This document shows positions 1-64,000 of a DNA stretch of 64,000 nucleotides, piece by piece. Both the position numbers and the translations under genes were made by a program. Each line of letters begins with the position of its first letter. Position 1 is the stretch's first letter. This DNA comes from Rivularia sp. PCC 7116. GTDB taxonomy: Bacteria; Cyanobacteriota; Cyanobacteriia; Cyanobacteriales; Nostocaceae. The notes under the pieces are model-generated. The model saw nothing but the letters and a program-made list of their open reading frames with translations, had not been told where the DNA came from and searched no databases. The stretch lies in NCBI RefSeq assembly GCF_000316665.1, contig NC_019678.1:434001-498000 (forward strand), in the 5' to 3' direction.

Positions 1-262
1 CTTTAATTATTTAAATGAGTCATATCTGTTAATATTCTGGATTTTCAGAATGTTAGTATATTCATAAAGTTGTTGCTTCAACTATTCGTAAGAGCAATAT
101 ATGAAAATTATTTTTTGCTTTTAATTAAATGCCTAAAATCTAGGTAAGCTGCATCTTGAAATGATGCAAACAGAGAACTGATTAATTTTATTAGAATTTT
201 AAATAATATTTAGACAGTTAAAATTCAATTTTGCGAATATATTTTTTGAGTCAAACAAAAAA

Positions 263-1186
263 ATGAAAAAAGAGATTAAAGAAGTAGCTGAAACTTTCAG
301 CAATACGAGTGCATCTAACCAAGCCGCAAATCAACAACAGCAAAGTATCCGAGAAAAAATTATTAACCAAGTTCTCAAAGGTGAAAACCCTAGCAGTTTA
401 AACTTAATTTTTACCAATTTAAAAGAAGCTAAGCTAATTGGGGTTAACCTAAGCAATATGTATCTTAGTGGCGTTGAATTGTGTAGTGCCGATTTAACAA
501 ATGCTCAGTTACTAGGAGTTGATTTAAGCGAAGCAGATTTGAGCAACAGCAAATTGGTTAACGCTCAGTTGGCGGGAGCAAATCTTAACAGCATAAAGTT
601 GATTGCAGCTAATCTTAGTAATGCTAATTTACGAGATGCTAACCTCTGCACTTCTAAACTCAATCATGCTTGTTTAATCGGTGCCCAGTTGTTAGGGGCA
701 AATTTGAGTGGTGCTGAATTAACCGATGCGAATTTAAATAATGCCTTACTTCACAAAATTTACTTGTGGAATGCCAACCTTAATAATGCTCAGTTAATTA
801 ATTCCGATTTAACTGATGCCTATATGAACAACGTCAAGCTTAATAATGCCGATTTAACTGGTGCAATTCTTGTAAATGCTCAGCTTTCTGAAGCTAAATT
901 AAAAAATGCTAACTTAAAATCGGTTAATTTGAATTCTGCCCAATTAGATAATGCGAATTTAAGGAATGCCGACTTGAGCGACGCTTGCTTAGAGAAAGTC
1001 AATTTACAGAATAGCAATCTTGAAGGAGCTATTTTACATAATACAAACTTTCATCAAGCAGCCTTAAATAACGCTAATCTCACGAATGCAAAAGTGAAAA
1101 ATGCTCGCTTCTCAGAAAATACAGGTATCAGCGAAGACGTAAAAATCTATCTAAAAAGAGAGGGAGCTATCTTTGAAGATGAATAA
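263..1186 (+). CDS. Pentapeptide-repeat protein
   Basis: From about residue 45 to 290 the protein is an almost unbroken run of five-residue repeats of the A(D/N)Lxx type (for example ANLSN, ADLTN, AQLLG), which fold into a right-handed quadrilateral beta-helix. A charged 40-residue N-terminus (KKEIKEVAE, Gln-rich) precedes it and a short acidic tail follows. I see no signal peptide or membrane segment, so it is probably cytosolic. Pentapeptide proteins are very abundant in cyanobacteria; most have no defined role and a few mimic DNA and protect gyrase, but nothing here supports that specific role. The ATG at 263 is the first in frame and has only a weak purine stretch upstream. It stands alone, facing the small minus-strand gene at 1198-1374. 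Confidence 0.9.
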   Translation: MKKEIKEVAETFSNTSASNQAANQQQQSIREKIINQVLKGENPSSLNLIFTNLKEAKLIGVNLSNMYLSGVELCSADLTNAQLLGVDLSEADLSNSKLVNAQLAGANLNSIKLIAANLSNANLRDANLCTSKLNHACLIGAQLLGANLSGAELTDANLNNALLHKIYLWNANLNNAQLINSDLTDAYMNNVKLNNADLTGAILVNAQLSEAKLKNANLKSVNLNSAQLDNANLRNADLSDACLEKVNLQNSNLEGAILHNTNFHQAALNNANLTNAKVKNARFSENTGISEDVKIYLKREGAIFEDE

Positions 1187-1197
1187 TTACGAAACAA

Positions 1198-1374
1198 TCA
1201 TGACACCAAAGTAATTAAATTAGAAAATGCTTCGGTTGCATCTGCTAAAGCTTTACTTTGAAAAACAAATTCGCTGTAGTCTGCCAAGTTATCCAAACCA
1301 ACCACATTTAACATGACTTCAGCAGTTACCCATGCAGAGGTTTCGATAAATAATTTTCGCCATCTTACTTTCAT
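1198..1374 (-). CDS. Small conserved-type protein, 58 aa (WRKLFIETSAW family)
   Basis: A short reading frame starting MKVRWRKLFIET and ending NLITLVS, preceded by a strong ribosome site (AAGGAGA, about 8 bases before the ATG). The middle reads VGLDNLADYSEFVF. I recall short proteins of this pattern (WxxLFxxTSxW ... GLDDLADYSEFVF) as common unannotated genes in filamentous cyanobacteria, but I know no function. There are no Cys pairs, no signal peptide and no transmembrane helix. The strong ribosome site and the recognisable pattern are the reasons for calling it. It converges on the pentapeptide gene with 11 bases between the stops. Confidence 0.72.
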   Translation of the reverse strand: MKVRWRKLFIETSAWVTAEVMLNVVGLDNLADYSEFVFQSKALADATEAFSNLITLVS

Positions 1375-1825
1375 AACGTTTGTCTCCTTTTTTGAAATAC
1401 CACTTCTTAAGCAATTGATTATTTAAACTTTGCCCTTAGTTAAGAAATGTAAATTATTTCAACGAATGATTTCAATAGCTTGATTAAAAAACTGAGGTAG
1501 TAATTTTACCTCCATAAAAGATGGAAATTACGAATTGACGAAAATTGTGGGCAGCCTGTAAACCTTACCTAGTAAGCTCTGAGCTTGTTTACGCTAGCTA
1601 AAAAGATAAACAGTAATTTGTATCGCATCAGTGTGGGGAACCCGGTTTCTTACCGATCGCACAATCAGATATGGCAGTTTTCACTTGAAGGGACATTTGT
1701 CACAAATCTGAAACCGTTGTAGAGACGTGGCAATGCTACGTCTCAAACAATGTGAAATCAGTACTTAATCTTTTTGTTCAGCAACGCCAAAAAAACAAGC
1801 AACCACCAAAGCCGAAGAATAACAA
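1375..1825. other. Non-coding stretch with an interspersed palindrome
   Basis: About 450 bases with no convincing gene. It contains the upstream region and ribosome site of the 58-aa gene (about 1383-1391) and, at 1722-1744, a copy of a GAGACGT palindrome that recurs near the other end of the window. Confidence 0.5.
1722..1744. repeat. Interspersed palindrome GAGACGT...ACGTCTC, copy 1
   Basis: A 23-base near-perfect palindrome with arms GAGACGTGGCA and TGCTACGTCTC. A second copy with one base different in the arm sits at 63299-63321. The same GTAGAGACG start also forms the ends of the larger inverted-repeat element at 21065-21254, so these are probably related small mobile or REP-like sequences. 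Confidence 0.75.
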
Positions 1826-3211
1826 TTAACCATTAACTGTTAATTTTTCTACAGCATCAGCTTGTGTGGGTAAAGCAGCTGTTAAAACTTCACTTCCATT
1901 ATCTGTAACTAAAACATCATCTTCGATTCGGATTCCTCGGACATCTGCAAACTGCGATAAACGTTCCCAGTTGACAAATTGTTTAAAATTATCGCGATTC
2001 TCCGAATTATTCACAATCGCGGGTACTTGATAAAAACCCGGTTCAATTGTAACTACCATTCCGGCATGTAAAGGTCGATTTAGACGCAAGTAACCCAAGC
2101 CAAAACGTCCGCTTCTTTGTCTTCCTTCTTCGTACCCTGCTAAATCTCCTAAGTCTTCCATATCATGCACATCTAAGCCAAGTAAATGTCCGATTCCGTG
2201 AGGGAAAAACAAAGCATGAGCATCTACATTTACCAACTCTTCGGGATTACCTTGCAAAATACCTAAATCTATTAAACCTTCAGCAATAACCTGACAAGCA
2301 CAAAGATGAATATCTTCGTACTCTATACCTGGGCTGATTTTGTCAATACAGGCATCATGGGCTGCTAAGACAACATCATAAATATCTCTTTGAGTTGATG
2401 AAAATTTTCCGCTCACAGCCCAAGTTCGAGTTACGTCAGCAGCCCAACCATTGGGAGTTTCCGCGCCAACATCAGCAAGCAGTAAATCGTCCGAGTTTAA
2501 GGAATTTTCATAATGCTCGTTGTGCAACACTTCCCCCCGCACCGTGACAATACTGTTATAAGATGTTGTCATATTACGAGCAATGATTACTGATTCCATT
2601 GCCGCTCGTACTTGTGCTTCTGTTTTCGCTGCTGCGGTTGCAGCCATACCAGCTTTATGGGCTTCTATAGTAACGGCAACAGCTTGACGTATTTCATCCA
2701 AAGCGGCTTCGTCGTGGGTAAGACGCAGCTGAGCAACAGCCTTAGCTAATTGCAAATCTTTATTTTCCGGTGGACGTTGCGGTAAAATCCATCTATCTAG
2801 TAATTGTGATTGTTGCGTCCATGAAGCTGCATCTTGTACGGCAATTGTTGCTACATCCTGTAAATATGATTCAAGTTCAGCCATTGGGTAAGCTTCATCA
2901 GCACCAATTTGTTCTGCAATTTCATCGCGACTCGGCATTTCTCCATGCCAAAGAGCGCTACTTGGTGAGGGATTATCTATAAACAATTGCAGTTTACCTG
3001 CTTCCAAACGAATCGCAGTATTTTTCAAAGGTAATCCGGCAAAATAGAGAAAATGACTGCTAGGACGATGTGGAAAGATGTTTGCAGAAAAATTACGGGG
3101 ACTAGGATTACCAGACCAGAATACTGCCGGAAAATCGATTAAATCGGCTAATTTTTCTCTTCTTTTACGTAAAGTTTCTGCAAGTGAGTTAGAAGTAGAT
3201 GTTGTTGTCAT
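1826..3211 (-). CDS. pepP: Xaa-Pro aminopeptidase (aminopeptidase P, M24B)
   Basis: Removes an N-terminal residue that precedes proline; a cytosolic two-metal enzyme. Residues about 12-120 match the aminopeptidase P N-terminal domain (FWSGNPSPRNFSANIFPHRPSSHFLYFAGL) and residues 165-445 the pita-bread M24 fold. All five metal ligands are visible: D247 (LLLADVGAE), D259 (AADVTRTW), H342 (GIGHLLG), E390 (VTIEPGFY) and E430 (GIRIEDDVL). The length, 461 residues, is normal for the family. It is a single gene on the minus strand, and its start lies next to a short tandem repeat tract. The alternative, a prolidase, is less likely because of the N-terminal domain. Confidence 0.93.
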   Translation of the reverse strand: MTTTSTSNSLAETLRKRREKLADLIDFPAVFWSGNPSPRNFSANIFPHRPSSHFLYFAGLPLKNTAIRLEAGKLQLFIDNPSPSSALWHGEMPSRDEIAEQIGADEAYPMAELESYLQDVATIAVQDAASWTQQSQLLDRWILPQRPPENKDLQLAKAVAQLRLTHDEAALDEIRQAVAVTIEAHKAGMAATAAAKTEAQVRAAMESVIIARNMTTSYNSIVTVRGEVLHNEHYENSLNSDDLLLADVGAETPNGWAADVTRTWAVSGKFSSTQRDIYDVVLAAHDACIDKISPGIEYEDIHLCACQVIAEGLIDLGILQGNPEELVNVDAHALFFPHGIGHLLGLDVHDMEDLGDLAGYEEGRQRSGRFGLGYLRLNRPLHAGMVVTIEPGFYQVPAIVNNSENRDNFKQFVNWERLSQFADVRGIRIEDDVLVTDNGSEVLTAALPTQADAVEKLTVNG

Positions 3212-3220
3212 TGTTTAGGT

Positions 3221-3286
3221 ATTGGTAATTGGGCATTGGTAGTTGGTAATTGGTAGTTGGTAATTGGGCATTGGGCATTGGTAATA
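3221..3286. repeat. Short tandem repeat tract (TTGGTAA / TTGGGCA)
   Basis: Imperfect seven-base units TTGGTAA, TTGGTAG and TTGGGCA repeated about nine times directly upstream of pepP. This is the STRR type of repeat typical of filamentous cyanobacteria. Confidence 0.85.
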
Positions 3287-3391
3287 ACTTGACATCTTCC
3301 AGTCACTGCCAAAGGGGTACCGAATGCAGTGGGGAATTCCAAAAATCGCTCTTTAGTTTCCTCTTTCTACAACCCGATTTAGATAAAATTA

Positions 3392-3449
3392 ATAACTGTT
3401 CGCTGATAACTGTTCGCTGTTAACTGCTCACTGTTAACTGATAACTGAT
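3392..3449. repeat. Short tandem repeat tract (TAACTGTTCGC / TAACTGA)
   Basis: Repeats of TAACTG followed by TTCGC, CTCAC or ATAAC, ending exactly at the ATG of the next gene. The repeats therefore occupy the leader of that gene, and no normal ribosome site is visible. Confidence 0.8.
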
Positions 3450-3863
3450 ATGAAACAAAGCAACTGGTTGATTGAAGAATTGCCAGGATTAAGCCAAGAT
3501 GAAATTAATAATTTGAAAAATAATGGTTTTACAACTACTTTAGCTCTGGTAAAACAAGGAAAAACTCCACAAGAAAAGTTAATACTGGCACAGAAGCTAC
3601 AGGTTCATGTCCAGTATGTAAATAAGTGGGTTGCTTTAGCGGATTTAGCTCGAATCCCCAGTGTGGGAACGGAATATTCTGGGTTGTTGCTTCATGCTGG
3701 CATTGCTTCGGTGGTGCAGTTGTCAACTACTCCCCCCCATCGCTTACACAAACAAATTTTGCGTTTGCAAGTAGCAACTCTACAAAGGCGAGATTTATGC
3801 CCTGCGGTTGAACAAGTAAATGAATGGGTTGAGCAAGCCAAGAAGTTATCAGTTAGGAGTTAG
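3450..3863 (+). CDS. DUF4332 domain protein
   Basis: 137 residues with two helix-hairpin-helix-like halves: residues 8-60 (IEELPGLSQDEINNLKNNGF) and residues 65-125 (LARIPSVGTEYSGLLLHAGI). The pattern of a short 'LPGL' or 'IPSVG' turn followed by an 'L...GI' helix is that of the DUF4332 family, which resembles the DNA-binding or oligomerising HhH domains of DNA polymerase beta and RadA. The role of the family is unknown. There is no signal peptide. It is a single gene, divergent from pepP and convergent with the TetR gene. The start was chosen as the only ATG near the N-terminus of the domain. Confidence 0.82.
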   Translation: MKQSNWLIEELPGLSQDEINNLKNNGFTTTLALVKQGKTPQEKLILAQKLQVHVQYVNKWVALADLARIPSVGTEYSGLLLHAGIASVVQLSTTPPHRLHKQILRLQVATLQRRDLCPAVEQVNEWVEQAKKLSVRS

Positions 3864-3981
3864 AAGTTATATCCCGTATAGTAATTGCTTGTAAATTGTC
3901 TTTAAACTACAAACTTTTAAATCCCATTATTAATCGTTAATTCTCTTTCTAGCTCCTAATCACTCCCTATCGCAAGCTATA

Positions 3982-4596
3982 CTACTCTTTCTCCAGTACG
4001 CCGTTGAGAAATATGTCAGCCAGCCCTTCTGCCATTTTCTGTTTTTCTTGGGGGGAAGCATCTGGTTCCATAAGTGTATTATGTGAAAAGCCTGCCACAG
4101 CAAACATTCCTAGAAAAACCTGAGCTACGAGTTTTGCATCTGTCTTGCGGTAGATTCCTTTATCCATTGCTGTTTGAAAGAAAGCTTCAGCAACATCAGT
4201 CATTTTATCAATCACCTCTTTTTGAATGCGATCGCGAAGTTCGGGATGAAACTGGGCTTCCATAAAACAAACTTTCATCATGTCGGCATTTTTTTGTAAA
4301 TTCCACATCCGACGACGCATTACTTGGGCTACGGCTTTATAGCTACCCATTTCACTTAATTCGGTGAGTAAATCGGTTAGAATATCCACCCAGCCAGCAG
4401 TTGCAACTTCAACTAAGATTGCTTTTTTATTAGAAAAATGGCGGAATAACGTTCCTTCAGCAACTCCTGCTTTTTGTGCTAAGTCGCGGGTAGTCGTACC
4501 GTCAAATCCTTGAGAAGCAAACAACTTTTGTGCTGCTTGCAAAATCCGATCGCGTGTTTGTATTTCTGGAGGAGGAGGAGATTTAAAAGCTCGCAT
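3982..4596 (-). CDS. TetR/AcrR family transcriptional regulator
   Basis: A one-component repressor. The N-terminal helix-turn-helix covers residues about 13-60 (RDRILQAAQKLFASQGFDG, then TTTRDLAQKAGVAEGTLFRHF), a textbook TetR DNA-binding domain. Residues 70-204 are the all-helical ligand-binding and dimer domain, whose ligand cannot be predicted. The length, 204 residues, is typical. It is transcribed away from the M16 protease pair that starts at 4938; the 340-base space between them would hold both promoters, so control of the protease genes is possible but unproven. The gene contains an HIP1-like site (GCGATCGCG). Confidence 0.92.
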   Translation of the reverse strand: MRAFKSPPPPEIQTRDRILQAAQKLFASQGFDGTTTRDLAQKAGVAEGTLFRHFSNKKAILVEVATAGWVDILTDLLTELSEMGSYKAVAQVMRRRMWNLQKNADMMKVCFMEAQFHPELRDRIQKEVIDKMTDVAEAFFQTAMDKGIYRKTDAKLVAQVFLGMFAVAGFSHNTLMEPDASPQEKQKMAEGLADIFLNGVLEKE

Positions 4597-4937
4597 AGTA
4601 TTAGTGATGGTGATTGTTCCGGAACTGCATCTGTAGCATTATTGTCTAACGTTAAGTACTATAAGCTGCAAATCTTTAATATAAGATTAAGCCTTGAGAA
4701 TTAAGATTTTTGCTGGAGCCAGAAGATAGCCCGATAATCTGTAATTTATAATACGTTGCTTAAGCGCCAACTTGAACTGCGTAATTAGAAATATAGAGGA
4801 TGAAAATATATGGTGATATGGCGAAGCTAAAAGAAATTACAATTCCGTTGTTTTGGAATGCGAGAGATGTAAAAATGTTCAATTCTCTAAGTTTATTGCC
4901 CCCAAGCGATATTCTTGCACAGTTTAAAAGGAAAATT

Positions 4938-6482
4938 ATGGGAAATATCTCACGTCGGCTGTTTGCACTGCTTTTAGCATTAGTTTTTTGTTGGGAGTTT
5001 TTACCGGCAGCTGCATCTGCTCAAACTCCATCTGGGGAAACTTCGATTCAACCTTATTTAGATCGGGTTACTGAAAATTTGACGGAGTTTAAGCTAGATA
5101 ATGGCATGAAGTTCATTGTTCTAAGACGACAAAAAGCTCCTGTAGTTTCTTTTCTTACTTATGCTGATGTCGGTGGTGTAGACGAACCAGAAGGTAAAAC
5201 CGGTGTTGCACACTTTTTAGAGCATTTAGCTTTTAAAGGTACTGACAGAATTGGTACAAAAAATTACGCTAAAGAAACAAGGTTGCTCGATCGATTAGAT
5301 AAATTAGCAGCCCAAATTCAACAAGCTTCTTCAGCAGAACAAAAAGATAAAGTTGCTCAACTAAAAGCTCGGTTTAAAAAGATAGAAGAGCAAGCTCGCC
5401 AAACGGTAAAGCAAAATGAGTTGGGTAGAATTGTCGAACAAGCTGGGGGTGTGGGCTTAAATGCTACGACTTCTACCGAAGCGACTAAATATTTTTACAG
5501 CTTTCCTTCTAATAAATTAGAACTTTGGATGTCTCTGGAGTCGGAGCGTTTTCTTAATCCCGAGTTGCGACGCGAATTTTATAAGGAAAAAGATGTAATT
5601 CTTGAAGAAAGACGGATGCGGGTAGATAATTCACCCATTGGACAGATGATTGAAAAGTTTAACGACACGGCTTTTCAAAAGCATCCTTATAAACGCCCGG
5701 TGATTGGTTACGACAAAGATATCCGTAACTTGACAACCGAAGATGTACAGCAATTTTTCGATACATACTACGTTCCCAGCAATATTACGGTTGCTGTAGT
5801 TGGAGATGTCCAACCTGCTGAAGTCAAAAAACTAGCGGAAGCTTATTTTGGACGTTATGAAGCTAAACCCAAACCAGAACAGGAACTCGCAGTAGAACCA
5901 AAACAAACTCAAGAAAAAGAATTTACCTTAAATTTACCTTCTCAACCTTGGTATTTAGAAGGTTATCACCGTCCAAGTATTAACGATCCAGATAATGCAG
6001 TTTATGACATTATTAGCGGTTTGCTTAGCGACGGACGTACTTCGCGACTGTATAAATCTTTGGTAGAAAAGCAACAATTAGCACTAGCAGCGCAGGGATT
6101 TAGCGGTTTCCCAGGAGATAAATATCCCAACTTAATGCTTTTCTATGCTTTGACTGCACCGGGACGTAGTGTTGATGAGGTAGCTAAAGCGCTGCGAGAG
6201 CAAATTGAAGCATTAAAAACACAGCCAGTTTCCGTGAAAGAATTAGAAAGGGTAAAAACTAATGCCCGTGCGGGTTTGTTACGTTCCCTAGATTCTAATA
6301 TGGGGATGGCGCAGCAGTTATTAGAATACGAAGTCAAAACTGGTTCCTGGAAGAATTTGTTTGAAAAGTTAGAAAAAATTGAAGCCGTAACCGCTCAAGA
6401 TGTGATGCGCGTCGCAAAAGAGACTTTTGTGGCAGAAAATCGCACCGTCGGAAAATTATTGCCGAAGAAGCCCGGTAGTTAA
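4938..6482 (+). CDS. M16 family zinc protease, active-type subunit, secreted
   Basis: A pitrilysin/processing-peptidase-like metalloprotease. I start it at the ATG at 4938, preceded by AAAAGGA, because this gives a clean signal peptide (GNISRRLFALLLALVF, then AAASAQT); the frame is open further upstream to 4800 but that extension has no matching feature. The zinc motif HxxEH is present (HFLEH, codons from 5211), with the family GVAHFLEHLAFKGT context, and the distal Glu region lies in the segment ending KDVILEERR. Two M16 domains follow (N-terminal half, then residues about 200-500 with the C-terminal R/Y segment GLLSDGRTSRLYKSL). It is paired with the next gene, 114 bases downstream, as in other bacterial M16 heterodimers. 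Exported to the periplasm or outer surface. Confidence 0.92.
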   Translation: MGNISRRLFALLLALVFCWEFLPAAASAQTPSGETSIQPYLDRVTENLTEFKLDNGMKFIVLRRQKAPVVSFLTYADVGGVDEPEGKTGVAHFLEHLAFKGTDRIGTKNYAKETRLLDRLDKLAAQIQQASSAEQKDKVAQLKARFKKIEEQARQTVKQNELGRIVEQAGGVGLNATTSTEATKYFYSFPSNKLELWMSLESERFLNPELRREFYKEKDVILEERRMRVDNSPIGQMIEKFNDTAFQKHPYKRPVIGYDKDIRNLTTEDVQQFFDTYYVPSNITVAVVGDVQPAEVKKLAEAYFGRYEAKPKPEQELAVEPKQTQEKEFTLNLPSQPWYLEGYHRPSINDPDNAVYDIISGLLSDGRTSRLYKSLVEKQQLALAAQGFSGFPGDKYPNLMLFYALTAPGRSVDEVAKALREQIEALKTQPVSVKELERVKTNARAGLLRSLDSNMGMAQQLLEYEVKTGSWKNLFEKLEKIEAVTAQDVMRVAKETFVAENRTVGKLLPKKPGS

Positions 6483-6483
6483 G

Positions 6484-6590
6484 AGATGGGGAAATAAGGA
6501 GATGGGGAGATAAGGAAATAAATTTAAGCTCCTCACTCCTAATTCCCAATGCCCAATGCCCAATGCCCCATTCCCAATTCCCAATTAGGA
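6484..6590. repeat. Short tandem repeats between the two M16 genes
   Basis: Two tracts: GAGATGGGGA/GATAAGGA units at 6484-6523 and CCCAATG/CCCAATT units at about 6544-6590. They lie between co-oriented genes that probably share a transcript. Confidence 0.75.
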
Positions 6591-6596
6591 GAGAGA

Positions 6597-8120
6597 ATGA
6601 AGATTAAAAGAATAAGGTACAACAAAAAAGTGAAAAGATTGCTTTACTCGTTACTGGTTTGTTTGGCTTTTGTACTGGTAAGTTTTGACTTTTCTGGTGC
6701 AATGGCACAGCAAGTAACGGCACAAGTTAAGTATACGCCCAAGCATTATACTGACTTGAAATTCGAGCCGGTAGGTGAAATCAAGTTGCCCGAATACGAA
6801 CGGTACCAACTTGATAACGGCATGATAGTTTATTTAATGGAAAATCATGAGCTGCCGTTGGTTAATGGTAGAGCGATAATTCATACTGGTTCACGGTTTG
6901 AGCCTGCTGACGAGGTTGGTTTGGCTCAGCTGACGGGTGGAGTAATGCGTACTGGAGGTACTGTGCAACATCCTCCCGACGAACTTAACCAAATGTTGGA
7001 ACAAAGAGCGGCTTCGGTAGAAACTAGTATTGGGGATACTTCTGGTAATGCTGGTTTTGCAGCGCTCAGCGAAGACTTGGATACGGTTTTCGGGTTATTC
7101 GCCGAAGTATTGCAACAACCAGCTTTCGCGCAAAACCAGCTAGAGCTAGCAAAAACACAGACGAAGGGTAGTATTGCCCGTCGTAACGATAGCCCCGATG
7201 ACATTGCCCGCCGCGAGTTCAAAAAGCTGATTTACGGTGAAAATAGCCCTTATGCTCGCATCCCAGAATATGCATCGCTCAATAATATTACTCGCGAGGA
7301 TTTAGTCAAGTTCTACCAAAAGTATTATTATCCCAATAATATGATTCTGGGTATTGAAGGAGATTTCGATTCTGCTAAAATGAAATCTTTGATTGAGAAA
7401 ACATTCGGCAGTTGGAAAGCTAACCCTAACTTCAAAAAACCACAATTACCACAAGTTTCTCAAGCTAAAACCGGCGGAGTCTTTTTTGTCAATCAACCCC
7501 AGTTAACCCAAAGTAACGTACTTATCGGACATATTGGCGGCAAATTCGCCAGCCCCGACTATCCCGAATTGGATGTGATGAATGGGGTAATGAATGGATT
7601 CGGTGGAAGATTGTTCAATGAAGTGCGATCGCGCCAAGGTTTAGCATACTCAGTATACGGTTACTGGAGTCCCCGTTTCGATTATCCCGGAATGTTTATT
7701 TCTGGCGGACAAACACGTAGTGATGCTACAGTACAGTTCATCAAAGCTGTAGAGGAAGAAATCAAGCGGATTCAAACCCAACCCGTAACCCCTCAAGAAT
7801 TAGCATTTGCGAAAGAGTCTACGTTAAATTCTTTTGTCTTCAATTTCCAAGATCCTGCTCAGACTTTATCGCGTTTGATGCGCTACGAGTATTACGGTTA
7901 TCCTAAAGATTTCTTGTTTACCTATCAAAAGCAGGTTGAAAATACTACGGTAGAAGATGTGCAGCGAGTAGCAAAAGAACATCTCAAGCTTAGCGATTTA
8001 GTATTTTTGGTTGTAGGAAATCAAACCGCTATCAAGCCACCGCTTACAAAACTTGCATCCCAGATAACGCCTATAGATGTAACCATTCCCGGTACTCCTA
8101 AGCCGCAAGCGAGTCAATAG
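6597..8120 (+). CDS. M16 family protein lacking the zinc motif (partner subunit)
   Basis: Same fold as the upstream gene, but where the active subunit has HFLEH this one reads QLTGG (context GLAQLTGGVMRTGGT), so zinc ligands and catalytic Glu are gone. The C-terminal substrate-binding segment (GGRLFNEVRSRQGLAYSVYGYW) is well kept. This is the pattern of the non-catalytic partner in M16 heterodimers, like the alpha subunit of mitochondrial processing peptidase. The start at 6597 is preceded by AGGAGAGAGA and gives a signal peptide (LLYSLLVCLAFVLVSF ... AMAQQ); an in-frame ATG at 6549 lies inside the repeat tract and is unlikely. It would act with its neighbour in the periplasm. Confidence 0.9.
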   Translation: MKIKRIRYNKKVKRLLYSLLVCLAFVLVSFDFSGAMAQQVTAQVKYTPKHYTDLKFEPVGEIKLPEYERYQLDNGMIVYLMENHELPLVNGRAIIHTGSRFEPADEVGLAQLTGGVMRTGGTVQHPPDELNQMLEQRAASVETSIGDTSGNAGFAALSEDLDTVFGLFAEVLQQPAFAQNQLELAKTQTKGSIARRNDSPDDIARREFKKLIYGENSPYARIPEYASLNNITREDLVKFYQKYYYPNNMILGIEGDFDSAKMKSLIEKTFGSWKANPNFKKPQLPQVSQAKTGGVFFVNQPQLTQSNVLIGHIGGKFASPDYPELDVMNGVMNGFGGRLFNEVRSRQGLAYSVYGYWSPRFDYPGMFISGGQTRSDATVQFIKAVEEEIKRIQTQPVTPQELAFAKESTLNSFVFNFQDPAQTLSRLMRYEYYGYPKDFLFTYQKQVENTTVEDVQRVAKEHLKLSDLVFLVVGNQTAIKPPLTKLASQITPIDVTIPGTPKPQASQ

Positions 8121-8178
8121 ACATGTCTAGAAAAATTTAGAAACAAACAGCTAAATAAATAAATACCATCAAATTATC

Positions 8179-8210
8179 AACTCTCTTTGCTTCAGCGAGA
8201 GAGTTTTTTT
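8179..8210 (+). terminator. Rho-independent terminator of the M16 pair
   Basis: Perfect 8-bp stem AACTCTCT / AGAGAGTT (8179-8186 with 8198-8205), an 11-base loop and a run of T to 8210, 60 bases after the stop of the second M16 gene. Confidence 0.85.
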
Positions 8211-8839
8211 ATGGCGAATTTCACAATCTTGTGGAATGCACGCCTCGATGGCGTATTACATTCAAATACGCAATAGATAGAGCAGAGTTAAACAGATAAG
8301 GGTGTATTTCGTGTTTTATCAATGAAAACAGCTATATCGACAATATTTATTTATCAAAATTATACACGTAAACAAGAATATTTCACTAAATTAAGCCCAT
8401 GTAAAGCTGTAACCATTTTTTTATATTGAAAATGTAATAGCAGTATAAACACTTAAGTATATACGCTTATTATGTTTTTTACTTATGTATTCCATAAACT
8501 CAAATGAATTACTTCACTGGGTTATATTTTTCACTCATAAAATAATAAAAGAATCGCAGATCTTATTGTATTTTGATTTACAAAAGCTCATATTAAATTA
8601 ATTGAGCAGATTTGAATAAAAATTGTTTTTCAAAACTTAATTAATATCTATATGCTAGGGGACGAACAAGATTAATATTTATTATGTTAAAAAAATAATC
8701 ATTTTTTCTATCAAGTTATAAAACTTATTTATATTAAGTGAAATTAATAAATATCGCAAAAATTTTAGTTGCTTTAGCTATATATTTATTGTTAAAATCA
8801 TAGTAAGTCAATCGAGAACAATTAAGGTTGAGAAATTCC
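8211..8839. other. AT-rich intergenic region upstream of the GG-leader gene
   Basis: About 630 bases with no supported gene. It is very AT-rich and is expected to hold the promoter of the small gene at 8840, but I cannot place one with confidence. Confidence 0.4.
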
Positions 8840-9133
8840 ATGAATATTAATGATTTAGAAGTTTGTGAAGTTGTAGACTCTGGTAATCAAATTATCGGAG
8901 GTAAGCCTATAGCCTTTGCAGCAGGAAGGGCTAAAGCTAAACCAGGGAAAGCGAAGGCAGATGCAATAGCCGTAGGTGTTGGTGATAGTACTAGCGCTGC
9001 AACTTATACAGGCGCTAGTGCATCACCGAAGTTTGGTGCTGCTTATTACGGAGCTTTCGCCTCAGCCCAAAAAGGAACTAAGGTTTCTTATGACACTGCT
9101 TATGGCACAGATTACGCGGCAAAATCATACTAA
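8840..9133 (+). CDS. Double-glycine leader protein, Ala/Lys-rich (97 aa)
   Basis: The leader MNINDLEVCEVVDSGNQIIGG ends in a GG site at residues 20-21, as recognised by C39 peptidase exporters. The mature part (about 76 residues) is rich in Ala, Gly, Lys, Ser and Tyr, with alternating AxAxA runs (KAKADAIAVGVGD, then TYTGASAS). Leader and core both resemble the gene at 12201 (MNIFDL...IGG; KADADAIAFGDKATAKTY), so the two are paralogs. I start at the ATG at 8840, not the TTG at 8828, because it lines up with the paralog. It is probable cargo of the C39 exporter at 15551-18622, although it is on the other strand and 3 kb beyond the operon end. Function unknown: a bacteriocin-like, matrix or sheath protein is possible. 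Confidence 0.8.
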   Translation: MNINDLEVCEVVDSGNQIIGGKPIAFAAGRAKAKPGKAKADAIAVGVGDSTSAATYTGASASPKFGAAYYGAFASAQKGTKVSYDTAYGTDYAAKSY

Positions 9134-9430
9134 TAGTTAACAACAAAACAGTAACGTTTTTGGTTACTTAAATCTTGTCTAAATCACAATACAAAAGTAT
9201 TGTAAAATCTTTACCAAAGCACTAGTTTTCAATTTGAATTATTTGCACGTACTATATCTTGGAAGAAATAAATGAATATTTGTCAAAGAATATAATTTAA
9301 TTTTTGCAAAAGATAAATGTGTGAATAGATAAAACGGATAAATCAAGCATTTCAGAGCAATAATTAAGACTTGATATCCGCTTTGTCAAAATAAAACCAA
9401 GCATGGACATTTCTCAATCAAATACTTTTA
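9134..9430. other. Intergenic region after the GG-leader gene
   Basis: No gene seen. It contains two short words also found near 11600-11660: CTTGTCTAAATC at 9172-9183 and AAAACCAAGCATGGACATTT at 9393-9412, the latter just before the terminator. Confidence 0.4.
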
Positions 9431-9465
9431 AACCTTGGCTTAGTTTAAAGCCAAGGTTTTTTTTT
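9431..9465 (+). terminator. Rho-independent terminator
   Basis: Perfect 11-bp stem AACCTTGGCTT / AAGCCAAGGTT (9431-9441 with 9448-9458), a 6-base loop and a T run to 9465. It most likely ends the transcript of the 8840-9133 gene despite the 300-base 3' region. Confidence 0.85.
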
Positions 9466-9754
9466 ATTTTTTAATCGCCTCTATTTGCTTACCTGTCTGG
9501 GATTCGCTAATTACTGGTATGTACTGAGAAATATAAATTTTATAGTGTATTCATAGTAACTTTACTTTATATGCTAATTTATACTTTAGTATTGTTACTT
9601 AAGTAGTTTTTTATAAGTATTTGGGTGTTTCGTAGCAAGTCTAAGGCTTTAACTGACTTGTAATTTTTATTTCTGTAAAAAATATTTTTACGGAAGCGAC
9701 ACGTAGTGTTTTGACTGAAAGGCACGAGGCAAAATTTCTTTCACAGAGGAGTTT

Positions 9755-9817
9755 ATGAATGCTAATGCTTACCAGTCAGTAAAATTTATGGTGCAAATTT
9801 TTAAGAAAACGGTATGA
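9755..9817 (+). CDS. 20-codon leader reading frame coupled to the PEP-CTERM gene
   Basis: A strong ribosome site (AGAGGAG) precedes the ATG at 9755; the frame encodes MNANAYQSVKFMVQIFKKTV and its TGA (9815-9817) overlaps the ATG of the next gene (9814-9816) as ATGA. The next gene itself has no good ribosome site, so ribosomes finishing this short frame probably restart on it. The peptide sequence itself suggests nothing. It could be only a coupling device. Confidence 0.55.
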   Translation: MNANAYQSVKFMVQIFKKTV

Positions 9818-10614
9818 ATACAAAACACAAATTGATTCAAAAGTTGATTCTAGTTGCTGCTCCCGTCTTAGCCAGTTCAGTTTTAGCTATTTCACCAAGT
9901 AGAGCCGCGACTTTTGCCTTGTCTGCCGCAGAATTTGAATTTGAAAATTTTAGCCAATCCCCTTCGGGTGTTTTAGCTTCTACAGATACTGATACTTTTA
10001 GTTTCGAGGAAAATGGAGTTGCAGAGGCAACAGCCGAAGCAAATGCAATTTTTTTACAATCTACAGAAGGTGGAACTAACTTTAATTTCACTGAAGCGTT
10101 TGGTGAGAATCAAGAATATTTAGCTTTTGCGGAAAGTGAATCTGAATTGATAGGTAGTTTTGAAATAGAGGCAGATAACAGTTTTTCTTTTGACTTTGTA
10201 GCGAATTTAGACTTAGCGACATCGATTGATAATCCTCCTTCTGAAAATGCTAGGGCTGCTGGAGAAATATCTTTCTTTCTGTTTGATATTGACAACAACA
10301 CCGTTTTAGATTCTTTCGATTTGATAGGAAATTTAACTACGGAAGGTGACAACGATTTTGTTGCACTGCAAGCAAGCGATAATGTAAATTTCAACCAGGA
10401 ATCTGTTAATCCTAATTTTGGTGGATTGGAAGAATCTTTAGAAGCTTCTGTAGAAGGCTCCTATAAGCGTCTTTTTACTAGGAACACAAATTTGGCATTG
10501 GTTGAGTTTAAACAAAACAGAGTTTTGGTTCAAGCTCCCGAGCCTTCAGCAAGTCTGGCTTTGCTCGTATCTAGTGGCGTTATTGGAGTAATCATGAAAC
10601 GCCGTCGTAAATAG
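9814..10614 (+). CDS. PEP-CTERM sorting-domain protein
   Basis: A secreted protein anchored or processed by an exosortase. The N-terminal signal peptide is visible (KLILVAAPVLASSVLAI ... SRAATF). The C-terminus is a typical PEP-CTERM tail: the motif PEP in APEPSASLALL, a hydrophobic helix (LALLVSSGVIGVIM) and a final basic cluster KRRRK. The 200-residue middle is acidic, rich in Glu, Asn, Phe and Ser and probably all beta; I recognise no enzyme domain. The exosortase is not in this window. Such proteins are linked to extracellular polymer or surface layers. Its start overlaps the short frame at 9755-9817. Confidence 0.88.
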   Translation: MNTKHKLIQKLILVAAPVLASSVLAISPSRAATFALSAAEFEFENFSQSPSGVLASTDTDTFSFEENGVAEATAEANAIFLQSTEGGTNFNFTEAFGENQEYLAFAESESELIGSFEIEADNSFSFDFVANLDLATSIDNPPSENARAAGEISFFLFDIDNNTVLDSFDLIGNLTTEGDNDFVALQASDNVNFNQESVNPNFGGLEESLEASVEGSYKRLFTRNTNLALVEFKQNRVLVQAPEPSASLALLVSSGVIGVIMKRRRK

Positions 10615-10863
10615 CAAAAAAAAGACAGAATTTTTGCAATCATACCCTGCTCGCAGTCTTGAGCAAATTCATTGACTGCTTGCGGGTTATTCCTGATTAA
10701 AGTGTGAGGAATTTCTAAACAGGCAGTTTATCCATGTTCGTTGGAATTCTAGCCGCAATAGCAATTTGTCGCTACCAGAGAGACGAAACCTGATTCAAAT
10801 CAAGCTTGTGATTAACTGAAGTTAGGATTATTTGACTCTACAGATAAATCTGAGATTGTTCCT

Positions 10864-11229
10864 TTAAAAGTCTGCTCCAAAATCATCGCTGTCTGAAGGA
10901 TACTTATGGGTAACTACAATGGCGTTGTAAATATCAGACTTGTACTTTTTACCTTTCCAATAACCATCAGAATCAATATCCTTCCTATCAGAAACATACT
11001 TCCCGATACTAGAATGGTAGCTTGAGTTGCTATCTTCGCTATCAGATGGGTATTTTAAGGTATGAACTATATTCCTAGAATCCCTATACCCATATCTAAT
11101 ACCTCCTTGTATATCATCCATTTCTTTTTCGGATAATTCTGCAAGGTATCCTGCTTCTAAATAACGAGCTAAAAACGGCACGGATGACGACGAGTTTTTT
11201 TGCAATATTCTCTTTCTCGAACACAACAT
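10864..11229 (-). CDS. Microviridin-type (graspetide) precursor with two cores and a GG leader
   Basis: Precursor of an ester/amide-cross-linked peptide, the class of serine-protease inhibitors made by ATP-grasp ligases. The microviridin leader helix is visible at residues 17-25 (VPFLARYLE; family consensus PFFARFLE). The leader ends EMDDIQGG at residues 42-43, a C39-type site. Two cores follow: TLKYPSDSED at 57-66 and THKYPSDSDD at 107-116; both keep the TxKYPSD block whose Thr, Ser, Lys, Asp and Glu side chains are joined in microviridins, with an acidic pair after it. In these cores the usual aromatic (as in SDWEE) is Ser. The ATG has a good ribosome site (GGAAGGA). No ATP-grasp ligase or acetyltransferase gene lies in the window, so maturation must use enzymes elsewhere. 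It is last in the row of small genes after the exporter at 15551. Confidence 0.85.
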   Translation of the reverse strand: MLCSRKRILQKNSSSSVPFLARYLEAGYLAELSEKEMDDIQGGIRYGYRDSRNIVHTLKYPSDSEDSNSSYHSSIGKYVSDRKDIDSDGYWKGKKYKSDIYNAIVVTHKYPSDSDDFGADF

Positions 11230-11254
11230 TAATCCTTCCGTGAATTCACCTTAA

Positions 11255-11470
11255 TTATTCATCATCTCTAGCTACCGAACTACTTGAAGAACTGTAACTG
11301 CTAGAACTAGATGATGAGGAACTACTGCAACTTCCATTGTGTTGATTGACTGAAACGCTTTGGTGAATTTCCGTGCGATCGCCAACTGCTGCAGCTGCAC
11401 TTTTCGCTTCAACAACAATTTTACCATCAGGGGATACAATCCATCTAGAGATAACTCGATAATTATTCAT
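11255..11470 (-). CDS. Small Ser-rich protein, 71 aa
   Basis: The N-terminal half is MNNYRVISRWIVSPDGKIVVEAKSAAAAVGD, the C-terminal half is a poly-Ser tract broken by Cys, Tyr and Val (SCSSSSSSSSSSYSSSSSS) and ends VARDDE. There is no GG leader and no signal peptide. I recall similar short MNNYRVISRWIVSPDGK proteins in Nostocales but no function. It lies 25 bases upstream of the microviridin-type gene on the same strand, so the two are probably co-transcribed. The poly-Ser tract uses mixed Ser codons, so it is not a simple triplet-slippage product. Confidence 0.72.
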   Translation of the reverse strand: MNNYRVISRWIVSPDGKIVVEAKSAAAAVGDRTEIHQSVSVNQHNGSCSSSSSSSSSSYSSSSSSVARDDE

Positions 11471-11585
11471 AACTATCTCAACTTTTATTCAACATAATTG
11501 CATCATTTTCATTTATCCCAAATATCATCTTAGTATTGCCCTTGCAGGCAAAGTATCGGATGAAAATCGAGAAAATTCCAAAAAC

Positions 11586-11631
11586 AATAAGCTATTAAAA
11601 AGCCTTGTCTAAATCTTTTTAATAGCTTATT
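11586..11631 (-). terminator. 17-bp perfect hairpin (terminator, minus strand)
   Basis: Arms at 11586-11602 and 11615-11631 are perfect reverse complements (AATAAGCTATTAAAAAG), loop of 12 bases. Read on the minus strand it is followed by GTTTTTGG, giving a short T tract. It sits after the stop of the gene at 11681, so it may end or attenuate the exporter/peptide transcript before the Ser-rich and microviridin-type genes. Confidence 0.7.
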
Positions 11632-11680
11632 AAATTAAAACCAAGCAATGGACATTTCAGAGACTTGCATTTCAGAGACT

Positions 11681-12019
11681 TTAAACGGATGCAAATGCTT
11701 TTGCACTAGCTATTTTGCCTTTATAAGCATAGCTGCTTGATGCTTGAGAGTAAGCTTTACCATTACCCTTTGCTTTTGATACTACAACAGCGAAATCGCC
11801 TGTTGCATCATCATAGAAATAACTTGTTTTATAGCCATATTTAGTTAATGACTTCTCCGCAAGTTTAAATCCTGAATTTGCACTAGGAAAATAAAAATCG
11901 TCATAATAGCTAAAGTGAGGAGCGAGAGACTCAGAAATTGAAGCTCCTCCTCTTACTTTTTCACTATCATTAATGTCTGTTTTACAAAAGCTGAGGTCGG
12001 TAATTTTTAATCTGCTCAT
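11681..12019 (-). CDS. Double-glycine leader protein, Ser/Ala/Lys-rich (112 aa)
   Basis: The leader MSRLKITDLSFCKTDINDSEKVRGG ends with GG at residues 24-25, with the L/I-rich helix and acidic residues typical of C39 substrates. The 87-residue core begins ASISESLAPHFSYYDDFYF and ends in a small-residue tract (GKAYSQASSSYAYKGK, IASAKAFASV) like those of the neighbours at 12201 and 8840. The ribosome site is strong (AGGAGGT, 9 bases before the ATG). No Cys in the core, so no disulfide bacteriocin. Probable cargo of the exporter at 15551-18622; its biological role cannot be read from the sequence. Confidence 0.8.
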   Translation of the reverse strand: MSRLKITDLSFCKTDINDSEKVRGGASISESLAPHFSYYDDFYFPSANSGFKLAEKSLTKYGYKTSYFYDDATGDFAVVVSKAKGNGKAYSQASSSYAYKGKIASAKAFASV

Positions 12020-12050
12020 AAGACCAGACCTCCTGTTAAGATTTTTCTAT

Positions 12051-12079
12051 CGCTGAAAACTCATAAATAGTTTTCAGCG
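12051..12079. terminator. Hairpin between GG-leader genes
   Basis: An 11-bp perfect stem CGCTGAAAACT / AGTTTTCAGCG with a 7-base loop (12062-12068). There is no T tract on either side, so it may be an RNA-stability or processing hairpin rather than a full terminator. Confidence 0.5.
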
Positions 12080-12148
12080 ATATTGTTGACAATCTGTCAA
12101 TTTATAAAGACCATTAACTATCTATACAGTCAAATCCTCTTTATAAAC

Positions 12149-12180
12149 AACCTTCTTTAAAGAACTACTTGCAGAAGGTT
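12149..12180 (-). terminator. Hairpin after the 12201 gene
   Basis: An 8-bp stem AACCTTCT / AGAAGGTT (12149-12156 with 12173-12180), 20 bases beyond the stop at 12201, followed on the minus strand by GTTTATAAAG. A weak terminator or attenuator candidate. Confidence 0.4.
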
Positions 12181-12200
12181 ATGAAACTTGAAAGCGTTTA

Positions 12201-12467
12201 TTAATACTTATAGTACTTCTTGTTCTTAGCAGCAGCGTAAGAACTGGACTCAGCAGCAGCGAATTCGCCAGCAACTGCTGTGGTGGAAGTATAGGTCTTT
12301 GCAGTAGCCTTGTCACCGAATGCAATCGCATCAGCATCAGCTTTAGCAACAGCCTTTTCATACTTCTTAGGCTTCTTGTAATATTTCTTGTAATCGTATT
12401 TGCCGCCGCCACCAATTACTTCGCTTCCTTCTACTACTGCAATTTGATTTAAATCAAAAATATTCAT
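12201..12467 (-). CDS. Double-glycine leader protein, Lys/Ala-rich (88 aa)
   Basis: The leader MNIFDLNQIAVVEGSEVIGG ends with GG at 19-20; the core begins GGKYDYKKYYKKPKKYEK and continues with the alternating small-residue stretch KADADAIAFGDKATAKTY and ends KNKKYYKY. It is very basic and Tyr-rich at both ends. The same frame pattern is seen in the plus-strand gene at 8840, including KADAIAxGxGD. The ribosome site is strong (AGGAGA) and the ATG is at 12467. It is the first peptide gene after the PpiC-like gene of cassette A. Probable exporter cargo. A second open frame on the same strand (12179-12415) overlaps it and is a shadow. Confidence 0.82.
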   Translation of the reverse strand: MNIFDLNQIAVVEGSEVIGGGGKYDYKKYYKKPKKYEKAVAKADADAIAFGDKATAKTYTSTTAVAGEFAAAESSSYAAAKNKKYYKY

Positions 12468-12901
12468 GAGATTCTCCTGGGAATTAAATTAACACATTTC
12501 TGGGAATTTTTGGAAGCGATACATCTCCTGTTCGCTTACATTTATAATATAGTTCTTATATTCAAAAAAAGCAAGCTTTTTTTTGTTTTCACTGATAATT
12601 ATTTTTTATGCTTTTTGGATAAAAATGCAAAACTTTGCTTCTATTATTTATAGATCAAATTATTATTTATAAACGCCATGAATCAAGGCAGATAAGCTAT
12701 TTGCCTTGTTAAAAATAATATTTATGTATTGAGTTTTGTAATTATTGTCAACAGAATTAATTGCTTAAATCAATTAATTATTGCTGAATCATTATATTTT
12801 TCTACAAATTCAAAAAATGAAACCTATATTTTATTTTCAGCCCTATTCACCTCTGTTTGAAATAAATTTGATTCTGCAAAAAAAAAATTAAATAACGCGA
12901 C
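12468..12901. other. Intergenic region between PpiC-like gene and peptide genes
   Basis: About 430 AT-rich bases. No gene seen. The size suggests that the peptide genes have their own promoter here rather than only reading from the exporter operon; I cannot point to a clear promoter. Confidence 0.4.
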
Positions 12902-13684
12902 TTAAGCCTGCATTAACGAATCTGGAGATGCTTGGTTGTCGCTATTTGAATCAAGTGAAGTGGAAATTTCCATCTGTTGAATTTGTTGTTTTAACCAATC
13001 ATCGAATAAATCCGTAATAATTTGTTCGCGTAACTCATCATTTAAATCAGGTTGAATAATTTCCTCAACCCAAATCAGATAAACACTTTTGTTAATGGTA
13101 ATAGGTTTGATAACTTGTGGAGGTTTAGCAGCAAATACTGCTGCGGCAACTTCTGGACGAAAATCATTGCGCTGTTTAATCCCTTGGTATCCAGCCGCGC
13201 GGCGCGATTGCGGATTTGAGATATACTCGCGAGCAATTTCTGGGAAAGTTAATTCGTTTTCCTGAATTCCATAAAATAGCTCCAAAGCCAAATCATAGTC
13301 ATCTAAAACAACCTCATAAGTAGCTGCAGCCATAAAATCAAATTGGTTTTGATAAAAAAAGGATTCGACTGTATCAGAAAATAGGTGATGAGCTACCTTG
13401 TCCCAAATTATATTGTTGTAGGCTAGTTCTTCAAACTCATTCAGAGCAAGATGATGTCTTTTCAGCCATGCCCAAGTATCAGTAGCTTTCACAAGTTTTT
13501 TCGCAAACCTTAATCTATCTCCTTCCTGCTGTAACTCATCTTCACTGACTGTGATGTCTGCTTGTTTAGCAATGTCGGCAATAATTTTCTTGATGGCTAT
13601 CCCCTCAATGACATCAGGGACTTGGCAAGATATTTTCAAATAATGGATTATCTCTTGAGAAGATATAGATAAGATATTTTTCAT
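12902..13684 (-). CDS. PpiC/SurA-like protein of export cassette A
   Basis: A parvulin-fold protein related to SurA: an N-terminal helical chaperone part (residues 10-120, DVIEGIAIKKIIADIAKQ, ELQQEGDRLRFAKKL) and a rotamase-like part (residues 125-235). The usual parvulin start ARHIL is replaced by TYEVVL and the GGxLG loop by GYQGI, so key active-site positions look changed and isomerase activity is doubtful; cargo binding is more likely. There is no signal peptide, so it would act in the cytosol, before export. Homologs sit in cassette B (41966) and near hetP (49689), always on the strand of a C39 exporter gene. Confidence 0.8.
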   Translation of the reverse strand: MKNILSISSQEIIHYLKISCQVPDVIEGIAIKKIIADIAKQADITVSEDELQQEGDRLRFAKKLVKATDTWAWLKRHHLALNEFEELAYNNIIWDKVAHHLFSDTVESFFYQNQFDFMAAATYEVVLDDYDLALELFYGIQENELTFPEIAREYISNPQSRRAAGYQGIKQRNDFRPEVAAAVFAAKPPQVIKPITINKSVYLIWVEEIIQPDLNDELREQIITDLFDDWLKQQIQQMEISTSLDSNSDNQASPDSLMQA

Positions 13685-13689
13685 AGTTC

Positions 13690-13727
13690 GTTATTGGGAA
13701 TCGAGCATTGAGCATTGGGAATTGCTA
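13690..13727. repeat. Short tandem repeat tract (GCATTGG / GAGCATT)
   Basis: Units such as TTGGGAATCGAGCATT and GAGCATTGGG in the space between the PpiC-like gene and the HlyD gene; same repeat type as at 3221. Confidence 0.6.
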
Positions 13728-13863
13728 ATAGTCGAGAGTTATAAATCAGGAATGATGATGGGATGATGGAGTGATAGAAACAGAGTTATTCCCTTACCCC
13801 TTTATTTTTTGTCTTCTTTTCATCTCCTCTCCTCTCAACGAAGGGAGTATCCCTCTTTCTTAA

Positions 13864-15414
13864 TTAAAGTTCTAAACCTCCTTTTTGCAGTTTCTTAAAT
13901 GGATCTAAAAGAAAATCAATTACACGTCGCTGGCGGATAACTACTTCAGCATTAGCCGTTTGCCCAGGAGTTAAGGGAATGCGTCGAGAACCATTTTGTA
14001 TATAAGGATTTTTAAGTGAAATTCTTAATTCATAACTTTCCGTACCTGCTGGAGCCTTCGGTTCAATTTTTGAATCTGGAGAAATCCAGCTAACTTTTCC
14101 TGGCAGAATTCCATATTCCTGAAAAGGATAGGCATCAAACTTAACTTTTACAGGCATCCCTTTTTTCAAAAAACCAGTTTCCTTAACCGGCATCTGAGCT
14201 TTGAGCACAAAACCCCCACCTTTAGGAGCAATTTTGGCAATTCTTTGTCCAGGTTGTAACACTTCTCCGGGTTTAGAAACAGGTAGCTCAAACACAATCC
14301 CATCAATGGGCGATCGCACTATGCGATTTTGCATCTGAATTTGTAGTGACGTTATCTCGCTTCTGGTTTGAGCAATTTGTGATTTTGTGGAATTGATTTG
14401 ATTTTGCAATTCTTTAAGTTGCTGCTGAGTTTTTAGTAAAGCAAGTTTTCCAGCATCGACTGCACTTCTATAACTACTATTCTGCTCGGCTAACTGTAGT
14501 TTGGCTTGTTCAATATCAGATTTCAACTGATTCATAGTTGTCTGATAGCGATTTTGTTCTTCAGCTAAACGTAACTCAGCTTGTTTGATATCCGATTTGG
14601 CTTTATCGTAGACTCGTTTGCTTTCTTGTTGTTCCTTTCTAAGACTGTCAATTTGAGCTGCGGAGACAGCACCATCTTTCAAAAGCTTGCTATAGCGCTC
14701 GACTTGATTTTCATCTATATCTAAGCGCGCTTTCGCCGATTTACGTTCGTTAAGAAAAGTTTGAATCCGCTGCTCTGCTTGAGAGACTAATGCCTGCTTC
14801 TCTAAATTTTGCAAATTATAGGTACTTTGTTTAGCATTGAGATTTTGAGCCGCTTGATTAATCTGGGCTTTTTTCTCCTCAATTAAAGACTGGTTTTGTT
14901 GCTCTTGAGTACTAAGTGTTAAATCTACTTGTTTTTTTAGCAGATTCAACTGCGATACTTGTTTTTCTAAACCCGATAGTTTCTCTTTGGTTCGTTCCAA
15001 TTCTGGTTTGACTGTACTGTTATCTAGTTCTACAAGAATTTGTCCGCTTCTGACTGTATCACCTTCTTTTACTTTGACGATATTCACTTTACCGCCAGTT
15101 ATACTATCTAATTTACGAATTGCTCCTAAAGGTTCTATTCGCCCTCTTGCACTACCAGTTTCATCGATTGTAGAAACCATTGACCATGGTATACCAAAAC
15201 CAACAAAACCAATTAAAACATAGAGTAAAGAACGAGTCCAAACTTTTGGTAAAGCATCTAGAAGTTCTTCCGTACCATAGAAATATTCTTCGGAATCTTC
15301 GACAATATCTTCGGATGATTTTTTGTCTGTATATTCTTTATTAGGAGGGGGAGTGTAAATTTGAGATTCATCCTTCCTCGCTAAAGAAGATGAATTATAT
15401 TCTGTATAAGGCAT
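13864..15414 (-). CDS. HlyD-family membrane fusion protein of cassette A
   Basis: The periplasmic adaptor that links an inner-membrane ABC exporter to an outer-membrane channel. After a 60-residue cytosolic acidic N-terminus comes one membrane helix (about 64-84, LLYVLIGFVGFGIPW), a lipoyl-like half (VKEGDTVRSGQILVELD), a long coiled coil (about 135-355, many Gln/Lys/Leu heptads), the second lipoyl half (RIVRSPIDGIVFELPVSKPG) and a beta-barrel domain (PVKVKFDAYPFQEYG). The length, 516 residues, suits the type I group. It is 137 bases downstream of the ABC gene. The paralog at 43613 shares the layout and many residues. The outer-membrane TolC partner is not in the window. Confidence 0.92.
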   Translation of the reverse strand: MPYTEYNSSSLARKDESQIYTPPPNKEYTDKKSSEDIVEDSEEYFYGTEELLDALPKVWTRSLLYVLIGFVGFGIPWSMVSTIDETGSARGRIEPLGAIRKLDSITGGKVNIVKVKEGDTVRSGQILVELDNSTVKPELERTKEKLSGLEKQVSQLNLLKKQVDLTLSTQEQQNQSLIEEKKAQINQAAQNLNAKQSTYNLQNLEKQALVSQAEQRIQTFLNERKSAKARLDIDENQVERYSKLLKDGAVSAAQIDSLRKEQQESKRVYDKAKSDIKQAELRLAEEQNRYQTTMNQLKSDIEQAKLQLAEQNSSYRSAVDAGKLALLKTQQQLKELQNQINSTKSQIAQTRSEITSLQIQMQNRIVRSPIDGIVFELPVSKPGEVLQPGQRIAKIAPKGGGFVLKAQMPVKETGFLKKGMPVKVKFDAYPFQEYGILPGKVSWISPDSKIEPKAPAGTESYELRISLKNPYIQNGSRRIPLTPGQTANAEVVIRQRRVIDFLLDPFKKLQKGGLEL

Positions 15415-15425
15415 GGTTATAAAAA

Positions 15426-15503
15426 GTTAGTTGTTAGTTGTTAGTTGTTAGTTGTTAGTTGTTAGTTGTTAGTTGTTGGTTGTTGGTTGTTAGTTGTTAG
15501 TTT
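15426..15503. repeat. TTAGTTG short tandem repeats inside the export operon
   Basis: About eleven seven-base units (TTAGTTG, some TTGGTTG) lie between the ABC exporter and HlyD genes of cassette A. Copy number can vary between strains in such tracts. Confidence 0.88.
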
Positions 15504-15550
15504 TTAGCTGAGAATTAAAAATTGTCTTCAATATCTAATGGTTAACTTAT

Positions 15551-18500
15551 CTATCCCGCCTGCGGTAATTGCTGCTGATTCAGATAGTAATAATGACCTT
15601 TCTTAGCAATTAACTCATCATGAGTGCCGCTTTCTACCAATAAACCTTTATCTAAAACTAGGATTAAATCGGCATTACGTACCGTAGACAAACGATGAGC
15701 AATGATTAAGCTAGTACGTCCTTTCAGAATAGTTTTTAAATTGTTTTGAATTACTCTTTCTGTTTCAGCATCCAAACTACTGGTTGCTTCGTCAAAAATT
15801 AGCAACTGGGGATTGCCTAACAAAGCACGGGCTATTACCAAACGTTGGCGTTGCCCTCCAGATAACATACCGCCGCCTTCACCGATTTGATTTTCGTAAC
15901 CCATCGGCAACGCCTGTATAAATTCATCTGCTCCAGCCAAATGCGCCGCTTCGATGATTTCTTCAAGAGTTGCTTCTGGGTGAGCAATGCTAATATTCTC
16001 TCGGATAGTTCCACCAAATAAAAAATTATCTTGATCTACTACACCTATCTGTCTGCGAAGAGATTTTAACGAGATTTTAGCAACATCATGACCGTCAACG
16101 AGAACTTTACCATCCGATGGAGGATATAAACCCAAAATTAATTTTGATAGCGTAGTTTTTCCAGAGCCGCTACGCCCTACTATTGCTACCATTTGCTCTG
16201 GCTGGATCTCAAAGTTCAAATTTTCTAGTACATTACTATCGCTTTCTGAGTGATAACGAAATGTGACATTTTCAAAACGAATGTGTCCGTCTAGCTTAAA
16301 TATATGTCTGCGGGAAGATGCGAGTAAATCTTCTTCTGGTTCCGCTTGCAACACATCGTTAATGCGTTCGGTAGAAATCATAATTTCTTGAAATTCATTC
16401 CATACTCCTGAAAGCCGTTTAAAAGGACTAATTACATTACCCATCAACATGTTGAAGGCAATTAATTGTCCAATAGTCAACTGATTATTAATTACTAAAT
16501 AAGCACCATACCAAAGTAATGCCGTACTCATGACGGTATCGATACTGCCACTAATAATTTGCAAGCGAGTACCAATAATCTGCGCTCGGAAGCTTTTCTT
16601 AATCAAATCATTTAACAGTTCTTCCCAACGCCAGCGCACAGTATGCTCAATCGCCATACTTCGCACCGAACGAATACCTGTGAGCGATTGAATCAAATAG
16701 CTATCTTGCTCCACTCCAGCGTTGAAAATCTCTCTAGACATTCGCCGTAAAATACTTGTACTTGCAAAAGCCAAGATAAAAAACGGTGGCACAATCAACA
16801 GCGATAACAATGTCATCTGCCAGTTGTACCAAAACATGACGGCTAGATAAACAACTATGGTAATTAAATCTAAAAGTATGGAAAGCGTTTCGCCAGTTAG
16901 AAAACTCTGAATCTTTTCATTTTCCTCAATTCGGGAAGTTATATCACCTACAAAGCGCGACTCAAAATAAGACAGAGGCAAGCTAAAAGTATGTTTCAGA
17001 AACCCTACCAGCATGGCAACACTAATGCGGTTAGCTGTATGAAATAGCAAATATTCCCGCACGGCGTTAACCAAAATACTAAAGAAACCAAAGATTAAAA
17101 GTCCCAAACCAATGGCGTTTAGAGTCGATATGCTGCCTTGAACAATTACTCTGTCTAGTAAAAGTTGTGTAAATAGCGGTGTTATTAATCCAAAAATTTG
17201 CAGCAATATTGAAGCCATGAAGACTTCAAGTAGTACCCAGTAATGGGGTTTAACTAATTCATAAAATCTCCAAACACCTGTTGCCTCTTCTTTGACTTTG
17301 TTGATACCTATGGTAGGTTGCAACAACAATGCATAACCAGTCCACTTATCATTAAACTCGCCGTAAGTTAATCTGCGCTGCCCAATAGCGGGATCGCAAA
17401 CTATAACGTGCTTGTGAGCGATCTCATACACGACAATGTAATGTTTGCCTTCCCAATGGACAATTGCCGGTAAAGATTGTTGTGCCAACTTATCAAAGCT
17501 GGCTTGCACGGGTTTGCTTGCGAAACCTATACTTTCAGCAGCAGCAGCCAAACTTTTTAAAGATGCACCACTCCGGTTGACATTGGCAATATTCCGCACC
17601 TGATTGACAGCTAATTTTTTACCCCAATGTCTGCCAATCATTACCAAACAAGCACAGCCGCAGTCAGACGCACTTTGCTGAGCGTAAAAAGGATATTGTT
17701 TGCTAAAGCGTTGCCATAAATGTATAGCCTTAGTTTTAGGGCTAGGAAAGAAAGGTTTTGCCTTTTGCTTTTGGGGTGCCCGAGAAGGGAATGGAATAAT
17801 TTTACTATCGCTAGCACGCCCCTCGGCTTTGGGAAATTCCTTATTAGCTTGTCTGCGAGGGGGAGCTTCTTTAGGCAAGAATTCTTCTGAAGGATTTATC
17901 CAAGCTGCCAATTCTTTCCACTCATCAACAGCTAATGCCAAGTTCGAGCTTTTAAGACTATAGGCGATAGTCGGTTGAGTCACTTCCCATCTACCATCGA
18001 TCTCTGTATAAATATTTCCTGGAGATAATGTTTGGTTGGAGACATTTTTTAATTCACCCTGCCGCAGCAGCAGCAGTTTATTATCTGTAAATAGTTGAAG
18101 ATTATTTTCTCCAACTTCGATACTATATCGTTCAAATAAACATAAAGCTTTGAATATTTTCTCTGTGGAAGAACTGCGCGACAATTGAAACTTGCGATCG
18201 CACAGCAGCAATAGATCCCAGTATTCCGCTCGTCTCCAGAATCGCTGCCGGATTTGCGGATACCTTTCCATTAAGTCGTGTATTGTTTCAAGGCTGATAA
18301 AGCCAAGCTTCAAAGAAGTTGAAGCTCTCGCAGCGCAAGGAATAAAGTTTTGTTCGCTGAATAAACTTTGTTCTCCAAAAGATGCACCTGATGACAAAGT
18401 TGCAATTAAATTATCCGAATCATCAAGAAGTCTAACTTTACCCGCAAGTACTATAAAAATACCGGGCTTGGCTTCCAATAACTGCCAAAACAACTTTGTG

Positions 18501-18622
18501 ACTTTTGGTTCAACAATTTCTAATCCCTTTAAACAGCTTTGTATCTCTTGCCTGGTAAGATTTTCACCAAAGGTAGCGATAATATTTTCGTATAGCTGCT
18601 CTTGGGAAATTACATTCTGCAT
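15551..18622 (-). CDS. C39-peptidase ABC exporter with cNMP-binding-like domain (cassette A)
   Basis: A type I exporter that cuts GG leaders and exports the rest. Start at 18622 (MQNVISQEQ), which has a GGAG/GGGA ribosome site; the frame is open upstream but lacks one. Order: cyclic-nucleotide-binding-like domain (about 20-150, with ASFGEQSLF), Pro/Lys linker, C39 peptidase (about 310-440; Cys in QQSASDCGCACLV near residue 321, His in GKHYIVV, Asp in CDPAIGQ), six-helix membrane domain and ABC ATPase. The ATPase is complete: Walker A GRSGSGKTT, signature LSGGQRQR, Walker B LLIFDEATSSLD and switch His IAHRLST. It heads the operon exporter-HlyD-PpiC-like-peptides. Its close paralog is at 45220; the overall layout is that of HetC. 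Confidence 0.93.
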   Translation of the reverse strand: MQNVISQEQLYENIIATFGENLTRQEIQSCLKGLEIVEPKVTKLFWQLLEAKPGIFIVLAGKVRLLDDSDNLIATLSSGASFGEQSLFSEQNFIPCAARASTSLKLGFISLETIHDLMERYPQIRQRFWRRAEYWDLLLLCDRKFQLSRSSSTEKIFKALCLFERYSIEVGENNLQLFTDNKLLLLRQGELKNVSNQTLSPGNIYTEIDGRWEVTQPTIAYSLKSSNLALAVDEWKELAAWINPSEEFLPKEAPPRRQANKEFPKAEGRASDSKIIPFPSRAPQKQKAKPFFPSPKTKAIHLWQRFSKQYPFYAQQSASDCGCACLVMIGRHWGKKLAVNQVRNIANVNRSGASLKSLAAAAESIGFASKPVQASFDKLAQQSLPAIVHWEGKHYIVVYEIAHKHVIVCDPAIGQRRLTYGEFNDKWTGYALLLQPTIGINKVKEEATGVWRFYELVKPHYWVLLEVFMASILLQIFGLITPLFTQLLLDRVIVQGSISTLNAIGLGLLIFGFFSILVNAVREYLLFHTANRISVAMLVGFLKHTFSLPLSYFESRFVGDITSRIEENEKIQSFLTGETLSILLDLITIVVYLAVMFWYNWQMTLLSLLIVPPFFILAFASTSILRRMSREIFNAGVEQDSYLIQSLTGIRSVRSMAIEHTVRWRWEELLNDLIKKSFRAQIIGTRLQIISGSIDTVMSTALLWYGAYLVINNQLTIGQLIAFNMLMGNVISPFKRLSGVWNEFQEIMISTERINDVLQAEPEEDLLASSRRHIFKLDGHIRFENVTFRYHSESDSNVLENLNFEIQPEQMVAIVGRSGSGKTTLSKLILGLYPPSDGKVLVDGHDVAKISLKSLRRQIGVVDQDNFLFGGTIRENISIAHPEATLEEIIEAAHLAGADEFIQALPMGYENQIGEGGGMLSGGQRQRLVIARALLGNPQLLIFDEATSSLDAETERVIQNNLKTILKGRTSLIIAHRLSTVRNADLILVLDKGLLVESGTHDELIAKKGHYYYLNQQQLPQAG

Positions 18623-18697
18623 TATTCCCACCACTCCAACTCTGTTAATGATTATTCTTGTGAAAATGCCAATAAGCTTTGCTTGCGAGGCAAGCAA

Positions 18698-21064
18698 ATC
18701 CTTCTTTCGCTGAGAAACCCTATACCTTTGTGTAAATATCTATTTTGAAAACACCAAAAGTTCAGGGGAGACTTATTGCTTAAATTCTGGAATATATCAG
18801 TAGTTGGCTCATAGCATCTAAAACCTAAAGCTTTACGCACTATGACAGCTATATCGCACCACATCCTATTAAAATTCAGTATTTGACAAATCGGAATCAC
18901 ATATTTACCGCAATTCGCCAATAACTTATTTTCTCTAATTCGCCGCAAACAACTTACACGTAAATCGGCTTGATTATTTTTTAACTGTATTTTTTGCGTA
19001 TAAATACTCAACAATCTACAAAAAGTAAAGTTGTTGCCCGCAAACACTTGTAGGAAACTAAATTTATGTGACATAATCTTTATATGTTGCCGTCAGTAAA
19101 CAAGCATTGCTGTAGGTTAAATCCCCGCCAAGGTTCTACAGCTTTGCTAACTTGTCAATACGATGTGTAACTAACCTCAGTGACTTTTCCCCCTATAATT
19201 ACCAGATTTTAGGGGGATTATCCTAGGTTAGAACGGATGAATTCATATTTCTATAGCTACAGATATTTTGATTTTGTTGCATTGTATTAATTCCACCATT
19301 TTATCGGACGAAGTATTGTTAAATTTAGCGATCGCTATCGATTTATGAATTCGCTTTTGAATGTAGAGTTCTACAGAAAAACCTACATATTTATGTATTT
19401 TAGTAATTTTATAGGCATTTTACGGCTTTTTTGCGCTTTAATCTTGAAGTTTTGTGTTTTTCAGCCTCTGCAAGAATAAAACCTAGAATTATTTAAACCT
19501 GTAAAGCTTGCTTTTACCAAGAAGGGTCTGAACCTTTATATTTGTATTTTTTCGGAGATTTTATTGCCCAATCTCAACTATTTTAATCCTCCCTTATAAA
19601 TATATGGACTCCTTTTTGCTTTTTTATGCAGGATTCCCTGCGTAAATTGTGTATTTTTACTACCTACATACAGTCGCAAAGTACTGAATATGAGGATTTC
19701 AGAGACTAAGTATTACTTCTAAAATTTCAATAAACCCAATATCTGGATTGTACAGAAGCCGTTAAACAGTCAATACAAGAGCACCTTAGAGGCTAATAAA
19801 TAGTCTTGCGGAGTATTTACAGCAACCATAGTTACTGTAGATGAAACTCATACGCTGCGATTATCTATCAATTTTAGTCCGGAGAATCGGCTCCAAAAGA
19901 TGTATGAAGTTATATTCCAATCTTTGTTACAGAATCTAATACGAATAGCCGAAGCAAAAATGCCGCCACTGCAAATAATTGCACATCCTAACTTTCTACT
20001 ATCTAATGCTTAAAAAGCAAAAAATAAAATCTAATATCGAAAAGATTTACAAATATTTACGGTTTGAACGCCATAAATACGAGCTATCCATAAATTATTG
20101 TTAATGGAATATTGCTGAACTTGCCGATACATTAGCAATTGTATATTCAATAATCTTTTGTTAGTTAACAACATCACATTGAAAACAGTTTTTCTAAGAT
20201 TTTAGTAGTCCCCCACACCTTTATCGAGACCACTGTACTTATTAATAAATTATTGAACCTTATGTCAAGAGTTTACCATAGAAAAAAAGTGTTCTTATCG
20301 AAAAACCACAGTATCTTTACGAAAACTTTAAAAATATACCAATCCTTAATTTATGCTTAAAAATAATAGCTGTTCTGCGAATTGATGGACGGCAATTTTG
20401 GCTAATAGAAAATTTAGTCAAAAATAAAAGATTATAACAATTCAATATTTTTATGCATAAAATCTCTTTTTATTCAATGATAAAAACTGACAACTTATTT
20501 TCTGCAAAAAGAATAATCGGATAGCAACTAGCTGTTTATTTGACATCTGCCCAAGGTGCCAACACTCACTGGTTGAGTTTTACAGTGGTTCGCTTGCAAT
20601 TATCATCTGCCGCAAGTCGTAAATAAAATTAGAGAATAGCTAATTAGTTATTTAAATATATAGCTAGCTAGTAAAAAAACATTGTTAGCGAAAATATCTA
20701 TTTTTGTAAACTTTTGAATAGTGCAAATAAATTTTAATAAATCATAGTTTGATAGCTAGTTGTAAATTTTTTATGGAATTGCAGGCTGCAAATTGCAAAT
20801 CATCTTCACTAATTCCTATTTTTATTATTTTGGATTAACAAGTCCATAATTCTTTTCTGCGTGAGTGTTATGACATAGATAGGTGGATAGAGAGACTCGG
20901 CAGTGATTAAGCACGGGGGATAATAAGCTTTCCATCTGTCAATCAGTAATATCACAAAGTAATAAAAGCAAGAAAAATCTGGCGTTGCTCAATTGAGATA
21001 TGAATTTATTATTACTGTTTAATAGCAGCCCCTAAATCCCCCAAGTATGTTCTACTTTAAAATT
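18698..21064. other. 2.4-kb region with no supported gene
   Basis: AT-rich, with stops in all frames and no ORF with a ribosome site that I trust. It probably includes the promoter of cassette A. Visible items are a hairpin (CCCCCTA at 19191 with TAGGGGG) and a partial GGCGTTGCTC...ATGAATTTA end of a MITE-like repeat near 20980. The region may hold decayed genes, but I could not recognise one. Confidence 0.45.
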
Positions 21065-21254
21065 GTAGAGACGCGATATAAGTAGGTAGGCATAATTAAA
21101 TATAAGATAAAACCTCACCACGCCACTTGCTATAAGTCGGGGAGCCCGCCCAACGCAGTGGCTTCTCAATCCCTCTCCTTACTAAGGAGAGGGAAGCCGG
21201 AGGCAGGGTGAGGTTTTATATTTAATTTGATCCACTTACTTATCACGTCTCTAC
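21065..21254. mobile_element. 190-bp MITE-like element with about 50-bp inverted ends
   Basis: Left end 21065-21119 starts GTAGAGACG and ends AAAACCTCACC; right end 21207-21254 is its reverse complement with a few gaps and substitutions (GGTGAGGTTTTATATTTAAT ... CGTCTCTAC). The middle holds a stem-loop (CCCTCTCCTTA / TAAGGAGAGGG). There is no coding sequence, so movement would need a transposase in trans. Confidence 0.8.
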
Positions 21255-21283
21255 ATTCTTTTTCGGAGATGTCTAATATTAAG

Positions 21284-21390
21284 GGCGTTGCTGATTAAAA
21301 ATATGAATAGCCCCCAACCCCCAATTTTGGGGGATTTAGGGGGCTAGTAAATATGAGAAAGATAAATTCATATTTCAATTCAGCAATGCC
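21284..21390. mobile_element. GGCGTTGCTGA inverted-repeat element, copy A
   Basis: 107 bases with inverted ends GGCGTTGCTGATTAAAAATA and (reverse complement) ATTCAGCAATGCC; the middle is a GC hairpin (CCCCCAATTTTGGGGG, flanked by GCCCCC/GGGGGC). It is closely related to copy B at 27139-27248. Each copy lies directly beside the 3' end of a TPR-GT2 gene or its remnant. Confidence 0.8.
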
Positions 21391-21466
21391 ACATTAAGAG
21401 CTATAAAATTAAAAGCTTTAGCTGTAACCTCTGCACGGCTATCTATAGGCAAATAGCTATCTGAAA
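21391..21466 (-). pseudogene. Remnant of a TPR-GT2 glycosyltransferase 3' end
   Basis: Read on the minus strand, this short stretch encodes FSDSYLPIDSRAEVTAKA, which matches HSYLPVDKREEITAKA near the C-terminus of the glycosyltransferase at 27253-29151; a few bases further on it matches the last codons of that gene (AGAGCTAT). About 180 bases that separate these two parts in the intact gene are missing. It adjoins the MITE-like copy A exactly as the intact gene adjoins copy B. Confidence 0.7.
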
Positions 21467-21468
21467 AT

Positions 21469-22800
21469 TTAAAGCCCGTCTTTAGGTGAAGAAGCCAATA
21501 AATTGTATTTCAACAAGACATCAGCAGCTTGTTTAATTTCATCAAATACGATTCCTGACTTTTGGGTAATCTCTAGCAGGGTATGATTGCCGTCAGATAA
21601 ATTCAAAATCCAGAGGATTGCCATTCTATTTAGTTTTCTATCTTGAGAATCAATATCTGCTTCATATAAACCCCTTTTTCCTAACTGTGGTTCGCATTTA
21701 GGGTTTTGATTGTAATATACTCGATTATTTTCCAGAATATTTACAATAGAAATACATTTAAAAAATGATTCTGCAAGATATTGAGGTTGAACAAAATCTA
21801 AATTATCTGCTGATGTATGATATTCCGGAAAAGAATTGTGTGGCGATCGCATCAAGCAACCAACGGGTAAATTAAAGCCTGGAGAGCAATATTGACGTTC
21901 GTCATAACCATAAGGGAAGAAGTCAATTACTTTGTTCTCTTCGGCGCTACTACTAAGAACATAGGTAACAACATTATCAATTTCGGTATTGCCACGACGA
22001 CTTTTTTTATAAGTAAAACTACCACTATCTCCCAAGCAAGTTAATACTAAACCATGTTTGATTCGAGAAACATTCTCTTCATTTATTGCCAGCCATGCGA
22101 TCGAGCCAATAGTTCCTGGAATGAAGATAAAGCGGTAGGAATAATGTGGTTGAAAGCAAGTAAGATATTCAGCTAAAAAGACAGCAATTGAGATTCCAGA
22201 AAGATTATCATTACAAAGTGAAGGGTGACAAGCATGGCAAGAAATTAAGACTTCATCTGCTGTTTTTCCTTGTATAAAATATTCACCATAGGTGAGACAG
22301 CCCGGTTCGAGAGAAGAATCAATATAAACTTCGTATTCTTCATCTCGCAATTCCAAGTACTGGTTGTGACTTAAGCAAAATCCCCACATTTCTTGATAGT
22401 AAGAAGTGCGGTAAGGAATCCAATCGGGATATTCTGGAATTGTGAATAAATGTTCCTTCAGTTCGGCAAGAGAAACTTTTTTACGAACTGGAATACTGTA
22501 GTTAATCGCGTGTAGATTTGAATTAGCAAAATCTACGATTCTCTCACCTTGGGAGTTTTTTATACAAGCATCTTTAATATTCCATTCTTTAGGAATATTC
22601 CAATCAAAGACTTGAGTACCTGTAGGAACCTCATGAATTTGTAATGGAATATGTTGATTAATAATGTTCAGTGTTTCTCTAAAGCCATTACCAGTGATAC
22701 TGCGACAGATAGGATATAGTTTAGAGATTAATTGATAAAGTTCTTCACCTATTTCTGAATTATGAGAGCTTTGTAAATAGGGTAGAGTTTGTAGCTGCAT
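21469..22800 (-). CDS. DUF4910 / aminopeptidase-like domain protein
   Basis: 443 residues with the metallopeptidase-like core of the M28 superfamily: SCHACHPSLCNDNLSG (about residues 190-205; His and Asp as possible metal ligands), preceded by a DUF4910-type N-terminal domain (LYPICRSITGNGFRETL) and ending in a winged-helix-like segment (ILNLSDGNHTLLEITQKSGI). Such proteins sit in polysaccharide and sugar-nucleotide clusters; their reaction is not settled, with peptidase or amide hydrolase both suggested. It is cytosolic, with no signal peptide. It is the last gene of the row 32493-21469, 18 bases after the aminotransferase gene. Confidence 0.82.
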   Translation of the reverse strand: MQLQTLPYLQSSHNSEIGEELYQLISKLYPICRSITGNGFRETLNIINQHIPLQIHEVPTGTQVFDWNIPKEWNIKDACIKNSQGERIVDFANSNLHAINYSIPVRKKVSLAELKEHLFTIPEYPDWIPYRTSYYQEMWGFCLSHNQYLELRDEEYEVYIDSSLEPGCLTYGEYFIQGKTADEVLISCHACHPSLCNDNLSGISIAVFLAEYLTCFQPHYSYRFIFIPGTIGSIAWLAINEENVSRIKHGLVLTCLGDSGSFTYKKSRRGNTEIDNVVTYVLSSSAEENKVIDFFPYGYDERQYCSPGFNLPVGCLMRSPHNSFPEYHTSADNLDFVQPQYLAESFFKCISIVNILENNRVYYNQNPKCEPQLGKRGLYEADIDSQDRKLNRMAILWILNLSDGNHTLLEITQKSGIVFDEIKQAADVLLKYNLLASSPKDGL

Positions 22801-22818
22801 ATTAATGTATAAATGTAT

Positions 22819-24156
22819 TTAACAATATTTTCTAAATACAGGTTTCACAGAAGGACCAATTAAATAGTTTTCTATTCCATTTTCTAAAGCTTTTCGATAA
22901 ATCAGCAAAGATTCATCAACCGCCGCAATGGTACTATCAATATCTCGATCGCTATGAGAAAAACTGACTACAAGAGAAGGCATAATTAACCCTCGTTTGA
23001 TGGTTTCTTGCAGAAATAAAGTTCTAAATGCCTGAGATGCTTGTTTATTTTCGTCGCGGGTTGCATAAACTAAATTACAAGGTTTGCCAATCACCTGAAA
23101 GTAATCTTGAAGTTGATGAGTGGCGATCGCCCGATCGATTCCTTTGCGTAATCTTTCCCCTTTTTGGTAAAGTTGCTCTATTACCTCTTCTTCTCGAAAA
23201 ATGTTCATGGTAGCAATCGCAGCAGCTAAAGCATGGTTTTCTGCTCCGTGGGTGCTAGAGAGCAGAAATACGCGCTTTTTATCGTGGTAAATTCCACCTA
23301 ACTCCATGATTTCTCGTTTACCAGCAAGCGCAGAAACAGCGAAACCATTTCCCATGCCTTTTCCAAATGTTGATAAGTCGGGAACAACACCATAGTAATT
23401 TTGAGCGTTACCAGTTAACCAACGAAATCCAGTAATCATCTCATCTAAAATGAAAACTGCCCCATTTTCTTGACAGAGTTTTTGTACCTGATGGAGAAAA
23501 TTGTCAGAGGGATCTTCATATTTAGCTGGTTCTAAAATGACACAAGCAATCTTTCCAGGATGATTAACAAAAAGGGTTTTAACACTTTCAATATCATTAA
23601 AATTAAATTTAACTGTCAAATCTTGAATTACTTGGGGAATGCCAGCAGATATGGGGGTACTGCCAATGTACCAGTCATTATAAGAAAAGAAAGGATGATT
23701 GCCACAAACGGCAACCATATCTCGTCCCGTGTAAGCCCTTGCCAGAGTAATTGCAGCGGTAGTAGTAGTAGAGCCATCTTTAGCAAACTTGACCATTTCT
23801 GCACCGGGAACCCAACTAAGCAGAGCCTCAGCACATTCCATTTCAATAGTTGCTGGGCGGGTAAAATTATTACCAAGCAGCATTTGTTGATAAGCTGTTT
23901 CTACCACAGGTGGATAACCATGTCCCAAAGTGACAGCACGTAGCCCCATTCCGTATTCTATAAATTCATTACCATCCACATCCCATGCATGACAACCTTT
24001 ACCTCTAACAATAAAGGCAGGTGAGGAAACTGGAAATTGGTCATCACCTTTGGCATAAGTATGGCAACCACCAGGAATCAAAGAATGGCTTTTCTGCTGT
24101 AAATTCTTTGATTGTTGAAAAGACTGTTTATTTAAATTGTAGTTAGCTAAAGTCAT
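22819..24156 (-). CDS. Class III aminotransferase, GSA-aminomutase-like
   Basis: A PLP enzyme of the glutamate-1-semialdehyde 2,1-aminomutase type. Visible are the cofactor region (AKDGSTTTTAAITLARA), the Asp that binds the pyridine nitrogen in FILDEMITGFRW (D238) and the Schiff-base Lys in STFGKGMGNGF (K266). It differs from chlorophyll-pathway HemL (N-terminal SLIPGGCHTYAKGDDQFPV is of the kind seen in sugar clusters) and lies among sugar-modification genes, so an amino-sugar or side-chain amino transfer is more likely. 445 residues, normal length. Same operon as its neighbours. Confidence 0.85.
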   Translation of the reverse strand: MTLANYNLNKQSFQQSKNLQQKSHSLIPGGCHTYAKGDDQFPVSSPAFIVRGKGCHAWDVDGNEFIEYGMGLRAVTLGHGYPPVVETAYQQMLLGNNFTRPATIEMECAEALLSWVPGAEMVKFAKDGSTTTTAAITLARAYTGRDMVAVCGNHPFFSYNDWYIGSTPISAGIPQVIQDLTVKFNFNDIESVKTLFVNHPGKIACVILEPAKYEDPSDNFLHQVQKLCQENGAVFILDEMITGFRWLTGNAQNYYGVVPDLSTFGKGMGNGFAVSALAGKREIMELGGIYHDKKRVFLLSSTHGAENHALAAAIATMNIFREEEVIEQLYQKGERLRKGIDRAIATHQLQDYFQVIGKPCNLVYATRDENKQASQAFRTLFLQETIKRGLIMPSLVVSFSHSDRDIDSTIAAVDESLLIYRKALENGIENYLIGPSVKPVFRKYC

Positions 24157-24210
24157 ATCTATTATATTTGCAAGCAGGAAAAATAGTATAATGTTTATTT
24201 GATTTACAGA

Positions 24211-24864
24211 TTAAAAAACAGCTTTCCGACAGTGAAATGCTTCAGCATAATTACTGGGTGAATTAGATTCAATGCCTCGGATTCTCATAATTGAGCGAAA
24301 AGTTTCTTCTGTAAACCATTGTTTATTACTTTGCGTGGGAAAGGCACTCATCAAGTATTGAATTTTTTGACGACAGAGTGCTTCGTCTAAATTGACAAAG
24401 AAGTTGGGAATTCCGAGGTCGCCATCATATTTAGGAATTTCATATTCAAGAATTAAATGATTTCTAAAAGTGTTCCAAGTTAAGTCAGAAATCAAACGAT
24501 GGTCTTGATGTCTATCTTGTCGATAATGAGTCAAAATTAAATCTGGGAAAAAGACTTGTTTTAGTTCTTCAAAAGATTCTTTTACTTCTTTAGCTTGGAA
24601 AGACAGAAAGCCATCTGGAAAACTGTTAATTACTACTGTTTTTTGCGATACTTCTTTTAAAAATATATTGCTACTTGCCGTAGCTTCTAGCGCTCTTTGC
24701 TCGTTAGAACTAAAAACTACCCAACAAATATTTATGTTAGTGTAATTTTCAATTAGTTTTAAAATTGTACCTCCACAGCCAATTTCAATATCATCGCAAT
24801 GGGCACCCAAACAAAGAACTTTTAACTCAGATTCATCTGCTCGTTCAAAATGAATTTTTATCAT
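24211..24864 (-). CDS. PIG-L family deacetylase (LmbE-like)
   Basis: A zinc-dependent N-deacetylase of the GlcNAc-PI de-N-acetylase family. Motif 1 is LGAHCDDIEIGCGG (family consensus AHPDDE; here CDDIE), and motif 2 is HYRQDRHQDHR with the third zinc His. 217 residues, normal. In glycan clusters such enzymes remove an acetyl group from an N-acetylated sugar or intermediate. The change of Pro to Cys in the first motif is tolerated in family members but worth noting. Confidence 0.87.
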   Translation of the reverse strand: MIKIHFERADESELKVLCLGAHCDDIEIGCGGTILKLIENYTNINICWVVFSSNEQRALEATASSNIFLKEVSQKTVVINSFPDGFLSFQAKEVKESFEELKQVFFPDLILTHYRQDRHQDHRLISDLTWNTFRNHLILEYEIPKYDGDLGIPNFFVNLDEALCRQKIQYLMSAFPTQSNKQWFTEETFRSIMRIRGIESNSPSNYAEAFHCRKAVF

Positions 24865-24962
24865 ACAAGAGATTTATTGTTAACTATAATAATTTTTGAT
24901 AAACAATTTACCGATTTCCGACTATCTCTTAAAGCAATATTGCATCTTGGATAAAATCATGT

Positions 24963-25754
24963 TCAAGCAGCCTTAAACTTTTGCTCTCCCCAAACTTCCC
25001 AAGGTCTTTCTCCCCCAGCATACATATCATCTAATTGTTGCTTCTCTTTGAAAGTATCCATAACTCCAAAGAAGCCGGTATATTTATAAGAAAAAAGCTG
25101 TTGTCTGGCAATTAATCTTTGAAAGGGTTCTAGAACAAGTTCTTCTCCATGATTAATATATTTAAAAATTTCTTTCTTAAAAATAAAGTAACCGCCATTA
25201 ATCCATATATCGCGGTTTTTCACATCTTGAATATCTTGAACTAAACCATCTTCGTTCATATCAACTAAATGAAAGCTTTGGCTGGGGCGCACGCATAAGA
25301 AACTACCGACTTTATCAAGTTTATAAAAGTTTTGAATGTATGTTGGTAGATGCAAATCTGTCAAACCATCGCTGTAGTTAGCTAAAAATACTTCTTCGCC
25401 TTCGAGGTACTTTTCAATAGCCTTAAATCTTTCACCTATTTTTGCAGTTAAACCTGTATCTACAAATGTAATATTCCAATCTTCAATATCCTGATTAAAG
25501 AGTTTAATATTACCGCCCTTGGACAAAGTAAAATTATTAGAAAGCCACTCATTATAATTCAAAAAATAGCTTTTGATTAAATCGGCTTTATAACCCAAAC
25601 ATAAGATAAAATCTTTATGCCCGTAATGTGCGTAGTATTTCATTACGTGCCATAGTATCGGTCGATAGCCGATATTTACCATCGGTTTAGGAATACTTTC
25701 GGAATAATCCCTCATTCTAGTACCCAAACCACCACAAAATAAAACTACTTTCAT
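24963..25754 (-). CDS. rfbF: Sugar-1-phosphate cytidylyltransferase-like nucleotidyltransferase
   Basis: Activates a sugar 1-phosphate with a nucleotide; closest to glucose-1-phosphate cytidylyltransferase. The nucleotide-binding loop is at the N-terminus (LFCGGLGTRMRDYSESIPKP), with the family segments PILWHVMKYYAHYGHKDFIL and NGGYFIFKKEIF further on. 263 residues against about 257 for RfbF. The product would be CDP-glucose, the start of CDP-deoxysugar paths, but the next enzyme (CDP-glucose 4,6-dehydratase) is absent from the window. The symbol is by similarity only. Confidence 0.82.
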   Translation of the reverse strand: MKVVLFCGGLGTRMRDYSESIPKPMVNIGYRPILWHVMKYYAHYGHKDFILCLGYKADLIKSYFLNYNEWLSNNFTLSKGGNIKLFNQDIEDWNITFVDTGLTAKIGERFKAIEKYLEGEEVFLANYSDGLTDLHLPTYIQNFYKLDKVGSFLCVRPSQSFHLVDMNEDGLVQDIQDVKNRDIWINGGYFIFKKEIFKYINHGEELVLEPFQRLIARQQLFSYKYTGFFGVMDTFKEKQQLDDMYAGGERPWEVWGEQKFKAA

Positions 25755-25822
25755 GTTTATTACCTGTTGATTTAAAAATTTTTGAGCTTGCTTGTATAAT
25801 ATTTTTTTTAATTCTTTAAACT

Positions 25823-27085
25823 TTACGAATAAACCTTAACTTCTGGAATCGGTACAATAAATTGACCTCCCCAATCGCGGATATAAGCCATCTGAGACAT
25901 AATTTCGTCTTTCAAATTCCAAGGCAAAATTAATACATAATCTGGCTTTGTTTCCTGAATTACATCTGGATGAAAAATTGGGATGTGAGTACCAGGTAAA
26001 TAAAGACCTTGCTTGTGAGGGCTGCGGTCTACTGTATAATCAAGAAAATCAGTACGAATGCCGCAGTAATTTAGTAAAGTATTTCCTTTCCCGGGAGCGC
26101 CATAACCAACAATTGTTTTTCCTTGATTTTTGGCTTGAATTAAGAAATTAAGCAATTTATATTTGGTTTCTTTTACTTGTTCTCCAAAAGATAAATATGT
26201 TTGTAAATCTGTAAAACCAGCAGCCTTCTCTCGATTTCTTAGCTCTAATACTTTTTCGGTGATGGGTTGAGAAGTATTTTCTAGATGACGAGCGTAAATT
26301 CTCAAGGAACCACCGTGAGTCGGTAATTCTTCAACATCAAAAATAGTTAAACCTCGATTTGCAAATACTTTTTCAACAGTTAAAAAAGAAAAGTAAGAAA
26401 AGTGTTCGTGATAAATAGTATCAAATTGGTTCTCCTTGATTAACTTCATTAAATGGGGAAACTCCATCGTAATTACTCCCTGTGGTTTGAGAATAATTTT
26501 CATTCCTTTAACAAAATCATTCAGATAGGGAGTATGAGCTAGGACGTTATTACCCAACAATAAATCGGCACTTACTCCTTTCTCAACTTGTTCTCTAGCC
26601 GTTTCTTCTCCAAAAAATTTGACAACTGTAGGAATACCTCTCTTGATTGCGACTTTAGCAATATTCCCTGCTGGCTCTATTCCTAGGGCGGGTATATTTT
26701 TGTTAACAAAATACTGCAACAGATAGCCATCGTTACTAGCAATTTCAACTACCTGACTTTGCTCGTTTAATTGGAAACGTTCGAGTGCCATATCAACGTA
26801 GTTTTTGGCATGTTGCAACCAGCTATCGGAATAAGAAGAAAAATAAGCATAATCGCTAAATATATTTTCGGGAGTAATATATTCCTGTAGCTGTACTAAA
26901 AAGCATTTTTCACAAACATAAGCGTGTAGTGGGTAAAATGCCTCCATTTGATTTTGCTGTTCTGGTTGGCGATAGCTTTCACAGGGTGGAGACATTCCCA
27001 AATCTACAAATGTATGGCGTAATTCAGTACCGCAGGATAAGCAGTTTCCTTGATATAAATGTGGATTATTTTGATGTTTTTGCAT
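25823..27085 (-). CDS. Sugar C-methyltransferase-like SAM enzyme
   Basis: Three-part layout of NDP-hexose C-methyltransferases: an N-terminal zinc-binding part (CLSCGTELRHTFVDLG, then CEKCFLVQL; residues about 15-70), a central Rossmann SAM-binding domain (VVEIASNDGYLLQYF, residues 105-250) and a C-terminal domain (GYGAPGKGNTLLNYCG, VDRSPHKQGLYLPGT). Such enzymes transfer a methyl group to C3 of a 4-keto-deoxysugar. 420 residues, usual length. The gene lies next to the cytidylyltransferase, which supports a CDP-linked branched sugar, but the ketosugar-forming step is missing here. Confidence 0.85.
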   Translation of the reverse strand: MQKHQNNPHLYQGNCLSCGTELRHTFVDLGMSPPCESYRQPEQQNQMEAFYPLHAYVCEKCFLVQLQEYITPENIFSDYAYFSSYSDSWLQHAKNYVDMALERFQLNEQSQVVEIASNDGYLLQYFVNKNIPALGIEPAGNIAKVAIKRGIPTVVKFFGEETAREQVEKGVSADLLLGNNVLAHTPYLNDFVKGMKIILKPQGVITMEFPHLMKLIKENQFDTIYHEHFSYFSFLTVEKVFANRGLTIFDVEELPTHGGSLRIYARHLENTSQPITEKVLELRNREKAAGFTDLQTYLSFGEQVKETKYKLLNFLIQAKNQGKTIVGYGAPGKGNTLLNYCGIRTDFLDYTVDRSPHKQGLYLPGTHIPIFHPDVIQETKPDYVLILPWNLKDEIMSQMAYIRDWGGQFIVPIPEVKVYS

Positions 27086-27138
27086 TGTTAAATTCGATAA
27101 TTATATTTTTGAATTAAGGCAACGAGGAGAAATATTTT

Positions 27139-27248
27139 GGCGTTGCTGATTAAAAGTATGAATTGCCCCTTAACCCTCCATTTTTGGAGGATTTAGGGGG
27201 CATAAATATGAAGGAAAAAATAAATTCATACCCAGATTCAGCAACGCC
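27139..27248. mobile_element. GGCGTTGCTGA inverted-repeat element, copy B
   Basis: 110 bases with ends GGCGTTGCTGATTAAAAGTA and (reverse complement) GATTCAGCAACGCC and a central hairpin (CCTCCATTTTTGGAGG). It matches copy A at 21284-21390 over most of its length. It ends 5 bases before the stop codon of the glycosyltransferase at 27253. Confidence 0.8.
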
Positions 27249-27252
27249 AATA

Positions 27253-29151
27253 TCAAATATCGAGAGCTATTATTCTGGAAGCTACAACTTCCCTTAGGGA
27301 AGATGCATCATCTTGAGCTAGTCTGTTAAACAATGTAGCTATCGATTCAGGAGTTCGATCGATTTTCAACGCTGACTCAATAATGGTTAGCGTAGCTTGC
27401 AAGTTACCGTTATTTAATGCGATAAAGGCATTCCTTAGACAGTAATTAAAGTTGTTGATGCGAGCTTTGGCTGTAATTTCCTCACGTTTGTCTACAGGCA
27501 AATAGCTATGTGAAATTTCAATAGCTTGATTAACCTGTATCGCCATCTTTCCAGTGTTCCAACTTTCAGAAGTTTCGCTATGGGAATGAACGCGAAACCG
27601 AGCTAAAATTTCTGGCTCATGCCACCAATCGTAAAAAGCCGCAATTCGTTTATGAAGCTCCCAATCATTAATATTAGGTATTTCACAACTATATCCCCCC
27701 AGTCGCTCGTGAGTTGTTCGACGAATCACTAACGATGGTGTCATTACTAAACCGCATACTCCGATGCGCGATAACCAATTTTGTAAAATACCTTTGTTTT
27801 GTGGGGAACCCGAACTAATTTCTCCCAAACACGCACTTTTACCATTTTCATTGACATATTCAAAGCCAGTGCAAGCAGCTCCCACGCTATCGGGACAATT
27901 ATGCAAACTTTCCTGAAGATGAGCATAAAACCCAGGGCAAACTGAATCGTCATCATGCAAAACATGAACCCACTCACCTCTACTTAAAGAGATTCCAACA
28001 TTCATGTTATTTGTAGATCCAATATTTTCGGAATTGCGATAGTAATCAACTATTCCTCCAGCCAAAGAATCAATCAATTCATGCAGAGGTGATGTACCAG
28101 CATTATCTATCACCAAAATTTCCATATCTGCTTGCCCCTGCCATTGCAAAAGCACGTTGGCAAGACATTCAAGAATGTAATCGTTGCGTTTATATATTGG
28201 AATTACTACAGTCCAAAAGGGTCGTGGTTTTTCCGGTTCTGTTAGAGGTGGAATGGCAGGAAACTCATACGCGCCTACTTTTACTTTCCCTTGAGTAATC
28301 GAAGGGGTTGTCTGTATAGTGCAATTCTGGTGATTTGAGATCCAAGCAGCATAATGGGGATTGAGCTTATTCAAACCCTGACGATATATAGAAATTGCCT
28401 CTGTTAGATTGTTTTGTACTTGGTAAATCTGACCTAAGCGATTGTAAATATCCCAGTTTTCAGAATTCAGTTTTAAAGCTTGATTATAAGATACAACAGC
28501 CTCTACATATTTTTGTTGCTCTTGCAATGCCACACCTAAGCTATAGCAAAATTCCCAATTATCTGGCTGTAAAACAATTGCTTGCTGATAATAAGCAATT
28601 GCATTATTAAAATCTCCTTTTTGCTGGCGCTCAAGACCTAATTGTTGATTCAATTGAGCGTAGTGGAATTTCATTCCTTCTGAAAGTTGGTCTTGAGCGT
28701 GTAAAATATTCCCCACATTTACATAGGCTTCCGTGCAGCTTGGTTGGATTTCCAGAGCTTTTTGATAAGATGCGATCGCCTTATCTAATTCACCCAAGTT
28801 TTGCAATGCATAACCAAGGTTATTATGTAGTGGTGCAGTATTGCAACCAGCGGTTAGAGCTTTTTCATAAGCATCTACAGCTAGAGGAAATTCCGATTGG
28901 GATTGATAGTAGTTACCAAGAACAAACCAGTTTCTGAAAGCGTTTGGCTGTACTCGTACAACTGCTTCTAAAAAATTCTTAGCATTTGCAGACTCACCTT
29001 TTTGTAATTTGAGTAAGCCTAATCCGTATAAAGCATCAGGCTGTTCTGGTTCAACTTCTAATACCCGATGATATATTTTTTCTGCTTGATTTAACCGATT
29101 AGTAGAAGAATATTCAACTGCTGTTTTTAAGGCTTCTGAAATGGTTGCCAT
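27253..29151 (-). CDS. TPR + family 2 glycosyltransferase
   Basis: Residues 1-270 are about seven TPR units (AYEKALTAGCNTAPLHNNLGYAL style, with the repeated A..Y.kAl.l.P). Residues about 310-530 are a GT2 domain: FWTVVIPIYKRNDYILEC, acceptor of the nucleotide in EILVIDNAG, and the metal motif in VLHDDDSVCPGFY. A helical C-terminal cap ends SRIIALDI. 632 residues. The paralog at 29488 has the same C-terminal cap. Probably acts in the cytosol or at the inner membrane on surface glycan or protein; the TPR part may hold the acceptor. A damaged third copy lies at 21391-21466. Confidence 0.88.
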   Translation of the reverse strand: MATISEALKTAVEYSSTNRLNQAEKIYHRVLEVEPEQPDALYGLGLLKLQKGESANAKNFLEAVVRVQPNAFRNWFVLGNYYQSQSEFPLAVDAYEKALTAGCNTAPLHNNLGYALQNLGELDKAIASYQKALEIQPSCTEAYVNVGNILHAQDQLSEGMKFHYAQLNQQLGLERQQKGDFNNAIAYYQQAIVLQPDNWEFCYSLGVALQEQQKYVEAVVSYNQALKLNSENWDIYNRLGQIYQVQNNLTEAISIYRQGLNKLNPHYAAWISNHQNCTIQTTPSITQGKVKVGAYEFPAIPPLTEPEKPRPFWTVVIPIYKRNDYILECLANVLLQWQGQADMEILVIDNAGTSPLHELIDSLAGGIVDYYRNSENIGSTNNMNVGISLSRGEWVHVLHDDDSVCPGFYAHLQESLHNCPDSVGAACTGFEYVNENGKSACLGEISSGSPQNKGILQNWLSRIGVCGLVMTPSLVIRRTTHERLGGYSCEIPNINDWELHKRIAAFYDWWHEPEILARFRVHSHSETSESWNTGKMAIQVNQAIEISHSYLPVDKREEITAKARINNFNYCLRNAFIALNNGNLQATLTIIESALKIDRTPESIATLFNRLAQDDASSLREVVASRIIALDI

Positions 29152-29188
29152 AGTCGAAGTTTTTGATAAAAATTTATTTGATAGAATT

Positions 29189-29325
29189 TAGGACTTACGC
29201 ACTCGTCAGGGAAAATAAGGCTTTGCGATGTCCGCACCTTCGGTGAATACTATCTCCCTCCGGCAGACGCTCTACTAACGCACAGCGAATAATGACGTTA
29301 ACAGGTAGTCCGTGCGTAAATCCTA
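29189..29325. mobile_element. Small inverted-repeat element with TAGGACTTACGCAC ends
   Basis: About 137 bases with ends TAGGACTTACGCAC and GTGCGTAAATCCTA (one mismatch). No coding sequence inside. The same end word (TGCGTAAGTCCT) occurs alone at about 51666-51677, so it belongs to an interspersed family. Confidence 0.65.
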
Positions 29326-29487
29326 TTTTGGTATCACGCAGCACCTGCCACTTATGATAATTGCCTAAATCCTAAGAATTTATATATAACTATCCGGTTT
29401 AACTGCTCAAAGTTGGGAATGGAAAATAAAGGCTAACTTTTTTCAAAATTGTCAAAAAAGAACACTGGGCTAATTAAGAGTATCAGC

Positions 29488-32400
29488 TTATACCTTTAAA
29501 CCTTTTACAAGCAACCTAGAAATTAATTCATCTCGTAAAGCAGATAAATCATCTTGTTTTAGCCAAGAAAATAACTTTGTCACAGATTGTGGGGAATTAT
29601 CAATTTTCAAAGCTTCTTGTATCAAAAGCAGTGCACCGGATATTTTGCCAGCTTTTAAAGGAATTATGGCATTATTTAGACACCAAGCAAAGTGATAATG
29701 TCTAGATTTTACAGTTATTTCATCAAGTAAATAGTTTTCGGAAACTTCTATAGCTCTGCGAATATCAGTTCCTTTCGATCCTGAAAGCGTAGAATCCGTT
29801 GTGATATTTTGAGAATGTTGGCGATAACGAGCTAAAATTTCTGGCTCATACCACAAATCATAAAAGGCACTAACCCGCTTATAAAATTCCCAATCGCCAG
29901 TATAATTAAGTTCGGGCAAATATCCTCCTAAGTGTTCGTAAGTCGAACGACGCACAACTACTGCGGGCATATTTAGTGGATTTGCAATTCCAATGCGCTC
30001 AACAAAATCTTTGGCTATTCCTCGCTCTTGCTTGTAAAGTTGTTGAGAAAAAATCACTTGTCCCTGCTCGTTGACATTTTCGTAGCCGGTGAAAGCCGCT
30101 CCTACAGAGGATGAAGTGTTTTCTAAAGATTCTTGAAGACGTTTATAAAATCCCGGAAGCACATAATCATCATCATGAAGTAAGTGAATCCAATGTCCTC
30201 GACTAATTGCAACTGCCGTATTAAAGTTTTTATATGCTCCCCTATTCTGGGAATTGCGATAGTACTGGATTATTCCGCCACCAATTTCACTAATTAAATC
30301 CTTTATACACAAAGGACTAGCATCATCAACGACTATAATCTCCATGTCTTCTTTCCACTGTCTCAGTACGCTGACTAAGCATTCAAGTAAATAATCGCTT
30401 CGTTTATCCGTACTATATATCGGTAGTACAACACTCCAAAAAGGTCGTTCGTTTGTAGGATTGGATACTTGAGGAATTGATGGAAACGGATGCTCTCCTA
30501 CGATTACCTCTTCTTCAGAAACTGGTGGTGTTATTTGTGTTTCTTGTTGCTTGTTGCAACCTTGAGTTGTTATTGCCGAGGCATAATCGGGATTACTTGC
30601 CTTTAGCCCCTGACGATAAGCAGAAATTGCTTCTTGAAGATTGTTCTGCTGTTGGTGAATCTTAGCTAAATTGAAGTAAGCATCTGCAAATCTGGGATTA
30701 ATTTCCAACACTTTTTGATAGCAATCCCTAGCCGCTTCTAACTCCCCCTGCTCTTGGAGCATCATTCCTAAACGATAATGAGCTTCTACAAAATCGGGTT
30801 TGAGAGCGATCGCCTTTTGGTAAGCTTCAGTTGCTTCTTTTAACTGATTCTTAGCTTGATGCGAATTACCTAAATCAAACCAAGCTTTTACGGATAATTG
30901 TTTTCCGCTTTCTTTCTTGCCAACTAAATCGGCACGCATTTTCACTACTTTAGCCGGAGAACCTACTGCAATAGCGCCATCTGGGATATCCTGATTGACC
31001 ACCGAACCGGCACCAATAACGGCTCCCTTACCAATCCGTACTCCGCTTAATACGATAACCCCACAGCCCAACCAGGCACCATCGTCTACTGTAATACCAC
31101 CTCTAGTCTTTAGCGGTTGTAGGTGAATAAATTGACCGGGTATCATGCTGTGGTCGTAGGGGTAGAAAGCGCAGTTAGTAGCAATTAGAACATTGCAGCC
31201 AATATTAATTGGAGCCTTATAGGCTGACAGTTGGCAACGGGGCTGAATATGAGTATCGGCACCAATTTTTACAGTTCCTTCCTTCCCAGTTTGAATGCAA
31301 GTATCTCCGTATAAATGCACGCGATCGCCAAGTTCTACCTTACCCCCATTTCTGTCGTTATAAATAGTAACCCGGTCGCCAATGAAAACATTCGCACCAA
31401 ATTGTAAATTCTGATGATAAATATCGGCTTTAGGGGATACATAGCCTTGCGAATGATAATAAGATAGGTGAGCGCGCCCCCAATAAGGAGGAGCAAACCA
31501 GGTAGCCAGCCAAGTAGCAATTCTTCCTAGAAGACTTAATCCAGCAAAACGCATCCAAAATAATTTCCAGACATCTGAAAGCGCACCCTTGATTCCGGAT
31601 ACTTGACGAATTTTACTAAATCGCTGCCAAATACTTGTAGACTTCAACTTGTTAAGAACGCTTAGCAAATTAGAATAAGCTTGAGCATAGTCGGGTTTAA
31701 GCTTCAAGGCTTTACGATAAGCGTCTGCTGCTTCCTCTAACTTATCTTGCTGTTGAAGGGCATCGCCCAAATTTTTATAAGCTTCAACATATTCAGGCTT
31801 GAGAGTTAAAGCTTTTGAATAACAATCTACAGCTTCTTGCAATTTATCTTGTTCCTTTAGAACAACCGCCAAGTTGTAATGAGCTTCCGCCAAATTCGGT
31901 TGCATTGCGATCGCCTGCCGGTAATAAGCCTCCGCAGCTTGAAAATCCTTTGCTTTTATGGAATTCAGACCTAAATTATTGTTGGCTGCTGCGTAGTGCG
32001 ATTGTTTATCTAAAGGAAGTTTTTCTTGAGCAAAAAGTGCGTTAGCCAAGTTGACTTCGGCTTCAATACAATTAGGCTGAATTTCTAAAGCTTTTTTATA
32101 GCTTTTGATTGCCTCATCCCACTTTCCTTGTTCTTGTAGGGTATAACCTAAATTATTGTAAAGTGGCGCTATATTCGGTTGCAGTTCGATGGCTTTTTGG
32201 TAAGCTAATTCTGCCTTTGGTAATTGCCCATTAGCTTGACGCACATTGCCCAAACTAAACCATGCCTTAAGTAAGTCTGGTCGTAATGATACGACCTTAG
32301 ATAAAAGCTTTTCTGCGATTGGTAACTGGTTCATTTGTTGTGCCAGTAGACCTAAACCGTATAATGCTTCAGGATGTTGGGGTTGTTCCTTAAGAACCTG

Positions 32401-32493
32401 ACGATAAAATTGCTCTGCTTGTATTAAGCGGTTGGCTTTGAAATACTTTGCTGCAAGCTGAAGGGATTCTGAGACAGATGGTGAATTTGTCAT
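29488..32493 (-). CDS. TPR - hexapeptide acyltransferase - TPR - GT2 fusion protein
   Basis: 1001 residues in four parts: TPR repeats (about 1-280), a left-handed beta-helix acyltransferase (about 345-530; GANVFIGDRVTIYNDRNGG, GAWLGCGVIVLSGVRIGKG, VIGAGSVVNQDIPDGAIAVG, the tail AVGSPAKVVKMR of WbbJ/LacA-type enzymes), a second TPR set (about 535-640) and a GT2 domain (about 675-920; FWSVVLPIYSTDKRSDYLLEC, IIVVDDASP, LLHDDDYVLPGFYKR). The cap at the C-terminus matches the 632-residue neighbour. One protein could thus both transfer a sugar and acylate it. There is no signal peptide. The first gene of the row that runs down to 21469. Confidence 0.88.
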   Translation of the reverse strand: MTNSPSVSESLQLAAKYFKANRLIQAEQFYRQVLKEQPQHPEALYGLGLLAQQMNQLPIAEKLLSKVVSLRPDLLKAWFSLGNVRQANGQLPKAELAYQKAIELQPNIAPLYNNLGYTLQEQGKWDEAIKSYKKALEIQPNCIEAEVNLANALFAQEKLPLDKQSHYAAANNNLGLNSIKAKDFQAAEAYYRQAIAMQPNLAEAHYNLAVVLKEQDKLQEAVDCYSKALTLKPEYVEAYKNLGDALQQQDKLEEAADAYRKALKLKPDYAQAYSNLLSVLNKLKSTSIWQRFSKIRQVSGIKGALSDVWKLFWMRFAGLSLLGRIATWLATWFAPPYWGRAHLSYYHSQGYVSPKADIYHQNLQFGANVFIGDRVTIYNDRNGGKVELGDRVHLYGDTCIQTGKEGTVKIGADTHIQPRCQLSAYKAPINIGCNVLIATNCAFYPYDHSMIPGQFIHLQPLKTRGGITVDDGAWLGCGVIVLSGVRIGKGAVIGAGSVVNQDIPDGAIAVGSPAKVVKMRADLVGKKESGKQLSVKAWFDLGNSHQAKNQLKEATEAYQKAIALKPDFVEAHYRLGMMLQEQGELEAARDCYQKVLEINPRFADAYFNLAKIHQQQNNLQEAISAYRQGLKASNPDYASAITTQGCNKQQETQITPPVSEEEVIVGEHPFPSIPQVSNPTNERPFWSVVLPIYSTDKRSDYLLECLVSVLRQWKEDMEIIVVDDASPLCIKDLISEIGGGIIQYYRNSQNRGAYKNFNTAVAISRGHWIHLLHDDDYVLPGFYKRLQESLENTSSSVGAAFTGYENVNEQGQVIFSQQLYKQERGIAKDFVERIGIANPLNMPAVVVRRSTYEHLGGYLPELNYTGDWEFYKRVSAFYDLWYEPEILARYRQHSQNITTDSTLSGSKGTDIRRAIEVSENYLLDEITVKSRHYHFAWCLNNAIIPLKAGKISGALLLIQEALKIDNSPQSVTKLFSWLKQDDLSALRDELISRLLVKGLKV

Positions 32494-32595
32494 AGGATTT
32501 CAGAGTTACGATGATGAAGAAGATTTTTTTGGTTGGACTGGTTTTCATGGCTAGCTGCGTCAGAATTACATTAAAAACCAGTCAGATAGAATGCC

Positions 32596-34149
32596 CTAAG
32601 CTATCAAATTATCACTACTGTAATCTCCATCAGCAAAGGAATATTGCTCAAACTCACTGGTTTTCATAATAGTGCCCCCTAGTTCAAACACCGTGAAATC
32701 ATTATTAATCTGTATATCAAAATCGCTTCTATTGTAGGAACCAAGGCTTAATGTATCGAAATCTTCGCCGCCATATACTGTAGCTTCACCAAAGCCTTGA
32801 ATGTAGTCGTTTCCATAACCCATTTTTATATTAACCCCACCTCCAAAATTATCGGCTTTTACAGTATCGTCTCCGTATCCAGTAGCAATTGTGCCACCAT
32901 AGATATCGTAAGATTGGCTGCCTGTAGCATCAGCTTCTATAGTGTCGGCTCCATATCCCGTATTAATATCGCTACCATAAATACCGTAAGATTGGCTTCC
33001 GGTGGCATGAACTTCTATCGTATCGGCTTCATATCCCGTATTAATATCGCTACTATAGATACCGTAAGACTGGTTTCCGGTGGCATGAACTTCTATCGTA
33101 TCGGCTCCATATCCTGTATTAACTTTGCCGCTATAAATACCAAATGACAAGCTTCCGGTAGCACTCACCTTGACAATATCGGCTCCATATCCTGTTCTAA
33201 TATTTCCGTGCTGATTGTAAATACCAATCGCATTGTCAGAAGCATTAGCAGTAGCTTCAATTTTGTCGGTTCCATATCCGGTATTAATATGTCCATACTT
33301 GTTGTGAATAGCTATTGCGACATCTTCTGTTTGAGCTATAGCTTCGACAACTGTTAGGGCTAAAGCTTGATTCTCTTCAGGAGCAATAGCTACAGCAGAA
33401 ACTAGCGCTTCTGCATAGGTAGCAGAATAAGAAGTAGCTACAGCACTAATACCATCTGCGCCCGATCCTGTTGAGATCTTGCCATCTTCGTTATTCAAAC
33501 CCTTAGCAAGAACTCTAGAAGAAGCCAAACTAGTTGCAAATCCTGCCGCAACCGCTTGCAGTCCTTCAGACATAGGCGCTTGGGCAATAGCGCTGACAAT
33601 GGCTGTGACATCTATAGTTGCCGTAGCCACTGCTGCGACAGCAGCTTGTACTGTTCCTGAAACAGTATCGTTACCTGCACCAGTAAAGATTCTTCCAGAG
33701 TTATTAATACCATTGGCTATAGCTGCAATTTCAATAGCAGCCAGACTATTCGCAATTGCAGTCTCATCCACAGTATTTGCGATCGCAACCGCTTCAGATA
33801 CCGTCTGTGCGATTGCAGTAACTTGTGCAACAGCAGTACCGTTAACGATATCTTGACCTCTACCTGTGAATATATCGCCTCTGTTGATAATTCCATCGAT
33901 ATTCAGCTTTGCTTGAGTAGTAAACTCGGCAGAGTTAACGGGATTGCTTCCTTGACCAATAGCTTCGGCAGCAACCCCAACAGAAGCTCCCAAATTAAAA
34001 TTAACAGATGCACTACCAATTATTTGGTCATCTCCTTTAAATGTCTTAACAGTAGACCATGCAGGATTAAAAATTGTTTGACCTGGATTAACCACGTCAT
34101 CTCTACGAGAAAAAACAAGTTCATTTAAGTAAAAATATTTGCTATTCAT
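32596..34149 (-). CDS. Repeat-rich RTX-like surface protein (517 aa)
   Basis: The first 270 residues are Ala-rich beta-type sequence (VAIAPEENQALALTVVEA), the next 180 are six to seven repeats of about 25 residues built on INTGYGADTIEVHATGSQSYGIY, and the last 70 form a cap (YGNDYIQGFGEATVYGGEDFD). The GYGxDxI/V pattern resembles calcium-binding RTX nonapeptides in a beta-roll or solenoid, but spacing is longer. There is no signal peptide, which fits type I secretion. I start at the ATG at 34149 (ribosome site AGAGAATTG), not the TTG two codons upstream. The gene precedes the TPR-acyl-GT2 fusion by about 100 bases on the same strand. Role unknown; adhesin, sheath or matrix protein is a guess. 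Confidence 0.72.
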   Translation of the reverse strand: MNSKYFYLNELVFSRRDDVVNPGQTIFNPAWSTVKTFKGDDQIIGSASVNFNLGASVGVAAEAIGQGSNPVNSAEFTTQAKLNIDGIINRGDIFTGRGQDIVNGTAVAQVTAIAQTVSEAVAIANTVDETAIANSLAAIEIAAIANGINNSGRIFTGAGNDTVSGTVQAAVAAVATATIDVTAIVSAIAQAPMSEGLQAVAAGFATSLASSRVLAKGLNNEDGKISTGSGADGISAVATSYSATYAEALVSAVAIAPEENQALALTVVEAIAQTEDVAIAIHNKYGHINTGYGTDKIEATANASDNAIGIYNQHGNIRTGYGADIVKVSATGSLSFGIYSGKVNTGYGADTIEVHATGNQSYGIYSSDINTGYEADTIEVHATGSQSYGIYGSDINTGYGADTIEADATGSQSYDIYGGTIATGYGDDTVKADNFGGGVNIKMGYGNDYIQGFGEATVYGGEDFDTLSLGSYNRSDFDIQINNDFTVFELGGTIMKTSEFEQYSFADGDYSSDNLIA

Positions 34150-34975
34150 AGTCAATTCTCTAATTCAATTAACAGTAAAAAGAATAAAGCTGCAACTAGA
34201 TTATCTAAACTATATGTGTATAAGCCTTAGCTATGTAGCTGGTTAGAAATGTTTAGAATTTCTATGGAATTGGTCTTATGCACGTATATCACAACAATCA
34301 AAGTATAAAAACGTCACTATTAAATTATTTGTATAAAGGTAAGTGATTTAATTCTGTCTGTGTATGGCTCTTAAATATATGTTATGCCTAATTCTTAACT
34401 CATAGTTTAAAATATTAGTAAAAATAGTTGTTTTTACTGTATAGTTCTGCTGACTTTTCTTAAATTATTTTCGACTAAATCTTATAGGATATATTTCCTT
34501 TTCGTGAAATTTTGTAACTTAATTTTATTATCTTTTCATCTATAAATATTCCGCTAATTATTTTCAGCATCGGGAAATATGTTTGTGAAGATTAATAAAA
34601 TATTTCAGTTGTCGAAATTTCCTAAACCTTTTAATAGCAGGGACAACTCATACTACTGCCCTCCTCTTCTTGAATGAAGAGAGAGCAAGTGAAGTTCCTG
34701 GTTTGTTATTGCACTAAATCACAAAGGCTACTACTAGTTGTTCCTAATGCTTTGCCCCATTAATTATGAAAGACTAGTAAAGGTTAGTATTAGCGCTTAA
34801 GCCCTCTTACTCCCATCACGCTCTAAGATTACCTATAAGAATTTCTCCCTCACTCCCTCCCTCTCTCACTCTCTCCCTCAATAATTTAGGTAATCTTGCA
34901 CCGGGAAGGGAGTAAGTACTCAAGCAAAATAAATTGTAGATGGGAGCAACGCGAAAAAGTGGTTCAGTGAAAAAA

Positions 34976-35014
34976 TAGGCTATCTCAAAGCGCGATATGC
35001 TCTGAGATAGCCTA
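34976..35014. terminator. 12-bp hairpin (bidirectional terminator candidate)
   Basis: Stem TAGGCTATCTCA / TGAGATAGCCTA (34976-34987 with 35003-35014) with a 15-base loop containing GCGATATGC. On the plus side it is followed by ATTTTG and on the minus side by TTTTTTCACTG. It lies about 560 bases after the stop of the OGT-like gene (35574, minus). Confidence 0.65.
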
Positions 35015-35131
35015 ATTTTGTTGAGAATATAGCTATGTAATTGAGAACACAAGCCCGAGTTCACCTGCATCGCACTGCTCCCGATTGTCATTGCGAGTGC
35101 AGCGTCTCCTAAAAGGCTCTAAATAAAATAC

Positions 35132-35178
35132 CTGAGTGCGATATGCAAAACTTCAGTAAAGCTGCATATCGCACTCAG
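35132..35178. terminator. 16-bp perfect hairpin
   Basis: Arms CTGAGTGCGATATGCA (35132-35147) and its exact reverse complement (35163-35178), 15-base loop. The arm shares GCGATATGC with the loop of the hairpin at 34976. No clear T tract. Terminator, operator or attachment-like site; I cannot choose. Confidence 0.55.
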
Positions 35179-35573
35179 TTATTTGACAATAATTTTGGTT
35201 TCAGATAAGATACCTAAATCTGGTAATACATAACCATATAACCGTATCTTTTTGCAATATTTATCCTTGCTGCAAACTGTTTATTTGCATTGATTAAACA
35301 AAGTACATCAAGGATATTGAGAAGTCGATATTCGGTTTATCTAGCTTCTCTAATTGCATCGTTGAGAATGAGTTACGGAAATTGGGAGTTTTGTCCAGAA
35401 GTTACTAATTTGTTTTTGGAATTTAATCCTGGACAGCTATTTATTTAGCTGTCCATTTTTAAATCATACATTATTTTTTATTGTTCAATATCAATTTGTT
35501 TGTAACTTTGTTGATAAGTTTAGATGATCGACCTACTTACTGTAATATCAAATAAATATTTTTAAATTTAAGA
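35179..35573. other. Intergenic region downstream of the OGT-like gene
   Basis: About 400 bases, AT-rich, no gene seen. The stretch 34156-34975 upstream of the 517-aa gene is likewise without a supported gene; it contains a CTCCCTC pyrimidine-rich tract near 34845-34880. Confidence 0.4.
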
Positions 35574-38072
35574 TTATGCTGAATTACTTTCAGAAATACT
35601 TGCCAAGCACTTAGTGACTTCTTCATATTCTGATTTTAGTTCTAAAGCTTTCTTGAAGTAAATTTCAGCGTTTGTTAAATCTCCAGCTTTTTTGCGAATT
35701 AGACCTAGCTTATAGTTTAGTTTAGCGTAGTAAGTTTGTTTTTCTGAGGATAGTTTTGCAATCCGATGAAGGACATTTCCTAGATTAGCATCTGCTTCAA
35801 TGCAGTTGGGCTGAATCTCTAAAGCTTTTTGATAGCATTTGAGAGCTTCTTCCCACTTACCTTGTTGCTCTAAAGTGTAGCCCAAGTTATTATGAATTGG
35901 TGCTGCATCCGAGCGTAGATTAATAGCTTTTTTATAAGCATCTTCGGCTGCGGATAAGTTCTTCTGAAGTTGATATAAGTTGCCTAGAGTAAAGCAAATT
36001 TTAACTGAATCTGGCTGCTCTCGTGCGGCTAAACTTAAAAATTCCTCTGCCTGTTGCAATTCGCCTTTTTGTTGTGCCAAAATACCTAACCCATATAAAG
36101 CTTCAGGATGCTTTGGCTGTATTGCTAAAACTTTTCTATAGGCTTGCTCTGAAGATTCTAATCGATTAGCTCTATGTTCTTGAATTGCCAAGCGCAGATT
36201 ATCAGTAACATCATCTGCACTAGATATTTTGGGTTTACCAACAACGTCGAACAAAAATTCTTCTAAAGCTCGAATTGGTTTGAGGTCGTTATATAATTTA
36301 TGCTTGTTCTGGGCAACTAGCTCCGAGAGGTATTGACGGTATTGAGCATCTCTCCCTAAATGTATGGCAATTTTTATATACTCTTCCTTATTAGATGCGA
36401 TAGTTTCTTCAATATTCATCATCTTTAGGATTGCCATTGAATGCCTTGCGCGCATAAATTCCCCTGGGAGGGTAACTACAGGAATATCATGAGCAATAGC
36501 TTCTAAGGTCGAATTACATCCAGACCAGCCAATACTATCAAGAAAAACATCTGCGATTGCAGCGGTGCCAGCAAATTTTCTGGCTTTCATCCGCGGTAAA
36601 AAGATGCAGTAATCTTGGTAATCAAGTGCAAAATCCCCAAAAGCCTTTTCCAATCGCTGACGAAAGACTTCAGTTACACCCTCACCTTCATTTTCAATAA
36701 AAACAAATTTGCAGTTATCCAAATTCCCCGCAATTTGAGGAAAAACATCATCATGCTGGGGTAAATACTTGTACAACGATTGGCAGCACCAAAACATGAC
36801 AGCATTATCGATAATACCAATATCTTGTTTAGTAACTTTTAGAGGTGAAATTGGTTGTGGATGGTAATAAATAGATAAATTGGGTAATTTAACTAGCTTC
36901 TCGGTATAATATTCTTGAGCATTTTCTGGTTCCATTAACTCGCTGCTCAAATAATAATCAATAGTTGGCAAGCCACTTGTATTCGGATGTCCCCAAGAAG
37001 TCATTTGAATCGGGGCTAGCCTCAGACATCCTAATTGTAATGTAGTGGGGTCCATGCCAAACTCAGGAAAAATCAGCACGTGTAATTTGTCTTGCTGAAT
37101 GATTTTAGTCCATTTTTCTATTGAAGCCGGACCTTTTATAAACTTATCAAATGCTTGTACTGCTTTAACAGTTTCGCCATCATGTTTCAAAGTCGTGTTG
37201 GTGTGATAGGCGAATAATTCAAATTGACTGCGATCGAGGTTTTCAACCCAACCCTTCATCGGAATTTTCCAAACAGAATGTCTGTGAAAACATGCTGAAA
37301 CAAATCCGATGCGAATTTTTTGATTTGCTTGCAAATCTGGCAGAGAAATATTTTGAGAATTTTGGGGATAGCGATGTGACATGATACCAACAATCATATC
37401 CCCGTAGATTTTTTGTAAGTCTCGGTCATTTAATCCTTGATAAGCGAGATAAAAGGGTTGTGATGCGCCTACAGCATCAGCAGCCTTTTTTAGTTCTTGA
37501 GAACAAGCTTGTTGGTAATTTTTAGCTAAATCTTTGAGATATCTTTGATAATTATCTCGCTTTAATTGTATTTCTGTAAAAGTTCTATAAATAATTGGCA
37601 GTTGATGTATACAAGTAAAAAATTTGGCTCTAGCTAAATTAGGTTTGATTTTTAAAGCTTTTTGATAAGATTCAATAGCCGCCGATCTGTTGCCCTGTTT
37701 TTTAAGTAAATTACCCAGATTACAATAAACTTCAACAAGATCGGGTTTGATTTTTAAAGCTTTTTGATAAGATTCAATAGCTGCTGAGACCTTGCCCTGC
37801 TTTTTGAATAAATTGCCCAGATTGCAGTAAGCTTCGGCATATTCAGGTTTTAAGTTTATGGCTTGTTGATAAGATGTAATAGCAGCTTCGGAATTACCTG
37901 CTTTTTCCTGCGCTTCTGCCAAACTAGCATAAACCTCAGCAAAGTTAGGATTTATTTCTAAGATTTGTTGGTAGTAAGTTATGGCAGCTTCAAATTGACC
38001 AGAATGATGTTTTTGTAGCGCGATTTTAATTAAATATTTTGTTTTAGAATCTAAATTATTTGAGGTATTCAT
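35574..38072 (-). CDS. TPR protein with OGT/SPINDLY-like (GT41) glycosyltransferase domain
   Basis: Residues 1-145 are four TPR units (ITSYQQAINLKPEYAEAYCNLG), residues about 230-610 resemble the catalytic half of O-GlcNAc transferase/SPINDLY: KIRIGFVSACFHRHSVWK, MTSWGHPNTSGLPTIDYYL, FLDSIGWSGCNSTLEAIAHD and DIPVVTLPGEFMRARHS, which include the UDP-sugar-binding His/Asn/Ser segment. Residues 640-830 are another TPR set. 832 residues. In bacteria such enzymes add sugars to Ser/Thr of proteins. The gene follows the large RTX gene by 120 bases on the same strand, so that protein is the obvious candidate acceptor (inference). Confidence 0.85.
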   Translation of the reverse strand: MNTSNNLDSKTKYLIKIALQKHHSGQFEAAITYYQQILEINPNFAEVYASLAEAQEKAGNSEAAITSYQQAINLKPEYAEAYCNLGNLFKKQGKVSAAIESYQKALKIKPDLVEVYCNLGNLLKKQGNRSAAIESYQKALKIKPNLARAKFFTCIHQLPIIYRTFTEIQLKRDNYQRYLKDLAKNYQQACSQELKKAADAVGASQPFYLAYQGLNDRDLQKIYGDMIVGIMSHRYPQNSQNISLPDLQANQKIRIGFVSACFHRHSVWKIPMKGWVENLDRSQFELFAYHTNTTLKHDGETVKAVQAFDKFIKGPASIEKWTKIIQQDKLHVLIFPEFGMDPTTLQLGCLRLAPIQMTSWGHPNTSGLPTIDYYLSSELMEPENAQEYYTEKLVKLPNLSIYYHPQPISPLKVTKQDIGIIDNAVMFWCCQSLYKYLPQHDDVFPQIAGNLDNCKFVFIENEGEGVTEVFRQRLEKAFGDFALDYQDYCIFLPRMKARKFAGTAAIADVFLDSIGWSGCNSTLEAIAHDIPVVTLPGEFMRARHSMAILKMMNIEETIASNKEEYIKIAIHLGRDAQYRQYLSELVAQNKHKLYNDLKPIRALEEFLFDVVGKPKISSADDVTDNLRLAIQEHRANRLESSEQAYRKVLAIQPKHPEALYGLGILAQQKGELQQAEEFLSLAAREQPDSVKICFTLGNLYQLQKNLSAAEDAYKKAINLRSDAAPIHNNLGYTLEQQGKWEEALKCYQKALEIQPNCIEADANLGNVLHRIAKLSSEKQTYYAKLNYKLGLIRKKAGDLTNAEIYFKKALELKSEYEEVTKCLASISESNSA

Positions 38073-38192
38073 TTTTATATTTAAATTTTGTATAAATATA
38101 TTCCCGATATTTAATTTGGCAGTGGGAGCATCTTAATCGCGAGATACTCCCACAAATAGTTGTAGGGTAATGCCTGTGTTAATTTGCTTTAA

Positions 38193-40481
38193 TTAAGCAG
38201 ATATAAAAGTACCGTTGCTAGCGATACTAGTATCAGTAAAGTTAGCCAATCTGGCAATGATTTCAAAGTTACCATTAGCTTGGGTTAAAATATACAAATC
38301 AGTTTGACTTCCTAGTGAATTAACAATTACACCACCAGATGTATTAACTTGAATTTGATCCACACCATTCTCAAAGTTGAAAATATCAGCCCTGTCAGAT
38401 AGACCGAAGGTTGAACCACCACCGATGTAGAATGCACTGCTAGTATCTCCCAGAACAAATACGTCTGTATTACCATCAGCTTCACCGTATAGTTGATCCA
38501 ACTCCCCTGCTTGACTTCCAGCACCAACTAAAGTATCGTTTCCAGCACCACCGACTAAAATATCGTTACCGGCTCCGCCGTTCAGATTATTATCTCCATT
38601 ACCACCAAAAATTACATCATTGAAGTCAGAACCAACAACGTTTTCAATATTAAGCAGGTTGTCATTACCACCAAAACCATCTATCGCAGCTTGAGCGGTT
38701 AAGTTAACCTGGATACCGGCAGTATCGTTTTCATAGTTAACGGTGTCAGTACCGTCGTTCCCCTCAATAATGTCATTGCCTGCGCCCCCTGTAAGGGTGT
38801 CATCACCGGCTCCACCATTTAAGTTATTATCTTGAGCATCGCCAATAATTAAGTCAGCAAAACCAGAACCAACAACATTTTCAATATTAAGTAGCGTATC
38901 GTTACCGCCAAAGCCATCTGTAGCAGTCTGAGCGGCTAAATTTACTTGAATCCCAGCAGTGTCGTTTTCATAACTTGCTGTATCAATGCCATTTCCTCCA
39001 TCCAGGTTATCGTTACCAGCACCCCCATCAAGGATATCGTCGCCATCAAGCCCAGCAAGAATGTCATTCCCTTCACCTCCATCAAGGATGTCATTTCCTT
39101 CAGTTCCTTGGAAATCGTCATCTCCACTGTTATCAATTGGTGGTGTTATAAATGTATCAGGAGCAAGAGTACCAGTAAAATCTCGCAGTTCAGCAATAAT
39201 TTCAAAGCCGCCACTGACTGGAATCAGAATAAATGTACTGTTTCCTATAACTGCGGTAGCAACTTGGTCTGGGTTAGGTACCTGAATTTTATCTACGCCA
39301 TTCTCGAACAATTGAATAATAGCGCGATCGCCTTGACCAAATATATTATTTCCGATTACATCGCCAGTACCGCCAGCATACAAGAAAGTTTCTTCGTTAC
39401 CAAGAATAAATAAATCTGAAACGCCGTCGGAAAAGGTTCCCCCTGAGTCGAGGACTCCACTACCGATTAAAATGTCTCTTTCACCGGCTGTTGTGCCCCC
39501 ACCATCAAGAGTATCGCTACCTAAACCCCCACGAAGAACGTCATTACCTCTACCTCCGAACAGTTGATCGTTACCGTTGCTGTCCCTACTAATAAGACCA
39601 GTGCTTCTGCTATCTCCTCCATCCAAAATGTCATCGCCTTTACCCCCATTAATAGTGTCGGAGCCACCACCGCCGTAAACAGTATCATTATCGGAACCGG
39701 CGTTTATTTCGTCATTCCCATCAGGACCACCCAAAGCATCTTGGTCGCCAATAATTAAATCTTCACCGCCACTACCAATAAGAGTATCGTTGCCGCTCTC
39801 TCCGAGTATTGTGTCGTTGCCGGAGCCTCCGGTAATTTCATCTTCTCCGCTACCAGCAAAGATTAAATCGTTACCCGCACCTCCGACAACGGTATCATTA
39901 TCGAGTCCCGCATCTACAACATCATCACCAGCGTTAGCTAGAATCAAATCATCACCGGCACCACCTATAAGAGTGTCACCGCCAATAAACTCAATAGTGG
40001 GAAATGTACCTGTAAAGACTATGTTGCCTTCTTCGTCTTTTATAATTTCCTCTCTGGTTGTACGAATGTTACTATTACTACCTCCGAGTAAAGTATCGTT
40101 ACCATCACCACCATCGAGTCCATCTTCCCCGTCACCTCCATCTAGATAGTCATTACCGGCTCCTGCTATGATCTCGTCATCTCCAGCGTTACCAAAAAGC
40201 TGATCGTCTCCATCGCCGCCGTCAAGACTATCGTTACCTTCTTCCCCTTTGACAAAATCGTTTCCGTTTCCTCCTAACAGTTCGTCATTTCCTTCATTTC
40301 CGATTAGCTGATCGTTACCATCTCCTCCCTCAAGGCTGTCATCTCCCTCATCGCCTCGCATGTAGTCGTCGCCACCCAATCCGATTAAAGTATCATTGCC
40401 GCTATAACCGAAAATTGTATCAACGGAATTTGTACCCTCAAGATTATCGTCTCTTCTTCTTCTTCCTCTTACAAAAGCCAT
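38193..40481 (-). CDS. RTX calcium-binding repeat protein (762 aa)
   Basis: Classical RTX nonapeptides GGxGxDxLx fill most of residues 15-350 and 455-640 (GGDGNDQLIGNEGNDELLGG, GGAGNDTLVGAG). Two about 100-residue modules are duplicated: DLFILGNEETFLYAGGTGD...FENGVDKIQV...FEIIAELRDF and VFVLGDTSSAFYIGGGSTF...FENGVDQIQV...FEIIARLANF. A second duplicated block is TASYENDTAGIQVNLAAQTA. There is no N-terminal signal peptide and the tail has the small/hydrophobic look of a type I secretion signal (GTFISA). The ribosome site is good (ATAGGAGA). Calcium-induced folding outside the cell is the family norm. Upstream partner of the OGT-like gene in a likely two-gene unit. Confidence 0.88.
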   Translation of the reverse strand: MAFVRGRRRRDDNLEGTNSVDTIFGYSGNDTLIGLGGDDYMRGDEGDDSLEGGDGNDQLIGNEGNDELLGGNGNDFVKGEEGNDSLDGGDGDDQLFGNAGDDEIIAGAGNDYLDGGDGEDGLDGGDGNDTLLGGSNSNIRTTREEIIKDEEGNIVFTGTFPTIEFIGGDTLIGGAGDDLILANAGDDVVDAGLDNDTVVGGAGNDLIFAGSGEDEITGGSGNDTILGESGNDTLIGSGGEDLIIGDQDALGGPDGNDEINAGSDNDTVYGGGGSDTINGGKGDDILDGGDSRSTGLISRDSNGNDQLFGGRGNDVLRGGLGSDTLDGGGTTAGERDILIGSGVLDSGGTFSDGVSDLFILGNEETFLYAGGTGDVIGNNIFGQGDRAIIQLFENGVDKIQVPNPDQVATAVIGNSTFILIPVSGGFEIIAELRDFTGTLAPDTFITPPIDNSGDDDFQGTEGNDILDGGEGNDILAGLDGDDILDGGAGNDNLDGGNGIDTASYENDTAGIQVNLAAQTATDGFGGNDTLLNIENVVGSGFADLIIGDAQDNNLNGGAGDDTLTGGAGNDIIEGNDGTDTVNYENDTAGIQVNLTAQAAIDGFGGNDNLLNIENVVGSDFNDVIFGGNGDNNLNGGAGNDILVGGAGNDTLVGAGSQAGELDQLYGEADGNTDVFVLGDTSSAFYIGGGSTFGLSDRADIFNFENGVDQIQVNTSGGVIVNSLGSQTDLYILTQANGNFEIIARLANFTDTSIASNGTFISA

Positions 40482-40657
40482 ATTATTTATCTCCTATAAT
40501 TTCAAATATCAAAGATTTATTGTTGTTTGTTAATGTAGAAAGACTTAGTTTGGTACAAAAAGCGTTTTTATCGTGCTTTGCAACCCTCAATCTATGTAAA
40601 TATTAATCTTAGTACTTGCGGTTTTATATGCTTTTTGATTTAAATTTTTTAGATATA

Positions 40658-40690
40658 AAGCCTGCTCAATTATTATAATCAAGCAGGCTT
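40658..40690 (-). terminator. Hairpin after the Asp-rich GG-leader gene
   Basis: Stem AAGCCTGCT / AGCAGGCTT (40658-40666 with 40682-40690), 15-base loop, 33 bases beyond the stop at 40723. On the minus strand the next bases are TATATCTAAAAAATTT, so the T tract is poor. Confidence 0.55.
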
Positions 40691-40722
40691 CATAAGCTTG
40701 GTTAAGATGAATAACCGTGTTT

Positions 40723-41031
40723 TTATTGAACAGCAGCAGTCAATAAACCGGAAATTTCAGACAAACCACCGGTAACAGTTACAGCAACGTCAGATTCAGC
40801 GAAGCTGTTGTTACCAATAGCAGTTACGTCGAACAATGCTGAAGCAAAGTTACCTGAAATCATTACATCAGAATCCAAGTTAACATCGATATCTTTGTTA
40901 ACATCAATATCAACGTCAGCATCGAAATCTAAGTCTAATTCAACATCTATGTCCACATTTTTGTTGACGCTTAATCCACCAAATACTTCTTCGTTGGTAG
41001 CTTCTAAGTAGTTGATATCGTTGATAATCAT
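40723..41031 (-). CDS. Asp-rich double-glycine leader protein, copy 1 (102 aa)
   Basis: The leader MIINDINYLEATNEEVFGG ends with GG at 18-19. The core alternates Asp with hydrophobic residues (VELDLDFDADVDIDVNKD), then becomes neutral and Ser/Ala/Gly-rich (MISGNFASALFDVTAIGNNS), ending LSEISGLLTAAVQ. The alternation predicts a beta-strand with one acidic face, which could bind calcium or stack like a matrix or amyloid protein. There is no Cys. The ribosome site is GGAGAA. It is 96-98% identical to the next gene upstream; they differ at residues 21, 22, 25 and 27 only. Probable cargo of the exporter at 45220-48309. Confidence 0.85.
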   Translation of the reverse strand: MIINDINYLEATNEEVFGGLSVNKNVDIDVELDLDFDADVDIDVNKDIDVNLDSDVMISGNFASALFDVTAIGNNSFAESDVAVTVTGGLSEISGLLTAAVQ

Positions 41032-41077
41032 TTGTTTTTCTCCAGTAAATTAACTAATTGTTTTTGGAAATTTGTTT

Positions 41078-41141
41078 GCGAGCAATTTCTTTTTGCTCGC
41101 ATTTGAAATTGTGATAATAGCCATTTTTACGTGGCTATTAT
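41078..41141. terminator. Two hairpins between the duplicated Asp-rich genes
   Basis: Hairpin 1: GCGAGCAA / TTGCTCGC (41078-41085 with 41093-41100). Hairpin 2: ATAATAGCCA / TGGCTATTAT (41114-41123 with 41132-41141). Neither has a strong T tract; they may mark the 3' end of the upstream copy or stabilise the transcript. Confidence 0.5.
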
Positions 41142-41154
41142 TTAGCTGCCAATT

Positions 41155-41463
41155 TTATTGAACAGCAGCAGTCAATAAACCGGAAATTTCAGACAAACCA
41201 CCGGTAACAGTTACAGCAACGTCAGATTCAGCGAAGCTGTTGTTACCAATAGCAGTTACGTCGAACAATGCTGAAGCAAAGTTACCTGAAATCATTACAT
41301 CAGAATCCAAGTTAACATCGATATCTTTATTAACATCAATGTCAACGTCAGCATCGAAATCTAAGTCTAATTCAACATCTATATTCACATCTTTGTTGAT
41401 GTGTAATCCACCAAATACTTCTTCGTTGGTAGCTTCTAAGTAGTTGATATCGTTGATAATCAT
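41155..41463 (-). CDS. Asp-rich double-glycine leader protein, copy 2 (102 aa)
   Basis: Same leader, GG site, alternating Asp core and tail as copy 1; the four differences are S21H, V22I, N25D and D27N, all within eight residues after the GG. The nucleotide sequences of the pair are almost identical and the identity continues into the leader and ribosome-site region (TGTTTTTCTCCAGTAAAT), so this is a recent tandem duplication. First peptide gene after the PpiC-like gene of cassette B. Confidence 0.85.
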   Translation of the reverse strand: MIINDINYLEATNEEVFGGLHINKDVNIDVELDLDFDADVDIDVNKDIDVNLDSDVMISGNFASALFDVTAIGNNSFAESDVAVTVTGGLSEISGLLTAAVQ

Positions 41464-41965
41464 TTGTTTTTCTCCAGTAAATTAACTAATTGTTTTTGGG
41501 AATTTGTTTGTGAGTGGTTTGTTTTTCCTCACATTTAAAATATAGATTTTTCTCTATAAAAAGTCAATAGTTTTTGCTATTTTGTTTGCGTAAAGTATTT
41601 TTTAAATTGGTGTAAACGTAAATGTACAACAACAAAAAAACAACGTTAAACGACAGAAGTAATTATAATTACCACTGCCATTTAACGTTAATAAATTATA
41701 GTTGAACAACAATAGAGATTATAAAAAACTATCGTCGTCAGCTATAAAATATTTTTTAATTTTCAATGCATAAATGCTTTTATCTTGATTAATGGCTATT
41801 CTATGCCAATACAAATAAATTTTTATGGTATATTGCTATAGCTTGATAGATGAAAATACAGTTAATAAGCTATAAATAAATATACATTTTAAATATAAAT
41901 ATGTATTTATGCTAAACAATCAAAATTTATTAATGTGCATTATTATTAAACAATGATTCATGCTA
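41464..41965. other. Intergenic region upstream of the Asp-rich genes
   Basis: About 500 AT-rich bases without a gene. It contains a nested inverted repeat: AACGTTAAA at 41642-41650 with TTTAACGTT at 41681-41689, enclosing the palindrome TAATTATAATTA. It could be an operator or a terminator for the PpiC-like gene. Confidence 0.45.
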
Positions 41966-42745
41966 TTAAACATGACTTGTTAATTCATTCTCTGTGTTAT
42001 TCGCCTCAGCCTCTAATTGAGTAGATATTTGTAAAAACTGAACTTTTTTATTTAACCAAAAAGCGAACAATTCTGAAATAATTTGTTCGCGTAACTTATC
42101 ATCTAATTCGGACTTTATAATTTCTTCTAGCCAAATTAAATGGACGGCTTTAGGTGTAGTAATTGGTTTGAGAATACCAAGGGAAGAACTAGCAAATACA
42201 GCTGCTGCAATTTCTGGACGGAAATCTTTACGATACTTAACTCCCTGATATCCATAGGTACGGCGAAGCTCTGGCTCTTGGATATACATACGAGCGATTT
42301 CTGGGAATGTAATTTCCCTTTCCTCTACAGCATAAAATAATTCCAAAGCCAAATCTCTATCTTCAAAAGTAACTTCATAGGTTACAGCAGCTTCATAATT
42401 GAGTCGATTTTCGTAAAAATATTTTTCAACTTGGGATGCAAATAGATGATTTGCCAATTTATGGGAAATCAGATTGTTGTAAACTAGTTTTTCAAAATCT
42501 TTAATAGATAAATGATGTTTGTCTAACCAAGCCCAAGTATCTGTAGCTGTGGCAAGTTTTTTGTCTAAGCGAAATTTATCTCCTTCCTGCTGTAATTCTA
42601 CTTCTGTAACTTCAATTCCAGCTTTTTCAGCTGCTTCGGTAATTATTTTTTCAGAGGCGATCGCTTCTACTATATTGGGAATATCACAGGATCGCTTTAG
42701 CTTATTAATTACATCTAAAGTTGAAATGTGAAAATTTTCGGGCAT
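41966..42745 (-). CDS. PpiC/SurA-like protein of export cassette B
   Basis: 259 residues, clearly paralogous to the cassette A protein: ATDTWAWLDKHHLSIKDFEKL, YEVTFEDRDLALELFYAVEERE and GYQGVKYRKDFRPEIAAAVFA align with it. As there, the parvulin ARHIL and GGxLG positions are changed (TYEVTF and GYQGV). There is no signal peptide. Probably holds the GG-leader cargo unfolded and delivers it to the exporter; isomerase activity is doubtful. It is 600 bases downstream of the small HTH-like gene and 500 bases upstream of the Asp-rich genes. Confidence 0.8.
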   Translation of the reverse strand: MPENFHISTLDVINKLKRSCDIPNIVEAIASEKIITEAAEKAGIEVTEVELQQEGDKFRLDKKLATATDTWAWLDKHHLSIKDFEKLVYNNLISHKLANHLFASQVEKYFYENRLNYEAAVTYEVTFEDRDLALELFYAVEEREITFPEIARMYIQEPELRRTYGYQGVKYRKDFRPEIAAAVFASSSLGILKPITTPKAVHLIWLEEIIKSELDDKLREQIISELFAFWLNKKVQFLQISTQLEAEANNTENELTSHV

Positions 42746-42835
42746 ATACTATCATCCATAAGGTATTTATAAAGTTGCTGAATCTTCGTTGGAATATTAC
42801 AGCAGATTCCATTCAAAGGATTCTATATAAACAAG

Positions 42836-42926
42836 GGCGTTGCTTAATCATGGGATGATTTAGTTATATTTTGAACGGAGTCTTAATAGTTTCAGAAGTT
42901 AATTCATCACGCATTTATGCAACGCC
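42836..42926. mobile_element. Possible GGCGTTGC inverted-repeat element
   Basis: 91 bases with ends GGCGTTGC(T)TAA and its reverse complement TT(A)TGCAACGCC. The ends agree with copies A and B (21284, 27139), but the middle is different. It lies in the gap 42746-43349, in which I see no gene. Confidence 0.45.
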
Positions 42927-43349
42927 TAAACAAGAATGCTCTAGTACTCCACCAAGTAACCTTTTCCGGGTTATTAATAGGAAGAAAAAGTTATTTATTT
43001 TTGCCCCCCTTCTTCTCCCTCCCTGCCCCAACCGGGCAATGTTGGGTTGTTAGACTACTAGTACGCGGTGCAGAGAACATCTTGCTCTCAAACTTCACAG
43101 TCTTTTACGTTTAAATTTTATGTTTTTCATTTTTATAAATAATTCAAGGTTTTGAAATGATGAAACCAAGATTATTAGGGTCTTTTGCATATTTTTACAA
43201 AAGTTATTTATACTTCCTTGCAACAACCCTATAGATCTTATTTTGAAAGCAATATAAACTAAATATGTACCTATATCTTTATTAAAGCCTAATTTAAAAA
43301 TATAATCTAGGTAGCAATGGTTCTAAAATATTTTTTATAAGCATGAATA

Positions 43350-43544
43350 TTAAGATACTGAGAGAAGTGATAATTCTTTATCTATTTTCTGTGCTAGTTT
43401 ATAAGCCATTTGCGGTGGATTTCGGTAGTTACTTGCTGTTTTTCTGAAACCCCATCGTCTAGCTTCAACTTCTGACACGCCAAATTCTTCAGCTAATTTA
43501 TTGTAAGACCAGTTGTATTTTCTCATCAAATCTATAGGATGCAT
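43350..43544 (-). CDS. Small HTH-like protein in cassette B (64 aa)
   Basis: MHPIDLMRKYNWSYNKLAEEF followed by GVSEVEARRWGFRK resembles a helix-turn-helix (helix, GVS turn, recognition helix). The rest is basic and ends QKIDKELSLLSVS. There is a strong ribosome site (AAGGAGA). It lies between the HlyD gene (69 bases) and the PpiC-like gene, on their strand, so it is likely part of the operon and could regulate it. Cassette A has no counterpart. I do not recognise a named family. Confidence 0.62.
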   Translation of the reverse strand: MHPIDLMRKYNWSYNKLAEEFGVSEVEARRWGFRKTASNYRNPPQMAYKLAQKIDKELSLLSVS

Positions 43545-43612
43545 CTGTTTTTCTCCTTAAATATTAGTTTTTTGAACTTTAATTTCTAATTTTCCAAAAT
43601 TAAGAGTAAAAA

Positions 43613-45160
43613 TTACATATTTAGCCCATCTTTCTGTAATTTTTTGAATGGATCTAATACAAAATCAATTATCCGGCGTTGACGAATAACTACCTCAGCG
43701 TCTGCTGTTTGACCGGGCATTAAAATAACGCGTTTTTCGCCGTTATCTACATACTGCCGGTCTAAAATTATTTCTAGTTCAAAGCTTTCACTATTTCCTT
43801 GGGGTGTTTGCTGGACTTTTGAGTCGGGAGACACCCAAGCGACTTTACCTTCAACGATGCCATACTCTTGATAAGGGTAGGCATCAAATTTAACTTTTAC
43901 CGGCATTCCTACTTTCAAAAAACCACTATCTTGTATAGGCATACTGGCTTTAAGAACAACATCGGCATTTTTAGGAGCAATTTGGGCTATTCTTTGCCCT
44001 GGTTGTACTACTTCTCCAGGTTTACTAACTGGAAACTCAAAAATAGTCCCATCAATCGGCGATCGCACTATTCTTTGCTGTAACTGTAACTTCAAAGATT
44101 TGATTTGACTGGTGGTTTGAGCAATTTGCGATTCAATAGATGAAATTTGGGTTTGAGTATCTTTGAGTTGTTCTTGAGTCCGCAAAATAGAAAGTTTAGA
44201 GGTTTGCAGCAAAGTTTTATAGCTGCTCTGTTGTTCTTTTAATCTAAGTTTAGCTTGTTTAATATCAGCTTCTAGCTGATTCATAGTTGCCTGATAGCGA
44301 TTGATTTCTTCCGTCAACCTCAACTGGGCTTGTTTCCCATCAGATAAAGCTCTGTCGTAAAGCCTTTTGCTTTCTTGCTGCTCTTTTCTAATTATGTCAA
44401 TTTGATTTGCTGAAACTGCTCCATCTTTAACTAATTTGCTAAAGCGTTCAACTTGTTTGTTGTCTATGCTCAAACGATTTCGGGCAAACTTCTGTTCGTT
44501 ACTATTAGTCTTGATTTGTTGTCTTACTTGGTCAAGTAAAGCTTTTTTCTCTAATTTCTGTAGCCGATAAACACTTTGTTTAGCATCCAAATTTTGTTTG
44601 GCTTGCTCAACTTGGGCTGCTTTTTCCAGAGCTTGGGATTGGTTTTGCTGCTCTTGAACGCTTATTGTTGATAAAAGCTGTTTTTTGATTATTTCTAGCT
44701 GTACTTTCTGATTTTCCAATCCTAAAAGTTTTGCTTCAATCTGCTGTAGTTCGGTTCGTAAAATATCTGAGTCAAATTCTAAAAGAACTTGACCGGATTT
44801 AACAGTGTCGCCTTCTCTAACTTTTACAACTTTAACGCTTCCACCAGTTCTGGTATCCAGCTTTCTAGTTGCACCTTTTGGTTCAATACGTCCTCTAGCG
44901 CTTCCAGTTTCATCAACCTTGGAGATAGTTGCCCAAGGTAAACCCATTAATACGAATCCGACTAGTACGTATAATACCCCCCTCGTCCATAGTTTTGGTA
45001 GAGCATCGAGCAGTTCTTCGGTAGCGTAATGTAAATCTCTTGCAGATGTATCTGCTTCAGACTCTTTATCTGTATTCTCAACTGTAGAAAGATGCTTTTG
45101 ATTTTCGCTATATTCTTCCTTTGCAACTGCTGATGAACTATTTGATAAAGGATGTGGCAT
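43613..45160 (-). CDS. HlyD-family membrane fusion protein of cassette B
   Basis: 515 residues, same layout as the cassette A adaptor: acidic cytosolic N-terminus, one membrane helix (about 60-80, VLYVLVGFVLMGLPWATI), lipoyl half (VREGDTVKSGQVLLEFD), long coiled coil (about 130-350), second lipoyl half (RIVRSPIDGTIFEFPVSKPG), barrel (MPVKVKFDAYPYQEYG). The ribosome site is GAGGAA. It starts 59 bases after the exporter gene. It would span the periplasm and dock to a TolC-like channel encoded elsewhere. Confidence 0.92.
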   Translation of the reverse strand: MPHPLSNSSSAVAKEEYSENQKHLSTVENTDKESEADTSARDLHYATEELLDALPKLWTRGVLYVLVGFVLMGLPWATISKVDETGSARGRIEPKGATRKLDTRTGGSVKVVKVREGDTVKSGQVLLEFDSDILRTELQQIEAKLLGLENQKVQLEIIKKQLLSTISVQEQQNQSQALEKAAQVEQAKQNLDAKQSVYRLQKLEKKALLDQVRQQIKTNSNEQKFARNRLSIDNKQVERFSKLVKDGAVSANQIDIIRKEQQESKRLYDRALSDGKQAQLRLTEEINRYQATMNQLEADIKQAKLRLKEQQSSYKTLLQTSKLSILRTQEQLKDTQTQISSIESQIAQTTSQIKSLKLQLQQRIVRSPIDGTIFEFPVSKPGEVVQPGQRIAQIAPKNADVVLKASMPIQDSGFLKVGMPVKVKFDAYPYQEYGIVEGKVAWVSPDSKVQQTPQGNSESFELEIILDRQYVDNGEKRVILMPGQTADAEVVIRQRRIIDFVLDPFKKLQKDGLNM

Positions 45161-45219
45161 AATTCTAATTCCTCAATTAAAAATGTTTTAGACTTAGTTT
45201 CTAACTCCTAAATTTACTA

Positions 45220-48200
45220 TTAACCTGCTTGTGCTAATTGTTGTTGATTGAGGTAATAATAATGACCTTTTAGGGCAATTAATTCGTCATGCGAGCCGCT
45301 TTCTACTAACACGCCCTTATCCATTACCATAATTAAGTCTGCGTTACGCACTGTAGATAAACGGTGAGCGATAATTACACTTGTTCTGCCTTTGAGAATT
45401 GTCCTCAGATTGTTTTGAATTATACGCTCAGATTCCGTATCCAGGTGACTGGTAGCTTCATCAAATAACAATAAGCGGGGGTTACCCAGTAATGCACGGG
45501 CAATTGCCAGACGTTGGCGTTGCCCCCCCGAAAGTAGCCCACCTCCTTCACCGATATGGGTTTCATAACCTAATGGCAAGAGTCGAATAAATTCATCTGC
45601 TCCTGCTAATTGTGCGGCTTGAATAACCTCATCAAGAGTCGCTTCTGGGTGAGCGATGGCAATATTTTCGCGGATAGTTCCACCAAACAAAAAGGTGTCT
45701 TGGTCTACTACACCCACTTGAGAACGCAGCGACTGTAAAGCAATACCGTTAATGTCCTGATTATCAATGAGTACTTTTCCGTCTGTCGGTGGATATAAAC
45801 CTAAAATCAGTTTGGAAAGAGTTGTTTTACCCGAACCACTACGCCCTACCAAGGCTACCATTTGATCGGGCTTAATCTCAAAACTTATATTCTCTAGTAT
45901 ATTAGCTTTACTTTCGGCATGATAGCGAAAGGTAACATTATCAAATCTAATGTGACCGTTAAGTCTATCCAAAGACTTCCGAGGTTTATTTTGTAAGTCT
46001 TCTTCAGGTTCTGCTTCTAGAACATCATTAAGTCGTTCTGTAGAAATAATAATCTCCTGAAATTGATTCCACAATTGGGAAAATCTTTGAAAAGGACCCA
46101 ACACCTTACCTACTAACATATTAAATGCGACCAATTGACCAACAGTAAGTTCCCCTTGAATAACCTGCCATGCTCCAAACCACATTAGTCCGGTGCTTGT
46201 AAAGGTTTGAATGGCGCTACTAAGCATGTTGAGACGAATCCCAATTACCTTAGCATTGAAAGACTTTTTGACCCGATTGTTTAATAACTCTTCCCATCGC
46301 CATCTTACTGTCTGTTCAATTGCAAGCGATCGCACAGTGCGAATTCCCGTTAATGACTCGATAATGTAACTACTTTCTTCAGCACCTGCATTAAAAATTT
46401 CTCTGGAAATACGCCGTAGAATACCCGTACTCGCTAAAGCCAAAATGAAAAATGGCGGCACGGTAATCAGTACAAACAACGCCATTTTCCAACTATAGGA
46501 AAACATCAGGGTGAGATAAACAACCAACGTCAGCATATCCAGCACAATTGACAGGGTTTGTCCTGTCAGAAAACTTTGAATTTTCTGGTTTTCTTTGATA
46601 CGCGAGATAATATCCCCTACATAACGGGATTCAAAGTAGGAAAGAGGTAATCGGAAAGTATGTTTGATAAAGCCTACTAACAGGGAGACGCTAATACGGT
46701 TAGCGGTGTGGGTGAGAAGATAAGATCGCACCCCGTTCATGGCAATGCTGAACAAACCAAAAACAATCATCCCAACACCAACGGCATTCAGAGTCGGAAT
46801 ACTTCGCTGCACCAAGACTCTATCAAGCAACAACTGAGTGAAAATAGGCGTTACTAGTCCAAATAGCTGCATTATTACCGAAGCAATAAATACTTCTATC
46901 AAGACTTTATAGTGAGGTTTAACTAACTCAAAAAACTTCCATAAACCAACATCTTGATTTTCGGCATCCTTGAGTAAGGATGTTGCTTGCAGTAACAACG
47001 CGTAGCCACTCCAACCAGCATTGAATTCTTTGCGCGTCAGAGTGCATTGACCTCGGGCTGGATCGCCTACTATTACATGAGTGCTTGTAACTCGATAAAC
47101 AACGATAAAGTGATTGCCTTCCCAATGAGCGATTGCAGGAAAAGATTGTTCGGCAAATTTTTCTAAGGTAGCTTTCACCGGACGAGTCGCGAAGCCAACA
47201 CTTTCTGCTGCGGATGCTAGAGCGCGTAAAGATGCACCACTGCGTCCTGCATTTGTAATATCTCGCAAACGACTTACGCTAAAATGTTTACCCCAGTAAC
47301 GACCAATCATTACCAAGCAAGCTGCACCACAATCGGAGGCACTCTGTTGTGCATAATAAGGGTACCGCTTTGTTAAGTGTCCCCACCAGTGACCTATTTT
47401 TACCTTTGGGCTGGGAAAATATATACGTGATGCTTTTTTCTTACTTGCTTTATTATTCGCTTCTGCTTGTTTATTTGCACCTGGAAAGGGAATTATTTTA
47501 TTATTAGAGTGCAGAGGTTCTAATGAAGACCTTCTCCGAGGTGGCTGACGATCTAAAGCAATTTTATGGGAAATCTCACTTTCACCATTAATAAATTCTG
47601 CTAATTCAGGACAATGTTCTAGGGCTGTTTGTAAATTGGCTCGATCGAGAAAATAAGCAATGGTTGGTTGCTCTACTTTCAACTTATCTTGTTTGTTATA
47701 AGCATATATTTGACCTAGCCTTAAAGTATCGCCATCGGAATTTCGTATTTCACCTCGATGGAGCAGCCACAACAAACAATCTTTCGGAGCGGCTATTTTT
47801 TCAGATACCTGTAATGAATGCTTTTCAAAAAGCGATAAAGCCTCCATTAAACCCGGTACTTGGGAAGAATGGTGAGGAAAATTAGAATTTGTTAAACATA
47901 AAAGTATCAAATCCCAGTTTTCTGCTGTTATTAATAATTTTTGACGAATTATAGGATACTTGTCTATCAGATGCTGTAAAGTCTCTTGCTTGAGAAAACC
48001 AAGTTTTAAGTTATGAGATGCTCTAACAGCATAATGGATAAACTCTTGTTCTTCAAATAAAGTAGCTTCACCAAAAGAAGCTCCTCCTGATAGGGTTGTA
48101 ATTAAGTTTTCAGAATAATCTAAAAGTCTAATCTTCCCCTCAAGAACTATATAAAGTCCTTTTGTAGCTTCTGTAAGTTGCCAAAACAGCTTTGCAGCAG

Positions 48201-48309
48201 GCACTTCTATAATTTCTGCTGCTTCTAAGCAACTTTGCAGTTCTTCGGTAGAGATATATTCACCTAAAACAGAGGTGATTTTTTCACTTATATTTGCTTG
48301 TAAAAACAC
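45220..48309 (-). CDS. C39-peptidase ABC exporter with cNMP-binding-like domain (cassette B)
   Basis: 1029 residues, paralog of the exporter at 15551. Order: cNMP-binding-like domain (about 15-145, GGASFGEATLFEEQ), linker, C39 peptidase (Cys in YAQQSASDCGAACLV, His in GNHFIVV, Asp in GDPARGQ), membrane domain, ATPase with intact Walker A (GRSGSGKTT), LSGGQRQR, LLLFDEATSHLD and IAHRLST. The D-loop has SHLD in place of SSLD. The frame begins with GTG at 48309, preceded by an AGGT-type site; no better start is seen. It heads the operon exporter-HlyD-HTH-PpiC-like-Asp-rich peptides. Confidence 0.92.
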   Translation of the reverse strand: MFLQANISEKITSVLGEYISTEELQSCLEAAEIIEVPAAKLFWQLTEATKGLYIVLEGKIRLLDYSENLITTLSGGASFGEATLFEEQEFIHYAVRASHNLKLGFLKQETLQHLIDKYPIIRQKLLITAENWDLILLCLTNSNFPHHSSQVPGLMEALSLFEKHSLQVSEKIAAPKDCLLWLLHRGEIRNSDGDTLRLGQIYAYNKQDKLKVEQPTIAYFLDRANLQTALEHCPELAEFINGESEISHKIALDRQPPRRRSSLEPLHSNNKIIPFPGANKQAEANNKASKKKASRIYFPSPKVKIGHWWGHLTKRYPYYAQQSASDCGAACLVMIGRYWGKHFSVSRLRDITNAGRSGASLRALASAAESVGFATRPVKATLEKFAEQSFPAIAHWEGNHFIVVYRVTSTHVIVGDPARGQCTLTRKEFNAGWSGYALLLQATSLLKDAENQDVGLWKFFELVKPHYKVLIEVFIASVIMQLFGLVTPIFTQLLLDRVLVQRSIPTLNAVGVGMIVFGLFSIAMNGVRSYLLTHTANRISVSLLVGFIKHTFRLPLSYFESRYVGDIISRIKENQKIQSFLTGQTLSIVLDMLTLVVYLTLMFSYSWKMALFVLITVPPFFILALASTGILRRISREIFNAGAEESSYIIESLTGIRTVRSLAIEQTVRWRWEELLNNRVKKSFNAKVIGIRLNMLSSAIQTFTSTGLMWFGAWQVIQGELTVGQLVAFNMLVGKVLGPFQRFSQLWNQFQEIIISTERLNDVLEAEPEEDLQNKPRKSLDRLNGHIRFDNVTFRYHAESKANILENISFEIKPDQMVALVGRSGSGKTTLSKLILGLYPPTDGKVLIDNQDINGIALQSLRSQVGVVDQDTFLFGGTIRENIAIAHPEATLDEVIQAAQLAGADEFIRLLPLGYETHIGEGGGLLSGGQRQRLAIARALLGNPRLLLFDEATSHLDTESERIIQNNLRTILKGRTSVIIAHRLSTVRNADLIMVMDKGVLVESGSHDELIALKGHYYYLNQQQLAQAG

Positions 48310-49688
48310 TGCTTTACCTAAATTTATGCGTGGTTACAATAATTAAAAGATTCGTCTTTTTTATTAATTGGTTAAAAAATGTGTGCTGTGAAAATCTAGA
48401 GTAAATTAGTATTGGTATTTTGTTAGGCGATTTTAGATTGTTTTTAGCTGATATGTAAATACCCGTTTTACTCAAATTATTAACCTAAGCTTCAAAACTT
48501 CAAACATGAATACTTAATTTAGATACCATCCTATATAAGTACTGTCTGCTCAAATCGCATAATTCTTCATAAATAACTTTTAAATACAAAATGAGTATTT
48601 ATTTGCGTTTGATATTCAAAAAATACATACCTGAATTTGTTTATGAAAGGGTTTTCATTCAATAAATATACTTACTGACTCTCTTAACTAACGCAGAGCG
48701 TTTTGTCGAAAAGTATCATCAAAGCAGACAAGTACTTTAAAATCCCAGTTCTCATGCATAAACGAAGCAAAGAGGTGATTTTGGCAATATTTTGAGTAAA
48801 ACATAATACTGTTCAAACATCTTATTAGAACGAGTTAAAGATTTAGATAGTAGGTAAAAAATCTGATTAATTTTGACTCCGTATTGTAAAAAACAGACTA
48901 TAAAATTAGATACTTTAATTTATTTGAAATTATCATCAAAGGTTAAATCTACTTTTTCAGCAGATATAAAAACAAACTGTATATTTACTGTTTTTTACTA
49001 ATAACTATACGGAAAATTAATGATTGTTATTAGCAAGGTTGCTTAAAATCTAGATTCAGGAATGTTAGTAAATTTTATCTAGCCTTTTTCACTTACTCTT
49101 AGAAATTAATTAAAGTTAAGCTAAATTAAATTATTTAAACTATTTAGTTTTAATAAAACTAACAATAATAATGAGAGGCATTACCGGAACACATTTTTCA
49201 TTATTGCACTAACTCGACACTAGTGGTTCTACTATCTACAAAGATTTATCTATATAAAATTATATTGAAGATAAATCTAATCCACAGCCATAATGATTGT
49301 TTAGACATGAATCTAATTGCTGTTCATATCTTCTTTAATAGTATATTTACTGATTTATTGTCAACGCTTTTTAGCAAGTAAATCAAAATCTTTACAGAAT
49401 GTTCATAACAGAAAGGGTTATAGCTTTGAAAAGTGGATATCTAATTATTAGATTATTCTTCTTTTTAGCATATGAAAATTGGGCTGTTTAGAAGCGATCT
49501 GGGGGATATTAAAAGTTTCGAGTTGTATTGTATTACTTTTCAAACACCCTATAAGCTATTTCAAGCGTTATATATGAATCCTACTCACGAGATATAATTT
49601 GCTTTCCGTGGCAGGTTGATCGGTAGCTTCAAAATTGCTTGTCTATAAAAATATCAATATAAATACAAAAAAATTTACCATTACTTTC
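48310..49688. other. 1.4-kb AT-rich gap between cassette B and the third PpiC-like gene
   Basis: No gene seen on either strand. It must contain the cassette B promoter and the 3' region of the 49689 gene, but neither is obvious. Confidence 0.4.
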
Positions 49689-50435
49689 TTATGTACTTAG
49701 CTCAAAATTGCAATACATACAGTCAACTGCGGCATCTAACCATTGTTGAAACATATTATTAAGAATATCTTGGTATCGTTCGGGAGTTAGTTCTGCTGGT
49801 ATATAGTCATCAACCATAAACAGATGATAGCCATTGTCAGTTTTGATTGGGCCGACTAACTGTTTTGGAGAAGTACTAAACACCAAAGGTGCTATTTCTG
49901 GTGTAACAGCCCACCGGTAAACTTTCCCTTCGTACCCACATTTATATCGACGATTCTCATTGATATCATGAAGGCGAGCTGCTTCGTAAAAACTAATCTC
50001 ACTTTCTTCAATCTGATAGTACAATTCCTGAGCCAATTTTTCATTGTTTACAACAAATTGATACAAAATGACTTGTTCAAACTCGGAACGGTTTTGAATA
50101 AAAAATTCTTCTACTTCTTCACCGAATAGTAGCAAAGCTAGCTTTTGTTTGAGCAAACGATAGCGAATTCCGACTTCCCAGTCTAAAGGAGCTAACATTT
50201 GTTGCTCTAGCCATCTAATTGTGTCGCTAGCTTTTTCTAGACGCTTTTCTCTACGCTGACGGTTTGCTTCAATCTCAATTTCTTCTGTTGTAATATCTAT
50301 ACATTTTTGTTGTGCTGTTTTTTCAATTATTCTTTGATATAAAATTTTGGTACATATTTCTTTTAATTTTATATCTCTCTTGAGAAAGTTAATAATTTCG
50401 TTCGGCTCCATAGCTATTTTTAACTGATGATTCAT
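49689..50435 (-). CDS. PpiC/SurA-like protein near hetP (third copy)
   Basis: 248 residues with the same plan as the copies at 12902 and 41966 but more divergent: N-terminal helical part (IEIEANRQRREKRLEKASDT, IRWLEQQMLAPLDWE), rotamase-like part (ILYQFVVNNEKLAQELYYQI, GYEGKVYRWAVTPEIAPLVF, VGPIKTDNGYHLFMVDDY). The parvulin active-site words are again absent. The end has two Cys (DCMYCNF). It lies 1.8 kb downstream of hetP on the same strand, without its own HlyD or ABC gene nearby except HetC. It may serve HetC or another exporter. Confidence 0.75.
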   Translation of the reverse strand: MNHQLKIAMEPNEIINFLKRDIKLKEICTKILYQRIIEKTAQQKCIDITTEEIEIEANRQRREKRLEKASDTIRWLEQQMLAPLDWEVGIRYRLLKQKLALLLFGEEVEEFFIQNRSEFEQVILYQFVVNNEKLAQELYYQIEESEISFYEAARLHDINENRRYKCGYEGKVYRWAVTPEIAPLVFSTSPKQLVGPIKTDNGYHLFMVDDYIPAELTPERYQDILNNMFQQWLDAAVDCMYCNFELST

Positions 50436-52178
50436 GGGTTGATTATGGAATAAACGTTATTGTATAGGTTAATTATGTTTATAATCCCTTCAGTTTATAA
50501 CTAAATTAATTTACGTAATAATTTATTCGGGATGATACAATTTTAGTGAACAATTATAATATTTACGTAATATTACCCTGGCATTTAGAGACTGTAAATA
50601 ATAATAAAATCGCTTTTATTACAAATACGATTCTTAAAAAATAATAGACTAACTGGCAATAGCTGGATATTCTGTATGAAATGCTTCATTTTAGGTTTTT
50701 TTGTATATAGCACTAAATTGATTACTGTTATAAATACCTTCTCTCAAGTTTGTATCTCAAAAATAAAAAATATCAATTGTAGAAAATACGGAAAAGTTTA
50801 TTAATGCATAGGGTATTAAAGAACTAAGAATCAATCAAATATGTAAATAACACATAAAAAAATGGAAGCCAACAATTTATATTGGCTTCCAGCAATTGAG
50901 AGTTTTAGTTATGTGTACATTTGAAGAAAAATAATCTATCCAAATTATTGGAATTACTTACGATTTATAGCTTCCATTGACTATATACATATAAATATAT
51001 CAGCAATAAAAGTTTTTATCGTGACTTATTCATTTTTCATCCTGGCTAAAAGGTTGTAAATCTTGTTAGCTCTTATTAAAGGAAATACTATAATAGCTTT
51101 TATGTTTTTGGGAGAAGTAAAAGCTTAAATAAATTACATTGGTGGAATTCACCATTTTAATTTATTAGTTTAACCTTTATTGAAAAAAGAACCACCATTA
51201 GTAACGATAAAATAACTGTTTAGCCAATAAATTACATGCCCCATTATAAGATTGCCTGCTCAATCAAATTTATTAATTTCATCAGTAGCTAAACATTATC
51301 TTTTACCTCACAGATAAACTTTTTATTCAATCTTTTTTATTGCTGCTATTTATAATTTAATGTATGGAAGATAAATAAGTATGCCATACTGGCATATTTA
51401 TTTAAAATAATTGTGAATATATATCAAATTTAATCATAGTTTAATAATTATATTGCTTACGGAAAAAGCTATATAGAAATAAGCTGATTAAGCCCTCATG
51501 ATAAGTCTAATAGGAATGGCCGCAACTGGCACATTTTGCTTGTAGGGGAGGCAAAAAGGGGTGTAGATTTTCTTCCCCCTTTATTGCCGTTGCTAGTACA
51601 CTGATTGATTCTGAACGCAATAATAAGGTTTTCCTGTCACGCACCAACCCAAGCCTTATGACAATTGCGTAAGTCCTGTCTAAGTGTCGCAAATCTATGT
51701 TTATCTAGATAAATTATTATCAGATAAAAAATATTAATAGCATACAATTCATAGATTTGTATTCACAGATAAAATTTATACAACTATAATCTTCAGCAGA
51801 AATAATAATATTTTGCAAATCAATTGAAACAGTCAACTGATGAATATTTGAACTTAAACATGTGAGTGGAATTTCCCACCTTCATACGGTGGAAGAATTA
51901 CGTTGGGGTTTAATCTCCATTGGAATTTCAACCTTCTTCCTTCTTCCCTCTTCCTTCGCTGTAATTGCAATATTACGCTAGTTGATTAATATCCTTATAG
52001 ACAGCTTAAAATAAATTTTTTCTTCATATCTTGATATTCCGGATTTAAATTTAAAAAAATAGATGCTATAATATAGAACCTACAAAAAATAAAAACAAAC
52101 CACAAACAAAAACAAACTCTAAAGAGTTTATATGATCAAATGCATTACACTCGAACTATTTTAGTGAGTAATAATTAA
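50436..52178. other. 1.7-kb gap between hetP and the third PpiC-like gene
   Basis: No trusted gene. Items seen: a hairpin GGAAGCCAA / TTGGCTTCC (50864-50872 with 50882-50890), followed on the minus strand by ATTTTTTTATG, a good minus-strand terminator; and near 51500-51690 an AT-poorer stretch with the repeat word TGCGTAAGTCCT, which looks like a decayed insertion end. Confidence 0.45.
50864..50890 (-). terminator. Terminator hairpin, minus strand
   Basis: 9-bp perfect stem GGAAGCCAA / TTGGCTTCC with a 9-base loop; read on the minus strand it is followed by A then seven T. What transcript it ends is unclear, because no gene is seen just upstream. Confidence 0.65.
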
Positions 52179-52214
52179 AACCTGTCATACAAATGTATAT
52201 AATGATGACAGGTT
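52179..52214 (-). terminator. Terminator of hetP
   Basis: Stem AACCTGTCAT / ATGACAGGTT (52179-52188 with 52205-52214), 16-base loop. On the minus strand it is followed by TTTAATTATT. It lies 52 bases after the hetP stop. Confidence 0.7.
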
Positions 52215-52265
52215 ATTAACAATAGTTGAGAATAGCGAGCGCCTTTTCTCAAGATGACTTAATTT

Positions 52266-52736
52266 TTAATTGAACTTGTAAAAATTCAGTGGAAGACCTT
52301 GATTTTCTTCCTGCTTAAAATCGGGCTTCATTGATTGATATTCGCGGACTTGGATTTCTAACCATTTGTCAACATTAGCCCCGCCACGAATTTCTGTTTT
52401 TTGTTTGCCAACAACCTCTAGATAAGCCAAGTCTTTAATTTTATTTAGACAACTTGGTGACATATTGCGATCTTTTCTTTGCCTTGAACCCTGCTTGGCT
52501 ATTTTTATATTTTCATTTTGCTGTGGCTTTGATTTTTTTGGAGAATGTTCTTTAATTAACCTGTTGTAAGTGCGGTAGGGAATGTAATGTAGAGGGTTGT
52601 AGCCAGCAAAGCGAAGCATTAAAACACAAGCCCAAGAATACTTGCCTGCTAGAATTGCTTCAACGACTTGGTCGAATTGTTCTGAATGTATTGTCTTATC
52701 TAAACTACTACTAATACCTATTGGCTCTTGATTCAT
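52266..52736 (-). CDS. hetP: HetP, heterocyst differentiation commitment protein
   Basis: 156 residues. The N-terminal half carries the family block almost as I remember it from Anabaena HetP: FDQVVEAILAGKYSWACVLM, LRFAGYNPLHYIPYRTYNRL (about residues 20-62). The C-terminal half has the second block CLNKIKDLAYLEVVGKQKTE, IRGG. The middle is a basic, poorly conserved linker. HetP promotes the irreversible step of heterocyst formation and is under HetR control; the biochemical role is unknown. It lies downstream of hetC in the same direction, as in Anabaena. The ribosome site is weak. A HetR-type inverted repeat is found 1.35 kb upstream (54080-54099). Confidence 0.95.
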   Translation of the reverse strand: MNQEPIGISSSLDKTIHSEQFDQVVEAILAGKYSWACVLMLRFAGYNPLHYIPYRTYNRLIKEHSPKKSKPQQNENIKIAKQGSRQRKDRNMSPSCLNKIKDLAYLEVVGKQKTEIRGGANVDKWLEIQVREYQSMKPDFKQEENQGLPLNFYKFN

Positions 52737-52921
52737 GGTGTTGTTTATCTAGAATAAATTCGCGAAAGCCTCTATACGTCTATTTGTGTGAGAAAATTGG
52801 AAACAGTTTTACATTTTTTAAAGAAGCATCCGAACAATTAGGTAGTTATTTTCAATTAATACACCAACTGTATTATTTATTTTGAATAAAACAGTTTGAT
52901 TGTCTCTTTTCATCTAAGTAA

Positions 52922-53596
52922 TTACCTTACCCTCGACCATCGCAATTTCACTGTAAAAGCCTCAGCTAATTTTTCTTCCCTAAATTGCGTATCCTCATAG
53001 GTAGAAGCTACTTTTTCATGCATCAACTGACAAACTCGATCGGTTAAAAGTGTAAGCGGTATTTTAACTTTGTTTACTTGGTTGAAAATCGTTAGAAGCC
53101 AGGAAAATGACCAACTGATTGGTAATACAGCTGTGTTATCGTAGAAAGCTTTTTTAACCCCATATCGGCTTTGTTCTACCAAAAATTCCGGCTCTATAAG
53201 ATTTGGGACTTTTACCAAGCACAATTGTGTTTTTGTGAAAAGGCAAGTAATTTGTCTAATTTCTTTTGCTTTTCTTTTCATCACAGAAATTATCTCAAAA
53301 TTCATGCTAACCGATAAGACTGAAGAAGAAACTACTTCCAAAGACTTATTTAATAATGCCCGCAACAATACACCTAAGAATCTTAGATTTGAAGGGGCTA
53401 TCTTAAGTGTGAATAAGCTATTAGCATTAATTTTGTTTAGCGCGTTTAGAAAAACTAAGGTGATGAAATTAACCCCGGATATTTTTAACTTCTGGGAAAA
53501 TAAACCTTTGTTGGGATGCAAACTATGCTCGTTCATCCCTGAAATACCTGTTGCCCATAGATTTTCGACTGCATTTAACCTGACGATCCTTTCCAT
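52922..53596 (-). CDS. Unrecognised 224-aa reading frame between hetC and hetP
   Basis: An open frame of 224 codons on the same strand as hetC and hetP. In AT-rich sequence a frame of this length is unlikely by chance. The product is basic, Leu/Lys/Asn-rich, with hydrophobic patches (SGVNFITLVFLNALNKI; LPISWSFSWLLTIF) and no motif I know. There is no clear ribosome site before the ATG. A 122-codon frame overlaps on the plus strand (53235-53603) and looks like its shadow. I do not recall a gene at this place in Anabaena. It could be a lineage-specific gene or chance openness in a long regulatory leader. Confidence 0.4.
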   Translation of the reverse strand: MERIVRLNAVENLWATGISGMNEHSLHPNKGLFSQKLKISGVNFITLVFLNALNKINANSLFTLKIAPSNLRFLGVLLRALLNKSLEVVSSSVLSVSMNFEIISVMKRKAKEIRQITCLFTKTQLCLVKVPNLIEPEFLVEQSRYGVKKAFYDNTAVLPISWSFSWLLTIFNQVNKVKIPLTLLTDRVCQLMHEKVASTYEDTQFREEKLAEAFTVKLRWSRVR

Positions 53597-53603
53597 TAAT
53601 TAA

Positions 53604-54620
53604 ACCTTTGACCAAAAACCTAACTTTCCTACTTGAGGGAAGAATAGTTTCGGCTGCCAAAATATAAAAATTACGGTGACAGTAAGTTGGTAAGAGTACT
53701 AATATCCTTAATAAATCTACCCAAGGTCATTTGATATGACAGGTAAAAAAGATTGACCTTTAGTACTCGGTAGAAGCAATTTATATAAACGTTTAATTCC
53801 CCAAACTCCTAACTCAATCACTTTGCCCTGATAACATTTCGTATAAATAGAAACTATCTAATTTTAGGAGTATTTATGTGAAATTTCTTATTTTTAGTAT
53901 AGCAAATAAAAGTTCTTCATCTTTAATCGTTGATAACAACATTAGTACTTATACTATTTTTTGTCTTAAATGTCATCTGTCGAATAAAATGCTTTCTTGC
54001 ATTAAATCTACTTAATATAATTATACGAATACTTAAGTATTGTGCAACTTTAAGTTTTGTCCTTTAATTGTCATTTTGTGAGGGGTAAGACCCCCTACCA
54101 ATAAATTTTTATTGCAATAAAATTTATTTTTAGTTTCAATTTGTTTTCATATAAGACCTTTGAGAATTGGCGAATATACATAGCATTTTAAGCCTTAACG
54201 ACTATTTATTTAAGTAAAATATTTTTAAAGCTATCTCTAAATTATTGTATTAGTAATAATTGGTTAAAACCCTTAATATGTAAAGGCTTTACTCAAATAA
54301 ATTATGGAAAAAGTTTTTTTAAGTTATAGTAAAGTTAATTTTATTTGATGCTAATTTTATTGAAAAAATAGTTGCATTGAATACAGTTTATCTGTATTTT
54401 AATTAACTTGAATGTAAAAATATATGCAAGCAAATAAAACACTCGCTACCAAGATCTAATTAGAGAAGTATATAGACTTTATTTTTATTGAGTTTAATTT
54501 ATATAGTGAATAAACAAAAATAATTTTTATAGCTGGCATACTCGCAAAAATATTTGCGAATTATTTGCAGTTGCTGTTAAAACCCAATGATGGATATAAG
54601 TGAGATTGCATATCTAATTG
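53604..54620. other. Upstream control region of hetP (downstream of hetC)
   Basis: About 1 kb without a gene between hetC and the 224-aa frame. It holds the HetR-type inverted repeat at 54080-54099 and several AT-only stretches. Confidence 0.5.
54080..54099. promoter_or_regulatory. HetR-type inverted repeat upstream of hetP
   Basis: GAGGGGTAAGACCCCCTACC. The core GGGGTAAGACCCC fits the GGG-N5-CCC form of HetR sites. Read on the minus strand (hetP direction) AGGGGGTCTTACCCCTC agrees at 14 of 17 positions with the inverted repeat I recall for the Anabaena hetP promoter (GAGGGGTCTAACCCCTC). It lies between the hetC stop and hetP, as expected for that role. Confidence 0.72.
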
Positions 54621-57600
54621 TTATTGTATTAAGTTTGAATAAATCATACTTCTTACCATTAATTCTTCATGAGTACCTTGGTCTGCTAAAAGACCTCGGT
54701 CAAGAACCACAATAGTATCGGCATTTTTGATACTACTGGGATTTTGGGTAAATATAAAAGTAGTGCGAAGCCCTTCGGAAGTATTAATCAAAGCACGATT
54801 AAGATGAGCTAAATTTTGTCGAAACTGATACTCTAAAGCTGCATCGACACAGTTATTAGCTTCATCAAAAATTAAAATACGTGGATTTTTGACTAAGCCT
54901 CTAGCAATAGCGATTTTTTGCACTTGTAACCTCGGGAGTATGTTTTCTCCTTCTCCTACAATGGTGCTATAGCCTAAAGGTAGGGATTCGATAAAAGCGT
55001 GCGCTCCTGCAATTTTTGCCGCAACTTGAGCCTGTTCGAGAGAAAATTCTCGATTGTATAAAGTGATATTTTCTAAGATACTTCCCGAAAACAGGAATAA
55101 TTCCGGCGGTATCACTGCTAATTGACGATTTAGAGAATAAGAAGAAACTCTGTGAATGTCATGTCCATCAATCAGAATGCGCCCTTTATCCGGATGGTAC
55201 AAGCCACTAAGCAATTTAATAATCGTACTTTTCGTCGAAGCATTACCTCCGACGATACCGATAGTTTGTCCCGCTTTAACGCGAAAAGAAATATTTTGTA
55301 AAATATTCTTTGCTTGTGATAATGGTTTGTTTGTAGCTAATTCGGTAAAACTGACATTTTCAAAATACACTTCGCCGCGAATAGCAGGTAGCCCGGTTAA
55401 AGCTTTTTGTTCCTTGTCTGCTCGCTCAGTAGCTAAAACATCATCGAGCTTTTCAATAGAGGTGACTGTTTCAGAAAATTCATCCCGTAGGTTTACTAAC
55501 GCCAATATTGGGTTTACCGCATTACCAACAAGCATGTTGAAAGCAATAAATTCACCTATCGAGATTTGAGAATTTATCGTCATTTTGATGCCCCAATACA
55601 ATACGGCGGTATTGCCGAGGTGATGAATCAAACTACTTACAAACTGTAGACAATTGGTTAAGTTTCGACCTTGTTGGCGCGTTTTTATCATCCTAGTGAA
55701 ATATTCTTCCCAGCGCCTTAACAAAGAATTTTCGGCATTTTCAGTTTTGATTGTAGTTATGCCGGTTATCATTTCTACCATCGCGGAGTTTTGTACTTTA
55801 AAATCAAAAGAATATTGATGCTCGATTTTTTTGATAAATAAGCCCAAAAATACCAAGAGAAAGATGGTTGCTAGAATAAAACTCATCACAATCAAAGTAA
55901 GTTGCCAACTGTAATAAGCCATTAGCCCAAAGTAAGCAACCGTCATCAACCCATCCAAAATTGTAGTTATAGCTTTACGGGTTAAAAAGCGATGAATTTT
56001 CGGATTTTCTTGAATTTGGCACAGAATATCCCCTACTCTACGGGATGCAAAGAAAGATAATGGTAATTCCAAGGTACGAGCAATAAAATCGCCGGTTAAA
56101 GTTCGATCTAAGCGATTGGACAAATAGTCTAGGAAGTACTGACGCACTGCGGTTAAAGCAATACTTCCAAACCCAAATACAATAAAACCGAAAGCAAAAA
56201 TATTGATCGAATCTAAGCCAGAGCCAGCGATAAACGCATCTATTACAGTTTGAGCTAGTATTGCCGGAACTATGCCGAAAAATGGCAATAATATTGACAA
56301 AATTACAATTTTTGCCAGCAGAAGAAGATTATCTCTGAAAAAGCAATAAAATCTTTTAAAACTAATAGGTTCATTCTTCTTTTTGTAAAAAATCTTTGTT
56401 GGAGACAAAAGTACGGCATATCCCGTAAAACTGGCTTCAAATTCCTTACAGGAAATCCATTTTTTACCTATAGCTGGATCTGAAATTAATACAGATTTTT
56501 CTTTAATTTGCCATACAACTATATAGTGATTTCCCTGGTAATGAGCTATCCAAGGTGATGTTTGCGACTTTAATTGATTTAACGAACCTCTTACTGCTAA
56601 AGCCTGATATCCTAAGTATTCAGCAGCATTAGCTAAATCGTTCAACTCTGCACCCATATAATCGATGTGTGCAATAGAACGCAGACTATTTATACTAAAA
56701 CGTTTACCCCAGTATTTATTAATCATTGCCAAACTTGCCGCACCGCAATCTGACGAATTTTGTTGTTGAATGAAAGGGTAAATTTTAAACCAGCTTCGCG
56801 GAGGATGTTGATTTCCCAATGCAAAAATGCCATCGCTGGACTCGGGGACTTCCGGTTGGGGGTTTTTCGATTCAATCTCGTCATTTTTCTGAATATCTGA
56901 ACCGTTATCAGCGCTTTTGAAATCCGGTACAATCGTCTTAACTAAATCAAAATATTGTTTGGGTAGATAAAAAAGCAATAGATTAGTTCGAGATACAAAA
57001 TCCGATTGAATTGTATGGGGATGTTCCCAGCTTTCTCCTACTTTCGGTGGGCGATTTTTTCCCGAAATGCTGTCAATTTCTCCACTAGCAAGCCAAAAAT
57101 AACCTTCAGAGAAGGATTTAGCCATCAAACTACAGCCTGCATCAATTTTAGTGCTGACAAAATAAGGAAGTATTTTTTGTAAATTAACAGTATTTTGCGA
57201 GCGAAATTCTGTAAGAGTTTTGAAAAAAATCAACTTCTGAAGTGATTGACTTTCTTGTGAAAAATAATCCGATAAAGCAGGGTAACGCCGCAACCAAACA
57301 TCAAGTTCCCTTACAGAAATTTCAAAAAGCATCCCAGGAGTAGATGCGATAGCTTTATACTCTTGATACTGACTGCAAAATATATTATCCCCTCCAAAAA
57401 TTTGGTTTGGATGAAGCAGTTGAATTGATACTTCCTTTGCCAAGGATGCATCCAAGGCTAGCAAGCGGATTTGACCTTGATAAAGTAAGTAAACAACACC
57501 ACCCTCAACAGTTGAATCACCAAAGCAATTGTACTGAGTTAGTTCATCACCTAATTCAAACTCACGGGCTATCCAAGCTTCTTGAAACTCAGATGGGCAG

Positions 57601-57719
57601 TCAGTATCTCCAATAACTCGCTTCCAAAGCTGGTAAATAGCTTCGGAAACAACGGTTGAGGGAGTATTTTTTGTATCATTATCCGATTTCTGAACTCCCA
57701 ATCTTGGGTGCAAGTCCAT
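54621..57719 (-). CDS. hetC: HetC, C39-peptidase ABC-type protein with degenerate ATPase
   Basis: 1032 residues: cNMP-binding-like domain (about 50-160), linker, C39 peptidase (C325 in QQNSSDCGAAS, H398 in GNHYIVV, D414 in ISDPAIG; all present), membrane domain (about 470-740), nucleotide-binding domain (785-1030). The last is damaged: Walker A reads GGNASTKST (824-832; both inner Gly lost, Lys830 kept), the Q-loop Gln is Pro872, the signature is LPRLQ (928-932) in place of LSGGQ and the switch His is Gln992. Walker B D952-E953 remains. The call as hetC rests on this architecture plus hetP downstream. HetC is needed early in heterocyst development. No HlyD gene is beside it. An NtcA consensus lies 380 bases upstream. 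Confidence 0.9.
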   Translation of the reverse strand: MDLHPRLGVQKSDNDTKNTPSTVVSEAIYQLWKRVIGDTDCPSEFQEAWIAREFELGDELTQYNCFGDSTVEGGVVYLLYQGQIRLLALDASLAKEVSIQLLHPNQIFGGDNIFCSQYQEYKAIASTPGMLFEISVRELDVWLRRYPALSDYFSQESQSLQKLIFFKTLTEFRSQNTVNLQKILPYFVSTKIDAGCSLMAKSFSEGYFWLASGEIDSISGKNRPPKVGESWEHPHTIQSDFVSRTNLLLFYLPKQYFDLVKTIVPDFKSADNGSDIQKNDEIESKNPQPEVPESSDGIFALGNQHPPRSWFKIYPFIQQQNSSDCGAASLAMINKYWGKRFSINSLRSIAHIDYMGAELNDLANAAEYLGYQALAVRGSLNQLKSQTSPWIAHYQGNHYIVVWQIKEKSVLISDPAIGKKWISCKEFEASFTGYAVLLSPTKIFYKKKNEPISFKRFYCFFRDNLLLLAKIVILSILLPFFGIVPAILAQTVIDAFIAGSGLDSINIFAFGFIVFGFGSIALTAVRQYFLDYLSNRLDRTLTGDFIARTLELPLSFFASRRVGDILCQIQENPKIHRFLTRKAITTILDGLMTVAYFGLMAYYSWQLTLIVMSFILATIFLLVFLGLFIKKIEHQYSFDFKVQNSAMVEMITGITTIKTENAENSLLRRWEEYFTRMIKTRQQGRNLTNCLQFVSSLIHHLGNTAVLYWGIKMTINSQISIGEFIAFNMLVGNAVNPILALVNLRDEFSETVTSIEKLDDVLATERADKEQKALTGLPAIRGEVYFENVSFTELATNKPLSQAKNILQNISFRVKAGQTIGIVGGNASTKSTIIKLLSGLYHPDKGRILIDGHDIHRVSSYSLNRQLAVIPPELFLFSGSILENITLYNREFSLEQAQVAAKIAGAHAFIESLPLGYSTIVGEGENILPRLQVQKIAIARGLVKNPRILIFDEANNCVDAALEYQFRQNLAHLNRALINTSEGLRTTFIFTQNPSSIKNADTIVVLDRGLLADQGTHEELMVRSMIYSNLIQ

Positions 57720-58406
57720 CTTTTAATCTCTAAATAAAGTAATTTTATTAACAATAGTCAAATTTTGAAGAAGTAGTTTAAAAGAGCTTCAAAAAGCCTC
57801 AATAATGTTTTATACTAATGCTAACCACTGAATTTGCTCTCTACACCCGTATTAATAAATACTAATTATTTACTTGTTTTATCTTTATCAATTCTTAGTG
57901 GCTTTTCGTACATTGCAAGTTTGAAATAAAACATTTCTTTAGCCAAACGCAATTTACTATCCTAGTAGAGCATTAATTACCATTAAATGCATTGTTATTA
58001 AATTTTTGCCCCTATCGTCAATAAACATCTTATACTTTATCGAAGTTTTACTTCTACTTTAATTAGTGTTCATTGTTTCAAGTAAATGATTATGTATTTT
58101 TAAGTACAACTTCTCATTAGTAGATAATTTATAATCAGATACTTTTAGCATCAAGTTTTTTGAGAAAAGCGCTGATATTATCCTTTTTTTTTATAATTTT
58201 TTTAAATAATTTGATTTCTGCTTGCGAAACTTGTTCATTGCGAACATATATTCAAGTGTTATTAGCTGTGATTATAATTAGAGCTAATAAGATTTGCATT
58301 TTAAAAATATAAATTTTATTTTTTTGACTTTAAAAAATAGCTTAAATATCAATAATTGGGATTGCCGAACTACCATTGAATAGGTCAAAGGTCACAATTC
58401 CTCTGT
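57720..58406. other. Upstream control region of hetC
   Basis: About 690 bases without a gene, containing the NtcA consensus at 58094-58107. A long untranslated leader would be in line with hetC in Anabaena, whose main transcript starts several hundred bases upstream of the gene. Confidence 0.5.
58094..58107. promoter_or_regulatory. NtcA-binding consensus upstream of hetC
   Basis: GTATTTTTAAGTAC is a perfect GTA-N8-TAC, the NtcA consensus. Its centre is about 380 bases upstream of the hetC ATG. I do not see a fully convincing -10 box (TAN3T) about 22 bases downstream on the minus strand, which lowers confidence. hetC is a known NtcA target in Anabaena. Confidence 0.6.
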
Positions 58407-58508
58407 AAAAAAATGGGCAGGCTTCCCGTTCTGGATCTTCCAGACCCAGAACGGACGAGTCCCTATGTTTTAAAACGAGGGCTTTTTTAAAAGCCTGCCC
58501 ATTTTTTT
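58407..58508. terminator. 102-base structured palindrome with 18-bp perfect outer stem
   Basis: Outer arms 58407-58424 and 58491-58508 are exact reverse complements (AAAAAAATGGGCAGGCTT). Inside are further stems: CCGTTCTGG / CCAGAACGG (58426-58434 with 58446-58454), GTTTTAAAAC (58467-58476) and GGCTTTTTTAAAAGCC (about 58480-58494, an alternative to part of the outer stem). The T run on either strand makes it a bidirectional terminator candidate after the GH116 gene, but the branched interior is unusual for one. Confidence 0.7.
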
Positions 58509-58602
58509 AGGAGTATGTCGGTAATCAGTGATAGGTCAAAAATTGCTTCTACTTCAACTCATGACTTACGCCCTTCATAGCCTCTTACCTCTTGAGAATC
58601 TA

Positions 58603-61002
58603 TCAAATTACTAAATAAATCGCCCAAATAGCCATCGCTCTAAGATAAACACAAGCGCGGAAATTTCTAGTAGCAGTAATAGCTTCAGGAGTCCGGAACT
58701 GTAAGCCGTGTTCGTAAATTTGATTTACTACAGCCTCTGTTAGCTTGAATGCTTCCGATTTCATTCCCATTTGCACTAGAAAAGCAGCGATTCCAAAGTT
58801 AATTCCCGTCCACACTTCCAACGGATGAGTTGCATCGGGATTTTCGGGAGAACCATCAAGACGCAAACCATTCGCAGCACCCAGTTTGCCTTGATTAAAT
58901 TTGAGAAAACAAGCATCGTAAACCGAATTTAAAGCCGACATAGTGCATTCTGGAGGTACAATATCCGGTAGCTTTAATAACCGAGCGTAGAATTGTCCGC
59001 ATAATTGATCTGCCATAACCACATCAGAACCGCTTTCACTATCGAGACGATAGAATTTACCGTTCCATAGTTTTTCTTGGTAAACGGGACGAGATTTTTC
59101 TAGCCAACCTTCGTAAATAGATTTTTGCGCCGCTAAGTTTTCGACTTGCACTTGCTTGCTTGATAAAACTTCAGCGATGGCGATCGCTGCTTCTAGGGCT
59201 GCCAACCATAGTCCGCCACAATAAGCACTTACACCCAGCAACCGCCAGTCATCAAAAGTTTGATCGGGGGCACCGGAATTTTCTGGAATACCGTCGCCAT
59301 CTTTATCAAATGCTTTGAGGTAGTTTAAAGTTTCAACAATGGCATTCCAACAATCTGCAAGAAATTCAATATCATTACTACCTGTAAAAATAAAATCTCG
59401 ATAAACTTGTAGCACAAAATCACAACCCAAATCTTTCCATTGGTTGCAATCTTGATAGCTGGTGTAATTAGTTTTTTCCCAAACGTGTTCGTTGGGCGCG
59501 CCTAAGTCGTGAGGGGTTGCACCGGCAGCTTTACGTACAGCTAAAGGACTTTCTGCTCCAATAGTATAGTAGTAACCAATGACACGAGTTTTTTCATCAC
59601 TCTCGGGAATTGCTCTTGCAAAGGCGCGCATTACTGCTTTTTCTAATTCAGGAAACAAATTTAGCAAGCCGAAGGAACCATAAAGCCTCACGTCCAAACT
59701 TTCGTACCAGCGATAGTCCAAACATTCAAGTACTGCAAATTGACCTATAGGATCTCGTTTTGAAGCCGCGCTCCATAAAGTACCACCAGCCGTGAGATCG
59801 TAAAGTTCGTTAAACAAAGCCATTTTGAACCAGTCAGGCAAATCTGGACGCTCAACAATTGGTTGTTGCCAAGCTTGAACTTGGCTTAGCCAATTTTGAT
59901 ACTCTTCTAGAGCAGTGGTGGCAATATTCCAAGCATTCTTACCATTATCGCCAAAAAAATCCGTATATCTGCGCTTATATGTAACACCAGATACAAACTC
60001 AGTGATAGGAAAATCCCAAGCAACAGCAAAAGGTATCTGTAAACTTTCTCCTGGTTGAAGAGTAAAACGTACCGCAATCGCTGCCCCAACTTGCTCGTTT
60101 GAAATTGCGGGGGTTTCATCGGAAATATTAGCTAAAGAACCGGTTTTAGCAAAACTTCGCCAAATATCTTCACCAGTACTAGTTGGATTCCATCTATTAT
60201 GATGAAATATTTCAACTTTTGGATGTTTAGCAGTTGCAATGCACCAGGAACCTTCCCCTTCTATAGGTTCTGCGGTACCTATTTTATCTAATACACAACC
60301 AATGTATTCAGAATTTGTAACTAACCGATTAAAATTACCTTTACTTTCACCTAAATTGGGTTGATAGTCATAAACAGGACTACCATCATCCCGCATTTCG
60401 ACTTCAGGAGACTTGAGTGTATTGGTAAACCATCCCACCATATTTTGCCAAGTCAACATAATACTTAAAGTAACTGGCTCTGAAGTTGGATTGCTAGCAT
60501 TCCACAGAAATATTGCTACCGGATAGCTAGATTCTTGGTAATTGTCAGCCCAAATCGGCGAAAATTGCTCGCAACTTAACCTCGATTGAAACACATTTTC
60601 ATATACAAACCAACTACGGGGATATAGCGCGTGATAAGTTCCACTAGAATCACCTTTGGATCGGGAAGGATACCATTCCCAAGCCGATAAAGTAGAATCA
60701 TTACTTGGTTCTGTAGATAATGCATAAGCAACATTTCTATTGCTGCTACTTTCAAACAAGCTAAACTGACACGCAGGAATATTCCCAAAAGTATGTTCCC
60801 CGCCATCAATATGCCAAAGATTAAAATCTCCTCGTGAAGAACGACCGATACAACCAGCGCCAAAACCACCGAGGGGCATTCCCTGCCAAGGACCATCATC
60901 AATATTACTAGCTTTGCGAACCGTGTAGGGTTTATCCCAGCCTAAACCAATAGCACGATTCCAAGCACAAGCAGGAATTGCATTATAGGACGGATTTTCC
61001 AT
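58603..61002 (-). CDS. GH116 family glycosidase (GBA2-type beta-glucosidase/glucosylceramidase-like)
   Basis: 799 residues. The N-terminal beta domain (about 35-340) starts with the family signature MPLGGFGAGCIGRSSRGDF. The (alpha/alpha)6 domain (about 375-795) holds the nucleophile E399 in ALFNELYDL and the acid/base D584 in PDQTFDDW, followed by SAYCGGLWLAAL. There is no signal peptide, so a cytosolic enzyme on beta-glucosides or glycolipids. GH116 is known from human GBA2 and from thermophilic bacterial beta-glucosidases. Heterocysts carry a glycolipid layer, which makes the position beside hetC suggestive, but no functional link can be shown from the sequence. An isolated gene, followed by the palindrome at 58407-58508. 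Confidence 0.9.
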   Translation of the reverse strand: MENPSYNAIPACAWNRAIGLGWDKPYTVRKASNIDDGPWQGMPLGGFGAGCIGRSSRGDFNLWHIDGGEHTFGNIPACQFSLFESSSNRNVAYALSTEPSNDSTLSAWEWYPSRSKGDSSGTYHALYPRSWFVYENVFQSRLSCEQFSPIWADNYQESSYPVAIFLWNASNPTSEPVTLSIMLTWQNMVGWFTNTLKSPEVEMRDDGSPVYDYQPNLGESKGNFNRLVTNSEYIGCVLDKIGTAEPIEGEGSWCIATAKHPKVEIFHHNRWNPTSTGEDIWRSFAKTGSLANISDETPAISNEQVGAAIAVRFTLQPGESLQIPFAVAWDFPITEFVSGVTYKRRYTDFFGDNGKNAWNIATTALEEYQNWLSQVQAWQQPIVERPDLPDWFKMALFNELYDLTAGGTLWSAASKRDPIGQFAVLECLDYRWYESLDVRLYGSFGLLNLFPELEKAVMRAFARAIPESDEKTRVIGYYYTIGAESPLAVRKAAGATPHDLGAPNEHVWEKTNYTSYQDCNQWKDLGCDFVLQVYRDFIFTGSNDIEFLADCWNAIVETLNYLKAFDKDGDGIPENSGAPDQTFDDWRLLGVSAYCGGLWLAALEAAIAIAEVLSSKQVQVENLAAQKSIYEGWLEKSRPVYQEKLWNGKFYRLDSESGSDVVMADQLCGQFYARLLKLPDIVPPECTMSALNSVYDACFLKFNQGKLGAANGLRLDGSPENPDATHPLEVWTGINFGIAAFLVQMGMKSEAFKLTEAVVNQIYEHGLQFRTPEAITATRNFRACVYLRAMAIWAIYLVI

Positions 61003-61897
61003 GTGTAATTTTTACAGCATTCAGTTACGACAATGAAGTATGACCTGATGTGCAATTTTTCTCAAGTCCTAGATCGTACAGTCGCAGTTAATTCGTATTA
61101 ATTACAAAGAAGGAAGCAGGAAGAAGGAAATAATCAAATAGGAAACGTCTCAAACTGCTAATTATTCATCCACAATCTAAAATTTGGTGCGCCAAAGTTT
61201 GGAGGCAACAAACTAACTCTTAAGAGTATCTCCACAGGCAAATTTTATGCAAAATATAAAATCTCGTGCGCTCCAATCTCGAAATGCGTTAAAATTAAAT
61301 ACCATATATACAAAAGTAATCCAATCTATGCCTTATATATGTTCGGCAATTAAACTACTTGGGTGTAGTCCAGGTGACAAGCAGTAGATATTCATTATAA
61401 GCAAAAACTATTAATTCAATATAGTGTCGGTAAAGTAAATGTAGAGGCTTAAGGCTCGCGATATAGTATCTGTGCTATATCCTTAATATAGTAGTCAGTA
61501 AACTAGAAAATAAGCAAAAATTATACTTAGTCCTTACAAAGTTTTAACAACGGAGGGTTATAAAAGTGTATAAACACGTGCAGACCCCATTACTAGCAGT
61601 AAGTAAAAGCAAGAGAGAATCAAGGGAAGCATTTATCATAAATCGCATCTCTTCTCCATTAAACAGAACTTACTATTGCCATAGTCACTCCCAGCCTAGG
61701 TAGGATAAAGACTCTTGGCGTTGCTAAGTAATTAAATTATTTTTTATCCCATGATTAACTGTGGGACTATTAAAAAAATACAGGTTAATCTAGAGGAGAG
61801 AGTTAGCGTACTTTGCCTGCAATACGGCATGGCAAGGGGCAATACTCCCATCCCTCAAATCCCCGAATTGTCTCTAGGAAAGCATTGTCCTTACTCC
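61003..61897. other. Intergenic region upstream of hisD
   Basis: About 890 bases without a trusted gene; the frame in front of hisD is open from 61751, but the extra 49 codons have no family match. A single GGCGTTGCTAAG repeat end is at about 61717. Confidence 0.45.
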
Positions 61898-63199
61898 ATG
61901 CTGCGAATTATTAATCAGCAGGCAGACGTTATAGCAGAATTGCAACGTATCTGCGATCGCACCAATGACGAACAGGTGCTTCACAAAGAAGCAACGGTGC
62001 GGGAAGTACTCCAAGCGGTGAAGCGCCAAGGCGATAAAGCGGTATTACATTACACGGCCGAATTTGATCGTCAAATCCTTAATGCTGAAGAATTACGAGT
62101 AACCAAGTCGGAATTCGATGAAGCTTACAAAAATATTTCTAAGGATTTGTTAGAAGGAATTAAACTGGCTAGTTCAAAGATTGAAGCATTTCATCGACAG
62201 CGAGTTCCTAAAAGTTGGGTCAACTTCGGTGACGATGAAGTAGTTCTAGGTAAAAGATATACTCCTGTAGATACTGCGGGTTTATATGTACCGGGTGGTC
62301 GAGCTTCATATCCTAGCACCGTACTAATGAACGGGATTCCAGCAAAAGTAGCAGGAGTCCCGCGTCGAGTTATGGTTACGCCGCCAGGAAGTGAGAAGGG
62401 AATCAATCCGGCAGTATTAGTAGCTGCAAAAGAAGCCGGAATCGAAGAAATTTATCGTATTGGCGGAGCGCAAGCAATCGGCGCTTTAGCTTACGGAACT
62501 CAAACGATTCCCAAAGTTGATGTTATAACTGGACCTGGAAATGTTTACGTAACCTTAGCAAAAAAGTTAGTTTACGGAACTGTCGGCATTGACTCCCTAG
62601 CTGGACCAAGCGAAGTCTTAATTATTGCTGATGAAACAGCAAATCCCATACACATTGCCACAGATTTATTAGCTCAGGCAGAACACGATCCAATGGCAGC
62701 AGCTATACTATTGACTACCGATGCTGCTTTAGCCAAGGATGTAAAGGTAGCCTTAGAAAGACAATTAGTTGACCACCCGAAGCGATTAAATACGGAAAAA
62801 GCTATAGCTCATTACGGTTTGGTGGTAATCGTAGAATCCTTAGAAGTTGCCGCACAATTTTCTAACAAATTTGCTCCAGAACACTTAGAATTAGAAGTAT
62901 CCGATCCTTGGGCATTATTACCTTTGATTCTTCATGCTGGAGCTATATTTTTAGGTCATTCTACCCCAGAAGCTGTAGGAGACTATTTAGCAGGTCCCAA
63001 CCATACTTTACCTACTTCTGGTGCAGCTAGATATGCTTCAGCATTAGGAGTTGAAACTTTCTTAAAACACTCTAGTATTATTCAGTACTCGCAAACAGCA
63101 CTAGATAAAGTTGCTGGCGCGATAGATATACTAGCGACTGCTGAAGGCTTACCATCTCACGCTGAATCGGTAAGACGGCGAATACGAACAGAAGGTTAA
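61898..63199 (+). CDS. hisD: Histidinol dehydrogenase
   Basis: Catalyses the last two steps of histidine synthesis, L-histidinol to L-histidine with two NAD, zinc-dependent, cytosolic. I start at the ATG at 61898 (MLRIINQQADVIAEL), which gives 433 residues, the normal size; the frame is open back to 61751. Signature blocks are clear: GGRASYPSTVLMNGIPAKVAG, DVITGPGNVYVTLAKK, GIDSLAGPSEVLIIADE, the zinc and active-site region AEHDPMAAAILLTT, the catalytic FAPEHLELE and GPNHTLPTSGAARYASALGV. Not part of a his operon here, as is usual in cyanobacteria. Confidence 0.96.
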   Translation: MLRIINQQADVIAELQRICDRTNDEQVLHKEATVREVLQAVKRQGDKAVLHYTAEFDRQILNAEELRVTKSEFDEAYKNISKDLLEGIKLASSKIEAFHRQRVPKSWVNFGDDEVVLGKRYTPVDTAGLYVPGGRASYPSTVLMNGIPAKVAGVPRRVMVTPPGSEKGINPAVLVAAKEAGIEEIYRIGGAQAIGALAYGTQTIPKVDVITGPGNVYVTLAKKLVYGTVGIDSLAGPSEVLIIADETANPIHIATDLLAQAEHDPMAAAILLTTDAALAKDVKVALERQLVDHPKRLNTEKAIAHYGLVVIVESLEVAAQFSNKFAPEHLELEVSDPWALLPLILHAGAIFLGHSTPEAVGDYLAGPNHTLPTSGAARYASALGVETFLKHSSIIQYSQTALDKVAGAIDILATAEGLPSHAESVRRRIRTEG

Positions 63200-63298
63200 G
63201 GTATTAGTCTGTCTTACTAGTTTTAATGTGTTTTATGCAAGTCCACCTCTTGCTTTTTATTCTTCGCTCTTAAGCGAAAGCCCTATAAAACATTGCTT

Positions 63299-63321
63299 GA
63301 GACGTAGCATTGCTACGTCTC
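63299..63321. repeat. Interspersed palindrome GAGACGT...ACGTCTC, copy 2
   Basis: Perfect 11-bp arms GAGACGTAGCA / TGCTACGTCTC around one base. It is the same family as 1722-1744 and lies in the 330-base gap after hisD, in which I see no gene. Confidence 0.75.
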
Positions 63322-63529
63322 TGCAAGGGTTTGATATTTACTACAGAATGTAAATAAATATAATTCATAGCTTAATGCAGCAAGACCATAGGACTAAAAG
63401 ATAAATAATTTGATATATCACAATACAAAGGAAAGTTTTCTTCCGATAGGCGCACTCTCGTTTGTATCATTCTTGCCTGCACAGTAGTTTGTAGGCAATA
63501 CTTTGGCAATATTAAGTTTTTGCTAAGAT

Positions 63530-63877
63530 TTAAATGTCATTCTTCTGTTCGTTAGCATCAATATCTTGCAAAGAAGTTTCAAAGTTCATCCTTTGTTCGG
63601 CATTGCGTAAAAAATAACCGCTAATCATTGCTGATGCTAATAATTTACCTAAGTTTTCACGATTAGTATTTATATTTACATTAAAATGATCTGAAGGCAA
63701 ACTGCCTAAAAGTCCTATAATATTACGCTCTATTACCCCTAAGACTTCAGGAGAAGCTGGTTTAGATAGCTGAGTGATTGCTTCAGGGCTTAAAGAGCTA
63801 ACATATTGCCATAACAAGTTAGCTGTTTTAGAATCGCCATTAAAAAAATCTGAAGCCCGATTGGATGGATCGCTCAT
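63530..63877 (-). CDS. DUF760 domain protein
   Basis: 115 residues matching the cyanobacterial/plastid DUF760 pattern: LLWQYVSSLSPEAITQLSKP, then SPEVLGVIERNIIGLLGSLP and the end of the domain NRENLGKLLASAMISGYFLR. All-helical, no signal peptide, no membrane segment. Function is not established; homologs are conserved in cyanobacteria and chloroplasts. The ribosome site is strong (AAGGAGT). A single gene convergent with hisD. Confidence 0.9.
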   Translation of the reverse strand: MSDPSNRASDFFNGDSKTANLLWQYVSSLSPEAITQLSKPASPEVLGVIERNIIGLLGSLPSDHFNVNINTNRENLGKLLASAMISGYFLRNAEQRMNFETSLQDIDANEQKNDI

Positions 63878-64000
63878 ATTTTTACTCCTTATTCTTTTGA
63901 TTAGTATTTATGTATAAAATAAAACTTGCAAATATTATGCTGTATGCTTCACAGAGTCCTGAATCTCAATATTTTATCTGCGTACACCTAATGTAACAAA

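Follow-up and report, generated by a model that had tools for sequence, protein, structure and literature searches.

HetC is thought to export a developmental signal, and its peptidase and ATPase are both essential in the model strain. For HetC of Nostoc PCC 7120, it is reported that the C347A/H420A and E970A mutants each abolish heterocysts and that the N-terminal part with the cNMP domain, itself required, binds ppGpp; no substrate was found near hetC (PMC10986499). The gene order in this strain is hetC then hetP (PMC4133259), and the heterocyst-formers CS-505 and Nodularia are reported to be without hetC (PMC2821919, PMC3610870). For PCAT1, a peptidase-containing ABC exporter (PCAT), two papers describe an ATP-free, inward-facing state in which docked peptidases cleave, and an ATP-bound state in which the peptidases are detached and cleavage falls (PMC6959990, PMC8794836).

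Here, the hetC locus of Rivularia sp. PCC 7116 is compared with these systems, starting from the window, i.e. the whole stretch of 64,000 nucleotides that was analysed. The HetC encoded in the window can be read as a PCAT by descent whose PCAT function is only predicted, and its sequence suggests that Rivularia-type HetC has probably lost the usual mode of pumping.

The hetC locus of Rivularia

The reading frame of the original prediction was borne out and lies on the minus strand (Table 1). Its product shares 80% identity with HetC of L021, a contig of a Rivularia metagenome-assembled genome (MAG), and about 44-47% with the Anabaena-type HetC of G111, and Pfam and fold matches reveal the architecture of the PCATs, with a C39 peptidase, a transmembrane domain (TMD) and a nucleotide-binding domain (NBD). 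The ABC_tran match in Pfam covers residues 807-955 and scores 82.6 bits, against 124.4 for the linked PCAT paralog. Moreover, hetC is followed by a hetP-like gene both in the window and at all five other loci compared (L021, G195, G196, G199 and G111), and since hetP follows hetC in PCC 7120 too, the locus of the window is that of hetC. A search of the same genome yielded no closer HetC copy, the next long matches having at most 39% identity, and HetR is present in six of the eight genomes of the genus. The ORF at 52922-53596, considered as a substrate gene, has an omega of 0.75 with an interval that spans 1 and is probably non-coding.

NtcA activates hetC in PCC 7120. Among the seven promoters of the genus examined (G198 not being one of them), a GTA-N8-TAC box occurs at -143 to -156 in six and at -388 to -404 in all seven. 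Over the whole window, the number of these boxes is close to chance (14 against 10.7 expected), and about 45% of the alignment columns upstream of hetC are invariant, so that the retention of the boxes is partly general conservation.

Table 1. Features of the hetC region, in positions of the window
Feature	Position	Strand	Basis
hetP-like gene, downstream of hetC	52266..52736	-	56% identity to the same-place gene behind Anabaena-type hetC in L157
hetC ORF (cNMP-like, C39 peptidase, transmembrane exporter domain, NBD)	54621..57719	-	1032 aa, identity to L021 and G111
cNMP-binding-like segment, aa 76-143	57291..57494	-	Pfam match under cut-off
C39 peptidase domain, aa 314-442	56394..56780	-	Pfam, 1e-36
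C39 catalytic Cys325	56745..56747	-	motif reading
C39 His398	56526..56528	-	motif reading
C39 Asp414	56478..56480	-	motif reading
ABC transmembrane domain, aa 471-731	55527..56309	-	Pfam
Degenerate nucleotide-binding domain, aa 785-1030	54630..55367	-	Pfam and motif comparison
Walker A GGNASTKST, inner glycines substituted, aa 824-832	55224..55250	-	motif reading
Q-loop position, Pro872, window only	55104..55106	-	motif reading
Signature LPRLQ, aa 928-932	54924..54938	-	motif reading
Walker B Asp952-Glu953, retained	54861..54866	-	motif reading
Switch position, Gln992 in place of His	54744..54746	-	motif reading
NtcA-like GTA-N8-TAC box, 143 nt upstream of hetC	57849..57862		motif match
NtcA-like GTA-N8-TAC box, 388 nt upstream of hetC	58094..58107		motif match
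Linked canonical PCAT paralog (comparison; possible partner)	45220..48309	-	Pfam, motif reading

Changes to the ATP site across the genus

The canonical PCAT ATP site, with its Walker A, signature and switch His, is absent from the HetC of the window. On re-reading the residues, every motif change named in the original prediction was found, and the two PCATs of the window that it had described as intact both carry GRSGSGKT, LSGGQ, DEAT and AHR. It had also asked whether the loss is shared or local: ATP-site losses are common to all eight genomes of the genus searched, each of which has hetC, and similar losses have arisen independently elsewhere. One of these genomes is the MAG Rivularia sp. 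MS3, and L054, the locus of genus genome G200, is contained letter for letter in its contig JAHCMI010000015.1 (L021).

The signature Ser and second Gly are gone from all eight proteins, the motif reading LPRLQ (2), LNGLQ (3), LDATQ (2) or LESRQ (1), and the switch His is replaced by Q, R or P in every one. The Walker A pattern is kept in G197 only; its Lys persists in seven of the eight, the nearest relative L054 having Asn there, its Ser is missing in G195 and G201, and the Q-loop Pro is private to the window (1/8). The first Walker A Gly, the Walker B Asp and Glu, the D-loop Asp and the signature Gln are retained throughout and, together with the Walker A Lys, may point to residual nucleotide binding. 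The frame is full length in seven genomes, and the copy of G198, a draft assembly, has a frameshift near residue 162. A local error or assembly artefact is ruled out by the same class of change in the MAG contig L021 and six further genus genomes, and the same class of loss in 8/8 genus genomes but 0/46 HetC-like relatives argues against chance. Overall, the losses affect each half of the composite ATP site and extend across the genus, and they lend good support to the earlier view that export by this HetC is unlikely to be driven by a normal ATP cycle.

An AF2 model of HetC from 59 rows (mean pLDDT 74, pTM 0.48) retains the strands and helices of the NBD at moderate confidence, with low-confidence stretches behind the Q-loop, immediately ahead of the signature and near the D-loop. 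Its best PDB match by Foldseek is substrate-bound PCAT1 (6v9z, TM by target 0.77), and the nucleotide-bound PCAT1 entries reach 0.68 (7t54) and 0.74 (4s0f, where the peptidase domains are unresolved). The state of HetC is not established by one monomer model of modest confidence.

The C39 peptidase site

The presence of C325, H398 and D414 was confirmed, and Gln319, which we take to be the likely oxyanion Gln of the C39 site, is also retained; all eight genus proteins have these four residues. As for the earlier claim that this HetC can cut a GG-leader, the retained catalytic residues are in its favour, but the C39 domain is relaxed like the rest of the gene and retention of the site residues does not significantly exceed that of others (0/4 changed, against 18/45 other conserved C39 positions in eight Rivularia rows; P 0.15). 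Selective protection of C39 is a weak proposal (P 0.17 with seven rows and 0.15 with eight, with overlapping omega intervals), and the share of conserved C39 positions changed is 0.195 in Rivularia against 0.199 in g129/143, where the catalytic Cys is gone. A surviving leader peptidase in Rivularia HetC is plausible from the residues kept.

The g129/g143 clade (4/83 HetC rows), where Ser replaces the C39 Cys, was considered as the opposite case of a lost peptidase and an intact ATPase. It is not a clean one; only L099 has an unaltered ATP site, and L098, L100 and L112 carry one to two changes each.

History of the losses in HetC

The collected set comprises 133 proteins, 87 HetC and 46 HetC-like, among the matches listed. 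They come from a family search at E 1e-200 in which three candidates were scored per genome, a design from which the absence of HetC elsewhere is not deducible; HetC coverage derives from the per-genome search, the contig scan alone giving one HetC. The fragments L119, L142, L155 and L124 were removed from the motif counts (leaving 83 HetC rows of 87) and, with L060, from the branch-length comparison, the second-program tree and the enlarged tree. The first tree was restricted to columns of the C39 and transmembrane domains and took the two PCATs of the window as its outgroup. Asn was counted as a kept C39 Asp (one HetC-like row, L048), and a second apparent loss of the Walker A Lys (L116) is probably an alignment gap.

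The signature core (Ser2, Gly4), Walker A, the Walker B Glu and the switch His are intact in all 46 HetC-like proteins, which were drawn from across the order and include second copies; two of them read LSSGQ or FSGGQ, a change that leaves the core untouched. Another 18 HetC-like proteins, taken from beyond the family of the window, are all canonical as well (18/18), and the starting state is therefore read from these sequences as an ancestral HetC with an intact ATP site. An ancient loss common to all HetC is ruled out by the intact signature core in the same 46 and 18 proteins and in 50 of the 83 HetC-proper rows.

Within the HetC clade (n=83), the signature core is broken in 33 rows, Walker A in 13, the Walker B Glu in 4 and the switch His in 16, corresponding to 8, 7, 3 and 5 changes on the first tree and to 7, 7, 3 and 5 with a second tree program (82 rows). 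The signature core broke seven to nine times inside the heterocyst HetC clade and never in HetC-like proteins; the tree lengths are 13.1 and 7.2, respectively, and such a difference is unlikely under one rate (a probability of about 0.02-0.05), although the events are not fully independent. The damage is most severe in Rivularia, where 8 of the 13 ATP-site positions differ in one row or more, and in g128, where 7 of 13 do (two rows). The window protein falls inside the HetC clade with a support of 1.0 (82 HetC rows, C39 and TMD columns) and of 0.65-0.67 in a smaller tree, and the addition of the 18 outside relatives leaves the clade intact (support 1.0).

Selection on hetC

Between the window and L054, dS is 0.20-0.34 by domain, low enough for synonymous divergence to be used for omega. 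Pooled over three pairs within the genus, omega is 0.44 for the cNMP domain, 0.28 (0.19-0.45) for C39, 0.33 for the TMD and 0.39 (0.30-0.53) for the NBD, and five neighbours (hisD, GH116, hetP, PPIase and 614 codons of the linked PCAT; window vs L021) have 0.10-0.14. For L057 against L058, the domain with the largest omega is C39, at 0.46. Selection on Rivularia hetC is relaxed along the whole gene without being neutral, and the gene does not resemble a pseudogene, since none of the four domains reaches a pooled omega of 1 and seven of eight frames are full length.

Among other pairs, omega for C39 and NBD, respectively, is 0.03-0.08 and 0.07-0.18 in four Anabaena-type pairs, 0.15-0.17 and 0.11-0.31 in mostly canonical pairs (g130, L064/L065 and g135; the 0.31 has an interval of 0.10-0.77), 0.04-0.13 and 0.04-0.14 in HetC-like pairs, and 0.07-0.31 and 0.11-0.31 in pairs with broken signatures. 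A broken ATP site is under strong constraint in one g111 and one g128 pair (NBD omega 0.16 and 0.11), and the spread across pairs indicates that a broken signature elsewhere need not accompany relaxation.

In the Rivularia NBD, 8/13 ATP-site positions and 66/105 other conserved positions are changed (eight rows), and there is no protection of the ATP site. These positions are better kept in g130 (1/13 vs 37/105, nine rows, P 0.037), and the difference in g2 is not significant (3/13 vs 47/105, 13 rows, P 0.115); a subset without three altered-signature g2 rows and one altered-Walker-A g130 row (7/13 and 7/9 rows) gives P 0.043 and 0.005, and the all-row values are used here. The same comparison of conserved positions revealed no ATP-site protection in g111, g114/134 or g119. 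Relative to ten g2 rows, conserved positions are changed about 2.3 times as much in the C39 domain of Rivularia and 2.4 times in its NBD. A specially fast Rivularia NBD was rejected; its branch-length ratio of NBD to TMD is 1.10, against 0.75 in HetC-like proteins, but g2 has 1.31 and the value is not distinctive. The unprotected ATP-site positions and the C39 site counts fit a loss of the ATPase role and are no proof of a persisting peptidase role.

Possible explanations

Rivularia HetC carries ATP-site changes that are shared across the genus, in a gene under relaxed but non-neutral selection. The explanation that we favour, tentatively, is that it has become an ATP-uncoupled membrane peptidase or docking protein. 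It would have derived from a working peptidase-containing ABC exporter, losing the chemistry of ATP-driven alternating access and keeping the predicted NBD fold, the intact-looking C39 site and the promoter boxes. Without closure of the ATP sandwich, HetC would stay inward-facing with its peptidase domains docked, a state which, in PCAT1, is competent for cleavage until ATP binding turns cleavage off (PMC6959990, PMC8794836). By this analogy, a HetC unable to close the sandwich would be stuck in a cleaving, non-exporting state; transport would be absent, cleavage would survive and a substrate would be presumed. However, C39 and the TMD are relaxed too, so the peptidase is not specially preserved, which counts against a peptidase.

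The original prediction had named loss of differentiation in Walker B mutants, with peptidase mutants spared, as evidence against itself. In PCC 7120 such a loss is seen with E970A, but the C39 mutant C347A/H420A loses differentiation too (PMC10986499). PCC 7120 thus needs both peptidase and ATPase residues, an observation that speaks against the peptidase reading. The Anabaena-type HetC of G111 has a canonical NBD, and the mutant result is therefore not automatically transferable to Rivularia. With the catalytic Glu essential in Nostoc PCC 7120 HetC, Rivularia HetC would by analogy work differently or less (PMC10986499).

The main rival, somewhat unlikely in our judgement, is decay, in which HetC would be on its way out in Rivularia, the need for it having faded and the whole gene drifting with little or no specific function. 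The raised omega in all four domains (0.28-0.44 against 0.10-0.14 in the five neighbours), the excess of changed conserved positions over g2, the frameshift in one of the eight genus copies and the heterocyst-formers reported without hetC (PMC2821919, PMC3610870) would all fit such a course. Against this, the four pooled omegas are well below 1, seven frames are full length, the upstream boxes are conserved, and a broken ATP site elsewhere, as in g111 and g128, is under strong constraint. A quite improbable arrangement would make HetC one half of a heterodimer in which another half, for example the linked PCAT, supplies the ATPase. The g111 and g119 proteins, with a broken signature and the Walker A Lys, Walker B and switch His kept, have the pattern of such a degenerate half, and at least 24 of the 55 HetC genomes searched have a PCAT no more than 15 kb away from hetC (a hand count, contig ends leaving others open). 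However, g128 and g134 break the Walker B Glu or the switch His too, and the linked PCAT does not adjoin hetC in G196 and G199. This arrangement is weakened further since both composite sites in Rivularia would hold a broken half and since no complementary defects were seen in the three copies of the linked PCAT checked (window, G195 and G111), all of them canonical. Lastly, the odd site could still bind and slowly hydrolyse ATP for export at a low rate, which we regard as very improbable; the residues retained in all eight proteins (Walker B Asp and Glu, D-loop Asp, signature Gln), the Walker A Lys in seven and the intact Walker A pattern of G197 would allow it, but the signature Ser, second Gly and switch His are gone from all eight, the Walker A Lys is missing from L054 and the Walker A Ser from G195 and G201, and the ATP-site positions are unprotected.

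It is conceivable, if doubtful, that the developmental role of HetC in principle needs no export and that HetC is turning from an exporter into a ppGpp-responsive membrane peptidase or scaffold across heterocyst-formers, with Rivularia as the end point and the seven to nine independent signature losses as the trend. Natural variants, such as a genus whose HetC seems unable to run the normal ATP cycle, repeated similar losses and a lineage with a Cys-less peptidase, let the two activities be separated genetically, and such variants in a PCC 7120 deletion strain would show if development depends on export, on cleavage or on neither of them.

Comparison with known systems

Degenerate ATP sites in HetC were not encountered in the titles and abstracts searched, subscription journals being largely outside that search, and the main text of a paper on PatX maturation (PMC12756182) makes no mention of HetC. 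The Rivularia protein resembles HetC of PCC 7120 in its domain order (cNMP-like, C39, TMD, NBD), its neighbour hetP and its C39 catalytic residues, and differs from Anabaena-type HetC, G111 standing in for the PCC 7120 sequence, in which Walker A, Q-loop, signature and switch His are canonical. By fold and sequence, its best solved relatives are PCAT1 (PDB 6v9z, 4ry2) and HlyB (7sgr). The C39-TMD-NBD layout is shared with PCAT1, which, in contrast, is a working ATPase, and HlyB represents the opposite loss, having a C39-like domain without the catalytic Cys. TmrAB and TM287/288, heterodimeric ABC exporters with one degenerate site and the other canonical, are alike in having degenerate ATP-site motifs; Rivularia HetC differs from them in that any composite site involving HetC is affected in each half.

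Variation among HetC copies

In the structure model of the window HetC, residues 50-253 form two successive beta-rich lobes N-terminal to the C39 domain, and the second of these may, on the model, be another cNMP-like fold. Within the Rivularia genus, the hetC of one genome (G198, locus L060) carries a frameshift near residue 162, which may be a true lesion or an error of the draft assembly. The HetR_C domain was not found in two of the eight genus genomes (G196 and G201), which may reflect assembly gaps.

Further afield, the C39 catalytic Cys is replaced by Ser in the HetC of four loci (L098, L099, L100 and L112) from genomes of groups g129 and g143, and in L099 the C39 His is also replaced, by Asp. 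L099 is the only one of the four with an unaltered ATP site (13 compared positions of the nucleotide-binding domain, NBD); in each of the remaining loci it is altered once or twice. Several ATP-site losses also occur in two HetC proteins of g128 genomes (L148 and L150), whose signatures read LATSV/LPTSV, with the catalytic Glu changed to Gln and the switch His to Asn. These genomes also carry a canonical HetC-like copy, and the NBD omega (dN/dS) of the altered proteins is only 0.11.

Organization around hetC

Features at the hetC locus
Feature	Position in window	Details
hetC-hetP-PPIase-PCAT-HlyD cluster	43613-57719	
ORF, hetC-hetP interval	52922-53596	224 aa; omega 0.75 (0.51-1.24)
hetC	54621-57719	
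Strongly conserved block upstream of hetC	57900-58110	7/7 genus promoters

Given its omega, the ORF is probably no protein gene. The conserved block lies directly downstream of the NtcA-like box and may be the promoter or a regulatory site. The gene cluster was also found in an Anabaena-type genome (G111, locus L157). Of the 55 HetC genomes searched, at least 24 (counted by hand) have a peptidase-containing ABC transporter (PCAT) no more than 15 kb from hetC. Since the cluster includes HlyD, a membrane fusion protein is encoded near hetC in both the window and G111, unlike in PCC 7120, where none is reported near hetC (PMC10986499).
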